Positions 1 to 64,000 of a stretch of 64,000 nt of DNA are shown here, piece after piece. The translations under genes were made by a program, and so were the position numbers. The number at the start of each line of letters is the position of its first letter. Position 1 is the stretch's first letter. The notes under the pieces are model-generated. The model did not search any database, was not told the DNA's origin, and saw nothing but the letters and a program-made list of their open reading frames with translations. This stretch comes from Bacteroidota bacterium (GTDB lineage Bacteria > Bacteroidota > Bacteroidia > M30B66), in assembly GCA_027490225.1 (NCBI GenBank), contig JAIXYK010000037.1, positions 1 through 64,000 on the forward strand, read 5' to 3'.

Positions 1-70
1 AGTTTCCATTTTCTGCATTTCCCGAAAGGCAGGCTATGGCAATTGTAAATAGTAAAGTAATTTTTTTCAT
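1..70 (-). CDS. N-terminus of a secreted protein/lipoprotein, truncated by window edge (MKKITLLFTIAIACLSGNAENGN...)
   Basis: ATG on the minus strand at 70 opens a frame to the window edge; typical signal peptide. Confidence 0.55.
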   Translation of the reverse strand, partial: MKKITLLFTIAIACLSGNAENGN

Positions 71-140
71 GATGGTTTTATTTAAGGCGAATTTAATAAA
101 AAACGACTTTGTAAAACCTAACAAATCAGAACTTTATTAT

Positions 141-932
141 TCAAATTTTAACACTTTCTTCTATTTGTTTTGACTTTACAAAAGGTCTTCCTTTTAAAGC
201 CTGCATTAAAGTTAAAAGTGAAAGCAAAAAATAAATGACTGCAACGATAAAAACTGCCTTAGTATTTTTGAATAAATAATATGAAACCAAAGGCAAAACC
301 TGCAAAGCGTGCATGCCAATAAAATGAGCAACCCTCGGATCACCGAATTTAGTGCTCCAATGTAAAAGCGGAATTCCTGGGCCTCCATCAGGACCACCAA
401 TGGTATGCGTCAGTTTTGAGCCCATCACAAAACCTTCAAAGGAGAAAATTACAAAGATGAGGATGCCTAAACGAATGCTCCAAACATAATAATCAGGTAA
501 ATCGGGAAAGCTATTGCTGAAAAAAAGGATTCCAACATAAGCTGTATAAATTGTTACCAAAGTCGCTGCCAATGCCATTAAAGAATACAAAACCGAATAC
601 ATGGGTGTGCTTAAATTGAAATGCGACAATTGTCCTTTACTTGCCTGAAAAGCAATGTAAACAATCTCAAAGCCCAGCAGAATAATGGTAGACCAATTGA
701 ATAATTGAATATTAAAATTTGGCAAATACGCGCAATACCATGCCATTGCCCAGCAATACAAAAATGTAGAAAAAGAAAATTTAAATGGTTTAATCCATGC
801 GCTTACTCCAAAAACTTCAGTTGAAGTTAGTTTTGAAAGCAAAAGACATAACATGGCAAATGCAAAGCAAATCAAGCCGAAGTAAAAAAGGGTTTCGTTT
901 TTTTGTTTGAGAGACTCTATGAAATGAAGCAT
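141..932 (-). CDS. Hypothetical multi-pass membrane protein
   Basis: 263-aa ORF with many hydrophobic segments; family not recognised. Confidence 0.75.
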   Translation of the reverse strand: MLHFIESLKQKNETLFYFGLICFAFAMLCLLLSKLTSTEVFGVSAWIKPFKFSFSTFLYCWAMAWYCAYLPNFNIQLFNWSTIILLGFEIVYIAFQASKGQLSHFNLSTPMYSVLYSLMALAATLVTIYTAYVGILFFSNSFPDLPDYYVWSIRLGILIFVIFSFEGFVMGSKLTHTIGGPDGGPGIPLLHWSTKFGDPRVAHFIGMHALQVLPLVSYYLFKNTKAVFIVAVIYFLLSLLTLMQALKGRPFVKSKQIEESVKI

Positions 933-1040
933 AGTTTTAACTTTATTTTAAGTGTTAATTATTGGATAAAATAACGGACATTTCATCAACATAAAAAAAA
1001 ATTTGATTGAAATTAAACTTTATTTTAAAGTGTTGGTCTT

Positions 1041-2705
1041 TTGCTTTTTGTTGTGACCAATGCAATCTATTTTCCTATGATTAAACACTGCTTATTCATT
1101 TATATTTTAGTTTTTGCTTTAAAATTAAATGCGCAAACAAAATCTATCATTCTAGGGCGACCTACTAACAATTCAATCACAGCAAGTGTTTTGTTTGATC
1201 AAAACATGCAATTCTATTTTGAATATGGATTGCAATCTGGTGTTTATCCCAATCAAACTGGCATATTTTCAAATAGCGCAAATACACCAGATGAAATAGA
1301 GCTTAGTAACTTACTTCCTAACGCTCAGTATTTCTATAGAATGCATTTTAAAACTTTAGCAGCAAATGCTTATTCATTTACTCCAGAATATACGTTTCAA
1401 ACCCAAAGAGTTGCAGGAAGCACATTTACGTTTACCATAGAATCAGATGAACATTTATATGATAAGAAGGGCGTGAAAAGTTTATATAATGTCACCCTAG
1501 CAAACCAAGCTGAAGATCATCCTGACTTTATGCTATCGCTGGGTGATATTTTTGGCGATGACCATAATCCTTTCGAAATTACTTCAGGAGCTGTAGATTC
1601 TCTGCATAAAGATTATATTCCACATTTAGCAAATGTTTGTCATTCAATTCCTTTTTATGTCTGTCTTGGAAATCATGAAGGCGAAAATGATTTTTATTTA
1701 GCGCAAAATCCTCCCAACAATTTATGTGTTTGGGCAACTAACTGGAGAAAATTCTATTATCCTAATCCATTTCCTAACGATTTTTATTCTGGTAATACAG
1801 ATAATGAACCTTTCGGTATTGGAAATCCTGAAAACTACTACTCTTGGACTTGGGGTGATGCCTTATTTGTGGTTTTAGACGTTTACAGAGATCAAAATGA
1901 CACAACAGCAAAACCTAAAAACTGGGATTGGTCTCTTGGCCTTCCGCAATACAATTGGCTAAAAAACACCCTTGAAAACAGTACTTCTAATTTTAAGTTC
2001 GTTTTTGCACATCATGTTCGAGGGCAGGGAAGAGGAGGAATAACCAACGCTAGACTTTTCGAATGGGGCGGGTATGAACAAAATGGCACCAATTACACCT
2101 TTACTGCAAACAGACCTAATATGGAAAAACCAATCCATCAGTTGTTTGTAGACAATGGTGTGAACATCTTTTTCCAAGGGCATGATCATGTATTTGCACA
2201 CGAAATTTTAGATAGTGTTACTTATCAAGCAGTACCAATGGCAGCGGATTCAACGTATGAAATAGGAATGCTTGCAAATGCTGATGCATATGTTTCTGAT
2301 ACTGTAGATGGAACGGGTCATATAAAAGTTACTGTGTCTGCAAGTTGTGTTCAGGTAGATTATATAAAGGCATTTTTACCAGCTGATACGCTTGGAGGAA
2401 TTAATCATAACCGGGAAATTGCATTTTCTTATACAATAGGTAATTGTGAGACTTCTGGTATAAACAAAACATTGGAGCAAAATAACTGGAAAGTATTTCC
2501 AAATCCAGCGAAGGATTTTATCCAAGTTTATGCTGAAAAAAATGATGTAACTCCGAAAATTACATTATTAAATGCTTTGGGGGAAGTAATGTATATATCA
2601 AGTTCGCAAATTATGGATGTTACTCAATTTTCAAATGGCATATATATCATTAAAATAGAAACTGATTCAGAAACGACTATTAGTAAGTTAATTATTAATC
2701 ATTGA
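1041..2705 (+). CDS. Secreted calcineurin-like metallophosphoesterase (purple-acid-phosphatase-like) with T9SS type A sorting tail
   Basis: SLGDIFGDD, LGNHEG, FAHHVRG and FQGHDHVF metallophosphoesterase motifs; fibronectin-like N-terminal region; C-terminal VFPNPAKDF...GIYIIKI...KLIINH. Confidence 0.85.
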   Translation: MLFVVTNAIYFPMIKHCLFIYILVFALKLNAQTKSIILGRPTNNSITASVLFDQNMQFYFEYGLQSGVYPNQTGIFSNSANTPDEIELSNLLPNAQYFYRMHFKTLAANAYSFTPEYTFQTQRVAGSTFTFTIESDEHLYDKKGVKSLYNVTLANQAEDHPDFMLSLGDIFGDDHNPFEITSGAVDSLHKDYIPHLANVCHSIPFYVCLGNHEGENDFYLAQNPPNNLCVWATNWRKFYYPNPFPNDFYSGNTDNEPFGIGNPENYYSWTWGDALFVVLDVYRDQNDTTAKPKNWDWSLGLPQYNWLKNTLENSTSNFKFVFAHHVRGQGRGGITNARLFEWGGYEQNGTNYTFTANRPNMEKPIHQLFVDNGVNIFFQGHDHVFAHEILDSVTYQAVPMAADSTYEIGMLANADAYVSDTVDGTGHIKVTVSASCVQVDYIKAFLPADTLGGINHNREIAFSYTIGNCETSGINKTLEQNNWKVFPNPAKDFIQVYAEKNDVTPKITLLNALGEVMYISSSQIMDVTQFSNGIYIIKIETDSETTISKLIINH

Positions 2706-2708
2706 CAT

Positions 2709-4424
2709 ATGATAAAAAGATACATTTTATTTCTCACGTTTTTCTTAGCATTATCATGTATAAAAGCGCAAGAAATGTTGCGCAAAGAATTACTTGGAAG
2801 ACCCACCAATAATAGCATTACAGTTCAAACAATTTTCTCAGATTCTGTTGCTATAAGTATTCAATATGGAATTTCTTCCGGAGTTTATGATAACCAAACA
2901 AACTGGCAATTATTCGCTGGAAATGAATCAGCAGAAGTTTTAATTCCCAATTTACTTTCTAATACAAAATACTTTTACCGATTATCTTGGAAAAACCCTA
3001 ATGCTACATTAGTAAACATAAGACCAGAATACTCATTCCAAACTGCAAGAGCAGAAAACAGTTCATTTACTTTTGTAGTGCAAGCAGATCCGCACTTAGA
3101 TATACAATCTGATACTGCGATTTATAACCGATGTTTACAAAATCAATTAGAAGATAATCCCGATTTTATGATTGATTTAGGTGATTTTTTAATGACAGAT
3201 AAGTTAAAAAATGCCTCTAATATAATTCCGCGAGATACAATTACTTATAGATGCAATTTGTTAAGAGAATACTATGAAAAAATTGGCCACTCTGTGCCAT
3301 TATTTATTGCGCTAGGAAACCATGAAGGAGAAGCAGGCTGGAACTTAAGCAATACAGCAAATAATATTGCTGTTTGGGGAACATTAGATAGAAAAGAATT
3401 TTTTCTAAATCCATTTCCAAACGACTTTTATTCAGGAGATACAACATCATACCAATACGTGGGTCAAAGGGCTAGTTACTATTCATGGAATTGGGGCGAT
3501 GCGCAATTTATAGTGCTGGATCCATATTGGTTTACAGAAACTAAACCAGATTCATTGCATGGCTGGCGATGGACACTTGGTTTAGTTCAATATAATTGGC
3601 TAAAAAGTACGTTAGAAAATAGCAATGCTAAGTATAAATTTGTGTTCGCTCACCAATTAGTAGGTGGCGACCCTGATGGAAGAGGAGGAGTAGAGTTTGC
3701 AGACTTTTATGAATGGGGAGGAAAAAACTTAGACGGAAGTGAAGGTTTTTCTGAAAATCGGCCAGGCTGGTACAAACCCATAAAAGATTTATTGACCGAA
3801 AATAGAGTCAATATTTTTTTTCATGGCCACGATCATTTCTTTGGTAAACAAGAAAAAGACTGCATGATTTATCAAGAAACGCCACAGCCAAGTCACCCAA
3901 ATTTTTCAAATACCAATCTTGCAACTGACTATGGCTACTTAAATGGACAGTTTTTACCAAATTCAGGACATATTCGGGTTAATGTAAATGGTGAGAATAT
4001 AAAAGTTGAATATGTTCGGGCGTATAAAGCAGAGGATGAGTCACCTACACGACAAAATAAAGATGTTTCTGCAACATTTTTTATCAATCTTGTAAATTGT
4101 TATGATTCTCTAAATACTGGTGTTCCAACTTTATGGAATGCTAATTATTCTAATGAAATTGCTTTCCCAAATCCTTTTAGTGAGCAAATTAAAATAGAGT
4201 TTTCATTGAAATTGCAGGAAAGATTATGGATAGACATCCGCGACGAAAACGGTAAAATTGTAAGAAATTTGGTAAACGGAAATATTGTCCCGAAAGGGAA
4301 CTTTCATATTTTTTGGGATGGCACTTCTTCTCACAATACGAAGCTTAATAGTGGGAAATACTATTATAAGATATCAGGTTCTATTTCAGGTAATAGAACT
4401 GGAATTATACTGCTAAATAAATAA
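2709..4424 (+). CDS. Secreted metallophosphoesterase, tandem paralogue of the preceding gene, with FlgD-like C-terminal tail
   Basis: LGRPTNNSIT start, DLGDF, ALGNHEGE, HGHDHFF; C-terminus AFPNPFSEQIKIEFSL...GKYYYKI resembles FlgD-Ig/T9SS tails. Confidence 0.85.
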   Translation: MIKRYILFLTFFLALSCIKAQEMLRKELLGRPTNNSITVQTIFSDSVAISIQYGISSGVYDNQTNWQLFAGNESAEVLIPNLLSNTKYFYRLSWKNPNATLVNIRPEYSFQTARAENSSFTFVVQADPHLDIQSDTAIYNRCLQNQLEDNPDFMIDLGDFLMTDKLKNASNIIPRDTITYRCNLLREYYEKIGHSVPLFIALGNHEGEAGWNLSNTANNIAVWGTLDRKEFFLNPFPNDFYSGDTTSYQYVGQRASYYSWNWGDAQFIVLDPYWFTETKPDSLHGWRWTLGLVQYNWLKSTLENSNAKYKFVFAHQLVGGDPDGRGGVEFADFYEWGGKNLDGSEGFSENRPGWYKPIKDLLTENRVNIFFHGHDHFFGKQEKDCMIYQETPQPSHPNFSNTNLATDYGYLNGQFLPNSGHIRVNVNGENIKVEYVRAYKAEDESPTRQNKDVSATFFINLVNCYDSLNTGVPTLWNANYSNEIAFPNPFSEQIKIEFSLKLQERLWIDIRDENGKIVRNLVNGNIVPKGNFHIFWDGTSSHNTKLNSGKYYYKISGSISGNRTGIILLNK

Positions 4425-4425
4425 T

Positions 4426-6057
4426 TTGAATAACATGAAAAAACTACTTTACATTTTTCTATTGCTCATCAGTGCACAAGCTTTAGCGCATGATGCGCAT
4501 TATGAAAAGAGCTTGGAAAGAAATTGGAAAATTATTCCCGAAAATAAAATAGTAAAAGGCTCTTTTTATTTATATAAAGATGGAAATGTATATTTAGAGA
4601 ATAGTAAACATGAAATTTTCAGTTTCCCAATAAGTGAGTTTTCCAAACAAGACCAACTATTTGTAAGAAAAAAAATAAATCAACTTCATTATTTAAATCA
4701 AAAAGTTCTTTCACATGAAAAAACAATTATGAAATCAAATAAATTAGAAACAAATAATTTATTGGTGCTAATCTGGTTTTTTATTTCTTTGGGATGTTTG
4801 ATCTTGTTTACAAAAGGGAAAAATTATCTAAAGTATTGTCTGCCAATTTTGTTTATTGGAATAAGTTTTACCGTTTTTAGTGTTTCTCAAAACTCTATAA
4901 AATCAATTCAAACTACAACTTCCCCTGAATTTATTGATACAGCTTTTGCCCCTTTCAGACCTCAAATAAATACTTATTGGAACGACACCTACTTTTATGT
5001 TGAATCAAAAGGTATTCCCGTTACTCACCCAATGATGGTAGGGATTTCTAATCATGGCTGGCAACAACAAGTGCCTATTCCTCAATGTTACATCGGAACG
5101 AATGCTTGGCCAATTCCATTGAACCCAGTAATTTCTAGCAATCCAATACCTGTCGACGAAACACATTTTACAAGAGGAGCCATTGCACTTGCAGTAAATG
5201 GTGTTCCTATTTTTAATTACCACACAAATACCGGAGTAGATTCATATCTCGATGGGCAATTAGATAATTTTGGAGGTCACTGTGGTCGTGCTGATGATTA
5301 TCACTACCATATTGCACCCTTGCATTTATATGATTTTACAACCGCCAATCAACCAATTGCATTTGGCTTAGATGGTTTTGCAGTTTATGGAAATACAGAA
5401 CCAGATGGAACACCAATGTTAGTGCTTGATTCTTACCATGGACATCTTTTTAATGGAACTTACCATTATCATGGAACTGCTTCTGCACCTTACATGATTG
5501 GTAGCATGGTAGGTGAAGTAACAGAAGACGCGACACATCAACTTATTCCTCAAGCAAGCGCTCAACCAGTGAGACCAAGTTTAACTCCTCTCAATGGTGC
5601 TTTAATAACTAATTGTATTCCGAATGCTACAAATAATGGTTACACATTATCCTATACATTAAGTGGGCAAACAGATTCCATCGTATATAATTGGACTCCT
5701 TCTGGTAATTACACATTCAATTTTTACACACTGGGTAACGGAACTAGTTCTTCTCAAAATTATAATGGATTTATTCAGTGCAATGTACCTACATCTCTAA
5801 GCAGCTTAACTGCTTATGAAGCTCAATTTTCAATTTTTCCAAATCCAAGTAATGGTATTTTCTTTCTTAATGTAAAAGACGAAGGAATTAAAAAATCAAT
5901 TCAGTATTTGATTGTGTATGATATTTTTGGAAAGCAGTTGATTAAATTGAATAAATATCATTCAATTATTGACTTACAATCATTTTCTAAAGGCGTTTAT
6001 TTCATTAAAGTTAAGAGTGATTCGAATGAATTTTTAAGAAAAATAATTATTCAATAA
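4426..6057 (+). CDS. YHYH domain protein with SHD1-like N-terminal region, two internal TM helices and T9SS sorting tail
   Basis: HCGRADDYHYHIAPLH and GTYHYHGT motifs; signal peptide; C-terminus FPNPSNGIFFLNV...GVYFIKVKSD...KIIIQ. Confidence 0.8.
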   Translation: MNNMKKLLYIFLLLISAQALAHDAHYEKSLERNWKIIPENKIVKGSFYLYKDGNVYLENSKHEIFSFPISEFSKQDQLFVRKKINQLHYLNQKVLSHEKTIMKSNKLETNNLLVLIWFFISLGCLILFTKGKNYLKYCLPILFIGISFTVFSVSQNSIKSIQTTTSPEFIDTAFAPFRPQINTYWNDTYFYVESKGIPVTHPMMVGISNHGWQQQVPIPQCYIGTNAWPIPLNPVISSNPIPVDETHFTRGAIALAVNGVPIFNYHTNTGVDSYLDGQLDNFGGHCGRADDYHYHIAPLHLYDFTTANQPIAFGLDGFAVYGNTEPDGTPMLVLDSYHGHLFNGTYHYHGTASAPYMIGSMVGEVTEDATHQLIPQASAQPVRPSLTPLNGALITNCIPNATNNGYTLSYTLSGQTDSIVYNWTPSGNYTFNFYTLGNGTSSSQNYNGFIQCNVPTSLSSLTAYEAQFSIFPNPSNGIFFLNVKDEGIKKSIQYLIVYDIFGKQLIKLNKYHSIIDLQSFSKGVYFIKVKSDSNEFLRKIIIQ

Positions 6058-6062
6058 AAAAA

Positions 6063-7277
6063 ATGAGGTTTCTTCTTTTAATAAGTTTTTCAATTTCTCT
6101 TTCAATAACTAAATGTCAAAGCATCATTAAAACGATGCAAAGGTTACCAGACACAGGACAAAATGGTAGTTTTACAAACACTTTTGGAGAAGATAGCGAT
6201 TATGTAATTAATGCTCCCTATTTTACTATAAATGGAAATGGTACTGTAACAGATACAATTACAGGATTAATGTGGCAACAAACGGATGGAGGGGAAATGA
6301 CCATTGAAAATGCAATTACTTATTGCGACAGTTTTAATTTAGCAGGTTTTGATAATTGGAGATTACCAACTGCCCACGAAGCATTTAGTATTTTGAATTT
6401 GCAAAATGCCAATCCAGCATTGAATACTGCTGTATTTACAAATAGTTTAGCCGAGTATTGGTGGACATCTAATAGGCAAGCCAATGATAATTCAAAAGTG
6501 TGGGCAACAAATGCAGGTGGAGGAATTGGTAATCATCCTAAATCAGAAACAATTAGTGCTGGTGGTAACAAGAAATTCCATGTGAGGGCAGTTAGAGATG
6601 TTAATTTACCCGAAGTTATTCCGAATCATTTCTCCGATAATAACAATGGAACAACTATAGATAATCTTACAAATTTGGTTTGGCAGAAATCTCCAACTTC
6701 AGATTCTTTAACTTGGGAAGAGGCATTATCTTATTCGGATACTTTAACATTTGCTGGAATTAATAATTGGCGATTGCCTAACATTAAGGAACTGCAATCC
6801 ATAAATGATGAAAGTTTAATAAATCCATCCATCAACACAGTTTCGTTTTCTGTTAATTCTGCTAATAAATATTGGTCTTCTTCCTCCCTTCCAAACCAAA
6901 CAAGTAAAGCCTGGTATTTGAATACACAATTTGGAATTACAACTTATGATGATAAAACTAATAAGCATCCATTAATTTGTGTAAGCGACAATGAGCAGCA
7001 GTCAACGGGACTGTCAATGAGTGGATTAAAGCCAGACATTATATTATTCCCAAATCCATCCAATGAAAAAATAGCTGTTAAATTTAGCGATGAAATAACG
7101 CATTTAATAAGTATTGAAATTTATAATTATGCAAATGAAAAAGTGTTTAGTAACTTTAATTTAAAAGTGAAAGGGTTAATTAGAATAGAAACTATTAAAT
7201 TTGAAAATGGGAAATATAATATTATAATTAAAGAGGGCAACTTAAATTTTAATAAGAGCTTTTTAATTATACATTAA
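6063..7277 (+). CDS. DUF1566/Lcl C-terminal-type repeat protein with T9SS-like tail
   Basis: Two copies of TGLMWQQ..../NLVWQKS... with NWRLPTAHEA / NWRLPNIKEL; C-terminal LFPNPSNEKIAVKF... Confidence 0.8.
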   Translation: MRFLLLISFSISLSITKCQSIIKTMQRLPDTGQNGSFTNTFGEDSDYVINAPYFTINGNGTVTDTITGLMWQQTDGGEMTIENAITYCDSFNLAGFDNWRLPTAHEAFSILNLQNANPALNTAVFTNSLAEYWWTSNRQANDNSKVWATNAGGGIGNHPKSETISAGGNKKFHVRAVRDVNLPEVIPNHFSDNNNGTTIDNLTNLVWQKSPTSDSLTWEEALSYSDTLTFAGINNWRLPNIKELQSINDESLINPSINTVSFSVNSANKYWSSSSLPNQTSKAWYLNTQFGITTYDDKTNKHPLICVSDNEQQSTGLSMSGLKPDIILFPNPSNEKIAVKFSDEITHLISIEIYNYANEKVFSNFNLKVKGLIRIETIKFENGKYNIIIKEGNLNFNKSFLIIH

Positions 7278-7377
7278 GGTAAATTATTATTTTATTAAAA
7301 ATAGATTCTAATTCGTTTAAATAAAATGATGTTGAACAAAACCTGCTAATTAGAGTTTACTTTTTTAAATTTGTTAA

Positions 7378-7839
7378 ATGAATCTGCCCTTTTATTTTTT
7401 AAATACCTGCCTTTTTGCTTTTGTATGTTTATTCACCAGTAACAATTCCAAAAATACATCTATCCCAGTTTCAATTTCCGTAACCATCAAGGACATCAAA
7501 ACTCCCAAAGGTCAAATTTTAATGGGCATTTATAAAGATGATGTATCATTTGACAAAGAAATCCCCTACAAAAAAGTACAGGCGTTTAAAACTAAAATTT
7601 CAAATGGAGTGCTTCAAGTAGAAGTGAAACTTGAGCCAGGTAAATATGGTATTTCTTTAATGGATGATGAGAATTTTAATGGGAAAATGGATTACAATTT
7701 TATTGGAATTCCAAAAGAAGGTTTTGGGTTTTCAAATTATTACCATACGGGACTTACAAAACCAAAGCTAAAAGTGTTCGAATTTGAAGTTTTAGCTAAC
7801 AAGGTACCTAAGGTAGAAGTAACAATGAAATACATGTGA
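7378..7839 (+). CDS. DUF2141 domain protein
   Basis: GQILMGIYKDDVSF...PGKYGISLMDDENFNGKMDYNFIGIPKEGFGFSN is characteristic. Confidence 0.8.
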   Translation: MNLPFYFLNTCLFAFVCLFTSNNSKNTSIPVSISVTIKDIKTPKGQILMGIYKDDVSFDKEIPYKKVQAFKTKISNGVLQVEVKLEPGKYGISLMDDENFNGKMDYNFIGIPKEGFGFSNYYHTGLTKPKLKVFEFEVLANKVPKVEVTMKYM

Positions 7840-7848
7840 TATAAAAGA

Positions 7849-7881
7849 AAAAGCTCCGATTGTTAACCAAACGGAGCTTTT
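7849..7881. terminator. Bidirectional intrinsic terminator between convergent genes
   Basis: aaaagctccg - 13 nt - cggagctttt. Confidence 0.7.
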
Positions 7882-7928
7882 AAAATTGTTTCTTCTTTAA
7901 CAAAATAAAAAAGAAATCTAATTAGGTA

Positions 7929-8153
7929 TTAATCTTGAGCCCAAGTGCAAGTGTAATCACTAAAACCTCCATTACCTAGTGTACAAGCAGTTTCTTGAAC
8001 ATCAGCTTCTGTATTAGATAAACCACTGTAATTTGCAGTAGTTGTTGGTAATAATGGTTCAACACCTGAAGTGTCAACACAAGTACAAGTGTAATCTTTT
8101 TTGCAAGAAGCTAAGAAAGCCACAACTGCAACAGCTAGTAATACTTTTTTCAT
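7929..8153 (-). CDS. Small Cys-rich lipoprotein
   Basis: MKKVLLAVAVVAFLASCKKD lipobox; four further Cys in a 74-aa product. Confidence 0.7.
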   Translation of the reverse strand: MKKVLLAVAVVAFLASCKKDYTCTCVDTSGVEPLLPTTTANYSGLSNTEADVQETACTLGNGGFSDYTCTWAQD

Positions 8154-8324
8154 GTTAATTTTTAGATTAATTTGCGCGAATATAGTTAAATATGGAATTA
8201 TCTAAACAAAATTTTCAATATTTATTTTAAACTTAGTAACTTGATTTCTAAATTTTCAATTTAATATTTTACAATTCTATTAACTAAAAGTGTTATTGAA
8301 TAATTTTTATGATAAATCTAGCAA

Positions 8325-8894
8325 ATGTCAGAACTTGAAAATTACATTCAATCTTATTTTGGAGTTTCAAAAGAAGAAGTTTCTGCTATTAGTTCTATGT
8401 TTCAAAAAGTAAACTTAGAAAAAGGAGAGTTTTTTTTAAAAACAGGACGTTATTCTGAAAGATTAGGTTTTGTTCAAGCTGGAGTTATCAGAGAGTTTGT
8501 AATTATAAACGACAAAGAAGTAACGAAGTGGATTTCCACAAAGGGCTATTTCGTTGTAGACTTGTCGAGCTTTATTTTCAAACAAACAGCACGGTGGAAT
8601 ATTCAAGCGCTTACAGATTGCGAATTGTTTGTTATTAATATTGATAATTACAAGGAAATAGGGAAAACAATTCCACGCTGGGCTGAATTGGAAAAGTTAT
8701 TTATTGCTAAGTGTTTTACTGTTTTAGAAGATAGGGTTCTTACGCATTTAGCCATGACTGCTGAAGAAAGATATCTGCACCTTTTAGCTTTTAACAAAGA
8801 GTTATTTCAATTTGTTCCTTTACAATATTTAGCATCAATGTTGGGAATGACGCCTGAAACTTTAAGCAGATTGCGGAAAAAATCAGTTCAGTAA
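8325..8894 (+). CDS. Crp/Fnr family transcriptional regulator
   Basis: cNMP-binding-like domain (F.KTGRYSERLGFVQAGVIREF) and C-terminal HTH (LQYLASMLGMTPETLSRLRKK). Confidence 0.85.
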   Translation: MSELENYIQSYFGVSKEEVSAISSMFQKVNLEKGEFFLKTGRYSERLGFVQAGVIREFVIINDKEVTKWISTKGYFVVDLSSFIFKQTARWNIQALTDCELFVINIDNYKEIGKTIPRWAELEKLFIAKCFTVLEDRVLTHLAMTAEERYLHLLAFNKELFQFVPLQYLASMLGMTPETLSRLRKKSVQ

Positions 8895-8988
8895 TATTTT
8901 AATTTCCATGTTTTCATTTCTTGATATTTATCAAGAGGACGGTTTTTGATTGGTGCAACTTTTGTGTTATTAAATTAACAAAATAAAA

Positions 8989-9510
8989 ATGCACACTAAA
9001 TCAATTTTAACCACAGTATTTCAACTTGTATTATTTACAAATTTTAATGCTCAAAACAACTCAACTATGAAAACAATTAATGAAAATGCCCCAGTAAAAT
9101 GCAGTAAATCAATATCTATTAATGCCCAACCAGAAAAAGTTTGGAGAATATTAACAGATATCAATAATTGGTCTTCCTGGCAAACGGATATTAGCAATCC
9201 TAAATTAACTGGTAATTTAACTCCTAATTCAACTTTTAAATGGAAAACAGGTGGTGCGAAAATTAATTCAACTATACATACAGTTAATTATTTAAATCAA
9301 TTCGGATGGACAGGAAAAACATTCGGAATGTTAGCTGTTCACAACTGGACAATAGCTCAATAAGACAATCTAACCATCGTAACAGTTAATGAAAGCATGG
9401 AAGGGTTTTTAGCAAAATTGCTTAGAAAATCTTTTAACATTAATCTTGAAAAAGGTATGCTGAAATGGCTGGAGTTGTTGAAGGCGGAATCGGAGGAAAT
9501 CAAAATTTAA
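8989..9510 (+). pseudogene. SRPBCC (START/polyketide cyclase-like) family protein interrupted by an in-frame TAA
   Basis: ORF 8989..9363 ends at TAA 9361-9363. The same frame continues open for 49 codons (DNLTIVTVNESMEGFLAKLLRKSFNINLEKGMLKWLELLKAESEEIKI*) to 9510 and reads like the normal SRPBCC C-terminus. Confidence 0.75.
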
Positions 9511-9696
9511 TTGATTTTCCACCTGTATTAAAAAGTATTTTTAAATAGTTATTAGTATTTCTGTAGTTTAATTATTTTGGAAAATGCACTTGATAAAAAA
9601 TAACTAAGTTTGTTGAGAACTAAGCGAATTGTCAAGAATAATTATAATTGATTAAAGTCTTTGAAATTCAAACAGTTAAATTTCATTAACTTATAA

Positions 9697-10083
9697 ATGA
9701 CAACCAATAAATTAAAAAACACGCTCACTCAATTTTTCGGAATATTTATGATTTTAGGTGGAATTATTCATTTCATTACTCCAGAAATGTACTTCCCTTT
9801 TTTCCCTGAAGCTTTTCCAAGAGCTATGATTATTTATGCATCGGGAGTGCTTGAAGTTGCTATTGGTGTGGGCGTTTTTATTAAAAGTTGGAGAACGTAT
9901 GCGATAAAAGCAATTTTAATATTGATGATTATTCTTTTGCCATTGCATATAATTGATGTGTTTAAAGAAAATCCTGCAATTGGTAGTAAATTATTGGCAT
10001 ATATTAGATTACCACTTCAATTTGTTTTAATTTATTGGGCTTATTTTATTCAAGAGAAAAAACGCGCAAACTTTTATAAGTAA
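9697..10083 (+). CDS. DoxX-like small membrane protein
   Basis: Four-helix membrane protein; IHFITPEMYFPFFPEAFPRAM...ASGVLEVAIGVGVF. Confidence 0.7.
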   Translation: MTTNKLKNTLTQFFGIFMILGGIIHFITPEMYFPFFPEAFPRAMIIYASGVLEVAIGVGVFIKSWRTYAIKAILILMIILLPLHIIDVFKENPAIGSKLLAYIRLPLQFVLIYWAYFIQEKKRANFYK

Positions 10084-10103
10084 AATTATTTTTATTATTC
10101 ATT

Positions 10104-11492
10104 TTGTTCATGAAAATTTCTAACGCCCTCGAAACCTTAATCAAACAAAAAGTATTTTTTGATTCAGGTGCAACCAAGTCTTACGCATTTAGAATTGAAC
10201 AGCTTAAGAAATTGCTAAAAGCGCTGCATGATTTTGAGAAAGAAATTTTAGCTGCATTGAAAGCCGATTTAAATAAACACGAGATGGAGGCGTATGCGAG
10301 TGAAATAGGTTTATTGAAACTAGAAATTAAACATACTTTAAAAAACCTGGCCGAATGGATGGAAACTGAATATGTTCCCACTCCAATATTTCACTGGCCT
10401 TCCAGCAGTTTTATTCAAAAAGATCCTTTAGGTGTGGTGCTAATTATTGGTCCGTGGAATTATCCATTTATGCTTTTAATAGGTCCATTAATCAGCGCAT
10501 TAGCTGCTGGAAATTGCGCTTGCATAAAACCTTCAAACCAAGCTCCCAATACTGCAGAAGTAACAGAAAAACTAATTCGTTCGATATTTCCGGAAGAGCT
10601 TGTTAGTGTGGTGCAAGGCTCTGGTGCACTTGTTGGTCCTGAGTTGATTCAAAAATTTAGATTCGATCACATCTTTTTCACTGGAAGCGTTGAAGTTGGT
10701 AAGCAAATAATGCACTTGGCAGCTGACGAATTGGTTCCTGTAACCCTAGAATTGGGCGGGAAAAGTCCTTGCGTAATCGATGAGCATATTCCTTTAAAAA
10801 TTGCAGCCAAACGTGTAGTGTGGAGTAAATTCTGGAACGCCGGACAAACTTGCGTCGGACCAGATTACCTGCTGTTAAATGAAAGTATTGCAGACAATTT
10901 TATTGTTGAATTAATCAAAGAAATAAAAGTTTTGTTTGGCGAAAATCCAGAAAATAGCGAGAGTTATGGAAGGGTTATAAATGATAAAAGGTTTGAAAAA
11001 TTGCTTTCTTATTTAAATGAAGGGAAAATCATTAGTGGTGGAGAAAGCAATAAATCAACGCGATATTTAGCACCTACATTAATTGATAACTTAAAAAAAT
11101 CAGCAGCTGTAATGCAGGAAGAAATATTTGGACCAATACTTCCAATATTTCGATATAAAACAAATGAGGAAGCGCTTGCATTTATTAAGAAACACCCATT
11201 TCCACTTTCATTTTATTTATATACGAAGAACAAGAAAACAGAAAAATTCTTTTTACAAAACCTGCAATTTGGTGGTGGAGGAATCAACATCGCGCTTGGA
11301 TATCTAGCCAATCCCGACTTACCTTTTGGAGGTGTTGGCTATAGTGGAATGGGAAGTTACCATGGAAAATATGGTTTCGATACTTTTACACATAGAAAAT
11401 CTATGATGAAAACACCATTTTTTCCAGATGTATTTATCAGGTATCAACCTTTTAAAAACAAGTTAAAATGGATAAAGTGGTTTATGGGTTAG
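10104..11492 (+). CDS. Aldehyde dehydrogenase family protein
   Basis: GPWNYPFMLLIGPL, FTGSVEVGKQIM, LELGGKSPC, NAGQTCVGPDY motifs. Confidence 0.95.
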   Translation: MFMKISNALETLIKQKVFFDSGATKSYAFRIEQLKKLLKALHDFEKEILAALKADLNKHEMEAYASEIGLLKLEIKHTLKNLAEWMETEYVPTPIFHWPSSSFIQKDPLGVVLIIGPWNYPFMLLIGPLISALAAGNCACIKPSNQAPNTAEVTEKLIRSIFPEELVSVVQGSGALVGPELIQKFRFDHIFFTGSVEVGKQIMHLAADELVPVTLELGGKSPCVIDEHIPLKIAAKRVVWSKFWNAGQTCVGPDYLLLNESIADNFIVELIKEIKVLFGENPENSESYGRVINDKRFEKLLSYLNEGKIISGGESNKSTRYLAPTLIDNLKKSAAVMQEEIFGPILPIFRYKTNEEALAFIKKHPFPLSFYLYTKNKKTEKFFLQNLQFGGGGINIALGYLANPDLPFGGVGYSGMGSYHGKYGFDTFTHRKSMMKTPFFPDVFIRYQPFKNKLKWIKWFMG

Positions 11493-11517
11493 TTTCGAAT
11501 TTCTGAGTAAATCATAA

Positions 11518-13800
11518 TTACCTTCTCTTTTTCCCTTTTCCTTTATCAAATGGCCTTCTTTCGTTTTTATTTCTTTTTTCCCGTTCCTTATTTACATCAA
11601 AATTTCTTTTAGGGCGGGCTTCAAAATTAACCTCTTCGAATACGGCAAAGTCCAATTGTTTTTTAACCAAATCAGCTTTTTTAACTGTAATAATAATTTC
11701 ATCACCTAAGCGAAATCTGCGTTTACTTGCTTTGCCTACAACGCTGTAGCTTTCCTCATCGAAAATATAAAAATCACCTGGAATATCGCGCAATCTAATC
11801 AAGCCTTCACATTTGTTTTCCAGTATTTCAACAAACATTCCCCATTCTGTAACTCCAGAAATTACACCGTTAAATGTTTCTCCAATTTTATCTTTTAAAA
11901 ATTCTACTTGTTTATATTTAACTGATTGTCTTTCTGCATCTGCTGCACGTTTCTCTAAATCTGATGAATATTTGCACCTTAATTCTAATTCGCTTTCGGT
12001 TTCCCAAGATTTACCATTCATATAGGCTTCAATCAGCCTATGCACCATAACGTCCGGATATCTTCTAATTGGTGAAGTAAAATGCGTATAAAATTTAAAT
12101 GCCAAACCATAATGTCCAATATTCTTGGTCGAATAAATAGCTTTAGCCATGGTTCTAATGGCCAATGTTTCAATTACATTTTCTTCTCCTTTGCCTTTTA
12201 TTTCACTCATTAATTGATTGAGCTGTAAACTGATAGTATTTTCGTTTTGAAAATTTGTTCGGTAACCAAATTGAGCAACGAATTTTGAAAATTCAGTTAA
12301 TTTATCAGGGTCGGGTCTATCGTGAATTCTGTAAACCATTGGTTTTCTTGGTGCATTTGCATACTGGTCTCTTTTCGCACCTGGATTTTTACCCATGTTG
12401 GAAACAAATTCTGCTACACTTTTATTTGCCAGCAGCATGAAATCTTCAATCAACTGATTGGCCTCTTTTTGCACTTTAAAAAATACACCCAGCGGTTTTC
12501 CGTTTTTATCTAAATTGAATTTTACTTCCACCTTATCAAAAGCGATAGAACCATTTTTGAAACGTTTTTCTCTTAATTTTTGAGCAAGCGTATGCATGGT
12601 AAGGATTTCATCCTTCAATTCTCCTTCTTTCGTTTCAATTACTTTTTGCGCATCTTCATAAGCAAATCTTCTAATAGAACGAATCACTGTTCTGCCAAAC
12701 CATTGGTTCAAAACTTCCGCATCCTCATTCATTTCAAAAACTGCAGAGTAGGTGAGTTTATCTTCATCTGGCCTTAGAGAACAAACGCCATTGCTTAAAT
12801 GTTCGGGCAACATCGGAACAACTCTATCTACCAAATAAACAGAAGTAGCACGCTTATAAGCTTCTTCTTCTAAAATAGAACCTGGTGTAACATAATGTGA
12901 AACATCAGCAATGTGCACACCTATTTCCCAATTTCCATTTTCTAATTTTTGAATGGAAAGTGCATCATCAAAGTCTTTTGCATCAACCGGGTCGATTGTA
13001 AATGTAGTAATACCTCTGAAATCGCGCCTTTTTTTAATCTCCGCTTCTGGAATTTCCATAGGAATGGCCTGGGCCGCAGCTTCCACTGTATCAGGAAATT
13101 CCATGGGTAAATTAAAGTCAATCATAATGGCGTTCATTTCCACATTGTTGTCTCCGGGTTTACCTAAAACTTTTACTACACTTCCAAATGGATTCTTCGC
13201 TCCTTGGGGCCAGTCGAGCATTTTTACAACGACTTTATCTCCGTCTTTGGCACCTTTTAATTCATGCAGGGCCACAAAAATATCAATCGGCATTTTATTA
13301 CTATCGGGCACTACAAAAGCAAACTTAGGACTCATTTGCACGATGCCTACAAATTCTGTTTTTGCCCTTTTTAAAATTTCAACTACCTCGCCCTCTAGTT
13401 TTTTACCTTTTCTTCTTGCGAATAAATGTACGCGCACTTTATCACCATTCAAGGCATTCATTAAATAATCTTCTCTTACTAGAATGTCAGATGTACCATC
13501 TTCTGGAATTACATATCCTGAACCATTAGAAGTTAAATCTACTAATCCATCTACATAGCTGCTTCCAAGACTGGTATATCGAAATTTTCCAGTTTCAGGT
13601 TCGTTCAATTGCCCGTTTGCAACCAAGCTTTCCAGCACTTCCATCACTTGAATTCTTTCTATAGGATCTGAAAATCCTAATGCATCGCACACATCTTTAT
13701 AGTGATGAACGGCACTTGGAGCTGCTTGAAAATATTTTAGGACATCCTCTAGCAATAACTTCGCAAGGACCTTGGAGTTTTTTTTATGTTTTTTCGCCAT
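11518..13800 (-). CDS. rnr: Ribonuclease R
   Basis: RNB domain TIDPVDAKDFDDALS, HYGLAF..YTHFTSPIRRYPD, S1 domain, Lys/Arg-rich tail. Start chosen at MAKKHKK (13800). Confidence 0.95.
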   Translation of the reverse strand: MAKKHKKNSKVLAKLLLEDVLKYFQAAPSAVHHYKDVCDALGFSDPIERIQVMEVLESLVANGQLNEPETGKFRYTSLGSSYVDGLVDLTSNGSGYVIPEDGTSDILVREDYLMNALNGDKVRVHLFARRKGKKLEGEVVEILKRAKTEFVGIVQMSPKFAFVVPDSNKMPIDIFVALHELKGAKDGDKVVVKMLDWPQGAKNPFGSVVKVLGKPGDNNVEMNAIMIDFNLPMEFPDTVEAAAQAIPMEIPEAEIKKRRDFRGITTFTIDPVDAKDFDDALSIQKLENGNWEIGVHIADVSHYVTPGSILEEEAYKRATSVYLVDRVVPMLPEHLSNGVCSLRPDEDKLTYSAVFEMNEDAEVLNQWFGRTVIRSIRRFAYEDAQKVIETKEGELKDEILTMHTLAQKLREKRFKNGSIAFDKVEVKFNLDKNGKPLGVFFKVQKEANQLIEDFMLLANKSVAEFVSNMGKNPGAKRDQYANAPRKPMVYRIHDRPDPDKLTEFSKFVAQFGYRTNFQNENTISLQLNQLMSEIKGKGEENVIETLAIRTMAKAIYSTKNIGHYGLAFKFYTHFTSPIRRYPDVMVHRLIEAYMNGKSWETESELELRCKYSSDLEKRAADAERQSVKYKQVEFLKDKIGETFNGVISGVTEWGMFVEILENKCEGLIRLRDIPGDFYIFDEESYSVVGKASKRRFRLGDEIIITVKKADLVKKQLDFAVFEEVNFEARPKRNFDVNKEREKRNKNERRPFDKGKGKKRR

Positions 13801-13888
13801 AAAGCAATTTATTGGGCGAAAGATACGTACTAGAATCGGTCGATTTACTTGTAACCAAACGAACAATTCACCGATTTACACACAGTTA

Positions 13889-14626
13889 TTAACGCATTTT
13901 TGGGGGACCAGCCATTTCAGGTCCGCCAATGAGGTAATAAAAACTAACACCAATACCAACTACAGCGTTTCTGGTTGGTTTTCTTGTTAAAGGCGATTTT
14001 ACTTTTTCTACGTCTTGCAAAGAATAATTGAAATTCAATAGGGCATTCATGTGCCATTTTTTGCTAAAACGTGCTGTTAAACCTAAACCAAGGTGCGCTG
14101 AAACATCCATAGAATTGTAAAGTGATTTTGCATCTTTAATTGGCTCTATAGATTCTTTTAAAATTTTAGGAGTTGCAGAAGTATCTTTTCGTTGTAAAAA
14201 TGTTCCATTTGCAGATTGCAAAAATCCAAATTGAGGTCCAACAGTTAATAGGAAAGCAGAATTTGCAATACTTAAATCTCCGTTATACCTGTATAATAAA
14301 GGAACTTGAATGTATTCAGTTAAAGTTTGATACTGCGCTTTTGGGAGTTCCAAAAATTCCTCAGAAGTTATATATTTTTGACCTTGTTGAGAAAAATAAA
14401 TTCCTGTTCTTATGCCATGTCGAGGTGCAAATCCGTAACTAGTGGTAAAGCCGTAAGCAATTTGCATTGTGTTTTTGTAATCTAAATCTGCACCTTTGTC
14501 CATATCTTCCGAGTTGATTAACCAAGAACTTTGATACTGGAAATCAGGGCCAAACTCAAAGCCTTTCTGGGCAAAAGTTAAAGTACTAAAAAGAAAAAAT
14601 AATATCGTAGCGTAGAATGTTTTCAT
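13889..14626 (-). CDS. PorT/outer-membrane beta-barrel protein
   Basis: Signal peptide MKTFYATILFFLFSTLTFAQKG and alternating barrel-like strands. Confidence 0.75.
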   Translation of the reverse strand: MKTFYATILFFLFSTLTFAQKGFEFGPDFQYQSSWLINSEDMDKGADLDYKNTMQIAYGFTTSYGFAPRHGIRTGIYFSQQGQKYITSEEFLELPKAQYQTLTEYIQVPLLYRYNGDLSIANSAFLLTVGPQFGFLQSANGTFLQRKDTSATPKILKESIEPIKDAKSLYNSMDVSAHLGLGLTARFSKKWHMNALLNFNYSLQDVEKVKSPLTRKPTRNAVVGIGVSFYYLIGGPEMAGPPKMR

Positions 14627-14708
14627 AAATTTCAGATTAGGGTACAAAACTAGGATAAATAATATTATTGGGTAAACAGAAATCGATGTGCTATGTTAAA
14701 TTTATAAT

Positions 14709-16361
14709 ATGAATTCATTTTCAAGCAAAAGCAGAAATCAGTTATTATCATTCGCTAGAAATGAGAAGTTCGATTTAATTGTTATTGGAGGAGGAATTAC
14801 AGGGGCCGGAATTGCATTAGATGCAGCAAGTAGGGGTATGAAAGTTATTCTAATTGAGAAAGATGATTTTGCCTCTGGAACAAGCAGTAAATCTACCAAA
14901 TTGATTCATGGAGGCTTGCGGTATTTAAAACAACTAGATTTTAAATTGGTGAGAGAAGTAGGGCAGGAGCGTGCCATTGTGCATAGAAATGCCCCACACT
15001 TGGTTTATCCCGAACCTATGTTATTACCTGTAATAAAGGGTGGAAGTTTAGGGAAAACGAGTACTGCTATTGCTTTGTGGTTATACGAAACTTTAGCAGG
15101 GGTTAAATCTTCAGAAAAAAGAAAAATGTTGAGTAAAGAAGCAACATTGTTATTAGAACCACTATTAAATGATGAGATTTTAAAAGGAGCCGCATTATAT
15201 ACCGAATACAGGACAGACGATGCCAGATTGACCATAGAAATCTGCAAGACTGCAGTATCTTATGGAGCTATTTGCCTAAATTATTTGAAGGTTAATGAGA
15301 TATTAAAAGAAAATGAGAAGGTAATTGGAGTGTCTGTTTCTGATGGGTTAAATAACGATATGTTTAATTTCTATGCTACTTATGTTATAAATGCTGCAGG
15401 TCCTTGGGTAGATGAATTAAGAGAAGTTGATAATAGTAGAAAAGGAAAGTTTTTGCACCTCACAAAAGGCATTCATTTAGTATTTCAACGAAGCAGATTT
15501 CCTTTGAAACAAGCTGTATATTTTGATCATCCTGATGGAAGAATGATTTTTGCAATTCCAAGGGAGAATTCAGTATATATTGGAACCACCGACACGAATT
15601 ATAAAGAAGATAAAGAAGTGTTGGAAGTTACAAATGAAGAAGCTCAATATTTGTTGAATGGAACGAATTTGATGTTTCCTTTGTTGAAACTACAAATTTC
15701 AGATATAAAATCATCATGGGCAGGATTGAGACCTCTTATTCACCAGGAAGGAAAATCTCCATCTGAATTATCCAGGAAAGATGAGTTGTTTATTTCAGAA
15801 TCGGGATTGATTTCAATTGCAGGGGGTAAACTTACTGGTTATCGAAAAATGGCGGAAAAGTCAGTAGACTTTGTTGTAAAACGTTTTAAGAAAGAATTCA
15901 AGAAAGATTTTGGAAATTGTAAAACAGAGAACATTGTATTAAGCGGTGGAGATTTTCAAGGAATAGCAGAAGTGGCAAACTTCATTGAACAGCAAACAGG
16001 AGAATCAAAACAAGTTGGAGGGACTTTTCAGTTAATAAGGAAGCTAGTTTTGAAATATGGAAAAAACACAGAAAAGATTATTGCCCTTGCTTATGAGCTA
16101 TGGCCCCAAACAGAGAATAAAGATTCTGTATTGCAGCTTGCAGAAATTAAATATTGCGAAGAAAATGAAATGGTAATTTTTCCTGCAGATTTTTGGATAA
16201 GGAGAACTGGCGCTTTGTATTTCGAATATGAGGGTTTAATTGAAAAAATTGAAAGGTTTCAAGATTCTTTTCATGTTAATCTGAATAAAACGCATTCAGA
16301 ATTACGAGAAAAGCACTATTCATTATTAAAAGAACTAGATAAATCAGTAAATTTTAAATGA
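14709..16361 (+). CDS. glpD: Glycerol-3-phosphate dehydrogenase
   Basis: FDLIVIGGGITGAGIALDAASRGMKVILIEKDDFASGTSSKSTKLIHGGLRYLKQ. Confidence 0.95.
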   Translation: MNSFSSKSRNQLLSFARNEKFDLIVIGGGITGAGIALDAASRGMKVILIEKDDFASGTSSKSTKLIHGGLRYLKQLDFKLVREVGQERAIVHRNAPHLVYPEPMLLPVIKGGSLGKTSTAIALWLYETLAGVKSSEKRKMLSKEATLLLEPLLNDEILKGAALYTEYRTDDARLTIEICKTAVSYGAICLNYLKVNEILKENEKVIGVSVSDGLNNDMFNFYATYVINAAGPWVDELREVDNSRKGKFLHLTKGIHLVFQRSRFPLKQAVYFDHPDGRMIFAIPRENSVYIGTTDTNYKEDKEVLEVTNEEAQYLLNGTNLMFPLLKLQISDIKSSWAGLRPLIHQEGKSPSELSRKDELFISESGLISIAGGKLTGYRKMAEKSVDFVVKRFKKEFKKDFGNCKTENIVLSGGDFQGIAEVANFIEQQTGESKQVGGTFQLIRKLVLKYGKNTEKIIALAYELWPQTENKDSVLQLAEIKYCEENEMVIFPADFWIRRTGALYFEYEGLIEKIERFQDSFHVNLNKTHSELREKHYSLLKELDKSVNFK

Positions 16362-16387
16362 GAGTTTAAAATTGTTATTTTTGCGGC

Positions 16388-17308
16388 TTGGAAACGATTT
16401 TACTCGCATTGTCAACACCATTAATGGTGATACTTATAGTTTTTGAATTGCTATATAGCCATTATGCCAAAAAGGAATTATATGCAACAGGAGATACAAT
16501 TATAAACCTGATATGTACTTCTTGGAACTTTCTGAATGATTTGTTATTCAGGGTTGTAACATTATTTATTTTGACATGTGCTGGAACTTTTTCAATAGTC
16601 CACTTTGGAGAAAAAGGCATCATTTATTGGGTATTGTTGTTTCTAGCTGAAGATATTGCTTATTATGTTTTGCATTGTGCTGACCATTATATTCGAATAT
16701 TTTGGGCCTCTCATGTAACACATCATTCAAGCGAGAAATTCAATCTTACGGTTGCTATAAGGTCTTCAGTGTTTCAACCTTATTACAGGTTCATATTTTA
16801 TTTGCCACTTGCTTTGTTGGGTTTTGAGGCATTAGATATTGTTTTTATGTACGCTGCTTGCCAGGTATATGGTTTTTGGGTACATACAGAAACTATCGGT
16901 AAAATGCCAGCTTGGTTTGAATACATTTTTGTAACTCCTTCTCACCACAGAGTTCATCATGGTTCAAATGCAATATATTTGGACAAGAATATGGGGATGG
17001 CATTAATTATCTGGGATAGAATATTTGGAACATTTCAGGAGGAATTGAAAGAGGAGCCGGTGAAGTTTGGACTTACTACCAATGTGAAAAGTTATCATCC
17101 AATTAAGGTAGTTTTTTTTGAATGGAAGCAAATTATTTCAGATTTGAAGGATACTGAAAAAAGAAAATATGCTTTCAAATATCTATTTGGTCCTCCTGGT
17201 TGGAGTCATGATGGTAGTCGAAAAACTTCAACAGAACTGAGAGCCGAACTGAAAAATAATTTAGACAAAAGTCATGCAAGTGTTGTAGAGTATAGTGTTG
17301 ATGTTTAG
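16388..17308 (+). CDS. Sterol desaturase/fatty acid hydroxylase family membrane protein (TTG start)
   Basis: Histidine clusters HCADHY, HVTHHSSE, HHRVHHGSN. Confidence 0.9.
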   Translation: METILLALSTPLMVILIVFELLYSHYAKKELYATGDTIINLICTSWNFLNDLLFRVVTLFILTCAGTFSIVHFGEKGIIYWVLLFLAEDIAYYVLHCADHYIRIFWASHVTHHSSEKFNLTVAIRSSVFQPYYRFIFYLPLALLGFEALDIVFMYAACQVYGFWVHTETIGKMPAWFEYIFVTPSHHRVHHGSNAIYLDKNMGMALIIWDRIFGTFQEELKEEPVKFGLTTNVKSYHPIKVVFFEWKQIISDLKDTEKRKYAFKYLFGPPGWSHDGSRKTSTELRAELKNNLDKSHASVVEYSVDV

Positions 17309-17386
17309 TAGTTGTTTATACTATGTAAGATTGCATGTAAGTAAAATATGTTTTTTATAACATTTTGAAAAAATAACTCAGAAAGA

Positions 17387-17417
17387 TTTGTATTTTCATT
17401 TGTATGTTATATATTTG
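17387..17417 (+). promoter_or_regulatory. Bacteroidota sigma-A-type promoter TTTG-N19-TATATTTG
   Basis: TTTG at 17387-17390 and TATATTTG (TAnnTTTG) at 17410-17417, 37 bp upstream of ATG 17454. Confidence 0.65.
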
Positions 17418-17453
17418 CGAAGACAAAGTGAACAAGCCCCTAAATCTCAACAC

Positions 17454-17654
17454 ATGAACAAAAGTACATTTTTAACACTCGGAGTAATATTAGTTTCATC
17501 AGCTTTTAGCGCACTTTTAGCAACTCCACTTCCTCCAGACCCTTCTTTAATTCCGATTGACGGTGGTGTTTCTTTGCTAGTAGCTGCATGCGTTGGTTAC
17601 GGCGTTAAAAAGATTTACGATTCTAGAAAAGATACAAATACTCCATCTAAGTAA
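17454..17654 (+). CDS. PID-CTERM-like micro-protein (putative exosortase substrate)
   Basis: 66 aa: signal peptide, short Pro-rich segment TPLPPDPSLIPIDGG, TM helix, basic tail KKIYDSRK. The supplied ORF start at 17388 lies inside the promoter. Confidence 0.8.
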   Translation: MNKSTFLTLGVILVSSAFSALLATPLPPDPSLIPIDGGVSLLVAACVGYGVKKIYDSRKDTNTPSK

Positions 17655-17668
17655 GATAAAATTTAGTT

Positions 17669-18220
17669 TTGGAGGGGTTTAAATCCATTAATATATTTTT
17701 ATTAAAAGTATTTGGATTTTATTTATTCTGGTTTATAAGTGATGAATATCTGAGTCATAACTTTATATTCTACAATAAAGTTTGGACCTTTTTCTACCAC
17801 ATTTTGATTGTTTCAGCCAATCATTTATCCGTTTTTTTTCTCGATTTAGTTGGTTACGATGTAGTTCATAACTACAGATCTATTGCTGTTGTTGGTTCCT
17901 TTGGTGTTACAATAGGAAATTATTGTGCTGGTTTTGGATTAATGTATGGATGTTTTGCTTTGTTTACTTCATATCCTGCTCCAATAAAAAAGAAATTATG
18001 GTTTGTACCGCTTTCTGTTTTTTTGGTTTTTTTGTTTAATATAGGAAGAGTTATATTCCTAACATTAAATGCCTATTATTCGCCAAAAGAAACGTTTAAT
18101 GACCAGCATGATTTCTTTAACAACATCATTTACATTCTAGTATTTGTTCTTTGGGTGATTTGGATTAAATTCATTATTCCGACCAAAGAAGTCAAAGAAT
18201 CTAAATTATCAGTTAATTAG
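17669..18220 (+). CDS. Archaeosortase/exosortase family protein (TTG start)
   Basis: 183-aa multi-TM protein with Cys (GNYCAGFGLMYG), Arg (FNIGRVIFLTL) and His (NDQHDFFNNIIYIL) in exosortase-like order; adjacent to a PID-CTERM-like substrate. Confidence 0.8.
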   Translation: MEGFKSINIFLLKVFGFYLFWFISDEYLSHNFIFYNKVWTFFYHILIVSANHLSVFFLDLVGYDVVHNYRSIAVVGSFGVTIGNYCAGFGLMYGCFALFTSYPAPIKKKLWFVPLSVFLVFLFNIGRVIFLTLNAYYSPKETFNDQHDFFNNIIYILVFVLWVIWIKFIIPTKEVKESKLSVN

Positions 18221-18246
18221 TTTATACAACACTGACGCATCACGTT

Positions 18247-19344
18247 TTAGTCAGTGAGTTCATTGCCTTCAAGCCTTGCGCTGTAATACGTTTTCCATTT
18301 TTTCAATACTTCCACAAAGTCGGTAGGTAAATCTGAATCGAACATCATATCTACATTCTTTACTGGGTGCAAAAAACCAAGTGATTTGGCGTGTAACGCG
18401 TGCCTTGGTATAATTTTAAAGCAGTTTTCAATAAATTGTCTGTAGGAATTAAAAGTCGTGCCTTTCAGCACCTTGTTTCCTCCATAAGTATCATCGTTAA
18501 ACAATGTATGCCCAATGTATTTCATGTGCACGCGAATTTGATGCGTTCTGCCTGTTTCTAGTTTACATTGAATTAGCGTAACATATCCAAATCTCTCCAA
18601 AACTTTGTAATGCGTTACAGCATGACGCCCGTTATCTCCATTAGGAAACACAGTAAACAACTTTCTTTCTTTTAAATCGCGCCCAATATGGCCAGTAACA
18701 GTTCCTTCATCTAACTTAACATCACCCCAAACCAAAGCTATATAGGTGCGTTTGGATGTACGTTCGAAAAACTGACGGGCTAGGTGTGAAAGTGAAAATT
18801 CCGTTTTAGCTATTACCATTATCCCGGAAGTGTTTTTATCAATTCGGTGCACTAATCCCGGGCGAGGCGTGTTTTGTTGAAACAATGAAAGATGTTGAAA
18901 ATGATACAAAAGTGCATTTACCAAAGTCCCTTTATAGTTTCCAAATCCTGGATGTACAACCATTCCTGGATTTTTGTTTACAATACAAATATCCTCATCC
19001 TCATAAACAATGTTAATTGGAATATTCTCTGCCTTAAGCTCTTTATCTCTCGGAGGAAAAGAAAAAACCACCGCAATAACATCTCCTGGTTTTACCCTGT
19101 AATTTGACTTTACAGGTTTTCCATTAACATGAATATTTCCAGAGTCTGCGGCAGCTTGAATCTTACTTCTGGATATATTTTCAATTCGATTTTGAAGAAA
19201 TTTATCTACCCTTAAAAGTATTTGTTTTTTATCAGCAGCAAATTTAAAATGTTCAAATAGTTCTTGATCTTGATCTTCATCAGCATCTTCTTCTATTGGT
19301 GCCGAAAATGCATCCTCCTCTTCCCAAACTTCGTTTTCTTCCAT
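18247..19344 (-). CDS. RluA/RluD family pseudouridine synthase
   Basis: S4 domain plus RPGLVHRIDKNTSGIMVIAKT and LETGRTHQIRVHM. Confidence 0.93.
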   Translation of the reverse strand: MEENEVWEEEDAFSAPIEEDADEDQDQELFEHFKFAADKKQILLRVDKFLQNRIENISRSKIQAAADSGNIHVNGKPVKSNYRVKPGDVIAVVFSFPPRDKELKAENIPINIVYEDEDICIVNKNPGMVVHPGFGNYKGTLVNALLYHFQHLSLFQQNTPRPGLVHRIDKNTSGIMVIAKTEFSLSHLARQFFERTSKRTYIALVWGDVKLDEGTVTGHIGRDLKERKLFTVFPNGDNGRHAVTHYKVLERFGYVTLIQCKLETGRTHQIRVHMKYIGHTLFNDDTYGGNKVLKGTTFNSYRQFIENCFKIIPRHALHAKSLGFLHPVKNVDMMFDSDLPTDFVEVLKKWKTYYSARLEGNELTD

Positions 19345-19346
19345 TT

Positions 19347-21209
19347 TTAATGTTGAATCAGTAATCGCTTAAATTCTTGTTTATTCAACTTATCATTATT
19401 CAATTTCAACAAATAAATTCCGTTGCTTAAATTACTAGTATTCACTACATTAATTCCTTTGTTCAAATCGTTTTTAAGAATAAATTTACCCGTTAAATCA
19501 TAATATTCAACCGTTGTATATTCAGTTTGAAGATTGTTAATGGTAAAATACTGGTCAGCAGGATTTGGGTAAATCGATGCTTCATTTGTTTCTGAGTTTT
19601 CTGTTTTTTCAATTGCAGTGTACAATGTTTCTGATGTTCCAAACATTGGTCTAATCATCAATGTTCCAGCTTGTGCAGTATAGTTATTCCATGCACCTGA
19701 TTGATTATAAAAAATCCTGTCGTTATTGTTGAGGTTTCTATCAAAACCGAGGTTCAGATTAAAATTTCCTGTTTGCGCCCAGCCAAAGTAGTATGTACCG
19801 GCATTTAAAAATTGAGGCTCATCTAATTCGTACGTGTAAAATTTATTTACTCCGTCATATTGAGGATATAGTAAGCCCTGTGTGTAAATATTCTGTCCGG
19901 GAACATTGCTACCTGCCGACCATATCATTAAAAAGAAAGGCCCTTGAGAAACTGAATCAACTTTGTTAAAATAGAACTGCACAGCTTTTAAGGTGTCTGA
20001 TTTTAAGGTTTCAAATCTTTGGGCTACAAAACCCCCACCCTGGTTTTCTAAACCAATTCTTTCTTCAGCAGTTCCGTCATCAAGTGCGTAATAGTTGCAT
20101 AGAATCTGTTCGTAATAAGCTGTGTCGTTTGTGACAATATTATCGGAATTATCTAAAAGAAAATGTTTCAATTGATAAATAGCACAATCGTTTCCCTGGT
20201 CTTCAAAAGTATATTTGATAACTGATGAAAAAGTAAATTCTTGTCTATACACAATTGGACCTTGAGGTGCCGAACTAATTGAATCTCTAATTTCACCTAA
20301 ATCATTTTCAAAATAATATTTATACAGTTTATTAGTGCTTCCTGTGGCGTTGTTGGTTAAAGAGAGCGTATAATTAAGACCCATGTTATCATCTGCGTTT
20401 ATCAAAAAATGACTTAATGGAACTGATGTGTATTCTTTTAACAAACTACCACCTCTGTACATATAAGCAACATCTTGATAAGCAGTATCATTTCTGTTTC
20501 TTAACCTGTCGAGCCTAACATAATCTAAGTGCCAATGGTCCCAACTTCCATTTAACTGTGCATAGTTCCTAAATCTAAATTGAAAGCCATTTTTCAAAAA
20601 TGCAGTATCAGTAATTGGAATCATTGCTCTTTTAAAGTCAATGTTTGTTTGGGGGAAATCTTCACCAGGCACGCTCCATGCGTATGTCCAAACACTATCA
20701 TTGGGATTTTTAAATTCAACTTGAAATGTATCAACATACTCTGGATAATTTCCTAATCCCTTAGGCTGATAATAAAAGCTCAGGTAAATAGAATCTGATG
20801 GCGGGTAATCTAAATTTATAGGCAAAGAAGTAAGTGTATCTGCAGAACCATGCGAAATTGTTGCCCTGTAAGGAAAACCGTCTCTGTTTAATCCATCAAA
20901 AGTAGCAACACCCCAACTAGGCGGTTTTACAGGGTAATCGGTATTTATAAAAACAGAATTATTCAACCATTTTGCTGGATCTGGTTTTATCCACATAGAA
21001 GAAAAGTCTTCAAAAAATGGTAACTCTAATGTATCTGGAAAATCTCTGGAAGCGCTGGTTGAAATATTTTGCGAGGTAGCTGCTTGTTCTTTGGTATTAG
21101 AACCAAGTGGCTGAACAATTAGTTGAGCAAACGTTAAATTTATTCCTGAATACATCAGGGAAATCAACAAAAAGAATTTAATCCAATGTATCTGCTGCAG
21201 TTTTTTCAT
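19347..21209 (-). CDS. Large secreted protein with T9SS type A sorting tail
   Basis: Signal peptide; C-terminus IYPNPADQYFTINNL...NGIYLLKLNNDKLNKQEFKRLLIQH; start overlaps the end of the PASTA gene. Confidence 0.85.
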   Translation of the reverse strand: MKKLQQIHWIKFFLLISLMYSGINLTFAQLIVQPLGSNTKEQAATSQNISTSASRDFPDTLELPFFEDFSSMWIKPDPAKWLNNSVFINTDYPVKPPSWGVATFDGLNRDGFPYRATISHGSADTLTSLPINLDYPPSDSIYLSFYYQPKGLGNYPEYVDTFQVEFKNPNDSVWTYAWSVPGEDFPQTNIDFKRAMIPITDTAFLKNGFQFRFRNYAQLNGSWDHWHLDYVRLDRLRNRNDTAYQDVAYMYRGGSLLKEYTSVPLSHFLINADDNMGLNYTLSLTNNATGSTNKLYKYYFENDLGEIRDSISSAPQGPIVYRQEFTFSSVIKYTFEDQGNDCAIYQLKHFLLDNSDNIVTNDTAYYEQILCNYYALDDGTAEERIGLENQGGGFVAQRFETLKSDTLKAVQFYFNKVDSVSQGPFFLMIWSAGSNVPGQNIYTQGLLYPQYDGVNKFYTYELDEPQFLNAGTYYFGWAQTGNFNLNLGFDRNLNNNDRIFYNQSGAWNNYTAQAGTLMIRPMFGTSETLYTAIEKTENSETNEASIYPNPADQYFTINNLQTEYTTVEYYDLTGKFILKNDLNKGINVVNTSNLSNGIYLLKLNNDKLNKQEFKRLLIQH

Positions 21210-21975
21210 TTTCAAGTACTTCTTCAGAACCGGTAATTAATACGTCGATACTGGCACCTGAGTACAAGCCTTCTTCGTTTATTCCAGGCGTTTGTTTGTA
21301 AATTTTAGCTATTGTTGTGTCTTGGCCAGTTGCATCGGGTAAAAATGAACCTAGAATTAAGTTACTACTGGATAGTATTTTCCTAGCTTCAGTAATGGTT
21401 AAACCAAATAAATCGGGCACAGGTATTAATCCTCTTCCGCCGCCTCTTCCAACTACCAAGTCTATTTCTGAACCTTTATCTATCATTGTACCTGGAACAA
21501 TTTTTTGCCCTTTGTATAATTGTTCTATCACTGGCGGCAAACCTTCTACATAACGCAACATTCCCACTTTTAGTCCATACGTTTCTAATAAAGATGTAGA
21601 TTGACGTAAAGATAAATCTACCAGGTTCGGCATGGCGACTTTTTGAGATAAAATTGCATTCACGGTTAAGTAAACGGTTCGTCCATGTTTAACAGTAGCG
21701 CCTGGTAAAGGATCTTGATCAATCACCGTTCCTTTGGTTAGTTTTAGGTTGTAAATAGAATCTACTACTTCATATTGCAAATCGTGACCTTCAACAAATT
21801 TATCTAAGTCTTTTGCGTAAATACCTTGGAAATTTGGCACTTCTACATGTTCGTTATGCAATGTATACATATCGAGAAAAAATGCACAGCCCCAAAGAAA
21901 TAGCAATACAGAGGTTGTTGCCACTAAAAAATGGCGCCAGAATAATTTAGATTTCAGAAATTCCTTCAAATTCAT
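21178..21975 (-). CDS. PASTA domain membrane protein
   Basis: N-terminal TM followed by repeated PASTA units (VEVPNFQGIYAKDL.., VAMPNLVDLSLRQS.., IPVPDLFGLTITEA..). Confidence 0.9.
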   Translation of the reverse strand: MNLKEFLKSKLFWRHFLVATTSVLLFLWGCAFFLDMYTLHNEHVEVPNFQGIYAKDLDKFVEGHDLQYEVVDSIYNLKLTKGTVIDQDPLPGATVKHGRTVYLTVNAILSQKVAMPNLVDLSLRQSTSLLETYGLKVGMLRYVEGLPPVIEQLYKGQKIVPGTMIDKGSEIDLVVGRGGGRGLIPVPDLFGLTITEARKILSSSNLILGSFLPDATGQDTTIAKIYKQTPGINEEGLYSGASIDVLITGSEEVLENEKTAADTLD

Positions 21976-21979
21976 TGTT

Positions 21980-24676
21980 TCAAAAAGCCATTTTTTCGGA
22001 CGACATATTTGCTTCGGCAAAAGTCATTATTTTTTCTATAAAATCGTAAGGTTTATACCCATTGATTGCACTTTGATGGAAAATACAAGTTGCAGGTGTC
22101 ATTCCGGGTAGCGAATTTACTTCAATAAATATTACTTCCACCTTGTTATCGTTGAATATTCTTACAAATGCATCAATTCTGCAATACCCGCGAACATTGA
22201 GAATTCGAGCAGCTTTTTCTAATTGATTTTTCACAATTTGAGAAACTTCATTTCTTCTCTTCGCATCTTTTGAATAACGGGCCGGTGTAATATTTTGGCC
22301 TTGTCCAGCTAAGAATTTTTCTTCTAAAGACAAAACTTCACCTTCCGACAAAGCTTCAGAAGCTTCAAAAACCTCGTACCTGATATTTCCGTTTTCTTCT
22401 AGATGGGTAAGCATTCCACCAGTAATTTCTAAAAAAGTAGGGGCTCCATTTGCAGTTATTAAGGCCTCCACCAAAAATTGTCGCTTCATAGGAAACTCCT
22501 CTTTCGGCTTTATTTTTAGCTGGGCAGATGCAGCACTATCGAAAGTTTCTTCTTTCCTGAAAATTAATTTGGCAAATGCTTTTAAGTCAGCATCGTTGTG
22601 CAGTTTTTTTACTGCAGAGCTGCAACCATCGTCAACTGGTTTTGCTATAAGCGGATAGCCTACGCGGTTAGCATGTGCTATAATTTGGTCTTCGTTGAGC
22701 TGCCATTCTTCTTCTTTCACTACAAAATGCTCCGCAACCAGCAATCCATTTTCTTTGAGCAATTCGTTGGTACGGAATTTATCGATTGTAATGCTAGAAG
22801 AATCTGCATCAGAACCATTGTGAGGCAGGTGAATGCGATTTAAAATGCGTTGAAGTGCGCCATCTTCACCCGGACGGCCATGCAAGGCAATAAATACTTC
22901 TTCTACTTCAATGGCCAATTGCTCGTAGCTGAGCTGTTTAGGCGCTTGTAAATTTTTAGTATTTCCAAATTTCACCGTTAATGCCTTGCACTCTTCAATT
23001 ATTTTGTGAATGATTGGATGCACTGAAAAATGCTTAATTTTTTCATAGATATCATCTGCATTGTCTTTCAACATCAAATTGATTGGAATAGAATAGAGTT
23101 CATGTTGCTCATCGTTTCCACTCAAAAAGACTGGTATAGGCTCGAATACGGCTGAGGAACTTAGTTTTTCGTATACATTGCGACCACTTTCTACAGAGAT
23201 ATGTCTTTCTGAGGAATAGCCGCCAAAAATCACTGCGATTTTTTTCTTTGCAATTACGTTTCCTCCTGTTTCATTCAGCTTTTTTTCTAATAGTTCTAAC
23301 AAATGCTCCGGCGTTCCATTGTACTTAAATTCTGCAATGCGCTTGCGCAAAGAAGTGTAGATGATATAGGTTATAAATTGAGAAGGATTGAAACCAATTT
23401 CTGCTGCCTGGTGGAAAAAGAACGAAGAAGGCATCATGCCCGAAGTGGTGTTTGGGTCGTTCAAGAAAACTGTTCCAGCATCGTTTATAAAACCATCGAT
23501 ACGCGCATACACGCCAAAATCTAAAGCTGTATAAAGGTTTTTGCAGGCTTCGCGAATGGCTTCAATTTGCTGGTCGGGCAATTGTATGGGCGTAATTTTT
23601 CTCGACAGACCTGGTAAGTACTTAGAACGATAATCAAAGATTTCTTTTCCTTTTCTAATTTCTGTGGGAGGAAGACAAATTGGTTCACCATTTAGGCCTT
23701 CAATAACGATGGATGAGAATTCTTTTCCTTCAATGAATCCTTCAATTAAAATTTCACTTTCTGCATCCAGCGATTCTAAACACAATTCCAAAGCATGCGG
23801 ATGGGCAAAATGTTGCGTAACGCGCTCCAAAACAGCGTCAGGATGGTAATACACCACATGATGAATCCGCAATGGAATACCAATTCCTTCTCTGATATCG
23901 CAGCAATTGCGCACCCATTCAATTTTTTGTGTAGCACTTAGTTTTTCCCAATCTTGTTGGTTGATGCGTTTGATAAAGAAACTACGGTCGATGGCTTGTT
24001 TTAAGGTTGCTGAATTGGCTTCTTTTATTACACTCACACCAATGGAAGAACCTTGAGTAGGAGATTTTACCACGCAAGGATAGTGGATGTGTTGCGCAAT
24101 TTGTTGTTCAATTTCATTTACATTTTGCTGTGCAATCCATTGTTGTCTGCTGATGGTAAAGAAATCTGGACTAGGAAAACCATGCAGCTTCATTAATTTT
24201 TTCTGAACAATTTTGTTGATGCCTATGCCGCTGGCGAGAATTCCAGAGCCGGTATATGGTATATCGAGGTGTTCAAACAAACCTTGAATTCTTCCGTCTT
24301 CACCAAACGGACCGTGAAGGCATAAAAAAGCGAGGTCAATTTGTTTTTTAAGTTCTTCGGCTGGAATGATTTTCCCAATGGTTTGAAGCAAAGATTGCTG
24401 GTGAGATTTTTCGAATGCACCTAAAGATTCTGCATAAATTTGGAAATCGTTGGGCGAAGCGGGAATGTCTTGCGCTGCAGGATAGAAGTCGCGAATACTA
24501 CCTTTGTAAATATATTGCCAATCGAGGAGTACAAAGTTGTTGAAGCTATCTACAAAAATAGGTACAGCTTCGAAGAGGCTTTTATTAAGATTATCGTATA
24601 CGGTGCGGCCTCCTGCAAAAGAGATTTCACGTTCTTTAGAGCGACCGCCAAAAATAATTCCGATTTTAAGTTTCAT
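21980..24676 (-). CDS. Tandem-fused D-alanine--D-alanine ligase (two ATP-grasp ligase modules in one ORF)
   Basis: Module 1: IGIIFGGRSKEREISFAGG...CLHGPFGEDGRIQG...; module 2: KKIAVIFGGYSSERHISVESG...ALHGRPGEDGALQ...FIEVNSLPGMTP. Start set at MKLKIG (24676). Confidence 0.9.
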   Translation of the reverse strand: MKLKIGIIFGGRSKEREISFAGGRTVYDNLNKSLFEAVPIFVDSFNNFVLLDWQYIYKGSIRDFYPAAQDIPASPNDFQIYAESLGAFEKSHQQSLLQTIGKIIPAEELKKQIDLAFLCLHGPFGEDGRIQGLFEHLDIPYTGSGILASGIGINKIVQKKLMKLHGFPSPDFFTISRQQWIAQQNVNEIEQQIAQHIHYPCVVKSPTQGSSIGVSVIKEANSATLKQAIDRSFFIKRINQQDWEKLSATQKIEWVRNCCDIREGIGIPLRIHHVVYYHPDAVLERVTQHFAHPHALELCLESLDAESEILIEGFIEGKEFSSIVIEGLNGEPICLPPTEIRKGKEIFDYRSKYLPGLSRKITPIQLPDQQIEAIREACKNLYTALDFGVYARIDGFINDAGTVFLNDPNTTSGMMPSSFFFHQAAEIGFNPSQFITYIIYTSLRKRIAEFKYNGTPEHLLELLEKKLNETGGNVIAKKKIAVIFGGYSSERHISVESGRNVYEKLSSSAVFEPIPVFLSGNDEQHELYSIPINLMLKDNADDIYEKIKHFSVHPIIHKIIEECKALTVKFGNTKNLQAPKQLSYEQLAIEVEEVFIALHGRPGEDGALQRILNRIHLPHNGSDADSSSITIDKFRTNELLKENGLLVAEHFVVKEEEWQLNEDQIIAHANRVGYPLIAKPVDDGCSSAVKKLHNDADLKAFAKLIFRKEETFDSAASAQLKIKPKEEFPMKRQFLVEALITANGAPTFLEITGGMLTHLEENGNIRYEVFEASEALSEGEVLSLEEKFLAGQGQNITPARYSKDAKRRNEVSQIVKNQLEKAARILNVRGYCRIDAFVRIFNDNKVEVIFIEVNSLPGMTPATCIFHQSAINGYKPYDFIEKIMTFAEANMSSEKMAF

Positions 24677-24802
24677 TGTGTTATAGATGCACGTAAACGG
24701 TAAAACTACACCCAAATTATAGCAAATAGAATCTGTGTAGAATTATTTATTAACGCTTAATAATTAATAATTAAAAATGAATAATTAATGATTGGCGCTG
24801 TA

Positions 24803-24932
24803 TTAATGAATAATTAAAAATGAATAATTAATAATTGGGCTTTGGTATTGGGTGGGCATTTGTTTTTTGATGATATTTTATTGAATTATTTAATTGGTGG
24901 CATGATTTGCCATGGGTTTTAACCCATGGATT
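24803..24932 (+). repeat. Copy 1 of a diverged ~120-130-bp AT-rich repeat with terminal hairpin
   Basis: taatgaataattaaaaatgaataattaataattggg...gggcatttgttttttg...gccatgggttttaacccatgga; direct-orientation counterpart at 26568-26686. Confidence 0.65.
24910..24929. repeat. REP-like palindrome CCATGGGTT-TT-AACCCATGG
   Basis: 9-bp perfect arms; second GGGTTTTAACCC hairpin at 24954-24969. Confidence 0.7.
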
Positions 24933-25171
24933 TAAAAATTTGACAAATTCCCATTGGGTTTTAACCCAAATTTTAGCCTCTTTCAATATTTTGATTAATT
25001 TTACAGAAAATAAATGATAGTAATGTTTTACACAAACATTGATTTGAAAATAAGTGAGCAAAATATTCAAAACTTGCCATTTACTTTATTGCGATGCAAC
25101 ATGCTAAAGGACTTTATTTTGTGAATGTAGCAGAAGTAATAGCAAGCTATGTTAAAAAACTATGTTCGTTT

Positions 25172-26479
25172 ATGAAATATAAACTAGTATTGTTTTTCAT
25201 TGTGTTTTCAAACATCACAAATGCACAATCAAATCTAATTCAAAATCCTAGCTTTGAAGAGCTTGATTATTGCTTAAATGAATGTAATGGTATTGTAAAT
25301 GGCGATCCAATTCAAGCACATTATTGGTTTACCCCAGATTACTTTGGCACACCTGATAATTTCTCACCTTGTAATTTTCCATTAGATACTATTTACCAAG
25401 ATGATCCATCATGTTTAACAAGTTATGCACCAAATAGTGCTGGCGGTTTTCAATTTGCTCGAACAGGACAAAATTATGCAGGTTTTTTGTGTGATTATTT
25501 TTATAGAAGTACAAAAAGACCCTTTCAAGGTGATTTGTTGCGTGAGTTTTTATCTTCTAATTTTGAAAGTTTAGTTAAAAATAGAAGATATTGTTTTTCA
25601 AGTTTTGTTAATACCCCTTCAGGTTTTTTTACTTACGATTCATTAAATTATTATTACATTTATACAGCAACAAAAGAGTTGGGCGTTTTTTTTTCGACTC
25701 AAAAACCTTCCTTTAGCACAGAATCTGATTTAATGTTACCTGTCCCAAATCCAACATTAACCTTAACCATGGAAGATTCTAATGAATATATTGCAGATAC
25801 AATAAATTGGATTAAGCTAGAGCAATCTTTTGTTGCCGATTCGGCCTATCAATACCTTAGCATAGGCAAGTTTACACCACGTAGTGCGAGTATTTATAAT
25901 ATTTTCTCTAATTATCCAGATATTAATACGGATCCAACTTTCGAGATTACAACATCTTATTATTTCTTAGAAGACGTTTCACTCTACGAAATTACCGACA
26001 TTTCCATCAGCACCGTCCAAACTCAAATTTACCCCAAGCAAAGTGTCTGGCTCAATACAAACAATAAAACCGATGCTCTAGAATGGTTTGCCAATGACAC
26101 TTTAACATCAATTGGTAAAACAGATAGCATATTGGTGCAACCCCAGCAAACAACTACTTATTATATAAAATCACTGCAATGCCGCTACACCAGTTGGGAT
26201 ACAATCACCATAGAAGTTTTGCCGGAGCCGCTAATTCCAGTAAATGTAAAAGTGTTAAATAACTTAAGTTCAGATTATTTCAACATACAATACACTGGAG
26301 ATTTTAAACCAACACTTACTGCTGAACTTTACAACTCTGTTGGACAACTCATTGGTAAATTTACATTTATGGAAAGCACGCTGGTTCCCATTTCTCAACT
26401 CTCAGCTGGCGTGTATTATTGCAGAATTAATGTTCAGGGAATTCCGGTGGTGAGTGAAAGGATTGTGAAGGTGAATTGA
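25172..26479 (+). CDS. Secreted protein with Ig-like domain and T9SS-like C-terminus
   Basis: Signal peptide MKYKLVLFFIVFSNITNAQS, NLIQNPSFEE, C-terminal AELYNSVGQLIGKF...LSAGVYYCRINVQG. Confidence 0.75.
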   Translation: MKYKLVLFFIVFSNITNAQSNLIQNPSFEELDYCLNECNGIVNGDPIQAHYWFTPDYFGTPDNFSPCNFPLDTIYQDDPSCLTSYAPNSAGGFQFARTGQNYAGFLCDYFYRSTKRPFQGDLLREFLSSNFESLVKNRRYCFSSFVNTPSGFFTYDSLNYYYIYTATKELGVFFSTQKPSFSTESDLMLPVPNPTLTLTMEDSNEYIADTINWIKLEQSFVADSAYQYLSIGKFTPRSASIYNIFSNYPDINTDPTFEITTSYYFLEDVSLYEITDISISTVQTQIYPKQSVWLNTNNKTDALEWFANDTLTSIGKTDSILVQPQQTTTYYIKSLQCRYTSWDTITIEVLPEPLIPVNVKVLNNLSSDYFNIQYTGDFKPTLTAELYNSVGQLIGKFTFMESTLVPISQLSAGVYYCRINVQGIPVVSERIVKVN

Positions 26480-26567
26480 GAAATTGACTGTTGATAATGG
26501 ACAATTGATAATTGGGCTGTTTTAATGAATAATTAAAAATGAATAATGAATAATTGGGCTGTGTTAA

Positions 26568-26686
26568 TGAATAATTAACAATGAATAATGAATAATTGGA
26601 ATTTTGTTGGGCATTTGTTTTTTGGTTTTTTATTGGAATCATTCAATTGTTGGTATACAAAGCCATGGGTTTTAACCTATGGATTA
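26568..26686 (+). repeat. Copy 2 of the diverged AT-rich repeat with hairpin CCATGGGTTTTAACCTATGG
   Basis: Same ordered elements as copy 1 (aataattaa.aatgaataat..., gggcatttgttttttg, ccatgggttttaacc.atgga). Confidence 0.65.
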
Positions 26687-26877
26687 ATATGAATTACACG
26701 CATCAATGTTACCTAAATGCCCGCGTGAGTGGGCGAGGCAAGTAGCGCCGCAATGCTTTGCGGCGTTAAAAGTCCATTGTAATGCATCGCGTTTCAAAGC
26801 AACGCATTGCGGCCTACGGCCAAGCACACGACCTGAAAGGGCACGCCCAAAAAGCGAATTTTGAAATATTTGTTTGT

Positions 26878-27711
26878 TTAATTTTCGGGGAACTGGTATA
26901 CCGATAAACTATCGTTGTGAAGCAGGTAAAGTCTTGATTTCTCTATGCGTAAATCGCTGTAATTGCTGATGGGTAAATTGATGGTGCTTTCTTGTAATGT
27001 TTTGATGCTGTAAGCGTTGAGTACTCCTGGTGTGTTGCTGTAATATAAAATGTTGTTGAATACCTGAAATTTGGTAAGTCCTTTTATGGGAATGGTTTTG
27101 ATGTATGTGCCAAAAATATCGAACTGAAAAATGCCTATTTCGGGAATGCTCATGTAAAGGTAGTTTTCATGCTCCATCATAAAAACTGGTTGCAGCGCGA
27201 GGTTGAGTATTTGGTTGAGGTTTTTGATTTGTGTGGTTACCTGCAACTGCTGGTTGAGGCGAATGAGGTTGAACTGCACTTGGTCGAAAAGCCAAATGCC
27301 ATTGTCGTAAGAGGCACAAACGAGTGATGTTTGCTCCCATTCACGGTCCTGCAATTGTATGGGAAATCCGTTTTCGGTAACGGTATTGTCGAGAAAAACT
27401 ACTTTTGAAAAATCCTGGTAAAAAACCACAATTTTGAGTGGATTTAGGGCATCGATGCTCGTAATTGTGCCCAATCCTTTGTTGCTGTAGGTTCTAAAGA
27501 GTGTTCCGTTTTCACGGTATTTGGTGAGCTGGTCTTTGTTGAGCAGAAAACTATTGCCCAAATTGTCGGTAAAGAGCTTATTGCCTTTGATGGGAATGCT
27601 CCAGATTTTTTCCCATTTTATGTCTTGCAAATTTGGTGTAAACGAATAGAAGCTTGCGAATGCTATTAACAGGCCGCAAAAAAGCGCATATGATTTTTTA
27701 AAAGGCATCAT
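26878..27711 (-). CDS. Hypothetical beta-propeller-like secreted protein
   Basis: 277 aa, signal peptide, repeated beta-strand pattern; 4-bp overlap with upstream GH3-like gene. Confidence 0.7.
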   Translation of the reverse strand: MMPFKKSYALFCGLLIAFASFYSFTPNLQDIKWEKIWSIPIKGNKLFTDNLGNSFLLNKDQLTKYRENGTLFRTYSNKGLGTITSIDALNPLKIVVFYQDFSKVVFLDNTVTENGFPIQLQDREWEQTSLVCASYDNGIWLFDQVQFNLIRLNQQLQVTTQIKNLNQILNLALQPVFMMEHENYLYMSIPEIGIFQFDIFGTYIKTIPIKGLTKFQVFNNILYYSNTPGVLNAYSIKTLQESTINLPISNYSDLRIEKSRLYLLHNDSLSVYQFPEN

Positions 27712-29231
27712 TGGGCGTGTGCTGGCGCTAGAGAGAGAATTTCGTCGAGGTATTTACGGTTGTTGGCCAATCGTGGTATTTTATTTTGTCCGCCAAGTTT
27801 GCCTTTTGCTTTTAACCAATTGTAGAACGTTCCTTTTGCTACTGCGCGTATCAATGGCATGCGCAAAGTAATGTTTTTGTATCTTTTAGCCTCATAATCA
27901 GAGTTTAAAGATTTAAGCGCATTGTCGAGCACCTCAGTAAAGTAACCCAAGCTTTCGGGTTTTTGTTGAAATTCTATGAGCCATTCGTGCGCGCCGTTGG
28001 TGTCGAATTCCATAAAAACAGGACCTGCAGTGTATTCTGAAATAATGGCTCCCGATTTTTCGCAGGCTATTGCCAATGCTTTTTCGGCATTTTCAATTAC
28101 CAGCTCTTCGCCAAATGTATTGATGTAATGTTTGGTGCGTCCAGAAATTTTGAATCTATAAGGTCGTATGGAAGTAAACTGCACTACATCGCCAATTTTG
28201 TAGCGCCACAAACCACCGTTTGTTGTGATGAGCATTTCGTAGCTTTTATTGAGCTCTACATCGCTGAGCCATAACACATTTGGATTATCTTGATTGGTTT
28301 CTTCAATGGGAATAAACTCATAGAAAATACCATAATCGAGCATGAGCAGCATTTCGTCGGAGTTTGTTTGGTCTTGAATGCCAAAAAAGCCTTCGGAAGC
28401 ATTATAGATTTCGAGGTAATTCATAGCTCCACTCGGAATCATTTTTTTATACTGCTCGCGGTAAGGAATAAAACTCACACCGCCGTGCATAAACAATTCT
28501 AAATTTGGCCAAACTTCGAGAATGTTTTTAGCGCCTTTTAGTTCAATAACACGCTGTAATAATATTAACATCCAACTTGGTACCCCAGCAAGATTGGTAA
28601 CGTCTTCGTCTACGGTTGCGTGTATGATTCTTTCGAGTTTGCTTTCCCATTCGCTCATCAATGCGATATTCAAATCGGGCGTGCGGATGTATTCCACCCA
28701 AACTGGTAGATTTTCCATAATAATGGCGCTGAGGTCGCCAGAATATGTGCTTCCTGATTTTTGATTCAACTGATGCGATCCACCAAGCGTAAGTCCTTTA
28801 CCAGAAAATAGGCGTGTTTCAGGATAGTTGTTGCAATAAATTGAAAGCATGTCTTTACCACCTTTAAAGTGACAATCTTCCATGGCTTCCTGACTGAGGG
28901 GAATGAATTTGCTTTTGTCGTTGGTAGTTCCAGATGATTTGGCAAACCAGATAACTTCAGATGGCCAGAGAATGTTTTGTTCTCCCAGCATCATGCGTTC
29001 TATGTTTGGCTTAAGGGCTTCGTAATCGTGAGCAGGAACTCTATTTTTGTACGTTTGGTAGTTGTTAATACTTTTGAAATCGTATTTCTCGCCAAACTCT
29101 GTGTTTTGGGCTTGTGTAATCAACTTTTTAAGCCATTCTTGCTGTACTTCATCGGGGTATTTCATAAACAGTTCAATTTGATGAATCCGTTTTTTCATTA
29201 CCCAGGAAAGAATAGAGTTGATGATTGACAT
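27708..29231 (-). CDS. GH3 (auxin-responsive promoter) family acyl-adenylate-forming protein
   Basis: WFAKSSGTTNDKSKFIPLS, LWLSDVELNKSYEMLITTNGGLWRYKIGDVVQF, GRTKHYINTFGEELVIENAEKAL. Confidence 0.92.
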   Translation of the reverse strand: MSIINSILSWVMKKRIHQIELFMKYPDEVQQEWLKKLITQAQNTEFGEKYDFKSINNYQTYKNRVPAHDYEALKPNIERMMLGEQNILWPSEVIWFAKSSGTTNDKSKFIPLSQEAMEDCHFKGGKDMLSIYCNNYPETRLFSGKGLTLGGSHQLNQKSGSTYSGDLSAIIMENLPVWVEYIRTPDLNIALMSEWESKLERIIHATVDEDVTNLAGVPSWMLILLQRVIELKGAKNILEVWPNLELFMHGGVSFIPYREQYKKMIPSGAMNYLEIYNASEGFFGIQDQTNSDEMLLMLDYGIFYEFIPIEETNQDNPNVLWLSDVELNKSYEMLITTNGGLWRYKIGDVVQFTSIRPYRFKISGRTKHYINTFGEELVIENAEKALAIACEKSGAIISEYTAGPVFMEFDTNGAHEWLIEFQQKPESLGYFTEVLDNALKSLNSDYEAKRYKNITLRMPLIRAVAKGTFYNWLKAKGKLGGQNKIPRLANNRKYLDEILSLAPAHAQ

Positions 29232-29252
29232 GGGACAAACTTAGTGAAAAGT

Positions 29253-29308
29253 AAGTTGAAAGTATAAAGTTGAAAGTATAAAGTTAAAAGTATAAAGTTA
29301 AAAGTTGA
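29253..29308 (+). repeat. 14-bp tandem repeat (aagttRaaagtata)x4
   Basis: Units at 29253, 29267, 29281 and 29295 with few mismatches. Confidence 0.85.
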
Positions 29309-29431
29309 AAGGTGAAAGGGAAAAGGGAAAATTGAAAAGCAGCATAAGTCGTAATATCAACAAATAAAAACCACGAAGTGGTGAAATTATAAAAGTTGAA
29401 AATTAAGTTTTACGTATAGTAAGGTGTTTTA

Positions 29432-29655
29432 ATTTAGGCGCTACCCGCGTTTGCATTTGTTTTCATAGCCATTTTTTAGGTGCGGGTCAGGTCTTCGGCT
29501 ATAGTTGCAGGGGCAATTTTACAATTTATTGCCCCTGCAAGCTATTTGCCTCAGCCCTTAGCGCGGGCAAAGCATAATGCCACGCCCCTGATAGAGCCAA
29601 ATACCGCCTGAGGAACGAAGGCAGTATGGGCGATAGCAGGAAAAGGCGCCCAAAA
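29432..29655. repeat. GC-rich structured intergenic island with long hairpin
   Basis: ggcgctacccgc...gcgggtcaggtcttcggc; perfect 13-bp stem ttgcaggggcaat/attgcccctgcaa (29505-29540); ends ...aggcgccc. Confidence 0.6.
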
Positions 29656-29657
29656 AA

Positions 29658-31298
29658 CTATTTACTACTCAACCAAATTTTAAATTCTTCAGTTGTTTTG
29701 CCATTTAACATGAAATCTTTGGTGAGTCCACCTTTGCGGGCTACGTTTATGCCGTAATGCATGTCGAGAAAACCTGATTTTTTGTGTGCATCGGGATTGA
29801 TGGAAATGAGTACATTTTTTTTCATGCAATATGGAATAAAACGCCAGTCAATGTCCAAACGATATGGATGTGCGTTCAACTCAATTACAACATTGTTGGC
29901 TGCGCAAGCATCAATCACCTTATGATGGTCGATGGGGTAACCTTTGCGGGAAAGCAAAAGCCTGCCGGTTGGGTGACCCAAAATACGCGTGTATGGATTT
30001 TCGATGGCTTTGATGAGGCGTTGCGTGGCGCGCTCTTCATCCATTTTTAACACGGAATGCACGGAAGCAACAATAAAATCGAAGGTTTTGAGGATTTCTT
30101 CGGGGTAATCGAGTGAGCCATCTACCAAAATATCTGATTCAATGCCTTTGAAAATGGTGAAATCTGTAATTTTTGCGTTGAGTTGGGCAATTTCCTGGTG
30201 TTGCTGTAATACGCGCTCAATGCTTAATCCGCCTGCATAACCGGCAGATTTACTGTGGTCGCAAATGCCCAAATAATCGAGTTTCAATTCCTTGCAGGCC
30301 AAGGCCATTTCTTCTAAAGTGTTGGCGCCATCGCTCCATGTGCTGTGGTTATGCAAACTGCCTTTAATATCTTCCCAAGTGACCAGTTGCTCAATATCTA
30401 TTTTGCTTGCTTGGTCAATGTCTGAATCGCGCAATTCTGGAATTATAAACGGAAAACCGCGTTCTTCGTAAAAATTAGCTTCGCTATTGATTGGTTCTTC
30501 CAAATCAAAATCGAGCTGCAGTAAGTGTTCGGCAGGACCAGTGGTAAATAAAAGGTCTTTTTCGAAATCGTAGGAAGGAATAAAATGGATGTTGTATTTC
30601 TCTAAGTACTTCGCTGCAAAGAAGGTTTCATTATCTGTAACTTCAGAAAACTGCGGTAATGTTGGCAATAAGGCAAAAAATTGGTCTTCGTCGTTTTGCA
30701 CTAAAATCTCAATATCATCCACTGTTTCCATTTTCCGGCGAATGGAACCAGTGGCTTCTATTTGCAGTTCAAATCCAGCTTTTTGAATTACTTTAATGGC
30801 TTCATGCGCCACCATTTCTGCTTCTGCAAAATGCAATTTGCCTTGGTTTGCCAAACGGTATTCTAAAGCTTGAAGAATAGAAGCCTGGGTTTTCGCCCCA
30901 AAGCCTTTTAGTTCTACCAATCGGTTTTCGTTGCAGGCGTAGAGTAATTCACCGGGTGTTTCAATATCCAGTTCTCGCCACAATTGCGCGACTTTTTTCG
31001 GACCAATTCCTTTTATATTCAGCAATTCTATGATTCCTTGCGGAGTAATAGAAACGTAATGTGTTAATTCTTCAGTAGTTCCCGTTTGTTCCAATTCCAG
31101 AATTTTAAGGGCTATGCCTTTTCCAATTCCAGGAATTTGAAGGAGTTCTTCTAATGATTTGCCTTCTAAAACAACATCTGAACGGTCAATTTGAAATGCA
31201 GCATTGGTGAGCGATTTTAGCTTGAACGGATTTTCATCGTGCAATTCACCCAATGCCGCTGTTAATTTCAGCGCGCGCGATATTTCCTTATTGGTCAT
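29658..31298 (-). CDS. polX: DNA polymerase X family with PHP domain
   Basis: HhH motifs LQIPGIGKGIALKILEL and NIKGIGPKKVAQLW, GSIRRKMETVDDIEILV, PHP HNHSTWSDGANTLEEMA...HPTGRLLLSRKGYP. Confidence 0.93.
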   Translation of the reverse strand: MTNKEISRALKLTAALGELHDENPFKLKSLTNAAFQIDRSDVVLEGKSLEELLQIPGIGKGIALKILELEQTGTTEELTHYVSITPQGIIELLNIKGIGPKKVAQLWRELDIETPGELLYACNENRLVELKGFGAKTQASILQALEYRLANQGKLHFAEAEMVAHEAIKVIQKAGFELQIEATGSIRRKMETVDDIEILVQNDEDQFFALLPTLPQFSEVTDNETFFAAKYLEKYNIHFIPSYDFEKDLLFTTGPAEHLLQLDFDLEEPINSEANFYEERGFPFIIPELRDSDIDQASKIDIEQLVTWEDIKGSLHNHSTWSDGANTLEEMALACKELKLDYLGICDHSKSAGYAGGLSIERVLQQHQEIAQLNAKITDFTIFKGIESDILVDGSLDYPEEILKTFDFIVASVHSVLKMDEERATQRLIKAIENPYTRILGHPTGRLLLSRKGYPIDHHKVIDACAANNVVIELNAHPYRLDIDWRFIPYCMKKNVLISINPDAHKKSGFLDMHYGINVARKGGLTKDFMLNGKTTEEFKIWLSSK

Positions 31299-31305
31299 TT
31301 ACGCT

Positions 31306-33054
31306 TTAATACACTTCAATTTGGTACGGCATGCGCGTTTGGTAAGACTTCATGCGCATCAAGTGATTCATTTGGTTGTAGTATTTGTAAGAATCTCCCA
31401 ATGCTTTTTCTAACACTTTAGTCTCTGTTTCTCCGCTCATTTTCTTAAAGAATTTCTCAATAGGATTTTCTTGAAATGGCAAAGGTAGAATTACATAATT
31501 ATCCAATTTCGCTTTTTTGGCAGCAATGGCTACTGCTGTTTCTAATCCTCCAAAAACATCCACTAAACCTAATCTTTTTGCATCTGCACCTGTCCAAACG
31601 CGACCTTGTGCAATAGAATCTACATCTGCCTTACTCATTTTACGACCTTCGGCCACACGGGTAATGAAGTTGTCGTAAATGCGCTCAATTTCGCGTTGAA
31701 TAATTTCTCTTTCTTGCGCAGTTACTGCTCTTGAACCAGTTCCTATGTCGGCAAATTTGTTGGTTTTAACTGTGTCAACAGTCACACCAAGGTTGTTTAC
31801 CAATTTTTGTCCGTTGAAAAACAAACCAAACACACCAATAGAACCTGTAATTGTATTTGGACTTGCAACAATTGTATCGGCAGGAGCTGCAATGTAATAA
31901 CCACCAGAAGCAGCCAAATTACCCATAGAAACTATAACAGGTTTTACTTTTTTGGTTAACACTACTTCTCTGTAAATAGTTTCAGAAGCTAAAGCAGAAC
32001 CTCCAGGAGAGTTAACACGCAATACTACAGCTTTTACTTTATCATCTAATCTTGCTTTTCTCAAGGCTTTTGAAAATTCTACAGAACCAACTTCTCCTTC
32101 TTTTCCTTCACCGTCTACTATATCACCTTCAGCAAAAATAATCGCAATTTTATCTTTCGATTTTTCTTTGTCTTCTTTCACATCAATGAGCTCAGTGATG
32201 CTGGTGAATTCAATTTTATCAATTGCCTCAGCTTTTGCTTTTGCTTTCAGGATTTCTAAAACTTCATCGCGGTACAAAAGATCATCTACCAGTTTTTGTT
32301 CTTTGGCTGAAACAGAACTTGTAACCAAAGCATTATCAGCAATACTTAAAATTTGCGCAGGAGTAAGTTTTCTTTCTTTGGCTATGCCTTCAACCATATG
32401 ATTCCAAATTGAGAAAATAAAAGTTCTGATTTGTTCACGGTTGGCATCGCTCAATTTATCTTGAATAAAAGGTTCTACAGCACTTTTAAATTTACCATGT
32501 CTAAAAACTTGTGGTTCTACACCAATTTTATCTAGCACACCTTTAAAGAAAAGAATTTCAGAACGTAAGCCTTTCAATTCAGACATACCAGTAGGGTGAA
32601 GGTAAATTTTATCGGCCACAGTTGCTAGATAATATGCTGGTTGCGCATAATTTTCACTGTATGCGTAGATGAATTTTTTTGATTTTTTAAATTCAATTAA
32701 CTCATTTCTAATTTCTTCTATACTCGCAATACCAGATGGAATCGCTGAGATATCTAAGAAAATACCGATGATGTTCTCGTTTTTTGCAGCTTTTCGAATA
32801 TTGTGTAAAATATCATTCAATCCAGGAGTTTGTTCTCCAAAGCTACCACCGGAAATACCAGCAAATGGATTTTCATTGGTTCTATCTGAAATTGGTTGAT
32901 CTAAGGTTAAATGAAGGATTGTATTTTCTTCTAGTTTCACCACTTTTTTACTGCTGCTAGTAGCAACACCAACAATGATGAATAAGAAAAGTAGCACAAA
33001 CGATAAAATGAAGCCCATCATGGAGGCGAACATTATCTTGAAAAATGATTTCAT
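31306..33054 (-). CDS. sppA: Signal peptide peptidase SppA (67K-type)
   Basis: VVLRVNSPGGSALASETIYREV, GNLAASGGYYIAAPADTIVASPNTITGSIGVFG. Confidence 0.95.
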   Translation of the reverse strand: MKSFFKIMFASMMGFILSFVLLFLFIIVGVATSSSKKVVKLEENTILHLTLDQPISDRTNENPFAGISGGSFGEQTPGLNDILHNIRKAAKNENIIGIFLDISAIPSGIASIEEIRNELIEFKKSKKFIYAYSENYAQPAYYLATVADKIYLHPTGMSELKGLRSEILFFKGVLDKIGVEPQVFRHGKFKSAVEPFIQDKLSDANREQIRTFIFSIWNHMVEGIAKERKLTPAQILSIADNALVTSSVSAKEQKLVDDLLYRDEVLEILKAKAKAEAIDKIEFTSITELIDVKEDKEKSKDKIAIIFAEGDIVDGEGKEGEVGSVEFSKALRKARLDDKVKAVVLRVNSPGGSALASETIYREVVLTKKVKPVIVSMGNLAASGGYYIAAPADTIVASPNTITGSIGVFGLFFNGQKLVNNLGVTVDTVKTNKFADIGTGSRAVTAQEREIIQREIERIYDNFITRVAEGRKMSKADVDSIAQGRVWTGADAKRLGLVDVFGGLETAVAIAAKKAKLDNYVILPLPFQENPIEKFFKKMSGETETKVLEKALGDSYKYYNQMNHLMRMKSYQTRMPYQIEVY

Positions 33055-33114
33055 GTTATAGAATTAGGTTGCAAAATTACTTATTTCGAGCAATTAAATG
33101 ATTAATTTTGAAAA

Positions 33115-33573
33115 ATGATTCAAGTGGCAATTTCTTTAGGTAGTAATTTGGGAAATGGGGAAGAAAATATATTAAAATCCATTGAATTATTGAATCAGAA
33201 TGGCATTGAAATTCTAGCTATTTCAAGCTTTTACAAAACCATACCCGAAGGATTTTTATCCGAAAATTTGTTTACCAATGCTGCAGCAATTGCGCAAACA
33301 AATTTAGATGCAGACGGTCTAGTAAAATTGATTTTGAGTATTGAAATTCAGCTCGGTAGAACAAGAAATACAGATGTTTATGAAGATAGGGTTATTGATT
33401 TGGATGTTTTATTATTTGGGAATGAGGTAATTGAAACGGAAATAGCGATTATTCCACACCCAAGAATGCATTTGAGGAGGTTTGTGTTAGAACCACTTTC
33501 AGAAATAGCTCCAAATTGGGAGCACCCAATTCTAAAAAGTAATATTATTGATATTTTAAAGCATCTAAATTGA
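33115..33573 (+). CDS. folK: 2-amino-4-hydroxy-6-hydroxymethyldihydropteridine pyrophosphokinase
   Basis: VAISLGSNLGNGEENI, RTRNTDVYEDRVIDLDVLLFG, IPHPRMHLRRFVLEPL. Confidence 0.95.
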   Translation: MIQVAISLGSNLGNGEENILKSIELLNQNGIEILAISSFYKTIPEGFLSENLFTNAAAIAQTNLDADGLVKLILSIEIQLGRTRNTDVYEDRVIDLDVLLFGNEVIETEIAIIPHPRMHLRRFVLEPLSEIAPNWEHPILKSNIIDILKHLN

Positions 33574-33744
33574 TTAAATGTTATTGATTAATTTGACATT
33601 CATTTCTTACATCACATAGTTTATGAGCATAGATTTGAGTTTAAAATGTTGATAATCAGTGTTAATATTAAATTTACAAATTGTTAGGAATGTAACTTGA
33701 ATTGGTATTTTTGCGCCACTAAAAAGAAACCTAATAATAGAATT

Positions 33745-35463
33745 ATGATAATGAATACAAAATTGGGAATTGCTGCTGTTTTGGCTTTTACATTTTTGAT
33801 TACTGAAAGTTGTGGTATTAAAAAGATGGTAAAAAATGCAAAAGATATTTCTTACGAAACAACGCCCAATCCATTAGAATTACATGGCGATAGCGTGAAG
33901 ATTACTGTGAATGGAAATTTCCCTGAGAAATATTTTCATAAAAAAGCAACAGTTTTGGTTACTCCTGTGGTGAAGTTTAATGGTGGAGAAAAACTGTTAA
34001 AGAACATTACTTTAAAAGGTGATAAAATTGAAGGCAGTGGGCAAAGTATTTCTTACACTGCGGGCGGAAAATTCACGGTAAAAGACCAGTTTTTGTATCA
34101 AGCCGGAATGGAGAAATCTGATATTATTCTTCGTGCTACTATCATATATAAAGGTAAAAACACAGAATTGCCAGAATTGAAAATTGCTGATGGAACAATT
34201 GTAACTCCATTATTGCTGCAGCCAGACTACAAGGCGATTGCAGTTGGAGATAAATTTGACAAAAATCCTACTGTAACTCAGAAGTCCAATATCTATTTCT
34301 TGGTTGATTCATGGGAAGTTAGAAACATTGAATTGAACAGCGATGAAATGAGCAACTTATATCGATTTATTGATAAAGGTGCAAAAGATAGTTCAGAGTT
34401 TACAAGTCTTGATATTTATGGATTCGCATCACCAGAAGGTGAGTTAACTAGAAATTCAAAGCTTTCTGAGAATCGTGCTGATGAAGCATTTAAAGTGATG
34501 CAAAATCGTTTCAACAAAGCGAAGATGAAAGATTTAGCGAAACGCGAAGGTTTCTATAAAAAGACTACAACCAATTTTGAAGATTGGGATGGCTTAAAGG
34601 GCATGTTGCAATCTTCTTCTGTTGAAGGAAAAGATCAGGCTATCAATATTATTAACACTATTGGGGATCCAGAAGCAAGAGAAGCTGAGTTTAGAAAAAT
34701 GGCGAGTTTCGATCCTATTTATGAGGCATATTTTCCAAAATTACGCCGTGCCGAAATTAACTTGGTGGCTAAACTGAAAACAAGAACTGATGCTCAGATT
34801 AGCGCTTTAGCTGCTTCTGCACCAGATTCATTGGGTTACGAAGAGTTAATGTATGCTGCAGGTTTAACTACAGAATTGAATCAAAAAATGGCAATTTACA
34901 ACGCTTTTGCTCGTCGTTTCCCTGAAGATTACAGAGGATTCAATAACATGGGTTATATATACGTATTGCAAGGTAAAGTAAACGAGGCGCAAGCTGAATT
35001 TGAAAAAGCAAACAGAATTAGCGCTAACAACCCAGTTATTCAGAATAATCTTGGAGCAGTTGCTGCAATGAAAGGTGATAAAAAAGGTGCTGCTACTTTA
35101 TTTAACAATGCGGGTGCTGCACCTGAAGTTTCTTACAACAAAGGTAATTTGGCTGTTGCCAATGGAAAATATAGTGAAGCAAGCGCTGCATATGGAAGTA
35201 CTTGTTCATTCAATGCTGCACTTGCAAAATTATTAGCAGGTAATCCATCAGGTGCAAATCAAACTTTAGATTGCAGTACAGAAAAAGAAACAGCTGCAGC
35301 TTCTTATTTGAAAGCAGTAATTGCAGCAAGAAATTCTGATAAAGAAGGTGTAGTTTCAAATTTAACAAAAGCTATTTCTGCTGATAAGAAATGGAAAGAA
35401 AAAGCAAAAACTGATTTAGAATTTAGAAAGTTTACTACTGAACTTGGTTCAATTTTGAACTAA
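33745..35463 (+). CDS. TPR/OmpA-like lipoprotein
   Basis: Lipobox LITESCGIKK; OmpA-like DIYGFASPEGELTRNSKLSENRADEA; C-terminal TPR-like repeats. Confidence 0.8.
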   Translation: MIMNTKLGIAAVLAFTFLITESCGIKKMVKNAKDISYETTPNPLELHGDSVKITVNGNFPEKYFHKKATVLVTPVVKFNGGEKLLKNITLKGDKIEGSGQSISYTAGGKFTVKDQFLYQAGMEKSDIILRATIIYKGKNTELPELKIADGTIVTPLLLQPDYKAIAVGDKFDKNPTVTQKSNIYFLVDSWEVRNIELNSDEMSNLYRFIDKGAKDSSEFTSLDIYGFASPEGELTRNSKLSENRADEAFKVMQNRFNKAKMKDLAKREGFYKKTTTNFEDWDGLKGMLQSSSVEGKDQAINIINTIGDPEAREAEFRKMASFDPIYEAYFPKLRRAEINLVAKLKTRTDAQISALAASAPDSLGYEELMYAAGLTTELNQKMAIYNAFARRFPEDYRGFNNMGYIYVLQGKVNEAQAEFEKANRISANNPVIQNNLGAVAAMKGDKKGAATLFNNAGAAPEVSYNKGNLAVANGKYSEASAAYGSTCSFNAALAKLLAGNPSGANQTLDCSTEKETAAASYLKAVIAARNSDKEGVVSNLTKAISADKKWKEKAKTDLEFRKFTTELGSILN

Positions 35464-35483
35464 TCATTTTTTAATATTTTTAG

Positions 35484-35512
35484 AAAGGCGCATGTAAGTT
35501 ACATGCGCCTTT
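35484..35512 (+). terminator. Intrinsic terminator
   Basis: aaaggcgcatgtaagttacatgcgcctttttg. Confidence 0.8.
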
Positions 35513-35747
35513 TTGCGTTTATATGCCTTATTCATGTAAGAAAAGGGCCTTTATTAGTTGCAAGTGAAAATATGTATTGACTTACATTTGGGTTCAATAA
35601 TTCTGAAGGAAATTATACAAAAAACCGCTAGAAATATTGAATGTAACCTAACCTAATCAATTACCGTTTACACACAAAAGTTTTTCGATATGCTTTTTCT
35701 TTTGGAAATGATATGAATTACATGTTAAAACGGACATCTGTCAGAAT

Positions 35748-38700
35748 TTGAAAAGTTTTTACAATTTTTTATTTAATATAATTTTGCAAAAGAGTAAAGT
35801 TTCTCTTTTGGTGTTTATTTGTTTAATAAACTCATCCATAGCACTAGCTCAGGGAGAAACAAATAATTGGTTTTTTGGAGGAAATGCAGGTGTTACTTTT
35901 AGCGGAGGAGCACCGGTGAGTTTGCCTAATGGTGCATTGATTTCTGGGGAAGGTGTATCGTCTATTTCTAATGCTGCCGGAAATCTATTGATTTATACTG
36001 ATGGAACAACTGTATATGATAGAAACGATAACATTATGCCCAATGGAAATGGCTTGTTTGGTGGAAATTCCTCAAGTCAATCTGCAGTAATAATTAGAAG
36101 ACCAGGAAGTAATACCATTTATTATGTATTTACAGTTGCTCAAGCTGCATTAGCAGAAGGCATTTGTTATTCAACAGTTAACATGACGTTAAATGGTGGT
36201 TTTGGTGACATTGTTAACGCCACCAAAAATACCCCATTAATAAGTCCAAGTACCGAAAAGCTCTCGGCTGTAAAGCATTGTAATGGAAGAGATGTTTGGG
36301 TCATCGGGCATGGTTATAACAATTCAACTTTCCACGCTTGGCTAGTTACGCCTGCAGGTGTGAATGCTGTTCCTGTAAATAGTGTTTCAGGCTCTGACCA
36401 TGGTACATCGGTAATTGGATGTTTAAAAGTATCACCTGATGGCAAAAGATTGGCTCTTGCAGTTTATGAAGTTGGAGGAACACAATATATTGAAGTTTTT
36501 GATTTTAATAATAACACAGGAGTAGTTTCAAACCCACGCAGATTTAACTACGGAGACGATTGTTACGGTATTGAGTTTTCTCCCAATAGTGAATTATTGT
36601 ATTACACCGCTTCAGCTAATACCAGCGCATCTGATATTAAAGTTTATCAAATGGATGTTTGTGAAACCACTCAAGCAAATATGGCAGCTTCAGCACAAAT
36701 TATTGGCGCCTCAAGTGCAGGCTTTATACGCTCTCTGCAATTAGGGCCAGACGGCAAATTATATTTCACAAGGTTTGGTCAAAGTTGGATAGGAGTGATT
36801 CCTTCGCCGAATACTCCAGGAATTGGCTGCGGTTTTAATGTAAATGGAGTTGCTCTGAGTCCAGGAACTACCTGCAGAGCTGGTTTGCCGAACTTTAATC
36901 AAAGCTTGTTCGAGGTTGAAGAAGATTTTACATATACTCAGAATTGCTTAAATGCAACTTTTTCTTCTCAAATAATTATTGATGAAGCAACTTGTAATGA
37001 CCCAGTAGTTCAAACACTTTGGAATTTTGGTGAGCCTTCATCAGGCGCAGCTAATACTTCTACAAGTAATAATCCATCCCATACCTACGCTAATCCTGGA
37101 ACTTACACTGTAAGACTCATATTGAATTACTCCTGCAAAAAAGACACTTTGTATGAAGTTTTAAATGTGAATTGTGGTCCTCAAGTTACACTAAATGATA
37201 CTGCAATTTGTTCTGGAACTTGTGGGACAATAAATTCATCAGTTATAGGTGGAACTCCTGGTTATACCTATTCTTGGTCGCCTAATATTGGAAGTGGACC
37301 AGGTCCGTTTTCTGTTTGCCCTTTGGCTACAACAAACTATATAGTTACAGTTACTGATGCAACGGGTCTTATCGATAGAGATACAGCCACTGTTACGGTT
37401 TCTTCTGTTCCTGTTCCAACATTTACATACGATCATGTAAATTGTTTCGGAGGCACAGATGGAGATGTAACAGCTCTTGCTACTGGTGCAGGAGGCCCAT
37501 TTAATTATTCATGGAACACCACTCCAGTTACCAATAATGCAGCGCTTATAAATGTGGCAGCCGGAACTTATCAGGTTACGGTCAGAAATGCAGCCAATTG
37601 CACCAGAACAGCAAATGCTACAATTACGCAACCAACTGCGTTAACCTTAACAGTTAACAAAACTAATACAGGTTGTGGAGTTCCTACAGGAACCGCAACT
37701 GCCTCTCCTTCAGGTGGAACTGCACCATATGTTGTTACTTGGAATTCTACTCCAGCTCAAACCGGACTAACTGCAAATGCACTTCCTGCCGGTAATTTTA
37801 TTGCAACAGTAACAGATGCAAATGGATGCATTCAAACACAAGCATTTACCATAAATTCAAGTAGCGGTCCAACATTAAACCTAACAGCTTCAACAAATGT
37901 AACTTGTAACGGAGGAACAAATGGAACAGCTACCGTTGTAGCAAGTGCAGGCGCAACACCATACACGTACAGTTGGAGCACTGGACAAACAACTTCTGCA
38001 GTAAATAACCTTCCAGCTGGAAACCATACCGCAACGGTTACAGATAATAATGGATGTTCCACTTCAGTACCGGTAGTAATTACTTCACCAGCAGCCATTC
38101 AAATTCAAACATCTATTACCACTGCAAGTTGTGGATTGGCAAATGGTTCGGCAACGGCATTGGCCAGCGGCGGTGCACCAACTTATACTTATTCCTGGAA
38201 CACGACACCAGTTCAAAATACAGCAACTGCCAATAATATTATTGCTGGAAATTATACAGTCACTGCAACAGATGCTAACGGTTGTTCTTCAACTGCAACC
38301 GCAATAGTTACAGGTACATCCAATCCAACCATTACCATTTCAAAAACAGATGTTACTTGTTTTGGAGGCAACAATGGAACCGCAACTGCCACAATAGGAG
38401 CGGGAACAGCACCATATTCAGTTACATGGAGCAATGCTGCAACAGGATTAACAGTTAGCAATTTAATTGCAGGAAATTATTCTGCTACAGTTACAGATGT
38501 GGCTGGGTGTTCAGCAACAGCCAATTTTACCATTACCCAACCAACAGCAATAAGTTTAGCAACTTCAAGCACGGCTGCAACTTGTGGAAGTAGTAATGGA
38601 AGTGCTACAGTTGTAATTAGTGGAGGAACAGGCCCATTTTCAACACAATGGAATACATCACCAGTAAGCAGCGGTCTTTCTATCAACAACATTCCAGCAG

Positions 38701-41700
38701 GTACATACATATTAACTGTTTCTGATAATAATAGCTGTACTGCAAATACAACAGTTGCTGTGAGCAATAGCAGTGGACCAACATTAAACCTAACAGCTTC
38801 AACAAGTGTAACTTGTAATGGAGGAACAAATGGAACAGCTACCGTTGTAGCAAGTGCAGGTGCAACACCATACACATACAGTTGGAGCACTGGACAAACC
38901 ACAGCAACAGTCAATAACCTTCCAGCTGGAAACCATACAGCAACGGTTACAGATAATAATGGTTGTTCCACTTCAGTTCCAGTGGTAATTACTTCACCGG
39001 CAGCCATTCAAATTCAAACATCTATTACCACTGCAAGTTGTGGACTGGCAAATGGTTCGGCAACAGCATTGGCCAGCGGCGGTGCACCAACTTATACTTA
39101 TTCCTGGAACACTACACCAGTTCAAAATACAGCAACTGCCAATAATATTATTGCTGGAAATTATACAGTTACAGCAACAGATGCCAACGGTTGTTCAGAA
39201 ACAGCAACGGCAACAGTTACAGGTACATCTAATCCAACCATTACCATTTCAAAAACAGATGTTACTTGTTTTGGAGGCAACAATGGCACCGCATCAGCCA
39301 CAATAGGAGCGGGCACAGCACCATTTACAGTAACATGGAGCAATGCTGCAACAGGATTAGCAGTTAGCAATTTAACTGCAGGAAATTATTCTGCTACAGT
39401 TACAGATGCGACAGGTTGTTCAGCAAACGATTTAGCTGTTATTGCTGAACCTAATCAGATTACAACACAAGTTAACATTACTGATGCTGCATGCGGAACT
39501 GCAACAGGAAGAGCTGATTTGATAATCAATGGTGGCACAGCCCCTTATGCTATTTCTTGGAACAGTTTGCCAATTCAAAATGGAATAAGTTTAACAAATG
39601 TTCAAGCAGGATTATACACTGCTCAAATTACAGATGCAAATGCGTGCACTTTGAATGTAAATGCACAAGTGAATAACCTTTCAGGCCCTCAGTTAACATT
39701 AGTTTCCAATAATAATGTAAGTTGTTTTGGAGGAAATGATGGCGCAATTGAGGTAAGTGTTTCGGGAGGTCAAGCTCCATTGTCTTTATCTTGGAACTCA
39801 GGACAAAATTCAACAAGCATTTCATCTCTAATTGCTGGAACATATACAGCTACACTAACTGATGCCATTGGTTGTAGTACTAGTTTATCTATCATTTTAA
39901 GTGAACCAATAGCATTACAAGCTGCAGTTTCAACTACACCAACTACTTGTGGAAATAACAATGGTACTGCCAATGCACAAATTACGGGTGGCGTTATTCC
40001 ATATATGTATAATTGGAATAATACAGGAATTGGTAGTTCATCAGTTTCTAATTTGGCTGCAGGAAATCAACAATTAGTGATTTCAGATGCCAATGGTTGC
40101 TCTATAAATGAAAATTTCACAATTTCTGCTTTGGTTCCACCAAGCGTAAACATTTCAATAGACAATAATATTAGTTGTCCGGGTGGAAGTAATGGTTCAT
40201 TGAGTGCAACAGTTATTCAAGGAGAAGCACCCTTTATTTATAATTGGTCAAATGGAAATTCTAATACAGTTATATTAAATTTAAATCAGGGTAATTATTC
40301 AGTGTCTGTAACTGATAATAATGGTTGTATTGCAAATGATGCAGTTCAATTGAATGCACCATCACCTTGGTCAAATTTCATCATTCCTCAGGCATCCACT
40401 TGCGGAAACAACAATGGTTCTGCATTATTGCTGTTAAATGGAGCTACATCACCTTATTCTGTGGTTTGGAGTAACGGACAAACATTGCCAAACGCAATAA
40501 ATCTCGCTGCTGGAAATTATTCTGTTGCAATTACAGATGCAAATGGTTGCACCAAAAATGAACAAACAACAATTTTTGATATTGGCGGATTAAGTGTTGT
40601 ACTAAACCAAACGCAACAAATAAGTTGTTTTGGATTTAATGATGCAGAAATATCAGCTACAGGGAATGGAGGAGTTCCTCCTTATAGTTATTCTTGGTCT
40701 AATGGGCAAAATTCTAACATCGCCACAAGTATTTCTGCTGGAAACATTTCATGTACAATTACAGATGCAAATGGATGTTCAACAACTTCATCTATTTCAA
40801 TTTCAGAACCTCAAGCTATATCAGCTACTTTTAATACACAACATACAAGCTGTAATCTTAACAATGGCGCTACTACAATCAATGTTTCAGGTGGAACCGC
40901 ACCTTATTTTTACAACTGGCAAAATGGAAATGCTACAAATACATTATTTTCTCTAGCACCTGGCCAAGTAACTTGCGTAGTTTCTGATATAAATGGATGT
41001 AGCACAAATTTCACAGAAAATATAAATGCTAGTACTGGAATTTCAGCAAGTTTAAATATAGACCAAGCCATATCATGTTTTCAGGGCTCAAATGGAATTG
41101 TTTCGGTAATTGGAAACAATACGCTTTCCGCATTATGGTCCAATGGAACAACAGGATTGGTTAACAATAACCTGAGTTCAGGAAATTACAATGTGAGATT
41201 AACAGATGCAAATGCTTGTATCGATACTTTATACATAGTTCTAAACGAACCTGCTGCAATTTCGACATCATTCACAAATTCAGCTGCTGTTTGTTTACTC
41301 AGCAATGGGTCTTCAATTCTAACCATTTCTGGAGGAACATCTCCATATACTTCTGTTTGGAACAATGGTATATCTGGATTGGTAAATAACAGTCTTTTAC
41401 CTGGAAATCAATCAGTATTGATAACAGATGCCAACGGATGTACTTTAAATGCTACAACTTCAATCCCTCAAGTGTTTCCGTTAAATATTGATTCTGTTCA
41501 GGTTACACCTTCAAATTGCTTTGGTGAAGCAAATGGAATTGCAACAACAATTGTTTCAGGTAATACAGGAAATGTTCAATGGAATTGGAGCAATGGTGCA
41601 GAAAATTTAGCCATAAACGACAGCTTAATGGCTGGAAATTACTCTGTTAGCATTTCTGATGAAGCAGGTTGTAACGATACGCAATCATTTATAATCACAC

Positions 41701-43856
41701 AACCGTTAGCCTTACAAAATACAATTCAAACTACTGATGTTCGTTGTTTTGGTGAGAACTCAGGTTCTGCTATTGCTAATGTTTCTGGAGGAACAGCTCC
41801 TTATTATTACACTTGGAACCAAATACCTGGCAACGATACATTAAATTTTATACAAACAGGAAATTACACAATTACTGTTTTAGATGCTTTTGGATGCAGT
41901 AGAACAGATTCTTTTGCTATTCAGCAACCAACATTATTGCAAGCATCTATTAATAAGACCAATGCAACTTGTGGATTGTCAAATGGAGTAATGCAAGTGT
42001 TTGTAAATGGAGGAATTGCTCCATATCAATTCGTTTGGAGCAACGGAATTCAGTTTAACCAAATAAACAATTTGCTTGCAGGAAATTATTCAGTTGAAAT
42101 ATCAGATGTAAATAATTGTTTGGTTTCTTTAAGTGATACAATAGTAGATCCGGGACCTCCATTAATCGATACCCTTAGTATTCAGAATGTTGATTGCTTT
42201 GGGAATTCAACTGGATCTGTACAAGTTTTAGCTACTGGTGGAATTGGTAATAAATCCTTTACTTGGAATAATGGAGTAAATTCAAGCATTTTAATCAATC
42301 AGATTGCTGGTGTTTATACAGTAATTGCGCAAGACCAGATAGGCTGCAGAGATACTTTGAGCATTGAATTAACTGAACCTTCTAAACTAGAAACAATAAC
42401 TTCAACTGCAATGTCTAATTGCTTTGGAAGTGCAACAGGACAAGCAAATGTGGAAGCCTTCGGTGGAACCGCACCATACACATATTATTGGAATCAAAAT
42501 CAAAATCAACAATCATTTTTAACCCAGATTATCGCTGGATTGTACACCGTATCTGTAACAGATGCCAATGGTTGTTACACAATTGATACTGCAATTGTAA
42601 ACCAGCCGCCTGTTTTACAATTAGATTTAACAACAAGTCCTGCAATCTGTTATGGGCAAGCTTCAGGAACAGCTAATGCAGTAGTTTCAGGAGGTATTCC
42701 ACCTTATATTTTGAGCTGGAACAATGGAAATGTAAATCCATATATTGACAATTTGCTTGCTGGAAACTACAATATAGTGGCATCAGATTCAAATGGATGT
42801 ACTATAAGCCAAGCTGTTGAAGTGACCCAACCTTTACCACTTAATGGACTTGTTTCTGGCGATGTTGCAGCTTGTAAAGGTAATTCTATTCAACTTTTAG
42901 TTTCTGGCGAAGGAGGAACATATCCATATTCTTACTTATGGGAAAACGGTGATGTTAATTCAAACACGATTATTACTCCAGATAGTTCTGGTTTTGCGAT
43001 GGTTATTACTACAGATGCCAACGGATGCATAGATACAAGTAGCAGACAGTACCGTATTTTTGAATTGCCAATAGTTGAAATTGTTTCTCAAGACACTTCA
43101 TTGTGCGCAGGTCAATGTATCAACTTAAGAGCTGCAGATGTATCTGGAGGTCAATTTTCATGGGAGTTCTTAAATAATGGAAGTATTATCGGTCAAACAG
43201 CTGAATTTTGCAGCAATACCGTAGGTAATTATGATATTTATATAGAGGTAACAGATATCAATAGTTGTTTTAACAGTCTCTTGCTACCAGGTTACATTCA
43301 AGTAAACCCTAATCCAATTGTTGATTTTGAGCCAGACAAAAGAACAGTTCCTTTGTTAGATGCGTTTATAAAATTTGATAATAATTCAATTGGAGCTTCA
43401 ACTTATTTGTGGGATTTAGATCCAGATGTTTCTGGAGATGAATCAACACTTCAATATCCAAATCACCAGTACGTAGAAGTAGGTTCTTATGAAGTTACTT
43501 TAACTGGTACAAATGAATTTGGCTGTAGTGCAACAATTTCAAGATTTGTTGATGTACTTGCAGATTTTGCAGTGTATATTCCAAATGCATTTACACCGAA
43601 TGGAGACGGATTAAATGATACATTTCAACCAAACGGTGTGGGAATCGACCCTTCCGATTATCTCATGCAGATTTATGACCGTTGGGGAAAACTGCTGTTC
43701 GAAACAGATATCTATTCTAAAGGTTGGGACGGAACAATTGAAAATGCTTACGGTGAATCTGAGCAGTCAGGAAATGTTTATGTTTACAAGATGCGCATAA
43801 AAGACTTCAGAGGCGATTACCATAAATTTAATGGAACTGCTACTCTGGTGCGTTAA
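35748..43856 (+). CDS. Giant SprB-repeat adhesin with PKD domains and gliding-motility-associated CHU_C domain (2702 aa, TTG start)
   Basis: N-terminal NNWFFGGNAGVTF..., about 24 SprB-type repeats (VTC.GG.NGTAT...YSW..G...A..LPAGNYTVTVTDANGC), C-terminal VYIPNAFTPNGDGLNDTF...YDRWGKLLFET...GWDGT...GNVYVYKM. Confidence 0.93.
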   Translation: MKSFYNFLFNIILQKSKVSLLVFICLINSSIALAQGETNNWFFGGNAGVTFSGGAPVSLPNGALISGEGVSSISNAAGNLLIYTDGTTVYDRNDNIMPNGNGLFGGNSSSQSAVIIRRPGSNTIYYVFTVAQAALAEGICYSTVNMTLNGGFGDIVNATKNTPLISPSTEKLSAVKHCNGRDVWVIGHGYNNSTFHAWLVTPAGVNAVPVNSVSGSDHGTSVIGCLKVSPDGKRLALAVYEVGGTQYIEVFDFNNNTGVVSNPRRFNYGDDCYGIEFSPNSELLYYTASANTSASDIKVYQMDVCETTQANMAASAQIIGASSAGFIRSLQLGPDGKLYFTRFGQSWIGVIPSPNTPGIGCGFNVNGVALSPGTTCRAGLPNFNQSLFEVEEDFTYTQNCLNATFSSQIIIDEATCNDPVVQTLWNFGEPSSGAANTSTSNNPSHTYANPGTYTVRLILNYSCKKDTLYEVLNVNCGPQVTLNDTAICSGTCGTINSSVIGGTPGYTYSWSPNIGSGPGPFSVCPLATTNYIVTVTDATGLIDRDTATVTVSSVPVPTFTYDHVNCFGGTDGDVTALATGAGGPFNYSWNTTPVTNNAALINVAAGTYQVTVRNAANCTRTANATITQPTALTLTVNKTNTGCGVPTGTATASPSGGTAPYVVTWNSTPAQTGLTANALPAGNFIATVTDANGCIQTQAFTINSSSGPTLNLTASTNVTCNGGTNGTATVVASAGATPYTYSWSTGQTTSAVNNLPAGNHTATVTDNNGCSTSVPVVITSPAAIQIQTSITTASCGLANGSATALASGGAPTYTYSWNTTPVQNTATANNIIAGNYTVTATDANGCSSTATAIVTGTSNPTITISKTDVTCFGGNNGTATATIGAGTAPYSVTWSNAATGLTVSNLIAGNYSATVTDVAGCSATANFTITQPTAISLATSSTAATCGSSNGSATVVISGGTGPFSTQWNTSPVSSGLSINNIPAGTYILTVSDNNSCTANTTVAVSNSSGPTLNLTASTSVTCNGGTNGTATVVASAGATPYTYSWSTGQTTATVNNLPAGNHTATVTDNNGCSTSVPVVITSPAAIQIQTSITTASCGLANGSATALASGGAPTYTYSWNTTPVQNTATANNIIAGNYTVTATDANGCSETATATVTGTSNPTITISKTDVTCFGGNNGTASATIGAGTAPFTVTWSNAATGLAVSNLTAGNYSATVTDATGCSANDLAVIAEPNQITTQVNITDAACGTATGRADLIINGGTAPYAISWNSLPIQNGISLTNVQAGLYTAQITDANACTLNVNAQVNNLSGPQLTLVSNNNVSCFGGNDGAIEVSVSGGQAPLSLSWNSGQNSTSISSLIAGTYTATLTDAIGCSTSLSIILSEPIALQAAVSTTPTTCGNNNGTANAQITGGVIPYMYNWNNTGIGSSSVSNLAAGNQQLVISDANGCSINENFTISALVPPSVNISIDNNISCPGGSNGSLSATVIQGEAPFIYNWSNGNSNTVILNLNQGNYSVSVTDNNGCIANDAVQLNAPSPWSNFIIPQASTCGNNNGSALLLLNGATSPYSVVWSNGQTLPNAINLAAGNYSVAITDANGCTKNEQTTIFDIGGLSVVLNQTQQISCFGFNDAEISATGNGGVPPYSYSWSNGQNSNIATSISAGNISCTITDANGCSTTSSISISEPQAISATFNTQHTSCNLNNGATTINVSGGTAPYFYNWQNGNATNTLFSLAPGQVTCVVSDINGCSTNFTENINASTGISASLNIDQAISCFQGSNGIVSVIGNNTLSALWSNGTTGLVNNNLSSGNYNVRLTDANACIDTLYIVLNEPAAISTSFTNSAAVCLLSNGSSILTISGGTSPYTSVWNNGISGLVNNSLLPGNQSVLITDANGCTLNATTSIPQVFPLNIDSVQVTPSNCFGEANGIATTIVSGNTGNVQWNWSNGAENLAINDSLMAGNYSVSISDEAGCNDTQSFIITQPLALQNTIQTTDVRCFGENSGSAIANVSGGTAPYYYTWNQIPGNDTLNFIQTGNYTITVLDAFGCSRTDSFAIQQPTLLQASINKTNATCGLSNGVMQVFVNGGIAPYQFVWSNGIQFNQINNLLAGNYSVEISDVNNCLVSLSDTIVDPGPPLIDTLSIQNVDCFGNSTGSVQVLATGGIGNKSFTWNNGVNSSILINQIAGVYTVIAQDQIGCRDTLSIELTEPSKLETITSTAMSNCFGSATGQANVEAFGGTAPYTYYWNQNQNQQSFLTQIIAGLYTVSVTDANGCYTIDTAIVNQPPVLQLDLTTSPAICYGQASGTANAVVSGGIPPYILSWNNGNVNPYIDNLLAGNYNIVASDSNGCTISQAVEVTQPLPLNGLVSGDVAACKGNSIQLLVSGEGGTYPYSYLWENGDVNSNTIITPDSSGFAMVITTDANGCIDTSSRQYRIFELPIVEIVSQDTSLCAGQCINLRAADVSGGQFSWEFLNNGSIIGQTAEFCSNTVGNYDIYIEVTDINSCFNSLLLPGYIQVNPNPIVDFEPDKRTVPLLDAFIKFDNNSIGASTYLWDLDPDVSGDESTLQYPNHQYVEVGSYEVTLTGTNEFGCSATISRFVDVLADFAVYIPNAFTPNGDGLNDTFQPNGVGIDPSDYLMQIYDRWGKLLFETDIYSKGWDGTIENAYGESEQSGNVYVYKMRIKDFRGDYHKFNGTATLVR
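37860..39420 (+). repeat. Tandem internal duplication in the adhesin, period ~909 bp
   Basis: Segment from ~37867 (ggtccaacattaaacctaacagcttcaaca...) recurs nearly identically at ~38776. Confidence 0.85.
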
Positions 43857-44376
43857 TGTATTGCTGATTTAAAGCATACATCACAATACCAGCACATACA
43901 GAAATATTAAACGAATGCTTGGTTCCAAATTGCGGTATTTCTAAAGCAACATTGCTATAAGGTAAAACTTCTTCGCTCACCCCTTTAACTTCATTTCCAA
44001 AAACTAAAACGATTGGCTCATCGGGATATATAAACTGGTTCAAAGGAATACTATTGCTAGTTTGCTCTATAATCACAATTTTATATCCTTCAGAAATCGA
44101 AGCTTTTATAGCCTCTTCAACTTTTGCAAAATATTTCCAGCTAACAGTTTCTGTGGCTCCTAATGCTGTTTTATGGATTTCAGGATGAGGAGGTTGTGCC
44201 GAAATACCACATAAACAGATTTCTTCCACTAAAAAGGCATCAGCTGTTCTAAAAACCGAACCTATGTTGTGTAAGCTGCGCACATTATCTAATAAAATAC
44301 GGACAGGCCATTTTTTACTCGATTTAAATTCTTCGATGTGCTTTCGGTTTAATTCTGTAATGTGTAACTTTCGCAT
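43840..44376 (-). CDS. TrmH/SpoU family RNA 2'-O-methyltransferase
   Basis: RILLDNVRSLHNIGSVFRTADAF, VLVFGNEVKGVS, HSFNISVCAGIVMY. Start chosen at MRKLHITELNRK. Confidence 0.9.
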   Translation of the reverse strand: MRKLHITELNRKHIEEFKSSKKWPVRILLDNVRSLHNIGSVFRTADAFLVEEICLCGISAQPPHPEIHKTALGATETVSWKYFAKVEEAIKASISEGYKIVIIEQTSNSIPLNQFIYPDEPIVLVFGNEVKGVSEEVLPYSNVALEIPQFGTKHSFNISVCAGIVMYALNQQYINAPE

Positions 44377-44410
44377 GGTAAAATTTGAGCCAAAATAATC
44401 TAAAATTGTA

Positions 44411-47035
44411 TTGAAAGCAGCAAAACCAATAGTAAATAATGTGGTGGAAACACCATTAATGAAACAGTATAACACCATTAAGGCAAAGTATCCGGATGCT
44501 TTACTCTTGTTTCGTGTCGGAGATTTTTATGAAACCTTTGGTGAAGACGCCATCAAAGCGGCAGGCATTTTAGGAATTGTCCTTACCCGCAGAGCTAATG
44601 GTGCAGCAGCTTATATAGAACTCGCAGGTTTCCCTCATCACTCACTCGATAATTATTTACCAAAACTAGTAAGAGCTGGCTACAGAGTTGCCATTTGCGA
44701 CCAATTAGAAGATCCTAAATTAACCAAAACAATTGTAAAACGTGGTGTCACAGAGTTAGTTACTCCAGGTCTTTCTTCTACCGATAAACTGCTGGACCAC
44801 AAAAGCAATAACTTTCTGGCTGCTTTGCATATTCAGCAAGACCAAGCTGGAATAGCTTTTTTAGACCATTCAACTGGCGAATTTTTAGTGGCACAAGGAA
44901 GTTTAAATTATGCTGAAAAACTCATTCAAAACTTTCAACCCGGAGAAATCTTAATAGCTAAAAGTCAGTTAAAAGAATTCAACGAAAAATTAGGCGAACG
45001 TTTTTTTACCTATGCTTTAGATGAATGGATTTTCCAGAATGATTTTGCTGAAGATCTCCTCAACAAACAATTTGATACCCGTTCATTAAAAGGTTTTGGA
45101 ATTGAAAAACTAAACCATGCAATTATTGCTGCAGGCGCATGTTTGCATTATTTAAACGAAACCAACCACAATAAAACCGCTCATATTACTGCCATTTCTC
45201 GAATTGAAGAAGATCGCTTTATGTGGCTCGATGGTTTTAGTGTGCGCAATTTAGAGCTGTTTCAAAATACAGGAGAACAAGGAATCACCTTATTTGATGT
45301 GCTCAACAAAACGCTCACTCCAATGGGCGCAAGAACATTAAAACGTTGGCTAGCATTACCGCTCAAAGATTTAAGAACTATTCAAGAACGCATTCATCTG
45401 GTTGCACTATTAAAAGAAACACCAGAACTTTCAGCAGCGCTTTCAGAACAACTCAAAATTATTGGCGATTTAGAAAGGTTGATAGCCAAAGTTGCAGTTC
45501 AACGCATCAATCCGCGTGAATTATTCCAATTAAAACGTGCCCTTTTTGCCATTGCACCGGTCAAAGAAATGTGCCTTGCTTCTTCTAACAGAATGATGCA
45601 AACCATTGGAGAACAACTCAATCCTTGTAATCTAATTAGCAGCCGAATTGAAAAAGAACTGAGTGCTGATCCTCCAAATCAATTGCAAAAAGGTGATGTT
45701 ATAGCACGAGGTGTAGACGCTGAATTAGACGAACTTCGAGATATTAAAAATGTTGGGAAAGAATATCTAATCAGCATTCAACAAAGAGAAACAGAAATTA
45801 CAGGAATATCTTCCCTGAAAGTTGGTTTCAATAACGTATTTGGATATTACCTAGAAGTAACCAATGCCCATAAAGATAAGGTTCCCCAAGAATGGATTCG
45901 AAAACAAACGCTGGTTAACGCTGAAAGATACATTACGCCTGAAATAAAAGTTTTTGAAGAGAAAATTCTAGGAGCGGAAGACAAAATTGCATCCATTGAA
46001 TTCAGACTGTATTCTGAACTGGTTGCTGGACTTAACGATTATATTGTTGCCATTCAGCTAAATGCAGCTTTACTTGCCCAACTCGATTGTTTGTTGGGCT
46101 TTTCAGCAGTTGCTCAACAAAATAATTATTGTCAGCCATCTGTAAACGAAGGGTTTATTATCAATATCAAAGGTGGTCGTCATCCTGTTATTGAAAAACA
46201 ACTCAAAAACGGCGAGGAATATGTGAGCAACGATGTGCTACTAGACCCCGACGAAACTCAAATTATGATGATTACCGGACCAAATATGTCTGGAAAATCG
46301 GCTTTGCTCCGTCAAACCGCGCTCATCACAATTATGGCTCAAATTGGCTCTTTTGTTCCAGCCCAATCGGCAGAAATTGGGGTGGTTGATAAGATATTTA
46401 CACGTGTTGGCGCTTCCGACAATATTAGCAGTGGAGAATCTACATTCATGGTAGAAATGAATGAGACCTCTTCTATCATGAATAATCTTAGCAACCGAAG
46501 CCTTATTCTGCTCGACGAAATTGGTCGTGGCACCAGCACCTACGACGGCATTTCCATTGCATGGGCAATCGCTGAATTTTTACACGAACAGCCCGTAAAT
46601 AAAGCCAAAACGCTATTTGCAACGCATTATCATGAGCTCAACGATATGTCTGCAAAGTTTCCACACATTCGCAATTTCAACGTATCTGTCAAAGAAATCA
46701 ACCAAAAAGTAATTTTCCTAAGAAAACTTAAAGAAGGAGGTTCTAACCACAGTTTTGGAATTCACGTAGCTAAAATGGCAGGAATGCCTAAAAGAATTGT
46801 CGACAGAGCAACAGAAATTCTCAAAGAACTTGAAGTTTTACATCGTCAGGAAGGCGCAAATTCTTATGCTGTTCCCGAATCTGTTCAGAAAAATGTGCAG
46901 TTAAGCTTTTTCCAGCTCGATGATCCAACACTTTCGCAGATAAAGCTTCAGTTAGAACAAACAGATGTTAACAATTTAACACCTGTTGAAGCACTTATCA
47001 AACTCAATGAAATTAAAAGACTCCTTGGAAAATAA
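44411..47035 (+). CDS. mutS: DNA mismatch repair protein MutS (TTG start)
   Basis: [31 protein letters not shown]; Walker [39 protein letters not shown]. Confidence 0.97.
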
Positions 47036-47052
47036 TTTTTTTTCAAAAATAT

Positions 47053-47082
47053 TTTGATGACTAAAAATTTATGTTACTTTTG
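47053..47082 (+). promoter_or_regulatory. Bacteroidota promoter for tRNA-Gly: TTTG-N18-TACTTTTG
   Basis: TTTG at 47053-47056; TAnnTTTG at 47075-47082. Confidence 0.7.
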
Positions 47083-47100
47083 CTGCCCTCTTAAAACAAT

Positions 47101-47173
<73 letters not shown>

Positions 47174-47181
47174 CATAAATG

Positions 47182-47209
47182 AAGCAGTCTCCAAAGGGCT
47201 GCTTTTTTT
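47182..47209 (+). terminator. Intrinsic terminator after tRNA-Gly
   Basis: aagcag-tctccaaaggg-ctgctttttttg. Confidence 0.65.
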
Positions 47210-47393
47210 GTTCCCATAATTTTTTCTTCAACTTTAATTAGTTTATAAAAAAAATATGAATCTTCTGAAAACATTGTTATATTTGATGTGCAGCTAGTTT
47301 TGTTGATTGTACAGTTTGTTAAAAAATATACAATTTTCAAGACAAGTAGTTTATTACATTCAATTTTCGATAAATAGTAGAACTCAAAGTTAA

Positions 47394-48194
47394 ATGCAAC
47401 ACATCGATTACAGCGAAGAAATCTGGAAAGAGCTGAACTTTCCTTTCGAGCATATCAACAAAATTAAAGTTGAAGTTTCCAATTTTGGAAGAGTAAAAAC
47501 ATATACCAAATTTTGCCCCGAAGGCGGAATTGTAAATGGTTCCTTAGTTGGTGGTTACCCTGTAGTTAGGTTGAAATTTTTTAAAGAAAGAGATCCCGAA
47601 CTAACCAAGAAGTTCAAGTACCTGCGCAATCAAATTACAACCCTGGTGGCTTCCATCAATAGAATGAAAAAGCAGTTAGCAGCACTCCCGCAGCGCAACC
47701 AGGAATATTATGAGTTAAAAAAACAATATACCGAAGCCGATAGTCTAAGGCAAAGTATGGAAAAAAGCTACAAAAAAGAATACCGCGCTGATGAACTTAA
47801 AAGGACCTATAATTATGGAGGGCTCGTTCACCGTATGGTTGCTTTAAGTTTCGTAGAACCTGCATCAGAGTTGCATAACCTTGTATCACACAAAGACCAT
47901 GATAAAAGAAATAATCATGTTTCTAATTTGATCTGGTTGACCCGCGAAGAAAGTGCCATTCATCAAAAGAAAAGTCCAAACGTAATCCACGAAAAAGAGC
48001 AAAGAAAGTTTAAAGAGCGCAACGAAAATACCAAGGTATATAAGCTCACATCTACTAAAGTAATGCTCATTAAAAAGAAAATAAACCAAGGCATTTCTTT
48101 GCGTCAACTATCCAAAACATTCAAAGTTACCGAAACGCAACTGCTCAGAATAAAACGAGGCGAAAACTGGGGGCACGTTCCCGCAGCAACTTAG
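47394..48194 (+). CDS. NUMOD4-type / HNH endonuclease-like protein with C-terminal HTH
   Basis: EEIWKELNF...VEVSNFGRVKTYT (NUMOD4-like); GGLVHRMVALSF...LVSHKDHDKRNNHVSNLIWLTREES (HNH); MLIKKKINQGISLRQLSKTFKVTETQLLRIKRGENW (HTH). Confidence 0.8.
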   Translation: MQHIDYSEEIWKELNFPFEHINKIKVEVSNFGRVKTYTKFCPEGGIVNGSLVGGYPVVRLKFFKERDPELTKKFKYLRNQITTLVASINRMKKQLAALPQRNQEYYELKKQYTEADSLRQSMEKSYKKEYRADELKRTYNYGGLVHRMVALSFVEPASELHNLVSHKDHDKRNNHVSNLIWLTREESAIHQKKSPNVIHEKEQRKFKERNENTKVYKLTSTKVMLIKKKINQGISLRQLSKTFKVTETQLLRIKRGENWGHVPAAT

Positions 48195-48206
48195 GAAGCT
48201 ATTCTA

Positions 48207-48312
48207 ATTTTTTTATTGGGGCGCATGCCTTCCTACGGTCGGCACCAGGTTTTTCGCGCCACATGGTGGCTGCTTCAACCCTTTGCGCGGCTTCGCGTTA
48301 ACAGGATTCTTT
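48207..48312. repeat. GC-rich intergenic island, probably same family as 29.4 and 58.0 kb
   Basis: ggggcgcatgccttcctacggtcggcaccaggtttttcgcgcc... in an otherwise AT-rich context. Confidence 0.45.
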
Positions 48313-48339
48313 TAACTTTCAAGTAATATCCTTCAAAAA

Positions 48340-48383
48340 GAGGGTGTTTTTCACGTACATCTATGTGAAAAATATACTTTTTA
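48340..48383 (+). promoter_or_regulatory. Dyad element copy 1 upstream of small lipoprotein gene
   Basis: gagggtgTTTTTCACgtacatctatGTGAAAAAtatacttttta: 8-bp perfect inverted repeat with 10-bp spacer. Confidence 0.6.
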
Positions 48384-48420
48384 TTCAAATCGGCTTCGTT
48401 CATTTTTGTTGGTTTATAAA

Positions 48421-48663
48421 ATGAAAGTCATGAAAGTAAATCTTATACATTATTCCTGCTTATTTTTTGCTATTACACTCTTGTTTGCATGTGGAGGTAG
48501 CGAAGGAAACTTCAAAAAAAACCGAGTAGACAGCACTTATGTCGACAGTGTTTCAAAGGCAAGAATGTCGGAATTGCCTATTAAATATAGGGGAAATAAC
48601 ATTAAAGCTTTAAAAGGGGGTGTTTTTCACGGGACGGCCCAACGTGCAAAATATACTTTTTAG
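48421..48663 (+). CDS. Small lipoprotein
   Basis: MKVMKVNLIHYSCLFFAITLLFACGGSEG lipobox; the last ~15 codons are encoded by repeat copy 2. Confidence 0.55.
   Translation: MKVMKVNLIHYSCLFFAITLLFACGGSEGNFKKNRVDSTYVDSVSKARMSELPIKYRGNNIKALKGGVFHGTAQRAKYTF
48616..48662 (+). promoter_or_regulatory. Dyad element copy 2 upstream of 48713 lipoprotein gene
   Basis: gggggtgtttttcacgggacggcccaacgtgcaaaatatactttttag; shares gggtgtttttcacg and aaaatatacttttta with copy 1. Confidence 0.6.
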
Positions 48664-48712
48664 CTGTACACTTTTTGTTTCATCTTTGTGAAACACTTTA
48701 ACCCTAAAAATT

Positions 48713-49657
48713 ATGAAAATCAAATTTAAACTACTTACCACCATTTTGATTGCAAGTCAATTGGTGTTTTTTATTGTGCTGGCAGGTTGTGGTGAAAAGG
48801 GAGGGCATCCTAAATGCAATATTGTTGATGTTGATGTTTCTGGTCACGCAATTCAAATTTCAGAATTTTTTGATCAATCTGAAGCTTTTCAAAAAAAAAT
48901 AACTTATAACGATACAGAGATTGAAAGTGAAGCTAGTTTTTTAACACCTCAATTAGATACACTCAATTCAAATGCAATAACTGATTTATTAAATAGGTAT
49001 GCTAGTAGTATTGATTATAAAAGCGGAATTATTGGATTAAGGGTGTTTTTTACTTTAGATATAATTGATAAAAAAATTAAATTATACTATACGCCTGACA
49101 ATACAGAAGGGGTAGATGATTTAGGAAAAGGAGTATATGGATTTGTTTTTGGAAATAGATATGATAATGTTTTAGATTGTATTCAGAAGAGAGTTTCAAT
49201 TTACGAAGCTGTTAACGGAACATTAGTCGATATTTCAGATGATCAGAATAAGTTGACTTTAGCTAGGTTAAATTGGAACAACTATAAAAGTCAAATAATA
49301 TTTGATAAACGTGGACCATTTGGGGCAGATAGACAATTCGATATAAACGATGATGCAACTTCAGTGTTTTTTCCTCAAGAAGAATTTGAAGCTATTCGTT
49401 TAGCTAATTCAAGTTCAAACAAGCTTTATGTTGCATCTGGTTTAAAACCTTTTAGTTCAACATATCGGCACACAATTAATTTCGGAACAATTCATCCTCC
49501 AGTTGATTCTAGTAATAAAGAATTAACGGAAGAAGAAATAAGAGCATTTGTTGGTATGGCTGGAAATTTAGGTCAATTATGTCCTAGTAAATGCAAAGGT
49601 ATTAAAGCTAATAGAATTCCAGAAAACTCTTGTACTTTTAAGATTATAAAAGATTAA
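48713..49657 (+). CDS. Hypothetical lipoprotein
   Basis: Signal peptide with lipobox VLAGCGEKGG; no recognised domain. Confidence 0.7.
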   Translation: MKIKFKLLTTILIASQLVFFIVLAGCGEKGGHPKCNIVDVDVSGHAIQISEFFDQSEAFQKKITYNDTEIESEASFLTPQLDTLNSNAITDLLNRYASSIDYKSGIIGLRVFFTLDIIDKKIKLYYTPDNTEGVDDLGKGVYGFVFGNRYDNVLDCIQKRVSIYEAVNGTLVDISDDQNKLTLARLNWNNYKSQIIFDKRGPFGADRQFDINDDATSVFFPQEEFEAIRLANSSSNKLYVASGLKPFSSTYRHTINFGTIHPPVDSSNKELTEEEIRAFVGMAGNLGQLCPSKCKGIKANRIPENSCTFKIIKD

Positions 49658-49703
49658 AATTAGGAACAAACAGTTTATTTGAAGAACCCCAAAATTTAAC
49701 CCA

Positions 49704-50345
49704 ATGAAATTCTACCTTTTAAATTTTGGTCCTCAAATACTCACAATAATATTAGGATTAATAAGTATAAGGCGATTAACTTTACCGTATTGCCTTATAC
49801 TTTTCCAAATCTTATTCAGCGTTTTTACTGATTTTTTCGCCCTTCAATATTTAAATTTTCATGCATCAAATGAAATTGTCTATAACATTTATCTAATCAT
49901 CGAAACTGCTCTGTTAACCAGTGCTATATTTTATTCCATTCATTCAAATAATGTGAAGAAAATACTTGGAATAGCTTTAATTACTTATCTGTTTTCTGTG
50001 CTTTTGATATTCAGTAAATCTTCTTTCCTCCAAATAAATTACGAGTTATTAATTACTGGTTTTATCATCATTGCTTTTTCAAATCTATTTTACATCATCA
50101 ACCCCTCAACTGAAAAATCAATTTTAAAAAATCCATTTTTAATTTTTGCCATCTCTCATGTAATATATTTTTTAGGTGTAACTCCTTATTTCGTAGCACG
50201 CCAAATGATAATTACGGATAGTCCTGAAATGGAATATACTTTATTCAGTTACATCAATATGACATTAATGATAGTAAGATATTCCTTTTGTGCATTCGCC
50301 TTTTTTATTGTGCTGAGGAAAAACATTGCCCTTCAAGTATCATGA
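49704..50345 (+). CDS. Hypothetical integral membrane protein
   Basis: 213 aa, ~6-7 hydrophobic helices; ATGA overlap with the kinase gene. Confidence 0.75.
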   Translation: MKFYLLNFGPQILTIILGLISIRRLTLPYCLILFQILFSVFTDFFALQYLNFHASNEIVYNIYLIIETALLTSAIFYSIHSNNVKKILGIALITYLFSVLLIFSKSSFLQINYELLITGFIIIAFSNLFYIINPSTEKSILKNPFLIFAISHVIYFLGVTPYFVARQMIITDSPEMEYTLFSYINMTLMIVRYSFCAFAFFIVLRKNIALQVS

Positions 50346-51118
50346 ACCAACAAGCGCTTTTCATCGGTATCATTGTTACTACACTGGTTATACTCTTGTT
50401 AATTGCAAGCATTGTAATATCAGTGTTTATTGCCAGCCGACAGCGCTTACAGCAAGACATTAAGCTTTCTCAGATGGAATTGACCTATGAAAAAGAATTA
50501 CGTCAAACAGAATTGGAAGTAAAAGAACAACTTATGGCGCAAGTATCTCGAGAATTGCACGATCACGTTGGCCATACGCTCACCAACATGCGCCTAACCA
50601 TCGAAAATAAAAAAATTGATTACCCCGAAGTCGAAAACTTGTTCAAACCTGTAGAAATTCTGCTCGATGAGGCCGCATTGCAATTGCGTATGCTGAGTCG
50701 CTCTATGAATTCTGATTACCTCAATGGGCTTACTTTTCAAGATGCCATTCAGCAAGAAACAATCCGCTTGCAAGGTATTTCTAAAATGGAAATCGATTAC
50801 CGACCTGGAACACATATATATCCAACAGTTAATAAGGACCAATTACTGATGAGCTTTAGAATATTTCAGGAAATTCTCAATAACGCAATCAAACATTCAG
50901 GAGCTAAGAAATTATTAATCAGGAGCAACCATTCCGACTATTTACTCCAAGTGAGCGACGAGGGCAAAGGATTCGATTTGCAACAAACCATCGCTACGGG
51001 CAAAGCTTCAGGGCTAAATAATATGCAAAAAAGGGCGACCCTTGCAAAGCTCGATTTACAAATTATTACAGCACCACAAAAAGGAACTTCCATTACTTTA
51101 AAAGTGCAAAACACCTAA
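50342..51118 (+). CDS. Sensor histidine kinase, NarX/DesK-type (HisKA_3 + HATPase), single TM and no obvious sensor domain
   Basis: SRELHDHVGHTLTNMRLTIENK; FRIFQEILNNAIKHSGAKKLLI; DEGKGFD; GLNNMQKRATL. Confidence 0.9.
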   Translation: MNQQALFIGIIVTTLVILLLIASIVISVFIASRQRLQQDIKLSQMELTYEKELRQTELEVKEQLMAQVSRELHDHVGHTLTNMRLTIENKKIDYPEVENLFKPVEILLDEAALQLRMLSRSMNSDYLNGLTFQDAIQQETIRLQGISKMEIDYRPGTHIYPTVNKDQLLMSFRIFQEILNNAIKHSGAKKLLIRSNHSDYLLQVSDEGKGFDLQQTIATGKASGLNNMQKRATLAKLDLQIITAPQKGTSITLKVQNT

Positions 51119-51130
51119 AAACCAATCACC

Positions 51131-51796
51131 ATGAAAGAAAAACAATCTATCATTTTAGTCGACGATCATGTGGTAGTGCGCAACGGTCTCAGAGAGCTTA
51201 TCGATAAATTAGGTAATTATAAAGTTACCAGCGAATACGATAGTGGAATAGATTTATTAGAAGCCTTAGAAAAAAAAGTAACCGCCGACTTAATTGTAAT
51301 GGACCTCTCAATGCCAGGAATGAATGGTGATGATGTGCTGGAAGAAATGAATAAACGCGGTGTAGAAACTCCCGTTTTGATTCTAACAGTGAATAGCGAA
51401 CCTGGGAAGCATGTTAAACTATTCCGTTTGGGTGCGCGTGGCTATATTCAAAAAAATTCTTCTGCGCTTATTCTTCGGGAAGCACTTGCTGATATTTTCA
51501 GTCGTGGTTATTACCACAACGATCTTTTGGCCGATGCACTTACATCTGTTTATAAAAAACAAGATAAAGACCCGCGCACAGTTATTTTGGAAAAGCTCAG
51601 CGAACGTGAAAAAGAATTTCTAAAATTGGTTTGTCACGAAGAAGAATATACTTACGAGCAAATTGCTGCCATGATGGGCGTGCATCGGCGAACCGTTGAT
51701 GGATACAGGGAATCGGTTTTCGATAAATTCGAAATTAAATCTAAAACGGGTTTGGTGCTTTTTCTTGTCAGAAACAATCTGCTAGAGCTGTTGTAA
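51131..51796 (+). CDS. NarL/LuxR-type response regulator
   Basis: Receiver ILVDDHVVVRNGL..VMDLSMPGMNGDDV..ILTVNSE; HTH EREKEFLKLVCHEEEYTYEQIAAMMGVHRRTVDGYRESVFDKF. Confidence 0.92.
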   Translation: MKEKQSIILVDDHVVVRNGLRELIDKLGNYKVTSEYDSGIDLLEALEKKVTADLIVMDLSMPGMNGDDVLEEMNKRGVETPVLILTVNSEPGKHVKLFRLGARGYIQKNSSALILREALADIFSRGYYHNDLLADALTSVYKKQDKDPRTVILEKLSEREKEFLKLVCHEEEYTYEQIAAMMGVHRRTVDGYRESVFDKFEIKSKTGLVLFLVRNNLLELL

Positions 51797-52023
51797 AACT
51801 TTCAATACTTTTTTTCTAAGGATTCATTATGTTATTTAATGAATCCTTTTTTTTTTGGAAAATAGGTCTGTCAATACGTGTAAAACCCCCTCCAAACGAT
51901 TGCACATTTTCTTGCCAAATAACTGAGCAAAATAGCCTGTTACAGGTCTTCTCATAGTTTCACATTTGTATTCAAGATTGAAGCATTTCCTTGGCTTCGG
52001 TAAAACAATTAAAAAACAAAAAA

Positions 52024-52959
52024 ATGAAAACACTATGCTCAATTTTATTTTCTGCTACATTTTGTTTCGCGGCCTTACAAACGGCTTCTGCTAATGACAG
52101 CAAACAGAAAAAAAGTGTAAAATGTCAGAAACTCCTAAGTTCCGGAAATTATGTAATCGATCTAATTGCATTGGGAGCCTTAAACAAAGATACAGTTTAT
52201 GGTTCATCGTCAGCTCCGAGCCTTATCGAGTTAATGAGAGATTCTTATTCCGCTTCTTTTAGTTTCGAAAAGACAGATCCGATAATTACCGACACCATTG
52301 CTGTTAACAAGGTAGAAAAATCTGGTTTTTCAATTGGAAATGAAGGTGTCAGAAATAACGAGTTGCCATTGGTAGTGCAGCAAAAACTGAGGTTCTCAGC
52401 TATCTTATGCGTTATATTATTTGTATTTTTTGTCTTAGCAGGATATACTTCACCATTATTCCGAAAAGCATATGGATTTGCAATTTCAGAGTTAACACCC
52501 TTTAGCCTTTCAAGATGTATTTTGTTTTTATGGATTTTCTTCCTTTTGGGAACCACTTTTACAATTTTTGGAAGTACAGGTAATTTGCCTAATTACAGAA
52601 TCAGTATTCCTTATTTTGGAGGCTTAATATTCATTACTTTTTTATTCACTTTTTTTGTAGAAAAAATTGGATATCGAAATGATAAAAATGGCACTTTAAA
52701 AAGAAAAAGTAAGGGTATTATTAACGATTTATTAAGATTCCAAGGAAAGCTATGCCTGCCTCGCTTACAGTATTTGCTAGTTTCGTTAATTAACCTCGGA
52801 CTTGTTGTTTTACCAGCCTGGCAACAGCTATTTTTCAGCGATTTGCCTGGATTTCTTTTCGTTATTCAAACCCTCAGCAGTGCAATTTACATTGGCCATA
52901 AAGCCGCGCGTTTGCAAAATTTACACTCGTTTATTCTCAGAAAATCTATGCGCACTTAA
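52024..52959 (+). CDS. Hypothetical exported/multi-TM protein
   Basis: Signal peptide MKTLCSILFSATFCFAALQTASA plus several TM helices. Confidence 0.7.
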   Translation: MKTLCSILFSATFCFAALQTASANDSKQKKSVKCQKLLSSGNYVIDLIALGALNKDTVYGSSSAPSLIELMRDSYSASFSFEKTDPIITDTIAVNKVEKSGFSIGNEGVRNNELPLVVQQKLRFSAILCVILFVFFVLAGYTSPLFRKAYGFAISELTPFSLSRCILFLWIFFLLGTTFTIFGSTGNLPNYRISIPYFGGLIFITFLFTFFVEKIGYRNDKNGTLKRKSKGIINDLLRFQGKLCLPRLQYLLVSLINLGLVVLPAWQQLFFSDLPGFLFVIQTLSSAIYIGHKAARLQNLHSFILRKSMRT

Positions 52960-53101
52960 AGCATAAAAAAGCTTTCAATTCTTGAACATTATGAATTCAC
53001 ATTATTTTTTATTTATGTTTGTTAAAAAGAAACTTTAAAAATAGCACTCATTTTTATGGCCTTCATAATCGCTAACTCCTGTTTTTATAAATCAAAATAA
53101 A

Positions 53102-53692
53102 ATGAAGAAAATATCACTTATTGTCATCGCAGTTGTCGCCGTTCAAATCATGCTAAACACCAGTTCTTGCAACAATAATGTTGCAGAAACTGAAAACAAA
53201 AAGGAAACACCCAAACCCGAAGAGATAGTTGAAAAAGGAAAATACCTAGTTGGTATCATGGGCTGCAACGATTGCCATTCTCCTAAAAAAATGGGGCCAA
53301 ACGGACCAGAAATTATTCCTGAGTTAATGTTATCTGGATATCCCGCAAAAAGCGAAATTGTAAAATTCGACAGTAAAATGCTGAGTGCAGGTTTTTCTAT
53401 GTTCTATCCCGACCTTACTGCTGCAGCTGGTCCTTGGGGCGTTTCATTTGCAGGCAATTTAACTCCACACGAAACTGGTATTGGAAATTGGACCGAAGAA
53501 CAATTCAAAAAAGCCCTTACACAAGGAAAGTACAAAGGAATTGATGGCGCAAGAACACTTTTGCCACCTATGCCTTGGATGAATTACGTAAATCTAAAAG
53601 ACGATGATTTACATGCGATGTTTATGTATTTAAAAAGCATTCCAGCTGTAAACAATTTGGTGCCAGCGCCAATTGCACCCGATAAAATGTAG
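53102..53692 (+). CDS. c-type cytochrome-like lipoprotein
   Basis: CNDCH haem-binding motif; lipobox-like LNTSSCNNN; IDGARTLLPPMPWMNYVNLKDDDLHAMFMYLKSIPAV. Confidence 0.8.
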   Translation: MKKISLIVIAVVAVQIMLNTSSCNNNVAETENKKETPKPEEIVEKGKYLVGIMGCNDCHSPKKMGPNGPEIIPELMLSGYPAKSEIVKFDSKMLSAGFSMFYPDLTAAAGPWGVSFAGNLTPHETGIGNWTEEQFKKALTQGKYKGIDGARTLLPPMPWMNYVNLKDDDLHAMFMYLKSIPAVNNLVPAPIAPDKM

Positions 53693-53702
53693 TTTTAACC
53701 GC

Positions 53703-54371
53703 TTATTGCTTTAGTAAATTCTTCACCTGCTCAAAAACATCATCGGCGGCATTTTTATAATAATAATTCAGCACACCAAAATATATTTTCTTCGAAAAAT
53801 CATAAGCAGTTCCGCTTTTTCCGCCGAAAATTAGACGCATTTCCTTATCGTAAACTTCCACATGGTAGCAAATCTGATGTGGGTAAAAACCCGGTGAATT
53901 AATGTCAAATCGGTTAATGAGAATTACGTAATCTAGTTTTTCAGCAACTATTACTTTTTTAATGGCATTCACTTCCTTGTTAGTCAGTACTCGACCGTAA
54001 TACAATTTTCTTATGTCCTTGTCTACAGCTGTTATTAACTTTTGAAATCCATCGCTGCTTGTTTCTCCAGTGTAGTAAAACGAAACAAAAGTTTCCATTA
54101 CCGCAACGCTATCTAATAAGAAATTAAGTTCTGGAAACTGATTACTCCATAAAATTTCACAACCAGTTAAGTTACTATTCAACCTACTTAATGCATGGTT
54201 AGTGATAATCTTTCTTGCAGAATCTTCGCTAACCCGATTTCGTTGCAATACCTTTTCACTTTTATGTTCAAAATAAATGTGTGAACCTTTCAAAGGGACT
54301 ACCAACACTTTGGCAACGGTTTGCGCAATGCAGCTTTGGGAAAGGAGGTGGAGGAAAAAAACTAACCGCAT
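53703..54371 (-). CDS. Hypothetical secreted protein
   Basis: 222-aa ORF with N-terminal signal-like segment; no recognised domain. Confidence 0.6.
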   Translation of the reverse strand: MRLVFFLHLLSQSCIAQTVAKVLVVPLKGSHIYFEHKSEKVLQRNRVSEDSARKIITNHALSRLNSNLTGCEILWSNQFPELNFLLDSVAVMETFVSFYYTGETSSDGFQKLITAVDKDIRKLYYGRVLTNKEVNAIKKVIVAEKLDYVILINRFDINSPGFYPHQICYHVEVYDKEMRLIFGGKSGTAYDFSKKIYFGVLNYYYKNAADDVFEQVKNLLKQ

Positions 54372-54380
54372 AAAACAAGA

Positions 54381-54406
54381 AAAGCTGCGAACGTGCAGCT
54401 TTTTTG
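54381..54406 (-). terminator. Intrinsic terminator downstream of tRNA-Leu
   Basis: Minus strand aagctgc-acgttc-gcagcttttcttgtttt. Confidence 0.6.
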
Positions 54407-54491
54407 TGCCCTAGACGGGAATCGAACCCGTACGACCGCAATGGTCACAGGATTTTAAGTCCTGCGTGTCTACCAGTTCCACCACCAAGGC
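54407..54491 (-). tRNA. tRNA-Leu (anticodon UAA)
   Basis: Minus strand GCCTTGGTGGTGGAACTGGTAGACACGCAGGACTTAAAATCCTG...GGGTTCGATTCCCGTCTAGGGCA; long variable arm. Confidence 0.95.
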
Positions 54492-54569
54492 CAGTGTGAG
54501 AGGTGCAAAAGTAAACATTGCAGCACATTTACCAAAAAAACAATTCATTTTCCATCATAAAAATTTCAT

Positions 54570-55826
54570 TCAGCTGATAGTTAGTAAATTATCCCATCGT
54601 GTAGTATAGCAAGGAGAGCGTTTTTCCTGCTTCAGGTGCCATGTTTTGCCAAAACCTTGAGCTGCAATCCGCAGTTTTTGGTTCCCAAACCGCGCATTTA
54701 AGGCATCTAACACCAATCCAACTTCTTTTTTTCTTGGGTTCAATGTTTCGAATAAATTACCTTGTACTGCATTTGCGGCGCTTAATTCACTTACAATAAT
54801 TCCAGCTTTCTTATAAGCATATCCTTTTACAAATATCTTCTTTAATCCCAGCAAAGCAGTATGAATTATTAAGCCCGCATCATTGCTTGGTTGTGGCAAT
54901 TGCATGCAGATATTACTACCATATTGTGGTAAGTCTTTCCTAAATCCATTGGTGTGAATAAATACCTGAATTACAGATGCCACCGTTTTTTGCGCCCTCA
55001 GTTTAGCACTGCAACTCGCCGCATGGTTAGAAACAGCTTCTGCTATTGTTTCGTAATCGTTGAGCATAGTGCCGAAACTCCTCGATGTACAAATGTTTTT
55101 CTTTGTCGGAACCAATGTTTCCAATTCTATGCAAGATTCTCCTTGTAATTCTCTCCAGGTGCGTTCTCCTGTAACAGTAAACTGTTTGCGCACATAGGGT
55201 AGGGGAAGTGCCACAAAATCTGCAGCTGTGTGCACCCCAATTCCATTCAGTTTTTTACTTGTTGCTCCACCCATTCCCCAAATATCTCCAATGCCAACCT
55301 CCTGCAAAGTAGTTTTTATTTGATTGCTATCATTTAAAACAAAGACACCGTTCTGAGCACTTTGTTTTTTTACGTATCTGTTGGCCACCTTTGCCAACGT
55401 TTTTGTTGCAGCTACGCCAATGCTCACAGGAATTCCAGTCCACTTTCTTATCTTTTGCCTTAAATCCATGCAAAAAGGCAAAAGTTCTTTTTCAGGAATC
55501 CCATCTAAATGCATAAATGCCTCATCTATGCTATAAATTTCTACTTCAGGCGCTGCTGCTTGTAATAAGTGCATCACCCGCGCACTCAAATCTCCGTACA
55601 ATGCGTAGTTTGAAGAAAACACGGAAACATGCTCGTTTGCAATCAATTCTTTAATCTCAAAAGCTGGAACACCCATGCGAATGCCCAAAGCCTTGGCTTC
55701 ATTGCTGCGCGCAATAACACAACCGTCATTGTTCGATAACACCACCACTGGTTTACCTATGAGTTGCGGTTGAAACAAGCGTTCACACGAAGCATAAAAG
55801 TTATTACAATCTACCAGCGCTATCAT
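54570..55826 (-). CDS. umuC: Y-family DNA polymerase V subunit UmuC
   Basis: [63 protein letters not shown]; start overlaps umuD stop. Confidence 0.95.
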
Positions 55827-56275
55827 CACCTGGCTTTTTTTATTATGTAGGTAACAATTCCCCAAACTACCATTTCCATCTCTATGGAAACCTCTATCGG
55901 CGCGAAATGGTCGTTGGCAGGCAGTAACCACAATGTCTTCCCTTTGTACGAAAGTCGCTTTATGGTAAATTCCCCATTCCAACAACACAATGCAATTTTG
56001 CCATCGTTCGGTTTTATAGCCCGGTCAATCAAAACCACATCTCCATCTTCCATACCGGCATCTTTCATAGAATGCCCTTTTATGCGCACAAAAAATGTAG
56101 CACTCGGGTGCGCAATCAATTCCTTGTTTAAATCTATATTTTGGTCTATGTAATCAGCAGCCGGACTTGGAAATCCAGCCCTAACCGCTCCAAAATAGGG
56201 TAGCGCCCAAACTTCCCAGTCAGGATTCAAAGCCTGTGGCGCACTTACTGAACAATCATCAGGATTTAAAAACAT
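55826..56275 (-). CDS. umuD: UmuD-like S24 family self-cleaving protein
   Basis: VRAG cleavage site, [13 protein letters not shown] catalytic Ser region, NGEFTIKRL catalytic Lys region. Confidence 0.92.
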
Positions 56276-56298
56276 GACGCAATTTACGTCATGTTTTT
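56268..56298. promoter_or_regulatory. Perfect 12-bp inverted repeat overlapping the umuD start codon
   Basis: aaaaacatgacg-caattta-cgtcatgttttt; umuD ATG is the CAT at 56273-56275. Confidence 0.7.
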
Positions 56299-56340
56299 GA
56301 CTAAAAAAATGTCTAAATTATTATTGAAAAGAAAATTTGC

Positions 56341-57924
56341 TTAGTACCTCAATTTCAATTTCTTAAAATTATCGCTTTTCATTTGAACCAAAGCTTCTTT
56401 CACAATTGGATTCATTTCATTTATCAATTCGTAATATTCATTCGTTCCCCAAATATTATTGGCAATCAAAGCACGAATTTGTCGGCGAATAAATACGCCA
56501 GATTTTGCCAAGCCCTCTTCATCGCGTTTTATCTCATCAGCTTCAGCCGCAGCAATAAACTCGTTGAATATTGCGTCTGACGTTACAAAGTTGGCTTTAA
56601 ATGATTTAAAATCTGGATATTTAGCTTTAATGTCAGCTCTATTTTGGTCAACATATTTCAAGGTAAACTTGTTAAAAATTCCTTTTCTATAAACATCTGT
56701 TAAGTACTTAGAATTCTCAGTAGTGTCTAATCCTATAAAAATGTCAGGCATAATTCCCCCACCGCCATACACCAAACGCTTACCGCTTGTGTAAAACTTC
56801 AATGAATCGGCAAACTGAATGCTATCTCTGTTTGTAAATTCCCCATGCTTAAAACGCTTGTTCAAATCGTCGTAGTAATCATCCACTCCTTCTTCATAAG
56901 GTTTTTGAATGCAACGTCCACTTGGTGTGTAATAACGTGCAGTTGTTAAGCGCATCGCAGAACCATCAGGAAATGGAAATGAATTTTGTACCAAACCTTT
57001 TCCAAAAGAACGTCGGCCAATGATGAGTCCACGATCTAAATCTTGAACAGCGCCCGATACAATTTCCGATGCCGATGCCGAACCTTCGTCAATTAACACA
57101 ATCAATTTTCCTTTTTCAAAAAGTCCTTTTGAAGTAGAATTGTAAGGCACTTTTGAGCCTTCTGTGCGACCTTTTGTGTAAACTACTAAATTATTTTCAG
57201 TAAGAACATTGTCAGCAATATCAATGGCCGTTTGTAAATATCCTCCGCCATTTCCGGTTAGGTCAATAATCAGGTTTTTCATGCCTTTTTCCTTTAGTTT
57301 GGTAAGGCTTTCCACGAATTCAGTTCCCGATGTAGCACTAAAACGACTCAATTTTACGTATCCTGTTTCTGAATCAGCCATATACGTCGCATCGATACTT
57401 GTCAACGGAATTTTGTCTCTTGTAATTTTGTAATCAATCAGGTTTTTCACCCCTCTTCTGTGCACACTTACATTTACAACAGTACCTCTGTTGCCACGTA
57501 GTTTCCCAATTACATCCTTGTTTTTTATCTTGATTCCAGCAACCGATTCGCCTTCAATTTTAACCAGTTTATCGCCAGCCAGAATGCCCACTTTTTCAGA
57601 TGGACCGCCCACAATCGTGTTTACCACCACGATGGTATCTTCTAGAATGTTGAACTGAATTCCTACACCATCAAAATTCCCAACCAATGGCTCATCCATT
57701 TCTTTTAGTTCTTCTTTGGTCATGTAAACTGAATGCGGATCCAGATTTTTCAGCATCGCACGCATACCGTCTTCTACTAGCTGGTGCGTATTTACAGAAT
57801 CAACATAGTTGTTATTTAAAAAATATAGTAAATAATCAAATTTTTCGGTTTCCTTATTTGCATATCGTTGCCCAAATAGTGAGCAAGGAATCAAAAACAG
57901 CGCGGCAATCAGTCGTAAATACAT
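56341..57924 (-). CDS. S41 family carboxy-terminal processing peptidase
   Basis: PDZ domain; LIVLIDEGSASASEIVSGAVQDLDRGLIIGRRSFGKGLVQ; GGGGIMPDI. Confidence 0.93.
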   Translation of the reverse strand: MYLRLIAALFLIPCSLFGQRYANKETEKFDYLLYFLNNNYVDSVNTHQLVEDGMRAMLKNLDPHSVYMTKEELKEMDEPLVGNFDGVGIQFNILEDTIVVVNTIVGGPSEKVGILAGDKLVKIEGESVAGIKIKNKDVIGKLRGNRGTVVNVSVHRRGVKNLIDYKITRDKIPLTSIDATYMADSETGYVKLSRFSATSGTEFVESLTKLKEKGMKNLIIDLTGNGGGYLQTAIDIADNVLTENNLVVYTKGRTEGSKVPYNSTSKGLFEKGKLIVLIDEGSASASEIVSGAVQDLDRGLIIGRRSFGKGLVQNSFPFPDGSAMRLTTARYYTPSGRCIQKPYEEGVDDYYDDLNKRFKHGEFTNRDSIQFADSLKFYTSGKRLVYGGGGIMPDIFIGLDTTENSKYLTDVYRKGIFNKFTLKYVDQNRADIKAKYPDFKSFKANFVTSDAIFNEFIAAAEADEIKRDEEGLAKSGVFIRRQIRALIANNIWGTNEYYELINEMNPIVKEALVQMKSDNFKKLKLRY

Positions 57925-58029
57925 AGTATAGTTGGAGTACACGCAAAGAAAAACAAAAAGCACATCACTACCAATAATTATTGCTAACCAAATTAAGGAA
58001 TCCTTTTGTTTATAAATCAGCTACTTCAC

Positions 58030-58165
58030 AATATTTTGGGCCTTCCCCTTGCCACTTCTAGGCAACATTAATCTTACTGGAAATGTGGCAAGGGTCGCGC
58101 TTTCCGCATTACTCCTTTTTCCCGCCCTCAAATGCCTGGACACAAAAGGGGTAATTTGCTCCAAT
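58030..58165. repeat. GC-rich intergenic island, probably same family as 29.4 and 48.2 kb
   Basis: gggccttccccttgccac...gtggcaagggtcgcgctttccgc with perfect 8-bp stem cttgccac/gtggcaag. Confidence 0.5.
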
Positions 58166-58199
58166 CGCTAAGGCAACTTCACATGGTATCTAGTTTTTA

Positions 58200-60104
58200 C
58201 TAATCTAACAATTCCCAGGCAGAAACATAGGCATTGCGTTTTTCAGCATGTTCAATCAATGCCTTGTAAAATGGGTCTTTTCCGAGTGTGGCACTATCGC
58301 CAATTAATACTAATTTCTTCTTGGCACGCGTCATTGCTACATTCATTCTTCGGTAATCTTGCAAAAAACCAATTTCAGAACGCTCATTACTTCTCACCAG
58401 CGAAACCATTATTACATCTCTTTCCTGCCCCTGAAAAGAATCTATGGTTTGTACTTCAACCAGTACATCGGCATTAAAATCAGCTTTCATTTCCTTCCAT
58501 TGATTCTCTAAATATGCCACTTGTTCCCGGTATGGAGAAATTATGCCTGCAGTAATTTGCGACAATGGTGCTAACTGCTCAGCAAGTAGCATCAGTCTTT
58601 TCCAAAGAAAATCCGCTTCTTCAGGGTTATACAAACTTCTTGTTTCAGGATTTTCTATTTCGCTCCAACCTAAGCCAGCCGTATCAATAAAAGTTAGTAC
58701 CTGTTCATTTTCTATTTGCCAATTGGCTACTTTCTCTGCCGATTCCAGTTTACCACCATAAAACCATTCGTTGCTAAATTCCATTATAGCGTTATGCATG
58801 CGATATTGTTTGGTCAACAAAGCAACATTATCGCCAGCTATGAGTTTTTCAATTAAGGTGGTGCTTAGTCCTTTTGCAGCAGCTTCCTGCGATTTAATAG
58901 TTGGTGGCAATTGAAATGGATCTCCTGCCAAAATAACTCTTTCAGCCCTAATTATTGGAATCCAGCAGGCTGGTTCAGGAGCTTGTGCTGCCTCATCAAT
59001 AAAAACAGTAGAAAAAGTCCTTTTTTCAAGCACATTATTAGTGGAACCAACCAAAGTACAAGTAATTACATCTGCTTGTTCTATTGCTAAGCCAATAATA
59101 TGCTGCTCCAATCTCCTTGCTTCAGCTCCAACTAGCCTGGCTTCTTGAAGAATTAATTTTCGTTGTTCTCTTTCAGCATGCCCGAAGTTTCGCTTGTATT
59201 TACTAGCCATTCTGCGCAGTTCATCACTTCGTTTGCGCATGCCTTTGATGTCTGAATATTGTGGATGATGCTGTAAAAATCCTTCAGGTGTATGTGACTC
59301 AAGTTCGGCATCTATTTTTGCTGGGTTTCCAATTCTTATTACCTTCAATCCGGCAGCAATGGCTTTATGACTCAACCAATCTGCTGCTGCATTACTGGGT
59401 GCACACATCATAACCTGTTCTCCATCAAAACATAATAAACGCGCCACCTCAACCAAAGTTGTAGTTTTGCCAGTTCCTGGAGGCCCGTGTAAAATGCTAA
59501 AATCTTTATTTCTTAGCATCAGTTCCACTGCATCTTTTTGAGAATCATTTAATAAAGACGATATAGCAGCATGGTCTATTTCGTCCTCCTCATAAAGTGT
59601 CGCAGGTTTGTTTTTTATTAAAATATCACGCAATTCAGCCAACCTGCAATTTTTTGCACCTGCTATTAACTGCATAGCTTTTTCAGTTTCCTGGTATGCA
59701 CCTTCATCAAACAATAACTGTACGCCAAGTTTTCCATAATCAAATACGTCTGGCAGCTCGTCACTTAAAAATACAATTTTCATTTGGTCAGCATTCACAA
59801 AAACGATAGAACCTTTGGCGGTATCATCACATTGTGGGTCGGCAGAAAACACCTGAACAGGTTTTCCTGAACCGAACTGATGTGCTTGTCCTTGTTGCCT
59901 TGTACGTTCTACAAGCGCAAATGGATATTCACCAAAACCATAACCGGTTTCAACTACTCTTAAGGGCTGCCAACAAACACCTAATTGTACTTTTTGCTGT
60001 ACAGAATTTGTTTTCGCCACCAGTTCAAACAAACGCTTATCTTCCTCTTTTTCAAGATGATGCAGCATTAATAAATGTTGGAAATACTCAGATGTTGAAG
60101 ACAT
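58200..60104 (-). CDS. IGHMBP2/SMUBP-2-like superfamily 1 DNA/RNA helicase
   Basis: ILHGPPGTGKTTTLVEVARLL, VFIDEAAQAPEPACW, LAGDPFQLPPTIKS, VEVQTIDSFQGQERDVIMVSLVRSN. Confidence 0.93.
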   Translation of the reverse strand: MSSTSEYFQHLLMLHHLEKEEDKRLFELVAKTNSVQQKVQLGVCWQPLRVVETGYGFGEYPFALVERTRQQGQAHQFGSGKPVQVFSADPQCDDTAKGSIVFVNADQMKIVFLSDELPDVFDYGKLGVQLLFDEGAYQETEKAMQLIAGAKNCRLAELRDILIKNKPATLYEEDEIDHAAISSLLNDSQKDAVELMLRNKDFSILHGPPGTGKTTTLVEVARLLCFDGEQVMMCAPSNAAADWLSHKAIAAGLKVIRIGNPAKIDAELESHTPEGFLQHHPQYSDIKGMRKRSDELRRMASKYKRNFGHAEREQRKLILQEARLVGAEARRLEQHIIGLAIEQADVITCTLVGSTNNVLEKRTFSTVFIDEAAQAPEPACWIPIIRAERVILAGDPFQLPPTIKSQEAAAKGLSTTLIEKLIAGDNVALLTKQYRMHNAIMEFSNEWFYGGKLESAEKVANWQIENEQVLTFIDTAGLGWSEIENPETRSLYNPEEADFLWKRLMLLAEQLAPLSQITAGIISPYREQVAYLENQWKEMKADFNADVLVEVQTIDSFQGQERDVIMVSLVRSNERSEIGFLQDYRRMNVAMTRAKKKLVLIGDSATLGKDPFYKALIEHAEKRNAYVSAWELLD

Positions 60105-60133
60105 AAATTAATTCGAAGTTAAAACAACACTTA

Positions 60134-61405
60134 TCAAAGAGACAAGTTTTGTTTACTTCTAAATTTATCTCTCAACTTTAAAAAAGGGCCTTCTATAAAT
60201 CTATAACTTAAAACTGAAAGTCCAACAGTACCAAAGAAACAGAGTAGAATTTGAAACAAGAAAACCCAAGGATTGTCTACTTCTGGTTGTAAGTGAAATA
60301 CTTTGAAAATGAAAAATACAAACCAAATAACAACCAAATGCCATAAGTATAAGCCGTAAGAAAGTTTACCCCAAGCTGAAAGTAATTTTAATCTTCCAAA
60401 TTTGAAGAAAGATTCATCAGAGTAGTGTTGCTCACCAATAATAAATGCGAAAATGAAACTAAACAAAGCAGGTTCTACTGCATGCACCCATTGAATGATT
60501 GGATAAAATTGAAGACTGTATGTTTTTTCTCTAATCACAACCAAAACAATTGCAGCGATATAAGGTAATACGATTGATTTTCTTGGTAAGGTTTTGAAAT
60601 AATCTCGAATTTTTTGTGAATAAAATAAGCCATAGGCCAGCAAGGCGCCCATTGCAATATCTGATAGAATACTAAATGTATGAAAGCGAGTCACTGCTGT
60701 TGCACTTCTGCGCAAAAGATTAAATTCTTTAACTACCTCACCAGGATGGGGAACATCTGGATTACCCAAATCATATGTATTAAATAAATATGCAATCTGG
60801 TTCCATTGCATGAATCTAAACAAAGCTGCACCAATAAGAACAGCAAACAAAGAATAAATAAGATATTTTCTTGGTACAAATGAAATAATCAGTGGCCAAA
60901 AGATATAGAACTGTTCTTCTACCGATATCGACCAAAGCACCGCCAAAACTGGTATTGGGTATGAATTCCAAGTAATATCGAAGTTGACAAGAAAAGTAAA
61001 GTAGTATTTCAACCTGTCGTAAGGGATATATGAATATTCTGGAACAAGTGGATTTCCGTTAGGAACGAAATGTAATACAGCTGGAATTACCAAAAAACCA
61101 ACAATTATTATTACAAAGTATAAAGGCCAAATTCGCAAGAAACGACGGGCGTAGAAACTCTTAATACTAATTTTATTAGTGTCTTCTCTTTCTTGCAGCA
61201 ATATATTGGTTATTAAGAAACCGCTAAGTGTAAAAAAGAAATTTACCCCTAAATCGCCATTCAATGCTAAAGATTTTTCAATCCACTGGTACCAGCCTTC
61301 ACCGTTATAATACAAGCCAAAACTTGTAATATGTAGGCAAAATACTGAGAAAAAAGCGATAAATCGAAGCGTGTCTAATTGGTCAAAATGGCGCAGTGGT
61401 TTCAT
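60134..61405 (-). CDS. Acyltransferase family 3 (OafA/YrhL-like) membrane protein
   Basis: LDTLRFIAFFSVFCLHIT, FFTLSGFLITNILL, FYARRFLRIWPLYF, WSISVEEQFYIFWPL. Confidence 0.92.
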   Translation of the reverse strand: MKPLRHFDQLDTLRFIAFFSVFCLHITSFGLYYNGEGWYQWIEKSLALNGDLGVNFFFTLSGFLITNILLQEREDTNKISIKSFYARRFLRIWPLYFVIIIVGFLVIPAVLHFVPNGNPLVPEYSYIPYDRLKYYFTFLVNFDITWNSYPIPVLAVLWSISVEEQFYIFWPLIISFVPRKYLIYSLFAVLIGAALFRFMQWNQIAYLFNTYDLGNPDVPHPGEVVKEFNLLRRSATAVTRFHTFSILSDIAMGALLAYGLFYSQKIRDYFKTLPRKSIVLPYIAAIVLVVIREKTYSLQFYPIIQWVHAVEPALFSFIFAFIIGEQHYSDESFFKFGRLKLLSAWGKLSYGLYLWHLVVIWFVFFIFKVFHLQPEVDNPWVFLFQILLCFFGTVGLSVLSYRFIEGPFLKLRDKFRSKQNLSL

Positions 61406-61558
61406 TTGCGCAATCTATAAAATTATTGGAATTAAAAATTAACTGTTACAATTTAATTCTATTAGTTAATTCAGTTTAAACATTTTAAAACTAATTGCTG
61501 CTTTTAGTTTTTTATAGATTTATCCAAATAATTTATATCATTAAAATTCTTCTTTAAC

Positions 61559-62494
61559 TTAAATCCTTTCTTTCACATGATAATTATTCCTATCTGCACT
61601 TCCACGAGAAATTAATTCTCCTAAAAATCCAGCTAGAAATAGCTGTGTTCCTAGAACCATAAAGAATAATCCAAAGAAAAATAAAGGCCTATCTGTCATT
61701 TTATAGGCTTGCATTGCAAATTTTGCAAAGGCCAAATAAGCGGCAATTATGAATCCTAAGAAAAAGCTAATCGTACCCAACAAACCAAACAAATGCATGG
61801 GTCTTTTTCCAAATTTAGATACAAAAGTAATGCTGAGTAAATCTAGAAATCCATTTACAAATCTTTCCCATCCGAACTTGGTGGTTCCGTATTTTCTAGC
61901 TTGGTGTTGCACTACCTTTTCTCCAATTTTTTTAAATCCGGCCCATTTTGCCAAAACAGGAATGTATCTGTGCATTTCACCATATACTTCAACGTTCTTT
62001 ACTACTTCACTTTTATATGCTTTCAATCCACAATTAAAATCGTGCAAATAGATACCACTCATTTTGCGAGCAGCCCAGTTAAACAAACGAGTAGGAACTG
62101 TTTTGGTTATTGGGTCAAATCGTTTTTGTTTCCAACCTGAAATCAAGTCAAATCCTTCTTCAGTAATTAGTCTGTATAGTTCTGGAATTTCATCAGGGCT
62201 ATCTTGAAGGTCAGCATCCATAGTTATTACAACATTGCCGATAGCAGCCTCAAATCCAACATTCAGAGCAGCCGATTTTCCGTAGTTTCTTCTAAAACGT
62301 ATACCTCTAATCGATGAATTTTGTTTGTTTAAATTAGAAATTACATCCCACGATTTATCTGAACTTCCATCATCAATTAATAAAATTTCGTAGGTTTTGT
62401 TAAAATCTATTATAACCTTATCAATCCATTTGCACAATTCGGGCAAAGATTCTTCTTCATTGTATAGAGGTACTACTATGGAAATATCAATCAT
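61559..62494 (-). CDS. Glycosyltransferase family 2 with C-terminal TM helices (DPM1/ArnC-like)
   Basis: DISIVVPLYNEEESLPEL, GKSAALNVGFEAAIGNVVITMDADLQDSPDEIPEL. Confidence 0.93.
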   Translation of the reverse strand: MIDISIVVPLYNEEESLPELCKWIDKVIIDFNKTYEILLIDDGSSDKSWDVISNLNKQNSSIRGIRFRRNYGKSAALNVGFEAAIGNVVITMDADLQDSPDEIPELYRLITEEGFDLISGWKQKRFDPITKTVPTRLFNWAARKMSGIYLHDFNCGLKAYKSEVVKNVEVYGEMHRYIPVLAKWAGFKKIGEKVVQHQARKYGTTKFGWERFVNGFLDLLSITFVSKFGKRPMHLFGLLGTISFFLGFIIAAYLAFAKFAMQAYKMTDRPLFFFGLFFMVLGTQLFLAGFLGELISRGSADRNNYHVKERI

Positions 62495-63036
62495 TAGATG
62501 GTGTCTTTTTCAAAAGAATTATCACTTGAATTACGTAAAAAGATTGCTGCTACCAAACTTACCAATAAGCCTCCAATTGCATATTGAATAATTGGTCCAT
62601 ATCCGAACGACCAAATGTTAATATTCTTGCGTTGCTCATCCATTATTTCTTCTAACTTTTCTCCTTCAAGACCCATTTGAGCGTATTTTTCTTCTAAGTC
62701 AAAAAGAAACTTTTCAATATAATCTTTATCAAAAAACTGAACTAAAATAAGCATGAATGCTCCAAGTAATATTCCCGCGAAAATGGATGAAAGTGTTCCT
62801 ACTTTTACTCCTTCACCATATTCTAACCATCCATTTAAATGTTCTTCTTTGTGGTGTTTAATAATAAATACGATAGCTACAATAGATAAAACTACTGTAA
62901 TTATTGAAAATAAAGGAGAAACCATCTGATCAGAAAGATATTGTATGGTTTGGATTAATACCAATCCAAGCCCCATAAATAAACCATAGGTGCTTGCAGA
63001 TTGTAAGGTAGTTGGACCGTTTTTTTCTGTTGACAT
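62494..63036 (-). CDS. DUF4199-like membrane protein
   Basis: Four-TM topology and EYGEGVKVGTLSSIFAGILLG; typical neighbour of a GT2 gene in Bacteroidota. Confidence 0.75.
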   Translation of the reverse strand: MSTEKNGPTTLQSASTYGLFMGLGLVLIQTIQYLSDQMVSPLFSIITVVLSIVAIVFIIKHHKEEHLNGWLEYGEGVKVGTLSSIFAGILLGAFMLILVQFFDKDYIEKFLFDLEEKYAQMGLEGEKLEEIMDEQRKNINIWSFGYGPIIQYAIGGLLVSLVAAIFLRNSSDNSFEKDTI

Positions 63037-63195
63037 CTTTAAATTTTCGGCAAAGATAAAATAAACCATTTCCTTTTATGAGAATAAATTGATTTACTAA
63101 TTTCTATAAATTATTAATAATTAAGATGTTATAGTTTCAATTAAAAAAACAGAAAGAATTCGAGCAAAATCAAAGGAATTTTCTATTTTTGCGTC

Positions 63196-63291
63196 GGGTA
63201 AGTCTTGTGCGACCAGCTCCTGCTGAACCCCCCCAGGTCTGGAAGGAAGCAAGGGTAGGTGGTTGAGCGGTGCGACGCAAGTAACTTACCC
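63196..63291 (+). ncRNA. ffs: Signal recognition particle RNA, small bacterial type
   Basis: Complementary ends gggtaagt/acttaccc; apical ccaggtctggaaggaagcaagggtagg; preceded by TATTTTTG promoter box. Confidence 0.9.
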
Positions 63292-63307
63292 ATTTTTTAT
63301 TTTTAAG

Positions 63308-64000
63308 ATGCCTCAAACATTATCTATTGTAATTCCAGCTTATAACGAAGGAGCAACTATACATTTTATTTTAGATAAAATAAGAAAAGTTGTTCTTCCG
63401 GATAACATGCAAAAACAAGTTATTATAGTCAACGATTGTTCAAAAGACAATACCGAAGAAGCTATACAGCAATATATGCAACAATATCCTGAAACAGGAA
63501 TTGTTTATCATAAACATACTGTAAACGCTGGAAAAGGAGCTGCATTACATACAGGAATAAAACTCGCAACTGGCGATTATGTGATAATTCAGGATGCTGA
63601 TTTAGAATATGATCCGCAAGAATATTTATTGCTTCTTAAGCCGATTTTGGATGGATTTGCAGATGTTGTTTACGGTTCTAGGTTTATTGGAGGCAATCCA
63701 CATAGAATACTCTTTTTCTGGCATACAATAGGAAATAAATTTCTTACCTTTTTATCAAATATGTTTACCAATCTCAATTTAACTGATATGGAAACATGTT
63801 ATAAATTGTTTAGAAGAGAACTAATTCAATCTATTCATTTAAAGGAGAATAGGTTCGGATTTGAACCTGAAGTAACCTCAAAAATAGCCCGTATACCTAA
63901 AATCAGAATTTATGAAGTAGGTATTTCTTATTACGGAAGAACCTATGCTGAAGGAAAGAAAATTAATTGGAAAGATGGATTTAGAGCCATTTGGTGCATC
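63308..64000 (+). CDS. Glycosyltransferase family 2, truncated at window end
   Basis: MPQTLSIVIPAYNEGATIHFILDKIRK...GKGAALHTGIKLATGDYVIIQDADLEYDPQEY; open to end of window. Confidence 0.88.
   Translation, partial: MPQTLSIVIPAYNEGATIHFILDKIRKVVLPDNMQKQVIIVNDCSKDNTEEAIQQYMQQYPETGIVYHKHTVNAGKGAALHTGIKLATGDYVIIQDADLEYDPQEYLLLLKPILDGFADVVYGSRFIGGNPHRILFFWHTIGNKFLTFLSNMFTNLNLTDMETCYKLFRRELIQSIHLKENRFGFEPEVTSKIARIPKIRIYEVGISYYGRTYAEGKKINWKDGFRAIWCI

Follow-up and report, generated by a model that had tools for sequence, protein, structure and literature searches.

A PID-CTERM microprotein gene and its adjoining exosortase in a Bacteroidota genome, and a possible connection with RemA-type T9SS adhesins

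The window, i.e., the whole 64,000-nucleotide stretch of a Bacteroidota genome that was analyzed, contains two small open reading frames in the places where an earlier note, made from the sequence, had put them: a 66-aa frame and, beginning 14 bp after it, a 183-aa frame. The features of the locus, all on the plus strand, are given below.

16388–17308 (+): fatty acid hydroxylase superfamily gene (PF04116), the constant neighbor upstream of the pair, also at loci L094–L100
17387–17417 (+): predicted promoter of the pair, TTTG-N19-TATATTTG, by match to the Bacteroidetes-type consensus
17454–17654 (+): PID-CTERM microprotein gene, 66 aa, ATG start, matching NF046080 and kept in the window's family
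17454–17522 (+): predicted signal peptide MNKSTFLTLGVILVSSAFSALLA, cut after A23 according to a rule-based prediction across 79 homologues
17523–17561 (+): predicted mature core TPLPPDPSLIPID, 13 aa, from the site prediction, with equivalent cores conserved in paralogues
17669–18220 (+): exosortase-family protein gene, 183 aa, TTG start, matching TIGR04178 and PF09721, with Cys86, Asn124, Arg127, and His147

As translated from the window, the microprotein reads MNKSTFLTLGVILVSSAFSALLA-TPLPPDPSLIPID-GGVSLLVAACVGYGVKKIYDSRKDTNTPSK and consists of a signal peptide, the Pro-rich core TPLPPDPSLIPID, a GG-TM helix, and a basic tail. The NCBIfam model PID_CTERM (NF046080; cutoff 26 bits) matched it C-terminally, at residues 34 to 56, with 41.6 bits (E 7.5e-11), so that the earlier assignment to PID-CTERM held when the HMM check was run; the predicted 13-residue core likewise agrees with the peptide-sized mature product that had been proposed. 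The ATG at 17454 was taken as the start because the predicted promoter lies at 17387–17417 and the spacing of its −7 box is kept in relatives, a TAnnTTTG box being found 36 to 45 bp 5′ of the microprotein start in the window and in six relatives of the same family. An 88-aa version with a TTG start (from 17388) was rejected as the gene since the promoter falls within it. In profile searches of the genome, this pair comprised the single PID-CTERM protein and the single exosortase above cutoff, which argues against a chance pairing; three weak PID matches elsewhere in the genome were discarded on reading their sequences.

Membership of the 183-aa protein in the exosortase family, as the earlier note had claimed, was borne out by TIGR04178, the exosortase/archaeosortase signature (49.0 bits, cutoff 23), and by PF09721, the Pfam EpsH model (47.1 bits, cutoff 25.7). 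The order of Cys, Arg, and His residues read from the sequence also withstood alignment, with Cys86, Asn124, and Arg127 invariant in 63/63 exosortase homologues and the His motif present in 61 of the 63, the other two having a His nearby. The locus resembles the XrtX/PID-CTERM system (NF046081, NF046080, and NF046082), in which a microprotein likewise lies directly upstream of a small exosortase, but the window enzyme scored only 85.3 bits on the Exosortase X model (NF046081, cutoff 170; 103.7 bits for the enzyme of L005 from the same family), as compared to 185 to 193 bits for four exosortases from other families. The Exosortase Y model (NF046083) gave 62.4 bits against a cutoff of 160, and the XrtX-associated membrane protein (NF046082) had no match in 10/10 genomes of the window's family searched. 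In a quick tree, the exosortases of this family formed one group (SH-aLRT 99) that fell next to the f13 enzymes (95) and did not join the group of the XrtX enzymes, the deeper forks being weakly supported. We therefore assign the window enzyme to an unnamed subfamily, given scores far below the XrtX and XrtY cutoffs, its own tree group, and a family lacking the XrtX-associated membrane protein. A PDB search with the exosortase gave no match, and an AlphaFold model from two sequences (pLDDT 45) was too poor to interpret.

XrtF of Flavobacterium johnsoniae is likewise a small Bacteroidota exosortase, and strains mutated in it colonize surfaces less well (PMC10936215), but on the XrtF model the window enzyme reached 34 bits with a cutoff of 90. 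The authors of that study predicted XrtF substrates to be unlike PEP-CTERM proteins and deferred them to future work (PMC10936215). In the PEP-CTERM/EpsH and PGF-CTERM/ArtA systems, too, a membrane enzyme with Cys, Arg, and His cuts a signal made of motif, TM segment, and basic tail; in contrast to the window's substrate, which would leave nothing protein-sized, theirs include full-size surface proteins. The term “PID-CTERM” was absent from the open PMC literature searched, “XrtX” returned nothing relevant there, and the aminolipid paper that mentions exosortase gives no mechanism for the enzyme.

The window's family retains one gene order, namely glpD, fatty acid hydroxylase, microprotein, exosortase, rluD. 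Six further genomes from this family carry microprotein and exosortase intact and adjacent, in line with the co-occurrence in relatives expected by the earlier note. The copy in G009 is interrupted by a contig end. At locus L003 (genome G002), the microprotein is frame-disrupted beside an intact exosortase, reflecting either sequencing error or decay. In the window's family, the gene immediately before the microprotein does not encode a T9SS CTD; the hydroxylase holds the position that T9SS cargo has in other families. The order in family f20 (L121), namely cargo, microprotein, exosortase, rluD, resembles that of the window with the hydroxylase in place of the cargo, which suggests that the window's family may have lost its adjacent cargo; the f20 exosortase falls in the XrtX group of the quick tree. 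That the hydroxylase could alter a lipid acceptor is speculation, and its candidacy as acceptor-lipid maker was left at that, as it adjoins the pair only in the window's family among the loci examined. Beyond rluD, the window also encodes a 622-aa T9SS type A cargo (19347–21215, minus strand; TIGR04183, 43.8 bits) that is kept in the family, and a 911-aa protein (21980–24715, minus strand) whose single chain holds two D-Ala-D-Ala ligase units, with two N-terminal domain matches and halves ∼26% alike.

Nearly all PID-CTERM matches in two surveys lay in open frames of less than 200 codons, and the 79 microproteins collected had a median length of 70 aa. The module had been described as unusually minimal, but such micro size is thus normal for PID-CTERM proteins. 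Five more microproteins, each beside an exosortase, fell under the model threshold. Taken between the predicted signal peptidase cut and the PID Asp, the Pro-rich core of the 79 spans 11 to 32 residues (median 18), with 35% Pro and almost no Lys or Arg. Gln occupies the predicted +1 position in 52 of the 79, a count biased upward by a site rule that favors Gln, and agrees with the published Q-rule for signal peptidase I (PMC5837995); microproteins of the window's family mostly have Thr there. Two Cys residues occur in 27 cores (e.g., at L122 and L115), 24 of them CWPPxC-like and none from the window's family, and may form a disulfide loop. One large PID-bearing protein, the only one among the matches listed in the surveys, is encoded at L107 (7118–10012, minus strand): 965 aa with many apparent membrane segments and a PID-like end (VPIDG). 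It was considered as a fusion of cargo and signal and rejected, as it has no Pfam match and resembles a membrane protein of the multi-pass type and not a RemA-type cargo.

Paralogues within single genomes bear on whether the core itself is retained. Cores were identical in G098 (17/17), G145 (14/14), and G362 (14/14) despite 9, 10, and 6 silent codon differences within them, respectively, while alignment of the signal peptides of the same paralogues showed agreement in only 9/16, 10/19, and 12/19 positions. The core peptide thus looks to be under selection, and of all the evidence, this identity speaks most strongly for the importance of a peptide product. Good conservation extends to the TM segment between the paralogues of G145 and G362, though not of G098, and a same-genome pair in G378 has only 10/15 core residues in common.

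In 18 families other than the window's, a total of 28 microprotein genes follow a large, same-strand T9SS cargo gene at a distance of 4 to 93 bp. Six of the six cargoes scanned matched Por_Secre_tail (Pfam), four above cutoff and two just under, and all three scanned with NCBIfam passed TIGR04183. Ahead of the CTD, the cargoes have in common a module of ∼440 model positions, which aligned to residues 903 to 1347 of F. johnsoniae RemA (E 8e-24) and to RemZ (E 5e-20). RemA acts as an adhesin in gliding, and its homologue RemZ is a T9SS substrate (PMC10994853); no link of either to an exosortase or PID microprotein was found in the literature searched. Several cargo-microprotein units in family f71 use one exosortase encoded elsewhere, and nine genomes with several PID-CTERM matches have one exosortase each, except for two in one genome. 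Many module-bearing cargoes sit far from any PID gene, and the window's genome encodes five strong module proteins (1299–4869 aa), all away from the pair.

Co-occurrence across genomes follows the same lines. An exosortase match was found in 46/49 PID-positive genomes and 14/51 PID-negative genomes (Fisher p 2e-12). Counted as present at E ≤ 1e-20, the RemA-type module occurred in 57/60 exosortase-positive as compared to 7/40 exosortase-negative genomes (p 3e-16), kinship between genomes inflating such statistics. The pattern was similar with one genome per family (30/31 versus 3/22), with the training genomes left out (46/48 versus 6/34), and among T9SS-rich genomes only (57/59 versus 7/35). 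T9SS alone cannot explain the distribution of the module because T9SS type A CTDs are found in 97/100 relatives. Among the seven module-bearing negatives, G098 has an exosortase that was overlooked by the single-sequence search, G001, G059, and G095 are incomplete genomes, and G050 and G072 have the module with no exosortase detected; conversely, G057 and G087 have an exosortase and no module.

Our preferred explanation, held tentatively and at a little under even confidence, is that the product is an anchored Pro-rich peptide, cut by the exosortase near PID, that helps to retain or assemble RemA-type T9SS adhesins. The microprotein would pass Sec and lose its signal peptide, with the C-terminal helix holding the remainder in the inner membrane; the exosortase would then cleave near the PID-GG boundary through its Cys, Arg, and His residues, and the new C terminus would be joined to lipid or glycan, as proposed for the exosortase family. 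We infer both cleavages, the lipid or glycan anchor, and the docking from sequence and gene order. The result would be a short, rigid, anchored peptide, a ligand that RemA-type adhesins would share for docking or assembly. The genes of these adhesins lie directly before the microprotein in most lineages and elsewhere in the genome in the window's family, where it is co-occurrence that points to the link with cargoes. A lipid- or glycan-anchored peptide was one of two products envisaged in the earlier note, and it would form part of this explanation.

The other, a free peptide signal, which that note had thought to fit best, fares poorly, as in other lineages the microprotein is mostly encoded right behind a large T9SS cargo, and a role in surface display is favored accordingly. 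Release of the mature peptide as a secreted signal or pheromone would suit the short conserved core, the one dedicated processing enzyme, and the identical cores among same-genome paralogues, but the constant partner is a large cargo and not a receptor or transporter gene, the products of exosortase-class enzymes appear to stay anchored (PMC11980579), and one genome may hold six or more microprotein copies; we regard it as the least probable of the readings weighed. Somewhat less improbable, though still unlikely, is that the microprotein stays uncut and, as a membrane hairpin of two helices, acts in the assembly or regulation of the exosortase or T9SS cargo. The very small size of the protein and its conserved TM segment are consistent with a hairpin, but the tripartite sorting signal, the conserved catalytic residues of the exosortase, and the fit of the +1 Gln in most homologues to signal peptidase I cleavage (PMC5837995) argue for processing.

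More serious, if still doubtful, is a peptide acting as exopolysaccharide carrier or anchor, the exosortase coupling it to glycan from nearby polysaccharide machinery. Genes in the vicinity of the locus include a Wzc-type kinase in 14 families and, in 7, an ABC-2 type transporter that probably carries polysaccharide, and PEP-CTERM systems are tied to exopolysaccharide in earlier work (PMC1569441, cited at second hand); however, no kinase or transporter gene of this kind was found beside the pair in the window's family or beside the T9SS-microprotein units of f71, and T9SS cargo is the nearer partner. Within the preferred reading of an anchored peptide that serves RemA-type adhesins, a single pathway can be drawn more speculatively, and we consider it possible at best: an exosortase-made anchored peptide of ∼11 to 32 residues would dock the RemA-type module, such that one enzyme and peptide serve many giant cargoes.

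Gene order and co-occurrence connect PID-CTERM microproteins with the RemA-type T9SS adhesins of gliding and attachment. Retention or assembly of adhesins would be a concrete, testable function for PID-CTERM microproteins, whose role appears undescribed in the open PMC literature, and may represent a common step of two envelope systems that the literature searched handles separately.
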